Positions 1 to 24,495 of a stretch of DNA of 24,495 bases are shown here, piece by piece. Position numbers and translations under genes: made by a program. The notes beneath the pieces were generated by a model. It did no database searches, was not told where the DNA came from, and was given only the letters and a program-made list of their open reading frames with translations. This DNA comes from a virus. Each line of letters opens with the position of its first letter. The first letter of the stretch is position 1. The stretch is from positions 1-24,495 of IMG/VR virus record IMGVR_UViG_3300046311_000317; one strand, written 5' to 3'.

Positions 1-214
1 ACTTACCCCCTTGAGGTTTGAATTGCGTACTGGTAGCAAGCTTGCCCTCAAAGAATAGATAATGGTAAGTGAGTGGTAGTAAGCCACTCACTGTTATTTC
101 GAAAGACTGATCTCTGACTAAAAATACAATTTGGGGATTGCGATTAGTAATTGAACCGCCGCTGCCACCTCCGTAGCCGCTGCCAAAAATATTTAATCCG
201 CTAAAAAATCTCAT
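1..214 (-). CDS. Putative virion structural protein (3' end outside window)
   Basis: Reading from ATG at 214 down to 1, the frame stays open for 71 codons and leaves the window, so only the N-terminus is present. The protein begins MRFFSGLNIFGSG, has a Gly/Ser-rich stretch (GYGGGSGGS), then a beta-rich segment containing FEITVSGLLPLTYHYLFFEG and a KPQGGK motif. An N-terminal receptor- or fibre-like beta domain of this type is common in structural proteins encoded next to DUF4815 proteins in marine T4-like phages; that link is from memory and not tested here. It follows the 1502-residue structural gene by 31 bases. An AAGG ribosome-binding site lies about 9 bases before the ATG, which supports this start. 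It is probably the last or near-last gene of the baseplate operon. The exact function is unknown. Confidence 0.6.
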   Translation of the reverse strand, partial: MRFFSGLNIFGSGYGGGSGGSITNRNPQIVFLVRDQSFEITVSGLLPLTYHYLFFEGKLATSTQFKPQGGK

Positions 215-242
215 TTATTTAACCTTGTTTATCTACTTCTAT

Positions 243-250
243 TATTTATC
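243..250 (-). promoter_or_regulatory. Candidate T4-type late promoter (GATAAATA)
   Basis: On the minus strand the bases read GATAAATA, one mismatch from the T4 late -10 box TATAAATA and matching the relaxed NATAAATA form described for cyanophages. It overlaps the stop codon of the upstream gene. Predicted transcription would start about 6 bases downstream, leaving a roughly 22-base leader containing the AAGG ribosome-binding site of the next gene. Position is good, but such an AT-rich octamer can occur by chance. Confidence 0.4.
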
Positions 251-3200
251 CCTGACTTTTTAAGCTGCGTTTAGCAAACTTAGAAAAGAAGCCAGTGATT
301 TTATTGTAAGGAATTTCGATTGCTTGAGCCACTAAAGAAGTTGCTAGTAATACAGTACATATACCCCATACTCCATAACCTCTCAACTTAGAACTTACTG
401 GCACAGGCTTGAAGCCTAACTTGCCGATGGTCCAACATATCGGTAAACCGACTGCCATAATAATCTTACCAGCTAAGCTGCTCTGCTTTCTTACGCCCAT
501 CATATAAGCCATCTCTTCTGCCCATGGACGAGCTAACTTATTCAAATATTTAATAGTCAACTCTTTCTCTATACGAGAATGGGTTTCATTGCTTATGAAA
601 GGAATTACTTTAGGACCATGGCCCTCCATCCAATCTACAACAGTTTGAGCCCATGCCAAGTAACCATTGAATATCTCTGGATGAGAATCACGCAAATATC
701 TACCAAACGCTTGGTCAGCTGCGTTAACATCATCTTCAAAGAATCCTAACTCGTTTAACTTAGCGCAAATAATCTTGCCACCACCACCGCCACCGCCGCT
801 GCTAGGTACTGCTTCTGTAGTGATTTTAACTTCACCGCGTGTTCTCAAGCGGAAGGTTGATGGGCCGATCACCATTGATCCACCGTAGTTTGTTTTATTG
901 CCATCAGAATTAACTGTAGAAGTAGCTAAATCTTGAGTAATTAATGATTCTTCAACATAAGGCAATAAAATAGAGTTACTATTATAGATTGCATTATTCG
1001 TTGTAGAGTCTGTTCTACTGAAAATGGTATTTAAGTTAAACTGTTTAGATCTTGGATGCAACTCACTAAGACTTTGTTCAATGGTAGCATTGAACTCTTT
1101 GCTTGACTCTTCTGCAAACATATAGTCATCAAAATCATCTACAAAGAATCCGTTTTTAAATCTATTCACCAATGGGTTAGCTGTACTAGGAATTACTAGA
1201 TCTTTTACTTCTGTTTCTAGTAAGTTGAGACTTACGTAGTATTCAAGCTGATTAATCCGTTTTTCTAGATTGCCAATATCAGTCATAGAATAACTCTTTG
1301 CCTGATTATTTTCCTCAAAAATAGAGGTAGAAATACTAGAAGAATAATTACTAATGCGTGAGTTGATTACCCCAAGCTCGTTACCTACACTCTTATCAAA
1401 TATTTCTACATTGGTGTTGCTTACTGACAACGGTAGAGAAGGATATGGGCTTGTTGAGATTATAGACAACGTTACGCTGTCGTTAGGTTTACGAGGAGGA
1501 CGTGCTCCAGTCACAGATGGGTTACCTTCTAGTACTTGGAAAGATCCATCTTTCTTAGCAACTACTCTATCAACACGTGAGAGATAGTATTCAGCGTTGA
1601 AAGAGATTTCTGAATCAGGCGCTGGAAATAATTTATCATTAGAGTTGAATACTTCAGTGTTAGCTGGATTGACCGGAGCCCCAGCTACTGTGTTAGCAAT
1701 TGCCACTGTATTAGCTACGTATGGTCGGAAGTCGAACGAATCGCGCAAGTCAAAATATTGTTTGTCTGATGTAATTACTTCTGGAATTTCTACTGTATTA
1801 ACAGTATTGCTAGAAGCGCTTAATGTTTTACCATCATTGATTGAATATGAGGATACAGTTAAGAATCCTTCACCAGAAGATGTAAAATTATCACATTTAA
1901 CTAACAACCATTGTGTCGATCCAATATTTAACGTAGATGTGCTCTTCTTGACCAAATAGGACTGACCGTAGAAGTTACCATCGTGGCCTTGGTCGATGTA
2001 GAAGTGTTTAGTTACATCGAGATCAGCAGCTGTATTTCCAAGATATACCTTTTTCAAACGCACCGCATCCGGTAGACCTAAAGACCATGGTCCAGTCGAT
2101 CCAGCAACGTTATTGCCAGTATATAACTTAATGTAGTTATCACGACGTACTGTCTTTGTTGACTGAACTGCTGTTGTTCGTTTTACGTTATATGTGACAG
2201 CTGTATTTACAGTACCACTTAGCGTTTCATTTACATACACCTTCAACGTGCTACTACTAGGACCTGTATTAACTACACGTGTATCACGTGAAGCTAAAGG
2301 GATCGGATAGAATGCAGGGAAAAACTTCTTAGCTTTAGCTGAGGTGTTAGAAAATGATCCATTACTGTTAATGGATATATGAGTTGCATTTGTAATGCCA
2401 GTAACTCGACGCACTCCTGTTGCAGTTGCGTTTGCAGCTAGCAATATGTAATCACCAACACGCAAATCGTTAGCAAAGTTGGTGGAAGATCCTATAACGA
2501 CATTAGAAGTCGTAGACACCGTCAGAGTACCACCCAAGTTAGCAGAAGCTTCAGCATTAGCCAACGGAACAACAATAATATCATTCTTTTGAGTTGTAGT
2601 TAAACTAGCATCTGGCCCATAAGGAAACTGCTCATTAGGGTTGGCTGTTAAGTCCAACGTTAGCATACCATTAGCATTTAAAGTAACCGCTTCATCAGTG
2701 GTTCGATATGTAAATCCTATATTGTTAGCTACTTTAACGGCATTAAGTCCTGTTGGGAAAAGCAGATTGCTATTATCTGTATCTTTTAGTACAGCTTCGT
2801 TTAATGTAGTAGTTGGATTATATTCCAAAACAGCATCAGCCACACCATCATTAGTGCCATTGTAATTAACTGAACGCACATTACGGAATACTTTACCAGC
2901 AGACATCTTTATATCAAACAAATATATGCGATATACTGCATCTGGTGTGCCTGGTTCTCCAGCCTCATGTACTAAGGATCTGATACGAGCAGTACCAATC
3001 ACTTCGCCAGTAGGCGTAATAGAAGTGCCAGAAGGAACGCCAATGTTTGTTATATAAGCTTGAGCTGTATCATATAATGATATTGTATCGCCAGACTTAA
3101 ATTTGAAATTCCCAGCCAACTCTTTGATTCGTAAATAATTGCCATAGTTTGCTGTAATTACTTGCCCACTCTTTGTTAAAGTGTCTGTTGATTTTCTTAC

Positions 3201-4754
3201 ATCGAGATATGTATTTTTTAACGTCTGAATGCGCTCACCAGAAATATAGGCCAATCCTGGATCAATTACTACTGCATTATGAGTGGTATTTGATAGGGAA
3301 GTGCCATCATCGAAATCTTTATCTTTAGTAATTACTAAAAACTCATCTACGACAAAGTCTCCACTCGTTTCACTGGTGCGTCGAGCAAATTCTTTACCTA
3401 AGATATTGTATACAGTGTTTCTATTTTCTTTATATGGTTCGCCGTTCTTAAATTCAACTAAAGTAAAGAACTCAACGTTGGCAGCTGCATTTGCAGAACT
3501 AATTGTTACTAACTCTGGTACTAACTTTAATCGATCAGCACCTGGAGCAGCATAGTTAGTGGTACCTAACGCATTATCATATAAAGTACTATCAGTATTA
3601 ACGTTAGCAGTAGTTTCTGCTGTTTTGAAACCGACCACTACATTATTAGGTTGGCCTGAGTATTTGTCAACCACAATTACTTGTGGATCCACTCTTAGGA
3701 AATATCCTTTTTGATATATGATACCTTCTGTTGTGGAGAAAGCATATCCATTACCAACAGGAGCAGTGAAGTCATTATTAGCAATAGTTACTTGTGCTTT
3801 ATAATTTTTACTTGTCAAACTCAACGTGCTGATTGAAGCGGTATTGTTTGTTGGCTTAATAGTAACATGAGGTGGAATAACGTAATTGTTACCCCCTGAT
3901 TGAATATTTACGTTTACAATCACTCCAAGTGAGTCGGTTGTAATCACACCCGCAGCACCACTACCAACTAAGCTAGTTACGTTTGCCACAGCTCCGGATG
4001 ATCCTCCAGTAATGTTGTAGCCAGGTGTAAAGGACCACTCACTGGTATTTGCCGATGTGTTTGCTAAATCAGCATTCAATGGTTTAATCTGTAGTACTAA
4101 AGTATCTGTGATAATACTATTATTGACGCCAATAACAACAGCTTGAGCTCCAGTGGTAGCTTGTGTAATCGTTTCGCCGTTAGAGAATGCACCAGACGTT
4201 GTATTGACTCCCAACGCACTAACAACAACAAGACTGTCGGAGTTAGAGAAATTCAAACCTCCGTTATTAACATCTACTGCATAAATTGGATAATCCTTGC
4301 TGTATACGGTTAATACATCACCATTAGAGTATAGAGTTGTATTTCCAGTATCAGAACTATTAACATATTGTAAATATAGAGTGTTTAGATCTGGATCCTT
4401 TTGCTCGAATCCTGGACTTGTTTTGACGACGCGTGCTACTAAATTGGAGCTGTTTCTGACAAACAACCCTTCATAAGATACCGGAATTGTTGGCTGTCCG
4501 TCTACCTGCAAATCGAGAACTTTAATATATTGGTAGTTAGGAAGATATCTAAAGTTAACACCACTGATGATGGTTCCACTCTTAAATACATGATCCCCAA
4601 AACGTTCAATTTGTTTTTGGAGAATTGATTGGAGTTGGTTTAACTCACGGGCTTGTAAAGCAACGCTTGGCTTGAATAAGATACCGTAGTAATCTTTTGC
4701 TTCAGTATAGTCGTTAAAATATGGACTACGTGATAAATTGGTCTCGAGTGGCAT
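246..4754 (-). CDS. Large DUF4815-type virion structural protein with C-terminal hydrophobic domain
   Basis: This 1502-residue protein starts MPLETNLSRSPYFNDYTEAK, followed by YYGILFKPSVALQARELNQL and an ERFGDHVFKSG stretch. This is the characteristic N-terminus of DUF4815 structural proteins of marine T4-like phages, thought to belong to the baseplate periphery or fibre attachment apparatus. The middle is beta-rich and Asn/Thr/Ser-rich, and one copy of the repeated wedge module (FSNGETITQ) lies near residues 178-265. A poly-glycine run at about residues 1320-1326 separates a different C-terminal domain (about 1327-1502). That domain starts KIICAKLNELGFF, is Trp-rich, and has two hydrophobic segments near 1428-1447 and 1461-1480. 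An AAGAGGA ribosome-binding site 5 bases before the ATG supports the start. It follows gp8 by 8 bases in the same operon. The family call is good; the exact place in the virion is inferred. Confidence 0.8.
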   Translation of the reverse strand: MPLETNLSRSPYFNDYTEAKDYYGILFKPSVALQARELNQLQSILQKQIERFGDHVFKSGTIISGVNFRYLPNYQYIKVLDLQVDGQPTIPVSYEGLFVRNSSNLVARVVKTSPGFEQKDPDLNTLYLQYVNSSDTGNTTLYSNGDVLTVYSKDYPIYAVDVNNGGLNFSNSDSLVVVSALGVNTTSGAFSNGETITQATTGAQAVVIGVNNSIITDTLVLQIKPLNADLANTSANTSEWSFTPGYNITGGSSGAVANVTSLVGSGAAGVITTDSLGVIVNVNIQSGGNNYVIPPHVTIKPTNNTASISTLSLTSKNYKAQVTIANNDFTAPVGNGYAFSTTEGIIYQKGYFLRVDPQVIVVDKYSGQPNNVVVGFKTAETTANVNTDSTLYDNALGTTNYAAPGADRLKLVPELVTISSANAAANVEFFTLVEFKNGEPYKENRNTVYNILGKEFARRTSETSGDFVVDEFLVITKDKDFDDGTSLSNTTHNAVVIDPGLAYISGERIQTLKNTYLDVRKSTDTLTKSGQVITANYGNYLRIKELAGNFKFKSGDTISLYDTAQAYITNIGVPSGTSITPTGEVIGTARIRSLVHEAGEPGTPDAVYRIYLFDIKMSAGKVFRNVRSVNYNGTNDGVADAVLEYNPTTTLNEAVLKDTDNSNLLFPTGLNAVKVANNIGFTYRTTDEAVTLNANGMLTLDLTANPNEQFPYGPDASLTTTQKNDIIVVPLANAEASANLGGTLTVSTTSNVVIGSSTNFANDLRVGDYILLAANATATGVRRVTGITNATHISINSNGSFSNTSAKAKKFFPAFYPIPLASRDTRVVNTGPSSSTLKVYVNETLSGTVNTAVTYNVKRTTAVQSTKTVRRDNYIKLYTGNNVAGSTGPWSLGLPDAVRLKKVYLGNTAADLDVTKHFYIDQGHDGNFYGQSYLVKKSTSTLNIGSTQWLLVKCDNFTSSGEGFLTVSSYSINDGKTLSASSNTVNTVEIPEVITSDKQYFDLRDSFDFRPYVANTVAIANTVAGAPVNPANTEVFNSNDKLFPAPDSEISFNAEYYLSRVDRVVAKKDGSFQVLEGNPSVTGARPPRKPNDSVTLSIISTSPYPSLPLSVSNTNVEIFDKSVGNELGVINSRISNYSSSISTSIFEENNQAKSYSMTDIGNLEKRINQLEYYVSLNLLETEVKDLVIPSTANPLVNRFKNGFFVDDFDDYMFAEESSKEFNATIEQSLSELHPRSKQFNLNTIFSRTDSTTNNAIYNSNSILLPYVEESLITQDLATSTVNSDGNKTNYGGSMVIGPSTFRLRTRGEVKITTEAVPSSGGGGGGGKIICAKLNELGFFEDDVNAADQAFGRYLRDSHPEIFNGYLAWAQTVVDWMEGHGPKVIPFISNETHSRIEKELTIKYLNKLARPWAEEMAYMMGVRKQSSLAGKIIMAVGLPICWTIGKLGFKPVPVSSKLRGYGVWGICTVLLATSLVAQAIEIPYNKITGFFSKFAKRSLKSQG

Positions 4755-4762
4755 AGGTCCTC

Positions 4763-6523
4763 TTAGAACTTTATGATAATCTTAATAACCTCTGTTTGGT
4801 TATTAGATCGTGATATTGGGTCTGTATTTTCTATATATAACACCTCTCCAGAGCCTATTACTAAGTCTGGAGGAAGTACAGAAACAACGTTTGCAGTAGC
4901 TGAACTAGTCAGTCCGATAATGGTGTTACTGCTGTTGATGTTTCCTCTAACGTCCGTTAAATATATGTAATTAGAATCTACCGAATGGAATACTCCATTT
5001 GATAATTCGACCGACGATTGATATACTTTTTCATCTGGAACAAACGTACCAGTATTACTACTTACGACGTAGCGATACCGTTGATCGAATGTGCCAAAAT
5101 CTTTTGTTGTGTTATTAATCTCAAAGCTATCAACGTTGGCTGTAGCATTGGATGACTGACCAGTTACAACTTTGCCGCTAATGAACTGTCCACTTACATT
5201 TGATAATCTTAGGGTACTACCACTGAAGGAAGAAACAACTCCAGAAGCGTTGCTATTAGCTTGTGTAACCAGTTCTGCATCAGTAAATATTCCAACAACT
5301 GATGTTAATGAAAACTCCACGTTGGCAAAAAGAGGATCTTTCAATAGTCCAATTGTACGATAATCGTTGGTAGTAGGGATTGTGTTTGATTCGCCGTTTG
5401 CAAAAGACACAGAACAACCAATATATCTACCACCCAACTCATATTCTGGATCAGAACCATGGCCACCTTTAGGGCCAACAACAACCGTTAAAACAGCGTT
5501 GTTGGAAACACCACCAGTATTTCCTTGTACGGTCGCTGTCGCAAAAGAATAGTTTTGCCCTCTATTAATAATTTCTACACGATAGATTGAATTACCAGCA
5601 GCTGAATTAACAAGAGCTCGGGCACGTGCACTACTACCATCGCCTATGATATTAACAGCAGGAGTAATTTCATATGCAGATGTTGTGTCTGGAGCTATAT
5701 CAAATGCAGCGTCTAGTGTGATGATTTTATCAGTACCAACCACTGCATAATCCAAAACTTTACGAATTTGACCAATACCGGTGCCAGACTTAATGTAAAT
5801 GTAACTGTCGTTGTAAAAATCGTTATTAGCACTTGCTACGGCAGATAAACCGTATTTCTTTGTATCCCCACCAATACGTAGATTGGTAGAGTTGAATGTG
5901 TTAGCTAGATAGGCATCGTAATTTGATCCCCTGCTACTAATAGTAATAACGTCAATGGCTCCACTAACAGCATTTGCGGTTACGTTGGCGTTAGGAATTA
6001 CTGGAATAAAATCTGCTGTTGCAAATTTATCAAACTCACTCTTAGTCATGCTGTACATGTACTTCCACACATACCCATCACTAGTGCTATAATATTCATC
6101 ATCAGCACCAGTATCAGAGATTTGAGGTTGATCAATAGAAGCTGCCCCACCATTATTATCTAATACTTTGAATACGTGATATGATGAAGCTGCGTTAGTG
6201 ACGGCATAAAACGGAGTGTTAGCTAAATCTATATTACTGCGATATGATGAATACACTACATTAGACGTCCAATCGTAACGTGGTACCATTATTTTAACAT
6301 CGTCCGCTGTAACACGCTTTCCAAACACCATGTTGCGATATGAATCTACGGAAATTTCCTCAACGCTATTAACAGGATCAGCAACGATACTATCTCCGTT
6401 TGCGTAGGGGGTATGACGGCCTGCAAACACATAATAAACAGTGTTTGCAGGTTCTGTAATAGACTCACGCAATTGCTTTGCGTTATTTAATCTAAAAAAA
6501 TCAGTTATTAGTTGCTTTGCCAT
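4763..6523 (-). CDS. gp8: Baseplate wedge subunit gp8
   Basis: T4 gp8 is a dimeric wedge protein that binds gp7, gp10 and gp6. Hallmarks seen here are VPRYDW at residues 80-85 (T4 has IPRRDW), DGYVWKYMY at 149-157 (T4 DGYVWEYLF), and an ending of the form GEVLYIENTDPI, then QTE and KIIIKF (T4 GEMIYMENRPPI, QTEEINILFTF). At 586 residues it is far longer than T4 gp8 (334). The extra length lies between these conserved blocks and includes two copies of a roughly 60-residue beta-rich module (about 407-465 and 488-550). The start MAKQLITDFFRL lies 1 base after the upstream stop; no clear Shine-Dalgarno is visible, so translation may be coupled. I am confident of the identity. Confidence 0.9.
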   Translation of the reverse strand: MAKQLITDFFRLNNAKQLRESITEPANTVYYVFAGRHTPYANGDSIVADPVNSVEEISVDSYRNMVFGKRVTADDVKIMVPRYDWTSNVVYSSYRSNIDLANTPFYAVTNAASSYHVFKVLDNNGGAASIDQPQISDTGADDEYYSTSDGYVWKYMYSMTKSEFDKFATADFIPVIPNANVTANAVSGAIDVITISSRGSNYDAYLANTFNSTNLRIGGDTKKYGLSAVASANNDFYNDSYIYIKSGTGIGQIRKVLDYAVVGTDKIITLDAAFDIAPDTTSAYEITPAVNIIGDGSSARARALVNSAAGNSIYRVEIINRGQNYSFATATVQGNTGGVSNNAVLTVVVGPKGGHGSDPEYELGGRYIGCSVSFANGESNTIPTTNDYRTIGLLKDPLFANVEFSLTSVVGIFTDAELVTQANSNASGVVSSFSGSTLRLSNVSGQFISGKVVTGQSSNATANVDSFEINNTTKDFGTFDQRYRYVVSSNTGTFVPDEKVYQSSVELSNGVFHSVDSNYIYLTDVRGNINSSNTIIGLTSSATANVVSVLPPDLVIGSGEVLYIENTDPISRSNNQTEVIKIIIKF

Positions 6524-6524
6524 A

Positions 6525-9500
6525 TTAAGTGTCTAGTGAGATGCTAATGTAAGAAGCATTAGAAGTTGCACCTGAATTAGCTCCTGATATAATGGATGAA
6601 TGGACAAACTGTCCAGAAACGTTTGCTATATGCAGAGTATTTATAGAGGTTACAACAGAGTATGTATTGGTAGAATTTGTGACAGCAGCTGTGTTAGCAT
6701 ATGCGTTCGACGTTGTACCATACACATTCGTGTTTGTGTTCCATGTGCCAGATACTGTCCAAATCTCCACTAAAGTGCTATTAGCAGCTACCACACTACC
6801 GTTCGCTGTGTGCGCACCATCCATCGCATTGGATTGATATACAACCTCCCCCACTGCAAAGGAACCAGTTACTGTATTACCTTGTTGAACTTCGTTAATT
6901 GTTAACTTTCTTCCAAGAATTGCCTCTATAGTATCTCCAGTATCAATTGTACCTTCTAGCATAGTTGTGTACAATGTGCTATGAGAGGCATTAGATGTCA
7001 CTGTAGTAACAGTAGCGCTGCTTGCATTACTGCTAAAACTTGGTGTTGATATTTGTGTGCCAGCTTCAATATATGGTGCATTATTAGCAATTGTGATGAC
7101 ACCAGTGTGACCTTTGTATGTGCCATTAGCTGACGTTTGGTAAACACTTTCTCCCACGATGTAGGTACCATTACCGTCTGCAACATTTATATTATACTGA
7201 CGAGGGAGAGGCGCAATCAAATTGCTATCCTCGTAAGATGCTAGTGAATCAAATACAACTTTTCCGAAGAATTTTGTACCGGCAGTATGAACAACATCTT
7301 TTAGCACGTCCGCATACTTTTCTAATGGAATACGAGTTTGAACTTCATAACTGTATTCTTGGTAGTACTCACCGTCGTGAATTTTAGAAGAACCATCCAC
7401 AAAACCACGCTCTGTTTGATAGTAACCTTCGCTCTGTCCTTGATCATTGAGTATTACTCTAGCAGTAACGTCTTGTAATCCTCCTTCAGTAGACATCGTA
7501 ACAGTCTCATCCTGTACATATCCAAATCCAGAGTCAATAACTTCTAGAGAAGATACAACGGTGTTTGCAATCTGTACGTTGGCGCTTACTATAGCATTTT
7601 CTCCAACTGGTAATGTAGACTGGTCTGAAGAAACATCTAATATAGTAGCCGCTGCTCCAGACAACTTACCAAAAATTGTTTCGTTAGCTAAAAACTCATC
7701 ATTTAAATTTAAACGCTTCACTGTAATTACAGACGAGTTGCCTGTTTTGACAGAACCTGTCGTGGTGGTTACGAGGGTTACTGTATTTGCTGAAGATATG
7801 GTAGCTGTCGCATTGGTGGTTAGAGTATTAAGAGCATATGTATTAACAAACGTACCAGTAGCATTATTGATCTTAATTGATCCAGAGCCCGCAGCTACAG
7901 AAGACTCATATACAAATCCAGATGCAGTGTTGGATGTTCCATTACTCTGCCATACATACTCTCCTATCTCCGGAGCATTGGTAGCTGCTCCGTTGGCAGC
8001 TGTTCCACTAAATCCCGTAATCTGAAGTTGTTGGCCAAAGGAATTGCTCGACATCTCTATTATTTCTCCTGGAACAAATAATCCAGTGAGATTTGACAAC
8101 TTAATTGTAAAGTCGTGCTTATCGAGAGCAGATATTTCTGGCTCTATCACTACGACTTTTGGATCAGCGTTATATCCCTCACCTGGGTTAATACTCCGTA
8201 GTACAGATATCTCTCCAATTGTTTTATTACTAAAACGTAATATATTTTGAAGGGTCGTGTTAATGTCTCCAGCAGGATACTTCGGAAACCCATACGCGTT
8301 AGCAGCTACATTTGAGTTACTACCATCTAGTAAAACATTCATGAATGCAACGTTTCCAGTATTATTAGCTCTGAGTAAATCTGAAAATACTAATACCGTC
8401 TGTTCGTTTGTCAAACCACCTACGCTAAATCTAGCGCTTGTACCGCTACTACGAACTGAAACGTTTGCGTATGTGTTACTTGTAAGTCCAACAATATAGT
8501 TGCCTGGATAAGTTACAAATTGATTGGTAGTGTCGTATACACCAATCAGAGTATTTGATACAAACATCACATTGCCAGTGGCCGTTGAATTTGTATATGT
8601 GTCGATGACGGCTGTTACGCTATTACCACTAAGGCTAATTGTAGCATCAGAACCTACGTTTCCATTAATTGGTACTACTACCATTGTACCAGATGTATTG
8701 TTTGTTGGAGTGTTTTGTATGACAACTGCGTTCGCAGATACTACTCCATTACCGTAATAATTTTCAACAATCGCGCCTGCAGAAAAAGCTGCAGAATTGG
8801 TCGTAGTAGAATAAGCAATAGTAGCAAGGGGCTGCGAAACTGTCTCGAATCTCTGAAACCCAGTAACAGCACTGTTTGCATTTGTTGGATTGTTTATTGT
8901 TAAATTAGTACTGGATATGATTACTTGAGCGTTCGTGGTGTAACCAAACCCTCCATCCTCAATTTTAAAATTAACACGTCCCGTTTCAGTCGAAATGCCA
9001 GTAACTAAGGCTTTACCTTGCTGGCCACTTCCGGTTTTGAGAGTAAGCACATCTCCGATATTGAAATCTTGGCCACCGTTTAATACAACTAATGAAGAAA
9101 GTGATCCAATAACTTTTGGAGCTCCTTCTACAACTGGATCAGCTGAGTCAACTATACGCTCATTGTATACAAAGTTACCCTCACGAGCACTTATATAAAA
9201 AACATCAAGGAATTTACCTTGCACTCGCTTACGCACAATCCGTTCAATAAATGCTGTTGCGCCGGAAGTAGTACCGATAGCTGTTTTACCTACCAAGCTA
9301 TCATTCTTAGCTGCAGGGCTTACTTCAATATATTCTGGAACAAACCACTGACCATCTGATGGCTTGAGTAAATCATCTCCTGGATAATATACGTCAGCTC
9401 CAACGTTGTATATTAAACGGAATAGTAAATCAATACCGCGCTCTGTTCCTTTTGTGCGATATAAGTCCTGGATATGCTTTATTAATAATCTTTTATTAGT

Positions 9501-9743
9501 GGATACTTCATATGGAAGATCGCGTAAATATTTTTCTTTGAAGTGTATTACGAAATCATCAATTGTCTTGTCGATATCTCGATACTCAAACATGTTACGA
9601 CTAAGCTGAGTAGCTTGTCCGTTGCTTTCCATCCACTCATAGTATGCTTTTACAAAAGCAATAAATTCCTTACCTTCTTCCTTATAAAAAGAAGGAAATT
9701 GTGATTCGATAAATGGGGAAACGTGATCTTCTATATCTCTCAT
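6525..9743 (-). CDS. Large baseplate wedge/structural protein at the gp7 position
   Basis: This 1072-residue protein sits between gp6 and gp8, exactly where T4 has gene 7 (1032 residues), and overlaps the gp6 stop by 4 bases. I do not see direct similarity to T4 gp7. The N-terminus (about 1-150) is well ordered, with SPFIESQFPSFYKEEG, FVKAYYEWME and RTKGTERGIDLLFRLIYN motifs, a head common to marine T4-like structural proteins. The centre is Asn/Thr/Ser-rich beta sequence. Near residues 790-835 there is a conserved block with IPLEKYADVLKDVVHTAG. The C-terminal 240 residues are built of repeated units with YIVGESVYQ and FAVGEVVYQ motifs. The likely role is a wedge core or peripheral protein replacing gp7; that is inferred from position and length. 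Confidence 0.7.
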   Translation of the reverse strand: MRDIEDHVSPFIESQFPSFYKEEGKEFIAFVKAYYEWMESNGQATQLSRNMFEYRDIDKTIDDFVIHFKEKYLRDLPYEVSTNKRLLIKHIQDLYRTKGTERGIDLLFRLIYNVGADVYYPGDDLLKPSDGQWFVPEYIEVSPAAKNDSLVGKTAIGTTSGATAFIERIVRKRVQGKFLDVFYISAREGNFVYNERIVDSADPVVEGAPKVIGSLSSLVVLNGGQDFNIGDVLTLKTGSGQQGKALVTGISTETGRVNFKIEDGGFGYTTNAQVIISSTNLTINNPTNANSAVTGFQRFETVSQPLATIAYSTTTNSAAFSAGAIVENYYGNGVVSANAVVIQNTPTNNTSGTMVVVPINGNVGSDATISLSGNSVTAVIDTYTNSTATGNVMFVSNTLIGVYDTTNQFVTYPGNYIVGLTSNTYANVSVRSSGTSARFSVGGLTNEQTVLVFSDLLRANNTGNVAFMNVLLDGSNSNVAANAYGFPKYPAGDINTTLQNILRFSNKTIGEISVLRSINPGEGYNADPKVVVIEPEISALDKHDFTIKLSNLTGLFVPGEIIEMSSNSFGQQLQITGFSGTAANGAATNAPEIGEYVWQSNGTSNTASGFVYESSVAAGSGSIKINNATGTFVNTYALNTLTTNATATISSANTVTLVTTTTGSVKTGNSSVITVKRLNLNDEFLANETIFGKLSGAAATILDVSSDQSTLPVGENAIVSANVQIANTVVSSLEVIDSGFGYVQDETVTMSTEGGLQDVTARVILNDQGQSEGYYQTERGFVDGSSKIHDGEYYQEYSYEVQTRIPLEKYADVLKDVVHTAGTKFFGKVVFDSLASYEDSNLIAPLPRQYNINVADGNGTYIVGESVYQTSANGTYKGHTGVITIANNAPYIEAGTQISTPSFSSNASSATVTTVTSNASHSTLYTTMLEGTIDTGDTIEAILGRKLTINEVQQGNTVTGSFAVGEVVYQSNAMDGAHTANGSVVAANSTLVEIWTVSGTWNTNTNVYGTTSNAYANTAAVTNSTNTYSVVTSINTLHIANVSGQFVHSSIISGANSGATSNASYISISLDT
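6638..6645 (-). promoter_or_regulatory. Candidate late promoter (TATAAATA) upstream of gp8
   Basis: The minus strand carries a perfect T4 late -10 box, TATAAATA, inside the 3' end of the gp7-position gene, about 115 bases upstream of the gp8 start. No other element is needed for T4-type late promoters, which are read by RNA polymerase with gp55 and gp33; a gp33 gene is present in this window. Chance occurrence in AT-rich coding sequence cannot be excluded. Confidence 0.4.
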
Positions 9744-11536
9744 TCTTTGATCGCCACTACGCTTACCTCAATATCTTCTTCACTAATTTGTAGAATGTAA
9801 TTCTTGCCTGAGGTAATATCTTTTTCTACAGGGTTAACATACAGGTGAAGGTGAGGGCCATCTACACCATCTACGATAAGATCGGTAATCACTACTCTTC
9901 CATTTACATAATCGACGGTACCCACATTTACTACTAGCGTATTTTTATCTATTCCCTCTGCCGTATAAATTCCAACATTGCCATTACGATCGTCTTGTAG
10001 ATTACACAATCTTCCGCCATATTGGAACGTCTCACTATGAACGGCTTTTACATCTGATGAAACATAGTCGTCGTAGGATATAGTATATGTGGTAGATAAA
10101 GCAAATCCGAAATCAATAATATCACCAAACGATACACCTGGAATAACTGACATCTTCTTATATGGTATTGTATATAAGTCAGCACTCACAATACTAGAAT
10201 GGGCATCGTTAATATCTTCCAATAATTTAGAATAGCGTAGAGTTTTTTTGAACCCGCTCAATTTGGCATTATTGTAACTACTAATTTTAGATTTTACCAA
10301 CGTAGAAATGTCTGACGTTTGCAATGTAGAAAGGTTTACATTATAACGTACTAAGCACTGTACCTCAACGTTTATAAATTCTGGATCGATAAACACAGGA
10401 TCGATGGATAAAGGGGATCTAGGCTTAATGAAGTTATAATAACGTTGTTTCGCACTTTCTGGCGCTCCATCTAAATCTTTATTATCTACAGCAATGAATA
10501 CTTTACCATACTGAGGAGGGGTGACGTCTTCTCCTCCGTAAGCTGATACTGCTTGAATTTCTGGAAAAGTAGTACTCAATAAAGTTTCAAAATCGGAAGA
10601 AGTGATAGCGCGTTCTTGGTTTTGGTAATGGCGAGGAGCGTTTAGTTTTATTGACTCAATTGGCTCATTAACTGCTCCGCCAGTAGCTACAGATGTCGTG
10701 ATGATAGAGCTTATATTAGATTGACCAGAAATCGATCCGTCAATGTCAAAAGATCGGGCTCCGTTTGGCAATTCTCCATTACACGTTCTATATTCAATTG
10801 ATACTATTGATCCGTTTTTCGGAACTCGACCTACAACCCCATCTCCAAACACAATTTCATATTGTGAATTTTCTGCTGGCTGCAAGAAATAACACTGGGT
10901 ATTGCTCGTCAATCCAAGTAAAGAACGCGCGCCAGTGTATACTAAAGCAGAAGCTCCATTATCTTCTATAACAGTAACGTTGATGCTGCGTGTATCCACA
11001 GTGGGATTAGACAACACAAAACGTTGAGATGTGTTAGAAGCAGTATATACAAAAGAGTCAGTGACGTAGCTACCCTCGTATATGGATAGGTTAGCATTGA
11101 ACTGTCCGTTACTATTCAATGTTAATGTGGATGATTCACTAGTAGCAAAAGAGTAATTGTTACTTCCAACTTTTGCTGTAAACGTCGTTCCTTTTGGTAC
11201 AACCAATGCTCCCATCGGGATTGATGGAGTGACGGTGAACGATATCTGAGCTTGCGCTGATTGATAGGATCTTGGAATGTAGTTTAATTCCTTAGCATGA
11301 GATATAACACTATCGCGCAACTGAGCCGTATCGAGAAACATCTCACTCGCCACCATATTCAAATAAAAAGAATTTAAATATGTGTTGTATGATAACACAT
11401 CTAGCAATTGAGAAATGTTGGATCCCTCAAAGTCCACATCTTTAAATGGGGAGTCTGAGCTTTTAAGGTATGTTTTTAAATTGCTTTTTATTGTCTCAAA
11501 ATCGAGATCAACTAAGCTAACGCTGGTGTTTGCCAT
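9740..11536 (-). CDS. gp6: Baseplate wedge subunit gp6 (baseplate J-like)
   Basis: gp6 dimers form the continuous inner ring that joins the six wedges around the hub in T4-like baseplates. The 598-residue protein (T4: 660) starts MANTSVSLVDLDFETIKSNL and continues into the conserved N-terminal block with DFEGSNISQLLDVLSYNTYL and FYLNMVASEMFLDTAQLRDS. The middle contains the baseplate-J-like core (a GDGVVGRVPKNG motif, then INEPI-like and ISGERIQ-type regions replaced here by GAVNEPIESI and a PPQYGKVFIAV stretch). It lies directly after gp25, whose stop shares one base with this ATG. An AGGA ribosome-binding site is about 8 bases upstream. The order gp25-gp6 and the motif set make this a firm call. 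Confidence 0.93.
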   Translation of the reverse strand: MANTSVSLVDLDFETIKSNLKTYLKSSDSPFKDVDFEGSNISQLLDVLSYNTYLNSFYLNMVASEMFLDTAQLRDSVISHAKELNYIPRSYQSAQAQISFTVTPSIPMGALVVPKGTTFTAKVGSNNYSFATSESSTLTLNSNGQFNANLSIYEGSYVTDSFVYTASNTSQRFVLSNPTVDTRSINVTVIEDNGASALVYTGARSLLGLTSNTQCYFLQPAENSQYEIVFGDGVVGRVPKNGSIVSIEYRTCNGELPNGARSFDIDGSISGQSNISSIITTSVATGGAVNEPIESIKLNAPRHYQNQERAITSSDFETLLSTTFPEIQAVSAYGGEDVTPPQYGKVFIAVDNKDLDGAPESAKQRYYNFIKPRSPLSIDPVFIDPEFINVEVQCLVRYNVNLSTLQTSDISTLVKSKISSYNNAKLSGFKKTLRYSKLLEDINDAHSSIVSADLYTIPYKKMSVIPGVSFGDIIDFGFALSTTYTISYDDYVSSDVKAVHSETFQYGGRLCNLQDDRNGNVGIYTAEGIDKNTLVVNVGTVDYVNGRVVITDLIVDGVDGPHLHLYVNPVEKDITSGKNYILQISEEDIEVSVVAIKE

Positions 11537-11964
11537 TAGCGTATCCTATTAAGTAGAATGTCAAGTACAATGGGTTCTGATTTATTTATCACACTAAAAA
11601 CAACAGTTACTGAATATGCGTTAGCTTCCAGAAGTGCAGAAACTATAACATCTATTAGGTTAGCTCTAGGCTCATAGTTGTTGATAGTCGTTTCAATGTA
11701 GTCACGTAGAGAACTTTCAGTTTGGGGACTAAAGTTTTCAAAAAGTAATGATCTAATATCGCTTCCCAAAATGGGATTAAATAATCTTTCTCCTCGATCG
11801 GTTAGCAATAAATTTCGTATTGATCGTTTTACTGCTTCATCGTTGGTGGTTGTTACCAAATCTAACTTCGTTGGGTGAATATCAAAAGAAGTCGTAAAAT
11901 CGGAGTACACCGTTTCTACGCGAGAGGATTGTGTTATTGCTTGAGCTCTTTTTATGACTGCCAT
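11536..11964 (-). CDS. gp25: Baseplate wedge subunit gp25
   Basis: gp25 is the small wedge protein that together with gp6 and gp53 forms the inner baseplate and is thought to start sheath assembly; type VI secretion TssE is a homologue. At 142 residues it is close to T4 (132). Visible signatures are the N-terminal DFTTSFDIHP stretch, the block RSIRNLLLTDRGERLFNP (about 47-64), FGSDI-like LGSDIRSLLFE, and the family's EPR motif at residues 98-100. It starts 1 base after the gp5 stop, with GGAA about 9 bases before the ATG, and its stop overlaps the gp6 start by one base. Confidence 0.94.
   Translation of the reverse strand: MAVIKRAQAITQSSRVETVYSDFTTSFDIHPTKLDLVTTTNDEAVKRSIRNLLLTDRGERLFNPILGSDIRSLLFENFSPQTESSLRDYIETTINNYEPRANLIDVIVSALLEANAYSVTVVFSVINKSEPIVLDILLNRIR
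11583..11590 (-). promoter_or_regulatory. Candidate late promoter (GATAAATA) upstream of gp6
   Basis: The minus strand reads GATAAATA inside the 3' part of gp25, about 47 bases upstream of the gp6 ATG. This fits the relaxed NATAAATA late-promoter form and would place a transcription start roughly 40 bases before gp6. It is inside a coding region and one base off the T4 consensus, so support is modest. Confidence 0.3.
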
Positions 11965-11965
11965 A

Positions 11966-12829
11966 TTACATTGTTCCGTTCGGCGTACCTGTTACAACTC
12001 CAATAGACTCTGGATGTGTGTGTGAATTGTAAATTGCTCTATCTGCAGACATTGTTCTCATACTATCTGATATCTGTTTCGTAGAAGATATGTTACCATT
12101 AACAGCAACATTACCAGTAATATTAACATCCCCAGTTAGATTCCAACTTGACGCTTTACCAGTTACTGTTCCATCTACATTGATATTCACACTACCCTTG
12201 ACTTGTATATTGGCACTACCCCCAATATACACTTCATTATTCTTTACTACAACATTAATGCTATCGCCGGCCGTTTTTGTTACCATTCGACCATCTTCAT
12301 TAATCTCAACGGATGTGCCTGATTTGTGATAGATGTGAATACGTTCAAAATTTGGTGTATCGTCTACTTCAATTACATGTCCGCTTTCAGTGCGCATTAC
12401 CTTATTATAAGGATATTTAGCCCTATATGCTGAACCAGGCTCTGGGCCAAGCTGCTCTTTATTGACATTATTCAGTTCACGGGCTTCTGGTGGCACATCA
12501 TGGTTGTCAGCAATCTGTCCCGGTATTCCAGCTGTCGCTCCCATAATTATTGGATTGTTGCCATCCTCACCATCCATGAAAAACCCAATTACAGTGGTGC
12601 CTACCTGAATTCCGACTGGAGCTTGTCCAACCTTATTATAGTTAGCTCCAGTTATTGGACTCATCACTACTGCCCATGGTAGGTTGTCTGTACCGACTCG
12701 GCTCTGTTTCATTGAATGTACGTTGTATATGCGAACACGTACACGCCCAAGCTTCAAAGGATCCTCGCGGTCCTCTACCACGCCAATAAACCATCTAAAT
12801 CCCTCTTCGCCTATATTTCTCGTGGTCAT
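11966..12829 (-). CDS. gp5: Central spike/hub protein gp5 lacking the lysozyme domain
   Basis: gp5 forms the cell-puncturing spike under the hub. In T4 it has an OB fold, a lysozyme domain and a triple-stranded beta-helix (575 residues). This 287-residue protein keeps the OB fold (about 10-100: FRWFIGVVEDREDPLKLGRV, then DNLPWAVVMSPITGA and a DGEDGNNPIIMG motif). A short linker (about 101-145) leads directly into the beta-helix (about 145-250), which has VxGxxxxx-like repeats such as VKGSVNINVDGTVTG and ITGNVAVNGN. It ends with an HTHP motif at 270-273, common near gp5/VgrG tips. There is no stretch that could hold a lysozyme. It overlaps the upstream hub gene by 4 bases (ATGA), with an AGGA ribosome-binding site. 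Confidence 0.9.
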   Translation of the reverse strand: MTTRNIGEEGFRWFIGVVEDREDPLKLGRVRVRIYNVHSMKQSRVGTDNLPWAVVMSPITGANYNKVGQAPVGIQVGTTVIGFFMDGEDGNNPIIMGATAGIPGQIADNHDVPPEARELNNVNKEQLGPEPGSAYRAKYPYNKVMRTESGHVIEVDDTPNFERIHIYHKSGTSVEINEDGRMVTKTAGDSINVVVKNNEVYIGGSANIQVKGSVNINVDGTVTGKASSWNLTGDVNITGNVAVNGNISSTKQISDSMRTMSADRAIYNSHTHPESIGVVTGTPNGTM

Positions 12830-14073
12830 GCGTTGAATCCTATTTTATTACAATCAAAAGTAATATTATGTTTAAATTTCTTATCTTCTTGTACAATTAG
12901 ATGTCGCAACTTTGTTATCATATATTTTCCAGAGTATCGCTTATCGCCGGATTTCTTTTCTGTTGTGCCAGAAGTATCTGGTAGATCCAGCTGGATCATA
13001 TCTCCTACTGTAATATAGTTGTCACCATAAGCCATACAACGTGTTACGTTCTGATTGAATAGCTTAACAAAAGCATGTCTATATCCAATTAGATCAGATA
13101 CGAAATCGTTTCCTTTGCTAGAGTCTTTAGGAGTAAACATATAATATGGAGCCCCAGCCTTAACTTCGTTTATAATCTTTTGACTGTTTGGTACCTTAGC
13201 TGCTTTATCCCCAGTTTCAAATTTATGAGCTTGTTTGTCGAGATCAAAATTAGTCTCTCCGAACTCCTTCGATAAAAGGTCAAAAGAGCGAACTGTATTT
13301 TTATACAAACCTCCGGACATTTTATCAATTGTATCAAATTTGGATAAATGCTCAAACCGTTGCAAATTGCGAAACGCAAACGCTTTTCTTTGTTTATCAG
13401 ATACTGTATCGGGATTGTATGTGAACGCTCTGGATGCGATTGTCTTAGATCCATCCTCAATTAATTTTTCTAACGTAACGAAGTTTATTCCATATTGATT
13501 CTCAAAAAACACAAACACGCCACCAGATGCTCTTTTAGATATCGCCTTTTGTCTTAAAAAATCAACTGCTGCCAAAGGATTCATTTTAGGAAGCGTGACT
13601 GGAATCAATCCTCTTGTTGTTTCAACAACTACTGGCTTTTTAGTTTTTACTTCATTGACGAGAATATCTGCTACCATCTCAGCAACAGTATTGTTGTACC
13701 CTTTGTCAATTAACTGAACGCTGTTAATAAAGTGTTCTTCAGAAACACATTTTAACATATATGCCGATCCTTTACCGGTGGCGTTGTTAACTGTGCCATC
13801 GATGCTATATGTGCGGAATTTGTACTTAGTGGGCTTATCGCGACCTGGAGTCACAAACACAATTTCAACATTTTCTTCGCCAATTATAGGAAAATCCTTT
13901 ACTAAGTTGGCGCTGTCAACCATCATTAACTCAGCATATACTGTAGGCTCTTCGATGTCTTCAAATATAGAAAGTGACATCACTTGAGCACGTATATCGA
14001 CACTAGCACTTTTATTTGTGTTGGTGAGATTGATACTAATTATTCGAATGTCGCCTGGCTCATATTGTTTCAT
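12826..14073 (-). CDS. gp27: gp27-like baseplate hub protein
   Basis: T4 gp27 (391 residues) is a trimeric torus that joins the gp5 spike to the tail tube. This 415-residue protein lies immediately upstream of gp5 with an ATGA overlap, and its length fits. It starts MKQYEPGDIRIISINLTNTN and has beta-rich N-terminal tube-like segments (SIFEDIEEPTVYAELMMVDS, then IVFVTPGRD). A middle section, VAEMVADILVNEV plus FLRQKAISKRASGGVFVFFE, resembles the gp27/VgrG hub fold. The C-terminus has a typical PGM-like GDMIQLDLPD and YMITKLRHLIVQ ending. Recognisable sequence identity to T4 is weak, so the call rests on context, length and fold-like pattern. An AGAAGAG stretch precedes the ATG. Confidence 0.75.
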   Translation of the reverse strand: MKQYEPGDIRIISINLTNTNKSASVDIRAQVMSLSIFEDIEEPTVYAELMMVDSANLVKDFPIIGEENVEIVFVTPGRDKPTKYKFRTYSIDGTVNNATGKGSAYMLKCVSEEHFINSVQLIDKGYNNTVAEMVADILVNEVKTKKPVVVETTRGLIPVTLPKMNPLAAVDFLRQKAISKRASGGVFVFFENQYGINFVTLEKLIEDGSKTIASRAFTYNPDTVSDKQRKAFAFRNLQRFEHLSKFDTIDKMSGGLYKNTVRSFDLLSKEFGETNFDLDKQAHKFETGDKAAKVPNSQKIINEVKAGAPYYMFTPKDSSKGNDFVSDLIGYRHAFVKLFNQNVTRCMAYGDNYITVGDMIQLDLPDTSGTTEKKSGDKRYSGKYMITKLRHLIVQEDKKFKHNITFDCNKIGFNA

Positions 14074-14930
14074 AGAAGCTCTTCTAACTCTTTTTCAATT
14101 TGATCAATGTATCCTTTGTCTATTAATTTAATGTGCCGTTTTGATTCATTAAGCTCGTTTTCGTAGTCATAAAAAGAGACGTATGTCCAATAAACTGCTT
14201 CATTAGCTGGAATTGATGTGACAATTGTATTCACATCAGATACAGTAGCACTAGCTCCACTATTCATACCAATTAGACTGCCAACGGAACCAGCTGTATT
14301 AGCAATTGCGCCAACTACATGCTGTATAGTTAAGATGTTTTCTGCCTTATGTTTAACAATTGCAGATGCTGTAATATTGCCAGAAGTTTTTTGTGTGACT
14401 GGCTCTCCCTCTATAAAATTTGCTGTAGAGGAGACTGTTACTTCTTGTATTTTATTAGTATCTACTGCAAGAATATCTTGTGATCTTTCGTATGCGGCAA
14501 TTGATCCAGAAGCTCCAATCCTAGGTGCAAAGTATTTTTTAGCGTAGCTTGGCAAAGCAGCATAACCAGCAGGCGTTAACATAGTATCATCCTCGTGCCA
14601 ATTCGTACGCCAATATAAAATGCCTTCTTTAGCAGCTACCAACGACCCATACTTTTTAATAATAACGTTATTAAGTTCCTCTTCCATAAGAGGCCAATCG
14701 TACAAGGGGTCTACAATATCATTAGCCATATAGATCACCCAACTGTATCGAGGATCATCATAGTAGTTGGCGGCAATAACATCTGCTCGTTCGCCCTCTA
14801 ATATAGTGTATGGATAAAAGATAGCTCCTGCCTTTTTAGCAGCATTGCTAAATTTTACTTTAGCTAGTAAATTGACAGCAACGTTGCCATCATAGTATAT
14901 TACAGGAAATTTTGTGAATAAATTAAACAT
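14070..14930 (-). CDS. gp53: Baseplate wedge subunit gp53 with inserted module
   Basis: gp53 binds the wedge and joins neighbouring wedges through its LysM-like part. The key T4 signature is recognisable at residues 48-80: RADVIAANYYDDPRYSWVIY followed by MANDIVDPLYDWPL (T4: ANAIYGNPQLYWVLLMCNDNYDPYYGW). The C-terminal helix SKRHIKLIDKGYIDQIEKEL (about 263-282) matches the T4 end, IRQIKIIAKSDINSF-like. At 286 residues it is about 90 longer than T4 gp53 (196). The excess is residues about 157-240, a beta-rich module with FIEGEPVTQ that recurs in other baseplate genes here. It follows gp48 by 13 bases and overlaps the next gene by 4. No clear Shine-Dalgarno is seen. Confidence 0.87.
   Translation of the reverse strand: MFNLFTKFPVIYYDGNVAVNLLAKVKFSNAAKKAGAIFYPYTILEGERADVIAANYYDDPRYSWVIYMANDIVDPLYDWPLMEEELNNVIIKKYGSLVAAKEGILYWRTNWHEDDTMLTPAGYAALPSYAKKYFAPRIGASGSIAAYERSQDILAVDTNKIQEVTVSSTANFIEGEPVTQKTSGNITASAIVKHKAENILTIQHVVGAIANTAGSVGSLIGMNSGASATVSDVNTIVTSIPANEAVYWTYVSFYDYENELNESKRHIKLIDKGYIDQIEKELEELL
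14211..14462 (-). repeat. Inserted copy of the shared baseplate beta module in gp53
   Basis: Residues about 157-240 of gp53 have no counterpart in T4 gp53. They follow the pattern FxxGExVxQ, then A-x-V, then an L-x-L-x-x-V-x-G strand pair, then G-x-x-SGASATVSDV. The same pattern is seen twice in gp8 and several times in the gp7-position protein, and once in the DUF4815-type protein. This is a protein-level repeat; DNA identity between copies is low. Confidence 0.6.
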
Positions 14931-14943
14931 AAATTATTGTGAA

Positions 14944-16182
14944 TTAAGATGCAATTATATCTGCGCTGATGTTACCAGCCTGATCATTGCCTCCAGGACC
15001 CGCCCCTGTTCGAGCTGCGGGGGTGTTTTTCGGGACTGGCGACTTACCTTGAGTTGTTGCTGGTAGCGGTTTATTAGCAGAATTTCGGCCAAGCGGTTGT
15101 GTCAAATCGCCCGCCTGCACATCGTTACGAGTTACTGGCTCAACTTCACCAAACTCTAAACTTATTTCTGCTTCCGTTGTATATTTACCACCTTTGAAGA
15201 ATGATGGAGTTCCTTGGGGAGCATAATTTACGCTCATTGACTTCAAGTAACAATTTTTAAATGAGTACGGCATATCTCTTGTCTGGAATTCAATTGTACA
15301 TATGTCAGGGAAGTTAAACAACAATCCAGACTTTTCTGGCAACATTCTAATCTTTAATTCGCGTATAATAGCTTTAAGTGCAGCTGCCTCTGCTTCGGAG
15401 TTTGGCGAACATCTGAATCTAAACGAATGACTCCGTAAATCAATTCCTTGGAACTGCAAAGCTTGATATGGATTCAATACAGAGCCAGTTGCGCGATCGA
15501 TAGCTGCGCCTGCGTTATCAGATATTGATTTAATTCCACTTCTTGCCAAGTAAGCTAGGTTGCCTGGTGCTCCCGCAAGGTTGCCAAGATTTTTGCCAGC
15601 AGCTGCTGCTTTATCTTTTGTCATTGTTCCACCCAACATATCCTGAGCAGATTTTAATAATCCACTTTCCTCTAAAAGACCAGCCATGCCTAGTTGTTTT
15701 TCTGCATATTGAACTGAGTAGCGCTCACTCAATTCTGATGGTAGAGGAAGATATATTGTAGCTGTCGGTAGCTCTTTACGAGGAAACACTGGGTTGGTTT
15801 GATAAGCACTTTTGAAGGAAAACTTTATATAATAATGCCCTAAATCCAAAGGAAATTGCATTTGACCTGGTCCCTTAGTAATTTTTCCGCGAGTACCTTC
15901 AGGTCTTATCTCGCGAATCTTTTCAGCGACGCCTAGAGTATCTTTAAATTTAGTAACTGTAGAGACAGCACTGCCTAATTGGTTAAATGCTGCAGATGCT
16001 GCTCCAGTAATGGAACTTCCAGCGGCGCTCAACTTGCCAGCAATTCCCCCCAACACTCCTTGAATGGATCCTGCAGCACCGTTAAGAGTGGTTGATCCGA
16101 CGCCACTTATTGAGTTTTGAACGTTTCCAAGAGCCTGCTGAGTTTGCTGGGCGATTGAAGAAGGGTTAGTAAAATCAGGCAT
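14944..16182 (-). CDS. gp48: Baseplate tail tube cap gp48
   Basis: gp48 sits on the hub and, with gp54, nucleates the tail tube. This 412-residue protein (T4: 364) has an Ala/Gly/Ser-rich low-complexity N-terminus (about 1-80). A conserved block follows, with MQFPLDLGHYYIKFSFKSAY and an LPLPSELSERYSVQY segment. A second beta-rich tube-like domain contains SHSFRFRCSPNSEAEAA, PDICTIEFQTRD and SVNYAPQGTPSFFKGG. The tail is Pro/Gly/Ala-rich. It is the first gene of the minus operon; its ATG is only 11 bases from the divergent gp4 ATG, and no Shine-Dalgarno is visible. Assignment rests on the tube-like fold pattern, length and position beside gp53. Confidence 0.78.
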   Translation of the reverse strand: MPDFTNPSSIAQQTQQALGNVQNSISGVGSTTLNGAAGSIQGVLGGIAGKLSAAGSSITGAASAAFNQLGSAVSTVTKFKDTLGVAEKIREIRPEGTRGKITKGPGQMQFPLDLGHYYIKFSFKSAYQTNPVFPRKELPTATIYLPLPSELSERYSVQYAEKQLGMAGLLEESGLLKSAQDMLGGTMTKDKAAAAGKNLGNLAGAPGNLAYLARSGIKSISDNAGAAIDRATGSVLNPYQALQFQGIDLRSHSFRFRCSPNSEAEAAALKAIIRELKIRMLPEKSGLLFNFPDICTIEFQTRDMPYSFKNCYLKSMSVNYAPQGTPSFFKGGKYTTEAEISLEFGEVEPVTRNDVQAGDLTQPLGRNSANKPLPATTQGKSPVPKNTPAARTGAGPGGNDQAGNISADIIAS

Positions 16183-16187
16183 AAATA
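16180..16187 (+). promoter_or_regulatory. Candidate late promoter (CATAAATA) immediately before gp4
   Basis: CATAAATA fits the relaxed NATAAATA late box and is the only such plus-strand match in the window. It ends 6 bases before the gp4 ATG, so normal late-promoter spacing would place transcript start at or one base before the ATG. That would make a leaderless message, consistent with the lack of a Shine-Dalgarno sequence at a suitable distance. It also overlaps the gp48 start codon on the other strand. Confidence 0.3.
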
Positions 16188-16193
16188 TTTTCT

Positions 16194-16643
16194 ATGAGTT
16201 ATAAAGGTTTCTTTAAGCCCAAAAACCCCAGTCGATATAAAGGCGATCCTACAAACATAATTTACAGAAGTTCGTGGGAGTTTAAGCTTATGACCTATTT
16301 AGACGTCCACCCAGACGTAATAGAATGGTCTAGCGAAGAGTTTTGCATACCTTATAGATCTCCCATTGATGGTAAGATACATCGTTATTTTCCAGATTTC
16401 CATGTGAAAAAGAAAAATGCAACTGGTGAAACGGAAACAGTGGTCATTGAAGTAAAGCCAAAAAACCAAGTAGTTCCACCAAATGTAGTTAAAACTAAAA
16501 CAAACAAACCAACAAAACGATATATTAGAGAAGTTATGACATACGGTGTAAATGAAGCAAAATGGAAAGCGGCCAAAGCGTTTTGCGCTGACCGTAAATG
16601 GAAGTTTTTAATAATGACCGAATCTGAATTAGGAATAAAATAA
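16194..16643 (+). CDS. gp4: Head completion protein gp4 (PD-(D/E)XK nuclease-like)
   Basis: gp4 (also called gp50/gp4) is needed to complete the DNA-filled head before the tail joins. The 149-residue protein matches T4 gp4 in length and start: SYKGFFKPKNPSRYKGDP against AYSGKWVPKNISKYRGDP. It also keeps IIYRSSWEFKLMTYLD and IPYRS, and the C-terminal KWKAAKAFCADRKWKFLIMT. The arrangement E29, then PDF with D68, then the EVK motif with E86 and K88, is a PD-(D/E)XK (TnsA-like) nuclease pattern, so nuclease activity is possible but inferred. It is the first gene of the plus-strand operon, divergent from gp48 with 11 bases between the start codons. Its stop shares a base with the next ATG. Confidence 0.93.
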   Translation: MSYKGFFKPKNPSRYKGDPTNIIYRSSWEFKLMTYLDVHPDVIEWSSEEFCIPYRSPIDGKIHRYFPDFHVKKKNATGETETVVIEVKPKNQVVPPNVVKTKTNKPTKRYIREVMTYGVNEAKWKAAKAFCADRKWKFLIMTESELGIK

Positions 16644-17242
16644 TGGCGATTGCAGTTTTCGAGAATATTCTAAAACAGGCTCAAAAAGCTAATGTGCTAA
16701 CTAACAAGGCTGAGGATGCTACTCAATGGCTTCGGAATAAGGCCATGACGTTTAGAAACGTCGATCCAAACCGCGTCATTAAACAAGGCATGGATAAATC
16801 TGTAATGCAGGTTAAACCTGGCCAGATGTTCTTGTTTCAATATGATCCTAAGTTAAAAGATAAGCTTCCATACCACGATCGGTTTCCGTTGGTATTTCCT
16901 ATCAGGCGCAGTGGAGATGGATTCTATGGACTGAACATGCATTATCTTCCAATCCCGTTCAGAGCAATATTGATGGATAATCTATATCAATTAATTAATA
17001 ATTATAAAAACGACGAGACGACAAAACTCCGTCTAACATACAACCTACTTGCAGGTACTGCTAAATTTAGGTACTACAAACCATGTTTAAAATACTACCT
17101 AAATAGCCAGGTACAAAGTAAATTTATATACATTGCCCCAAACGAATGGGACCTTGCTCTATTCCTTCCATTACATAGATTCCAGGGTGCAACAGCTGCT
17201 GCAGTGTATAAAGATAGCAAGAAAATAATAACAGGTAGATAA
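16643..17242 (+). CDS. Conserved T4-like protein beside gp4 (possible gp2-type DNA end protector)
   Basis: This 199-residue protein starts with a short helical region (VFENILKQAQKANVLTNKAE). A compact conserved core follows, around residues 58-115: GQMFLFQYDPKLKDKLPYHD, FPLVFPI, GFYGLNMHYLPIPFRA. The end is NEWDLALFLPLHRFQG. The family is widespread next to gp4 in marine T4-like phages. In T4 the neighbour of gene 4 is gene 2, whose product protects packaged DNA ends from host RecBCD, so an end-protector role is possible; I cannot show similarity to T4 gp2 from sequence alone. AGGA about 8 bases upstream supports the start. It overlaps gp4 by one base and the next gene follows 1 base later. 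Confidence 0.7.
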   Translation: MAIAVFENILKQAQKANVLTNKAEDATQWLRNKAMTFRNVDPNRVIKQGMDKSVMQVKPGQMFLFQYDPKLKDKLPYHDRFPLVFPIRRSGDGFYGLNMHYLPIPFRAILMDNLYQLINNYKNDETTKLRLTYNLLAGTAKFRYYKPCLKYYLNSQVQSKFIYIAPNEWDLALFLPLHRFQGATAAAVYKDSKKIITGR

Positions 17243-17243
17243 T

Positions 17244-18128
17244 ATGGCCAAAGCCGCTGACTTCTTCACAAAAGCTAGAAATGTAGCCGGAACTGCAAAT
17301 GCACTCCGGGAATTCTTGCCAGATGAAATCACAAATGGTATCGATTCCATCTTTGGCGGTAACATTCTACCAGTTGGAGCTCGTAAAGGAATCAGCGGTT
17401 TCAGATCCACCATTAATAACTTAAATGGACTGCAAAGACCGAATCACTTTTACGTAACAATACCGAACCCTCCTATACTGCAGGGAGATATTGGTCCCAT
17501 CTTATTGCCGTTTTTAACGGAGTCAGCAACTATTCCTGGCGTATCTTTAGCAACATCAGATGTTAGACGTTACGGATATGGTCCAACCGAGAAAAAGCCG
17601 TATGCTCCTATATTTGTTGACCAACAGATGACCTTTTTAGGAGACGCGTCTGGTGTTGTTCATAAGTTCTTTTATAAGTGGATGAACGGTATTGTAAAAT
17701 ATGATGAGTTCCCTCGAGGTAGACCAGGATTCAATGGAGTACGTCCTTTTGAGGTTGAATATAAGCGCCAATACGCCGTCGACATTATAATCACAGCCAT
17801 TGATGAAGTCGATCGGAAGATAATGGAAGTAAAGCTGTATGATGCGTTCCCAATCGCTATGGGTGATATAGGGTTGAGTTGGAACCAAAATGACAGCTAC
17901 GTCGGTATACCAATCACGTTTTCTTACTATAAATGGAAACGTACAGATATTAGTATCAATCTTGATGAATTAATTGGAGAAGACATTTCTCCAGTACAAA
18001 GATTGTTGAAGGCAGGAACTGCAATCCAGACTCTTGCTAAAATTAAAAAGCCCAACAACGTTGCAGATATTCTCAACGTCGTCAACAATAGTAAAGTTGC
18101 TGTTGGAAGCTTAGGAGGTTTCTTTTAA
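17244..18128 (+). CDS. gp54: gp54-like baseplate tail tube initiator
   Basis: gp54 forms the ring on which the first tail-tube ring (gp19) assembles. The 294-residue protein (T4: 320) has an N-terminal helical region, then a tube-type domain starting about residue 66 (RPNHFYVTIPNPP). The motif PFLTESATIPGVSLAT is typical of T4-like tube proteins, and DQQMTFLGDASGVVHKFFYK and a later YDAFPIAMGDIGLSWNQND follow. The last strand is IPITFSYYKWKR. It could in principle be a tail tube paralogue. Its position with gp26 and next to gp48/gp53, and its extra C-terminal helical region, favour gp54. AGG about 8 bases before the ATG supports the start. Confidence 0.72.
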   Translation: MAKAADFFTKARNVAGTANALREFLPDEITNGIDSIFGGNILPVGARKGISGFRSTINNLNGLQRPNHFYVTIPNPPILQGDIGPILLPFLTESATIPGVSLATSDVRRYGYGPTEKKPYAPIFVDQQMTFLGDASGVVHKFFYKWMNGIVKYDEFPRGRPGFNGVRPFEVEYKRQYAVDIIITAIDEVDRKIMEVKLYDAFPIAMGDIGLSWNQNDSYVGIPITFSYYKWKRTDISINLDELIGEDISPVQRLLKAGTAIQTLAKIKKPNNVADILNVVNNSKVAVGSLGGFF

Positions 18129-18137
18129 GGAGTTATT

Positions 18138-18848
18138 ATGGCATTACCAAAAATCAGTCACCCAATATTTGAATTGACATTACCATCCACCAAACAAACA
18201 ATTCGCTACAGACCTTTCTTGGTCAAAGAAGAAAAGATTCTTCTAACTGCTCAAGCATCTGGCGAACCGCAAGACATTATCTTATCAATTAGACAAGTAA
18301 TCAATAACTGTATTCTAACAGAAGGAATTGATATTGAAGACTTAACAACATTTGATTTAGAGTATTTGTTTATTAAAATTAGAGCTAAATCTGTTAACAA
18401 TATTATAAGTTTGACATATAGAGATTTAGAAGATGAAAAGCGTTATGATGTAGAAGTTGATCTAGATCAAATTGAAATGAAAGAAGATCCGACTCACACA
18501 AATATAGTGGATGTCGGTAACGGCATTTCTTTGACAATGCGTTATCCAAAAGCAGACATTGCATCATCATTAAAGGCTGTTGATGGTGAACTAGATGTAT
18601 TCTTTGAAGTTTTGAGAAACTGCATTGCTACAATTAATGACGGTGAGCAAACGCACGTTACGAGCGACTATGGCTCCGAAGAGATGGATGAATTTATTCA
18701 ATCCCTTGACGTGAATGCATTTAAGAAGATTCAAGAGTTTTTTTCAACTATGCCTAAACTGTACTATGAAGTCAAATATACTAATAGCTTAGGTAATGAA
18801 AAGGTCATCCCACTGACTACATTAAATGATTTTTTTACGTTGGGCTGA
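18138..18848 (+). CDS. gp26: Baseplate hub assembly protein gp26
   Basis: This 236-residue protein starts MALPKISHPIFELTLPSTKQ and continues IRYRPFLVKEEKILLTAQAS. This is the hallmark N-terminus of T4 gp26-type baseplate proteins, which are needed for hub assembly (T4 gp26: 208 residues). The C-terminal third (FIQSLDVNAFKKIQEFFSTM, then PKLYYEVKYTNSLGNEKVIP) is typical of the family. A strong AAGGAG ribosome-binding site lies 5 bases before the ATG. The gene ends in a run of seven T (18830-18836) followed by ACG TTG GGC TGA. The following gp51-like frame lies in -1 and lacks its own start, so this protein probably also serves as the N-terminal part of a frameshifted gp26-gp51 product. Confidence 0.9.
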   Translation: MALPKISHPIFELTLPSTKQTIRYRPFLVKEEKILLTAQASGEPQDIILSIRQVINNCILTEGIDIEDLTTFDLEYLFIKIRAKSVNNIISLTYRDLEDEKRYDVEVDLDQIEMKEDPTHTNIVDVGNGISLTMRYPKADIASSLKAVDGELDVFFEVLRNCIATINDGEQTHVTSDYGSEEMDEFIQSLDVNAFKKIQEFFSTMPKLYYEVKYTNSLGNEKVIPLTTLNDFFTLG

Positions 18849-19024
18849 GTCATAACTCATTAGCAAACTACTATACGCTAATATTCAGTTTGGCTCAGCA
18901 TCATAAATGGTCAGTGACAGAGATAGAAGATATGATACCTTTTGAGCGTGATCTTTATGTGGATATGTTGAAGGATTATTTAGAAAAAGAACAAGAGAGA
19001 TTAAAATCTAAAGGACATGGCTGA
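18138..19024 (+). CDS. gp26-gp51: Predicted -1 frameshift product: gp26-gp51 fusion
   Basis: If ribosomes slip -1 on T TTT TTT at 18830-18836, codons 1-233 of gp26 are joined to 62 codons read from 18836, giving a 295-residue protein ending at TGA 19022-19024. The -1 frame is closed just upstream by TGA at 18827-18829 and then open to 19024. The encoded extension reads YVGLSHNSLANYYTLIFSLA, then QHHKWSVTEIEDMIPFERDL, then YVDMLKDYLEKEQE. This is a recognisable gp51-like small helical protein of T4-like phages (hub assembly factor). No ATG occurs before residue D-M-I in the middle of the conserved part. The extension overlaps the start of the next gene by 8 bases. Frameshifting is inferred from sequence; protein evidence is needed. 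Confidence 0.72.
18830..18899 (+). promoter_or_regulatory. Programmed -1 frameshift signal (slippery heptamer plus stem-loop)
   Basis: The heptamer T TTT TTT (18830-18836) is in the correct register of gp26 (GAT TTT TTT ACG), so both Phe tRNAs can re-pair after a -1 slip. After a 7-base spacer (18837-18843) lies a long imperfect hairpin. Bases 18844-18852 pair with 18891-18899 (9 pairs, one G-U), 18854-18857 with 18887-18890 (4 pairs), and 18859-18864 with 18877-18882 (6 pairs); the loop is 18865-18876. The gp26 stop codon is inside the first stem. Spacer length and structure match known -1 frameshift stimulators. Confidence 0.72.
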
Positions 19025-20324
19025 TACAAAGACCACTGCAATGAACGAAGCTAAGGATGCTGCTTTAGACAGCATCGGCTTCGTTTTGTCTGCTACAAAA
19101 ACTCAATCAGTTCAATTAAAGAAATCGTCACTGCTTGCAGCACGTAACGTCGTAGCGGTGCGTAAAAATTTAGTATCTCTCGTAACTACTTTTAAAACAT
19201 ATCAAAATACAATCAAGCAAATACAAGCCGTCGTTGGTAAAGGCGGAGATGCTAATAGCAAGGTATCTAAAATTAGTGGCATACTTCAATCTGGAGGAGA
19301 TGCATACAAAGAAAAAGAAGCAGAGCAAGAAGACAAACCAAAAGCCACCGAATTGGTGAAGGGCATTGGTAAGAATGTAGCTACTGCTGCAGGCTCTGCA
19401 TTAGCCCTAGCCATTCCATTCTTATTGAGTCCAGAAATGCGCGAAATGTTGATGAGTTTCTTTAGCGGTTTCTTGGAAGGTTTGGGATTAGGTAAAGATG
19501 CCCTGGATAAAGTTAAGCTCGGATTCGGAATAGCTGCTGGTATATTGATAGCTTATTTCTCTGCATCAGTTATATCAAGTATAGCAGGGGCATTCATGCA
19601 AATGCAAAAACTAGCGCAGGTGTTGGGATTGGCTGGTGAGGTCGTAAGCGCTGAGAAAACCAAAATAGATACAGAGAAAGATAAAGTCAAGCAAGCAGGC
19701 AAGGGAACTAAAGCAGAGTTGGATAGTGCCAAAAAGGACATGAAGAAGAATAGCAAGGGCAATCTTCTAAAACGACTAGGAGTGCTTAAAAATACACTAG
19801 GTCCTAAACTATTGAAGTTGGGCAAAAACTTTCTTAAAGCACTACCAATAGTTGGCACAGTTTTAGGCATAGGACTCATTTTGTATGATTTGTTTGATAT
19901 AGGTAAAGATGTTTGGAATTTCCTTAAAGGGGAAGAAACGACGGACGCTGAAGATAAGCAAAACACAGAGCAAGAAGATGCAGCTCCTGTTTCTGCTACA
20001 TCTGCTCCAGCGTCAGCTGCTGCCTCTGCCCCTGCAGCAGCTGAGGCAGAAATAAAAGCACCAACAAGTAATACATCTGCAGCAGAAATGACTTCAGCTA
20101 GCTCTGCTCCCGTTGCAGCTGAACCAGCCGATACCCCTCGCGCTGAAGGTATGGCCATACAAGAAAGTTCCGTAAAGGTAGAGCAAGCTGATTCAGATCT
20201 TGCTCGTACTGCTGGGGGAGTAAATATTACTACAATAGACAATTCTACAACAATAATGTCCAGCCCTAAATCAGCTACCGCACCTCCTTCAACGCTAGTA
20301 TATTCAGTAACGGTAGGAATGTAA
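19017..20324 (+). CDS. Tape-measure/hub-like protein A
   Basis: This 435-residue protein has a helical, Lys/Thr-rich N-terminus. Three hydrophobic segments follow at about 121-137 (VATAAGSALALAIPFLL), 169-192 (GFGIAAGILIAYFSASVISS) and 273-295 (LKALPIVGTVLGIGLILYDL). The C-terminal tail (about 305-435) is low-complexity, rich in Ala, Ser and Pro. It lies right after gp26/gp51, where tape-measure or hub core proteins are found. T4 gp29 (590 residues) is the tape measure there, and such proteins carry hydrophobic segments near the C-terminus that enter the host membrane. The core (about 124-200) resembles residues 177-257 of the next protein, so the two look like duplicates. The start overlaps the gp51-like frame by 8 bases; AAGGA is unusually close to the ATG, so translation may be coupled. 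Confidence 0.65.
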   Translation: MADTKTTAMNEAKDAALDSIGFVLSATKTQSVQLKKSSLLAARNVVAVRKNLVSLVTTFKTYQNTIKQIQAVVGKGGDANSKVSKISGILQSGGDAYKEKEAEQEDKPKATELVKGIGKNVATAAGSALALAIPFLLSPEMREMLMSFFSGFLEGLGLGKDALDKVKLGFGIAAGILIAYFSASVISSIAGAFMQMQKLAQVLGLAGEVVSAEKTKIDTEKDKVKQAGKGTKAELDSAKKDMKKNSKGNLLKRLGVLKNTLGPKLLKLGKNFLKALPIVGTVLGIGLILYDLFDIGKDVWNFLKGEETTDAEDKQNTEQEDAAPVSATSAPASAAASAPAAAEAEIKAPTSNTSAAEMTSASSAPVAAEPADTPRAEGMAIQESSVKVEQADSDLARTAGGVNITTIDNSTTIMSSPKSATAPPSTLVYSVTVGM

Positions 20325-20327
20325 TAA

Positions 20328-22115
20328 ATGGCTAACAAAAAGAATCTTCCTAAACTATCCAAACGCACAGCAAATTTGGAAGCATGGCTCGATGAAGTTA
20401 CAAAGAAACACAACTACGTTGCCAAAGAAGTGGAGTATGCACATAGCGATCTAGCATTGGTTAGAGGCAGACTTGATAAAATTGAGAAGCATGAGGAAAA
20501 GACTGATAAGAGCATCGAGGAGATGCGCGGTATTATCAATGCAGTTAACAAAAAGGCAGGTTTATTAACTAATGTTGCTGCTAAGAATGCAGGTAAGGTA
20601 AAAACTGCTGAGCAAGGTGCAACAGGGAAACCCGACACATCCAACACAATAGCTGCATTAACTAGTTCTATGAATATAATTGCTACTTCATTAGGAATAA
20701 TGAATAGTAGCCTATCGAAAGCTTTAGGTGTAAAGATGGCTCCTATGGGAGCTCAGAAAGAAGAAGCTCCAGGTCCATCAGGAATCCCAGCTCCTAAAGA
20801 AGGAGAAAAAGAACAAGGTATATTTGGTCTACTCAAAGGATTGTTCTCAAATCCTGCTGTCGTAGCTGCAATAGCTGGCATTGTATACACCGTATTGCCA
20901 AAAGAAACACAAGAACAAATTAAAGGGTTCTTGGGGGGATTCGCTGATGGTCTCGGAGAGGCTATGGGGAAGAATGAGCAAGAAGGTATGGGAGGTTTCA
21001 ACACAGCCCTTAAAGCAGCTGGTATTGCATTGACTGCATATTTTGGCGCTAAGATGATTAGCGGGGTTGCTGGTGCAATCACAACAACGCTAAAAATTGT
21101 CAAGATGATGGGTGGCGGTAAGCTAGGCAGAGGTCTTGCTGTTGCTGGAGCTGCAGCTGCAGTTGGTGGTGCTGTTGCGATGAGTGGTGGAGACGATGAA
21201 GAGGGCGGTGGCGGTGAAGCAGCTGCTGCAGGAGGAGCAGTTCCAAGTGGCGGAGATGCTGGAGGCGCTGAATCTAAACCATCTCCCGCTGGCACGAGCT
21301 TGCCTAAACCTAAAGATACAACAGCTCCTAAGGCACCCCCTGGATCATCAAGTACAGGTAGTAACGTACCAGACAATATCGATTTAAAGAGTGTAGTCAA
21401 TGCTGGTTCTGGCGTTGACTTAGAAGGTCTTGACCCATCAGCCAAAAAACGTCTTGCAGGTATGGCATATGAGTACCAGCAGAAGACTGGCAAGAAACTA
21501 CAAGTTAACTCTGCTTATAGAGACCCAGAAAAGCAAGCACAGCTGTATGCTAAGATAGGACCTCCCAATGCTGCCCCTCCTGGAAAGAGCTGGCACGAAA
21601 AGGGATTGGCTTTTGATATTAACTCAGCAGATGCTAATAAAGCAGATGAGCTTGGACTCATGGCTAAGTATGGATTCAAGCGACCTGTGGCTAAAGAGCC
21701 ATGGCACGTAGAATTATCTGAGACAAGAGGCGGCCCAGCATATGCTGATAATCCAGCTGCGCCTGGGGCTGCTGTTGCTGTTGCAGATAAGAGTGGTAAA
21801 CCATCAATACCCGCATCAGGTAAAACCACTGCAGCAGGTGAGGTAGCATCAGCCCCAGGTGCTGGTAGCACCCCAGCCGATAGCGCTACATTAGCACAAG
21901 ATAATAATAATACCGGACAACAAGTCAATAGCTTATCGCAAAATGTCAAGGATGCTGCTAGGCCTGGATCTTCCACTTCTATGGCAAGCGTTGACAACTC
22001 ACAAAAAGGTGGGACAGGAAGTCAAGAAGCAGCTCCTCAACAACCTATCCCATCACCTATTGCTTCAAGAGGCTCACTAGGAGCCTTCACAAAACATAGT
22101 ACAGCTTACGCTTAA
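20328..22115 (+). CDS. Tape-measure/hub-like protein B with M15-type peptidase domain
   Basis: This 595-residue protein has a coiled-coil N-terminus (about 15-75) and hydrophobic segments near 175-190, 227-255 and 268-285. A Gly/Ala/Pro-rich linker (about 287-350) follows. The next domain (about 351-466) has the layout of D-Ala-D-Ala or L-Ala-D-Glu carboxypeptidases (peptidase M15/VanY): SAYRDP with R398, the motif SWHEKGLAFD with zinc ligands H423 and D430, then E457 in EPWHVEL with ligand H460. Such domains cut peptide cross-links in peptidoglycan. The tail (about 470-595) is low complexity. The central core resembles that of the preceding protein. It follows 3 bases after that gene, with AGGA 9 bases upstream. 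It probably carries the tail's peptidoglycan-cutting activity, since gp5 has no lysozyme. Its stop overlaps the convergent gp32 tail frame. Confidence 0.75.
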   Translation: MANKKNLPKLSKRTANLEAWLDEVTKKHNYVAKEVEYAHSDLALVRGRLDKIEKHEEKTDKSIEEMRGIINAVNKKAGLLTNVAAKNAGKVKTAEQGATGKPDTSNTIAALTSSMNIIATSLGIMNSSLSKALGVKMAPMGAQKEEAPGPSGIPAPKEGEKEQGIFGLLKGLFSNPAVVAAIAGIVYTVLPKETQEQIKGFLGGFADGLGEAMGKNEQEGMGGFNTALKAAGIALTAYFGAKMISGVAGAITTTLKIVKMMGGGKLGRGLAVAGAAAAVGGAVAMSGGDDEEGGGGEAAAAGGAVPSGGDAGGAESKPSPAGTSLPKPKDTTAPKAPPGSSSTGSNVPDNIDLKSVVNAGSGVDLEGLDPSAKKRLAGMAYEYQQKTGKKLQVNSAYRDPEKQAQLYAKIGPPNAAPPGKSWHEKGLAFDINSADANKADELGLMAKYGFKRPVAKEPWHVELSETRGGPAYADNPAAPGAAVAVADKSGKPSIPASGKTTAAGEVASAPGAGSTPADSATLAQDNNNTGQQVNSLSQNVKDAARPGSSTSMASVDNSQKGGTGSQEAAPQQPIPSPIASRGSLGAFTKHSTAYA

Positions 22116-22300
22116 TCTTCTTCAGCTAAACGCTTAAAGAAGTCCATGTTTTCATCATCATCATCAAAAGCAGGTTCTAATACTTTAGCAGGAGCTGCTT
22201 TAGCAGCTGCTGTTCGTTGAACCGGAGCTTGCGTTGCTGGCTCTTGATCATCCCACGGCGCTGTCTTTGACTGTTGTACGAGCAGCTGCTGGGCTACCAT
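22112..22300 (-). CDS. gp32: gp32 C-terminal acidic tail in a shifted frame
   Basis: This frame encodes a Gln/Pro/Ala-rich linker (APWDDQEPATQAPVQR, then AAAKAAPAKVLEP) and ends FDDDDENMDFFKRLAEED. Asp/Glu-rich ends with an FF/YF motif are the hallmark acidic C-terminus of T4-like gp32, which binds gp59, gp43 and other replication proteins. It lies in +1 relative to the gp32 body and is closed upstream by TAG at 22301-22303, so the crossing must occur between 22300 and 22248. It is not likely to be an independent gene: its ATG has no ribosome-binding site. Sequence or assembly error, real mutation and programmed +1 shifting are all possible. The end overlaps the convergent plus-strand stop by 4 bases. 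Confidence 0.7.
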   Translation of the reverse strand: MVAQQLLVQQSKTAPWDDQEPATQAPVQRTAAAKAAPAKVLEPAFDDDDENMDFFKRLAEED

Positions 22301-23048
22301 CTAATCCCAAAGCCTTATTTAAACGAGCCTTCAATTCATCATATGATTTGAATTCTTTAGGATCAACAAACGCTGCTAATGAGTGTTCTTGTTTCCAGAT
22401 GTTTTCCAACTCATCATCATCGTCCATTAGTGGAGCCTTAGCTTCGAACTCAGACTTATCGTAGTTGCGGTATCCCTCAACTTTACGAATCTTTAACTTA
22501 AAGTTAGCACCATCCCAGAAATCAAATGGGTTGATCTTTGTCTCATCTTCAAACTCTGGATTCATAGCCAACTCAATCTTGTCCCAGATCTTCTTACCAT
22601 ATTTGAAAAGCATTACCTTGCCTTCATTTTCTGGATGAGCAGGATCTTTAACAACATAGATGTTAGAGATGAAAGATAGACGACGTTTATACTTGCGTAC
22701 TAATTCTTTATTAGCTTCAATACCAGAGTTCCACAACTGACTGTTGTATTCTGATACTGGATCTTTTTGACCTAGTGTAGTCAATGACTTATTCATATAC
22801 CAACCGCCTGGACCTTGGAATCCATGATCCCAGATACGAACGTATGGTGTACCTTCGTCCCCATCAGCACCTGGTGTTGGCAAGAAGCGAATAATTGCAT
22901 AGCCGTTACCTGCTTTATCTACTTCTGGTTTCCAGAAGCGATTGTCATCTTGTGAACCTTGTGCGGGGGTGTTTAGTTTTTGAACTTCGTTGATTAGCTT
23001 ATCAAATTGTGACTTGCTGTTTTTCTTGAGTGAGGCAAATGAGCTCAT
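22248..23048 (-). CDS. gp32: ssDNA-binding protein gp32 (body)
   Basis: gp32 coats single-stranded DNA in replication, recombination and repair. The 266 residues from MSSFASLKKNSKSQFDKLIN keep T4 landmarks: the VVKDPAHPENEGKVMLFKYG stretch and GKKIWDKI (about 132-158), then WDGANFKLKIRKVEGYRNYD (about 178-197) and the EFKSYDEL helix. The zinc ligands of T4 (one His, three Cys) are not kept: there is no cysteine in the entire body, only H74. The reading frame stops in KDSAVG without the acidic tail, which lies in the +1 frame. A GGAG ribosome-binding site lies 7 bases before the ATG. It is last in the gp33-gp59-gp32 operon. Confidence 0.9.
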   Translation of the reverse strand: MSSFASLKKNSKSQFDKLINEVQKLNTPAQGSQDDNRFWKPEVDKAGNGYAIIRFLPTPGADGDEGTPYVRIWDHGFQGPGGWYMNKSLTTLGQKDPVSEYNSQLWNSGIEANKELVRKYKRRLSFISNIYVVKDPAHPENEGKVMLFKYGKKIWDKIELAMNPEFEDETKINPFDFWDGANFKLKIRKVEGYRNYDKSEFEAKAPLMDDDDELENIWKQEHSLAAFVDPKEFKSYDELKARLNKALGLDGSPAAARTTVKDSAVG

Positions 23049-23065
23049 ATGTATTCTCCGTATAA

Positions 23066-23099
23066 CGTTGTATGAAAGTGTATTCGTTGTATTTCACAA
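23066..23099 (-). promoter_or_regulatory. Structured gp32 leader: repeats and hairpin
   Basis: The 77-base gap before gp32 carries an 8-base direct repeat, ATACAACG on the minus strand (23066-23073 and 23085-23092). It also has an imperfect hairpin whose arms are 23092-23099 and 23068-23077 (8 pairs with a 2-base bulge, 14-base loop), ending 8 bases before the GGAG. T4 gp32 represses its own translation by binding a leader pseudoknot and the A/U-rich region downstream, so a regulatory leader is plausible. Binding is not shown. Confidence 0.35.
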
Positions 23100-23117
23100 A
23101 CTACCATAATGTAGAAG

Positions 23118-23125
23118 TATTTATA
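23118..23125 (-). promoter_or_regulatory. Candidate late promoter (TATAAATA) for gp32
   Basis: A perfect T4 late box, TATAAATA on the minus strand, sits in the intergenic gap immediately after the gp59 stop and 70 bases before the gp32 ATG. It predicts transcript start around 23111-23112 and a roughly 60-base leader. It is intergenic and well placed, so it is the best supported promoter in this window. Confidence 0.6.
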
Positions 23126-23713
23126 TTACCTCTTTATTGCAAATTTGTCAACAACTATTTGCTTTAGTTTATCCTTTTCGAACCTAAGGAAGGGTCTGTA
23201 CTTCTTACACTTCTTGTATATCATTGGCCAAATAACATCTTCTTCAATGTTCTTGTTCCAGTGTCTAAAGAAACCACAAAGGTCATTCAAAATAATTACT
23301 GTCTCTAATGAGACCTTATTCTGTATCAATAACTTTAAAAGTATAGGGTGATTGCTACCATCCACCATAAGGTTGTTATTGTATACAGGATCAAGACTAT
23401 CGAGATCATTGGTAAAGTTGTATGTTAAAGATTCCTGGCGTTTAAGCCATATCTTGTAATTGTCCTCAGCTCGCTGCTCATTAGCTAAGTCGCCTACCCA
23501 AACGTTTGGGCTATCCTCAACGATGTTGGCTAAAATATAAGACTGTGGATCTTTTTGTTTAGCCAACTTGCTAAAGAAGTATTTGTCATGTCGCATTTCA
23601 AATGACTTAACGTTTGCTCTTGTCTTACCGCCATAACGAAAAAAGTCATATGTATCAGAATTAAAATGATTCTTCAAAGCGACATACAGTTTGTATGCCT
23701 CATATCCTGTCAT
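23126..23713 (-). CDS. gp59: Helicase loader gp59
   Basis: gp59 loads the gp41 helicase onto gp32-coated forked DNA. The 195-residue protein (T4: 217) shares the N-terminal block GYEAYKLYVALKNHFNSDTY, then RHDKYFFSKLAKQ (T4 RRDKYFFQKLSEKY) and ILANIVEDSPNVWVGDL (T4 FISNLVANQDAWIGDI). A C-terminal helical domain includes ILLKLLIQNKVSLETVIILN (T4 YIFKLLQSNIISFETFILLD). It overlaps gp33 by 4 bases (ATGA) and is separated from gp32 by a 77-base regulated gap. The same neighbourhood of gp33, gp59 and gp32 in T4-like phages supports the call. No Shine-Dalgarno is seen, so translation is probably coupled to gp33. Confidence 0.93.
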   Translation of the reverse strand: MTGYEAYKLYVALKNHFNSDTYDFFRYGGKTRANVKSFEMRHDKYFFSKLAKQKDPQSYILANIVEDSPNVWVGDLANEQRAEDNYKIWLKRQESLTYNFTNDLDSLDPVYNNNLMVDGSNHPILLKLLIQNKVSLETVIILNDLCGFFRHWNKNIEEDVIWPMIYKKCKKYRPFLRFEKDKLKQIVVDKFAIKR

Positions 23714-23955
23714 ATGGGTAGTTTTGCACTCTTAGGAAAATAACCAGCACTCTCAGCATCTAGTCGTACACGAGCTTTCATTTTTGCATTCTTCCGAATA
23801 AGTCCAGCAGCAGTCTCAATCTCCAGTCCTGTTTGTTCACAGTAATAGAGAACAGCATCTAAGTATTCCATTCGCTTCTCTTCAGCAATCTGTTCAATCT
23901 TCTGAAGAAAATCCTGTACGTTTATAATGCTATTGATCTGTTGTTCTTCTGTCAT
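23710..23955 (-). CDS. gp33: Late transcription coactivator gp33
   Basis: gp33 binds the RNA polymerase flap and the gp45 clamp and lets gp55-polymerase fire late promoters. The 81-residue protein (T4: 112) has the small helical pattern of marine gp33: KRMEYLDAVLYYCEQTGLEI, then ETAAGLIRKNAKMKARVRLD, ending in AESAGYFPKSAKLPI, whose hydrophobic end resembles the clamp-binding tail. It sits directly upstream of gp59 with an ATGA overlap and overlaps the membrane-protein stop with its own ATG. Its presence agrees with late-type TATAAATA boxes in this window. Confidence 0.85.
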   Translation of the reverse strand: MTEEQQINSIINVQDFLQKIEQIAEEKRMEYLDAVLYYCEQTGLEIETAAGLIRKNAKMKARVRLDAESAGYFPKSAKLPI

Positions 23956-24233
23956 TTAAAGACTACCAATCCTAGTAAAAAGGCTTGGACGAAAAACCCA
24001 ACGCCTATGGTTATTATATTCAACATATCTTTATTAATTAATGCTTTGAGGAAGAATAATAACAAGCCACCCCAGGCAAACATTACAACATCTAAAGATG
24101 GTAGTTTGTCGGATACAGCAAATATCAACGATAGGAGAGAAGGAATCGTAGCGCAATGAATCAACACTACCGCTAACCAACCTATCCCCTCTGATGATAA
24201 ATGTGATATCTTTTCAGCAGCTGTTTTCTTCAT
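23952..24233 (-). CDS. Small three-helix membrane protein (possible holin)
   Basis: From the ATG at 24233 the protein has 93 residues, MKKTAAEKISHLSSEGIGWL onward, with three hydrophobic segments: about 17-40 (WLAVVLIHCATIPSLLSLIF), 47-66 (LDVVMFAWGGLLLFFLKALI) and 70-91 (LNIITIGVGFFVQAFLLGLV). A longer reading from 24335 would overlap the preceding hydrolase by about 100 bases and add a Ser/Thr-rich stretch; the short start, 4 bases after the hydrolase stop, is preferred. The size, number of membrane segments and position just after a cell-wall hydrolase suggest a holin or other lysis membrane protein. Similar small membrane proteins precede gp33 in marine T4-like phages, so a function outside lysis is also possible. 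Confidence 0.7.
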   Translation of the reverse strand: MKKTAAEKISHLSSEGIGWLAVVLIHCATIPSLLSLIFAVSDKLPSLDVVMFAWGGLLLFFLKALINKDMLNIITIGVGFFVQAFLLGLVVFK

Positions 24234-24237
24234 AACT

Positions 24238-24495
24238 TTAATAAACCTTTCCAGCTGGCTTATCTTTGTAGAAGATGTGTTGGCCGATTTTTCCAATTCG
24301 CTGTTTGTTCCAGTTTGGGTTGACATAGTCTGCATGATAATATAAAGCCTCTCTTAATCCATCAAGTCTGAAACCTTCAAGTAATACTTTCTTTGCTACT
24401 TCTTCACTCTCTTCGTACATCTTAGGATGTACTGGTCTAGTTTTATGGTTGGTTTCACAAAACCATGAAAACTGACATACCACCTTATCGTAGAA
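24238..24495 (-). CDS. SleB/CwlJ-type cell-wall hydrolase (5' end outside window)
   Basis: The frame is open to the window edge, so the start is missing; a GTG at 24483 is internal rather than a start. Visible residues read FYDKVVCQFSWFCETNHK, then ALYYHADYVNPNWNKQRIGK and IGQHIFYKDKPAG. The QFSW, ALYYHA-x-YVNPxW and IGxHIFY motifs are the C-terminal half of the Hydrolase_2 (SleB) family, enzymes that cut peptidoglycan glycan strands. The catalytic Glu is expected in the missing N-terminal part. In phages such enzymes serve as endolysins or release factors. It lies just upstream of a three-helix membrane protein, which would fit a lysis cassette, and of gp33. Confidence 0.82.
   Translation of the reverse strand, partial: FYDKVVCQFSWFCETNHKTRPVHPKMYEESEEVAKKVLLEGFRLDGLREALYYHADYVNPNWNKQRIGKIGQHIFYKDKPAGKVY

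Follow-up and report, generated by a model that had tools for sequence, protein, structure and literature searches.

How the C-terminal domain labelled gp51 is produced is the question raised by the gp26-gp51 junction of the window, by which we mean the whole stretch of 24,495 nt analysed here, a fragment of an uncultured marine T4-like phage. The domain lies in the -1 frame relative to gp26, directly after a run of T. A comparable arrangement is described for phage lambda, in which one gene (gpG/gpGT) yields by -1 slippage a short and a long chaperone, which work on the tail tube protein and on the tape measure protein (PMC5009743). On the evidence of the window and its relatives, we consider it very probable that -1 ribosomal frameshifting makes two tail assembly chaperones from a single gene here, the short being gp26 and the long a gp26-gp51 fusion.

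The sequence-only reading of this DNA had arrived at the same pair and knew of no description of it for gp26 and gp51, a point that needs correcting, as a frameshift-made chaperone pair in T4-like phages has already been reported (Vladimirov, Gautam and Davidson, Virology 2022). In the passages that cite it, that work is credited with poly-T slippery sites in the TAC-N genes of T4-like phages (Vladimirov et al., 2022), and the PRFect paper cites it for the statement that some T4-like phages instead have a short gene alongside a longer, fused one (PMC10885494). The mechanism is therefore known and the window locus adds one further example, with the same poly-T slippery site as those T4-like phages but in an uncultured phage fragment. 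Several T4-like groups reportedly keep the frameshift, and T4 is said to use genes 26 and 51 instead.

Anatomy of the gp26-gp51 junction

The anatomy of the junction is observed directly (all features are on the plus strand). The gp26 ORF, the putative short tail assembly chaperone (TAC-N), runs from 18138 to 18848 and encodes 236 aa; its last codons, read from the window sequence, are GAT TTT TTT ACG TTG GGC TGA, with the stop at 18846-18848. The slippery heptamer T TTT TTT at 18830-18836 is in register with gp26 and is the sole in-register X XXY YYZ heptamer within it. Another run of seven T occurs in gp26 at 18738-18744, where the reading is G TTT TTT, with no slippery heptamer in register.

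Directly 5' of the heptamer the -1 frame has a TGA stop (18827-18829), which bars entry into the C-terminal frame from further upstream. Translated from 18830 to 19024, this frame reads FFYVGLSHNSL...KGHG and then stops, and a one-base backward slip at the heptamer yields FFYVGLSHNSLANYYTLIFSLAQHHKWSVTEIEDMIPFERDLYVDMLKDYLEKEQERLKSKGHG. The C-terminal 'gp51' domain (TAC-C) of the putative long form takes up 18837-19024, with its stop at 19022-19024. The first start-type codons of the -1 frame after the heptamer are TTG at +60, GTG at +84 and ATG at +102, all of them inside the conserved domain. With the frame closed by TGA and without ATG, GTG or TTG until +60, translation of the whole conserved domain needs the slip, or else an unusual start codon. 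The gp26 ORF, the in-register heptamer and a -1 gp51 frame without a start codon ahead of its conserved part are all present as the sequence-only reading had described them.

The same is true of the spacer and hairpin. A 65-nt fold reproduces a 7-nt spacer (18837-18843) followed by a predicted stimulatory stem-loop of 19 pairs at 18844-18899 (-20.3 kcal/mol), with an outer 9-bp stem in which 18844-18852 pairs with 18891-18899. In a 70-nt fold there are three further outer pairs, the stem begins at 18841, the spacer is 4 nt and the energy is -21.1 kcal/mol. The 0-frame stop of gp26 falls within the 5' arm of this hairpin. When the -1 frame was resampled synonymously 200 times, the window's own 60 nt from heptamer+9 had a more stable fold than 199 of the resampled sequences.

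In ribosomal frameshifting as proposed here, most ribosomes would terminate at the gp26 stop (18846), giving the short form, while a fraction would pause at the stem-loop with two tRNA-Phe on T TTT TTT, slip back one base and continue in the -1 frame to 19022. The slip would thereby join the gp51 domain to gp26 in one protein (TAC-NC, ...NDFFYVGLSHNSL...). That slippage occurs, that it is ribosomal and its efficiency are our inferences; many short copies and few long ones would together cover the tape measure protein and bring in the subunits of the tail tube, as lambda gpG/gpGT do, and would then leave the finished tail. The lambda heptamer is GGGAAAG, whereas that of the window consists of T only and is followed by a covarying stem.

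Conservation of the slippery site and competing explanations

By tblastn, gp26 was found in 702 phage records and the gp51 domain in 554. The loci taken were the best 80 of 598 IMG/VR loci, 113 more from later scans, and named phages. In the initial set, before any selection, all 78 junctions (the window's and those of 77 loci, leaving out L021, L030 and L064 as contig ends) had the domain in -1 at T TTT TTY. In a set of 206 records the domain was in -1 in 186 and in the same frame in nine, all with a T4-type gp51; it was not found near gp26 in ten, and one record (L180) was without a gp26 match. Seven of the ten are contig ends (L008, L021, L022, L030, L064, L151 and L165), two have a divergent domain (L083 and L090, included again in the 194-locus count) and one is T4-type (L178). 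T TTT TTY stands at the homologous place in 166 of the 186 records with the domain in -1 (TTC in 111, TTT in 55), the rest being 19 Ackermannviridae-type records without the heptamer and one broken T4-type gene.

The sequence-only reading had looked to the gp26-gp51 borders of related phages for a conserved slippery site, and such a site was found: 172 of 194 loci (22 lack it) have T TTT TTY right at the junction, as do 88 of 94 representatives left after clustering at 80% identity, a step that removes phages present twice (KVP40 as L086 and L184, T4 as L091 and L092). The six representatives without the heptamer are L083, L084, L193, L203 and L213, all Ackermannviridae-type, and L181, the broken T4-type gene. 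L181, an IMG/VR record, has its T4-type gp51 (2983-3755) divided between two frames, possibly through an assembly error. The 172 loci and 88 representatives of the start, folding, stem and Shine-Dalgarno (SD) analyses were picked for the junction heptamer, so that '88/88' in those analyses is by construction, and misses are counted in the 172/194 loci and 88/94 representatives. Among 16 named phages read, 13 have the site (Melnitz-3, S-ShM2, IC12, KVP40, 65.2, DLP6, pf16, Ps15, CC2, X1, OLIVR6, S13 and Ah1) and three do not (Vibrio 1.244, KZag1 and Cygsa01).

As a control, other Phe-Phe pairs of the same genes read T TTT TTY in 4 of 85 cases. The residue preceding FF at the junction varies (D, S, N, A, G or T), and its codon ends in T in all 88 representatives; with amino acids and local codon usage taken into account, this pattern has a log10 probability of -35.7, a value that is conditional on loci picked for having the heptamer and uncorrected for relatedness. 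Chance appears very unlikely as the source of the junction heptamer, given these relatives.

The strongest competitor to ribosomal frameshifting, though an improbable one, is that gp51 is a separate small protein with its own start codon or with stop-start coupling at the end of gp26. In KVP40 a TAATG lies in the -1 frame just past the slippery site and the ORF is annotated from there, and the annotated gp51 of S-ShM2 begins 15 nt past the first base of the heptamer. Forty-one of the 88 heptamer-bearing representatives also have a -1-frame ATG no more than 60 nt downstream, which makes separate initiation possible in those. Against this, 34 of the 88, the window included, have no ATG, GTG or TTG up to +57, and in the window the -1 frame is closed upstream by TGA; only two of the 88 have ATG, GTG or TTG upstream in the -1 frame. 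A separate gp51 also sits poorly with the retention of T TTT TTY across the representatives, and with the T4-type gp51, which carries the domain fused. An independent gp51 start is rejected for the window, where none precedes +60, and may operate in relatives that have an ATG. In KVP40 (L086, 3810-3824) the T TTT TTC site and the TAATG start are both present, and this phage could thus make the C-terminal domain fused to gp26 as well as free.

The Ackermannviridae-type relatives bear on the same competitor. The sequence-only reading had counted relatives with an ATG and ribosome-binding site for gp51 and no slippery site as evidence against frameshifting, and relatives of this kind do exist in part: the Ackermannviridae-type phages are without the site, and some have an ATG overlapping the gp26 stop. 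As noted above, 41 of the 88 representatives that keep T TTT TTY have a downstream ATG as well. In L188-L205, L084, L083 and L213 the C-terminal domain is in -1 with no slippery heptamer. A TAATG stop-start overlap is seen in Vibrio 1.244, Cygsa01 and L203-L205; L084 and L188-L202 read TAATT, that is, ATT where the others have that ATG, which suggests an unusual AUU start or another mechanism.

Slightly less probable still is transcriptional slippage, in which RNA polymerase would add one U on the T run in part of the transcripts and the same fusion would result. There is a T run at the site, and from the sequence one extra U should lead to an identical FFY junction. The runs are short, however, with only six T and then C at 111 of 166 sites; no site has a T directly ahead of the run, and eight T in a row occur at just 5 of 172 sites. 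Slippage by the polymerase would, moreover, have no need of a covarying stem placed at the spacing of a frameshift site. Transcriptional slippage is disfavoured by these run counts. Both parts form one ORF in T4-type gp51, and a single fused gene broken by a frameshift error of sequencing or assembly might be supposed here. This explanation has practically no standing and is rejected, being refuted by the 172 loci in which the -1 break falls at the identical heptamer, complete genomes of phage isolates among them.

Homology to T4 gp26 and gp51, and a probable chaperone role

The gp26 of the window matches PF12322 (T4_baseplate, E 1.3e-55) and phrog_150 (E 4e-63), and the -1 domain matches phrog_634, 'baseplate hub assembly catalyst' (E 1.2e-24). 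A weak match of the -1 domain to the C-terminal end of phrog_150 first hinted at in-frame fusions. NCBIfam gave nothing for the window's gp26 or gp51, and only sub-cut-off matches for those of T4. In T4, gene 26 (208 aa) and gene 51 (249 aa) lie on opposite strands and are divergently transcribed. T4 gp26 and gp51 match PF12322 full length (E 8.8e-64 and 3.9e-52, respectively), with residues 1-201 of gp51 in PF12322 and residues 147-246 in phrog_634 (E 1.2e-23); of the two, only gp51 has the phrog_634 C-terminal domain. Because both T4 proteins belong to PF12322 and gp51 alone has phrog_634, T4 gp26 corresponds to the short form and T4 gp51 to the long form. The short and the longer fused chaperone genes of T4 are presumably genes 26 and 51, in agreement with these matches. 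Homology to T4-type gp51 extends beyond the -1 domain: a profile of the window gp26 aligns by hhalign to a T4-type gp51 profile (97.5%, E 8e-12), with the alignment ending at the junction.

T4 differs from the window in that its short and long forms are two separate paralogous genes, for which no frameshift is needed, whereas in the window one gene would give both forms. T4 and its nearer relatives would obtain the same two products via their two separate genes, and phiAS4, DLP3, PHB13 and SJ_PmiM have the T4 arrangement according to annotation. T4 gp26 (L091, 4306-4929) also weakly matches phrog_1140, the gp28 family (baseplate hub distal subunit, E 9e-4), and gp28 may be a further distant relative. 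The label 'gp51' given earlier to the -1 frame of the window holds in so far as this frame is homologous to T4 gp51 (phrog_634), but it covers only the C-terminal domain of that protein. In a review of the T4 tail, gp26 and gp51 are listed as hub assembly chaperones, with gp51 described as essential and of unknown function (PMC3004832). Cyanophage and marine vibriophage gp51 proteins are noted to be without the first ~200 residues (Sullivan et al., 2010; PMC3037559). Frameshifting would explain this 'reduced' gp51, as the missing residues correspond to gp26, joined by slippage.

The fold of gp26 was approached through an AF2 model of the window protein (pLDDT 89). VIA-align pairs the model with 3fgx over 86 residues and with 2ob9, the HK97 tail assembly chaperone, over 84, each at Z 7.8, although Z values below 8 may reflect only a common arrangement; the next matches are 5ir0, of unknown function (Z 5.2), and then unrelated rows from 2.5 down. 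Foldseek gave E 2.3 for the model against 2ob9. When a model of the long form (gp26-gp51) was compared with the PDB, no chaperone was among the matches listed, and a search of solved structures by sequence gave none for window gp26 or T4 gp51. The structure alignment (A4) comprises 70/72 gp26 sequences passing a length and start filter. The predicted fold of gp26 bears a modest resemblance to the HK97 tail assembly chaperone: 2ob9 and 3fgx are like its N-terminal 86-96 residues, but gp26 has ~140 further residues.

Gene order is the third line of evidence. In lambda the order is tube, chaperone, tape measure. In the window the upstream neighbour of gp26 (17244-18128, 294 aa) is a tail tube family protein (PF23849 Phage_TTP_2, E 1.6e-8; phrog_45 tail tube, E 1.5e-33). 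Downstream are two ORFs that are tape-measure candidates by position, one of 435 aa (19017-20324), overlapping the end of the gp51 frame, and one of 595 aa (20328-22115), which matches PF02557 VanY (E 2.4e-8) and phrog_13118 endolysin (E 4e-17). The two share a 119-residue hydrophobic region at 38% identity (E 1e-10). Neither has a match to a tape-measure family in PHROGs, and the earlier description of these genes as tape-measure-like, which draws on position and the shared hydrophobic stretch, is less firm than the features of the junction. S-ShM2 likewise has two large tandem ORFs at the homologous place, one of 1083 aa and one of 3.6 kb.

Homology, the modest fold resemblance and gene order together point to a chaperone role. 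The proposal that gp26 and the gp26-gp51 fusion are the short and long members of a chaperone pair is supported further by the slippery site in 88 of 94 representatives and the covarying stem, and by T4 gp51, which is the in-frame version of the fusion.

Putative stimulatory elements and their possible turnover

Representatives with the heptamer fall into a T TTT TTT group and a T TTT TTC group of 44 each (TTT and TTC below), and the two differ around the slippery site. The mean z of folding energy (60 nt from heptamer+9, synonymous resampling) is -2.12 in the TTT group and -1.44 in the TTC group, compared with 0.17 and -0.57, respectively, in a control region further on. The outer stem covaries in the TTT group, to which the window belongs: 86.4% of cells are paired along the 9-bp stem, against 22-37% with partners slid by 1-3, and double changes are seen in 7 of 9 pairs. 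There are 21 double-change cells versus 5.9 in shuffled alignments (0/500). The 9-bp stem counted was derived from the window's own fold and leans towards that structure, with the slides and shuffles serving as the control. A covarying stem in relatives, which the sequence-only reading had also looked for, is in this way found for the outer stem in the 44 sequences of the window's group. RNAalifold gave no consensus structure on the 44 aligned TTT-group sites, perhaps because of the long variable loop.

In the TTC group the named 9-bp stem is weak (54.8% paired), and in 20 of 44 representatives GAGGG ends 9 nt ahead of the heptamer. The mean anti-SD energy upstream of the heptamer is -6.5 kcal/mol in the TTC group and -3.0 kcal/mol in the TTT group, with gene bodies at about -2.2 kcal/mol; values of -5 kcal/mol or below are found in 33 of 44 TTC representatives versus 11 of 44 TTT representatives. 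The SD-like element is in the top 5% of its own gene in only 16 of 44 TTC representatives. At the cut-offs used, SD-like element and stem occur together in 10 of 88 representatives and neither occurs in 16 of 88, and their exclusivity has a Fisher p of 2e-4 at one pair of cut-offs, uncorrected for relatedness. On the gp26 tree the stimulator state changes 21 times.

These patterns raise the possibility, to which we give somewhat less than an even chance, that in the T4 superfamily the slippery site is near-invariant while the stimulator swaps between lineages, from a stem 7 nt downstream to an SD-like element or the reverse. The stem type would belong to the window's clade, in which T TTT TTT predominates, and the SD-like type to most T TTT TTC representatives. 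This split was not found described in the open-access literature searched, a scope outside which Vladimirov et al. (2022) falls. With the main finding already in print since 2022, what the present analysis adds is confirmation on a larger scale, together with the stimulator pattern. Some public records also leave the gp51 domain unannotated, with CC2, Ah1, S13 and 65.2 among those read. If the stimulator does swap between lineages, the short-to-long ratio would be under selection while the element that controls it turns over, and the line of T4 would later have fixed that ratio by gene duplication.
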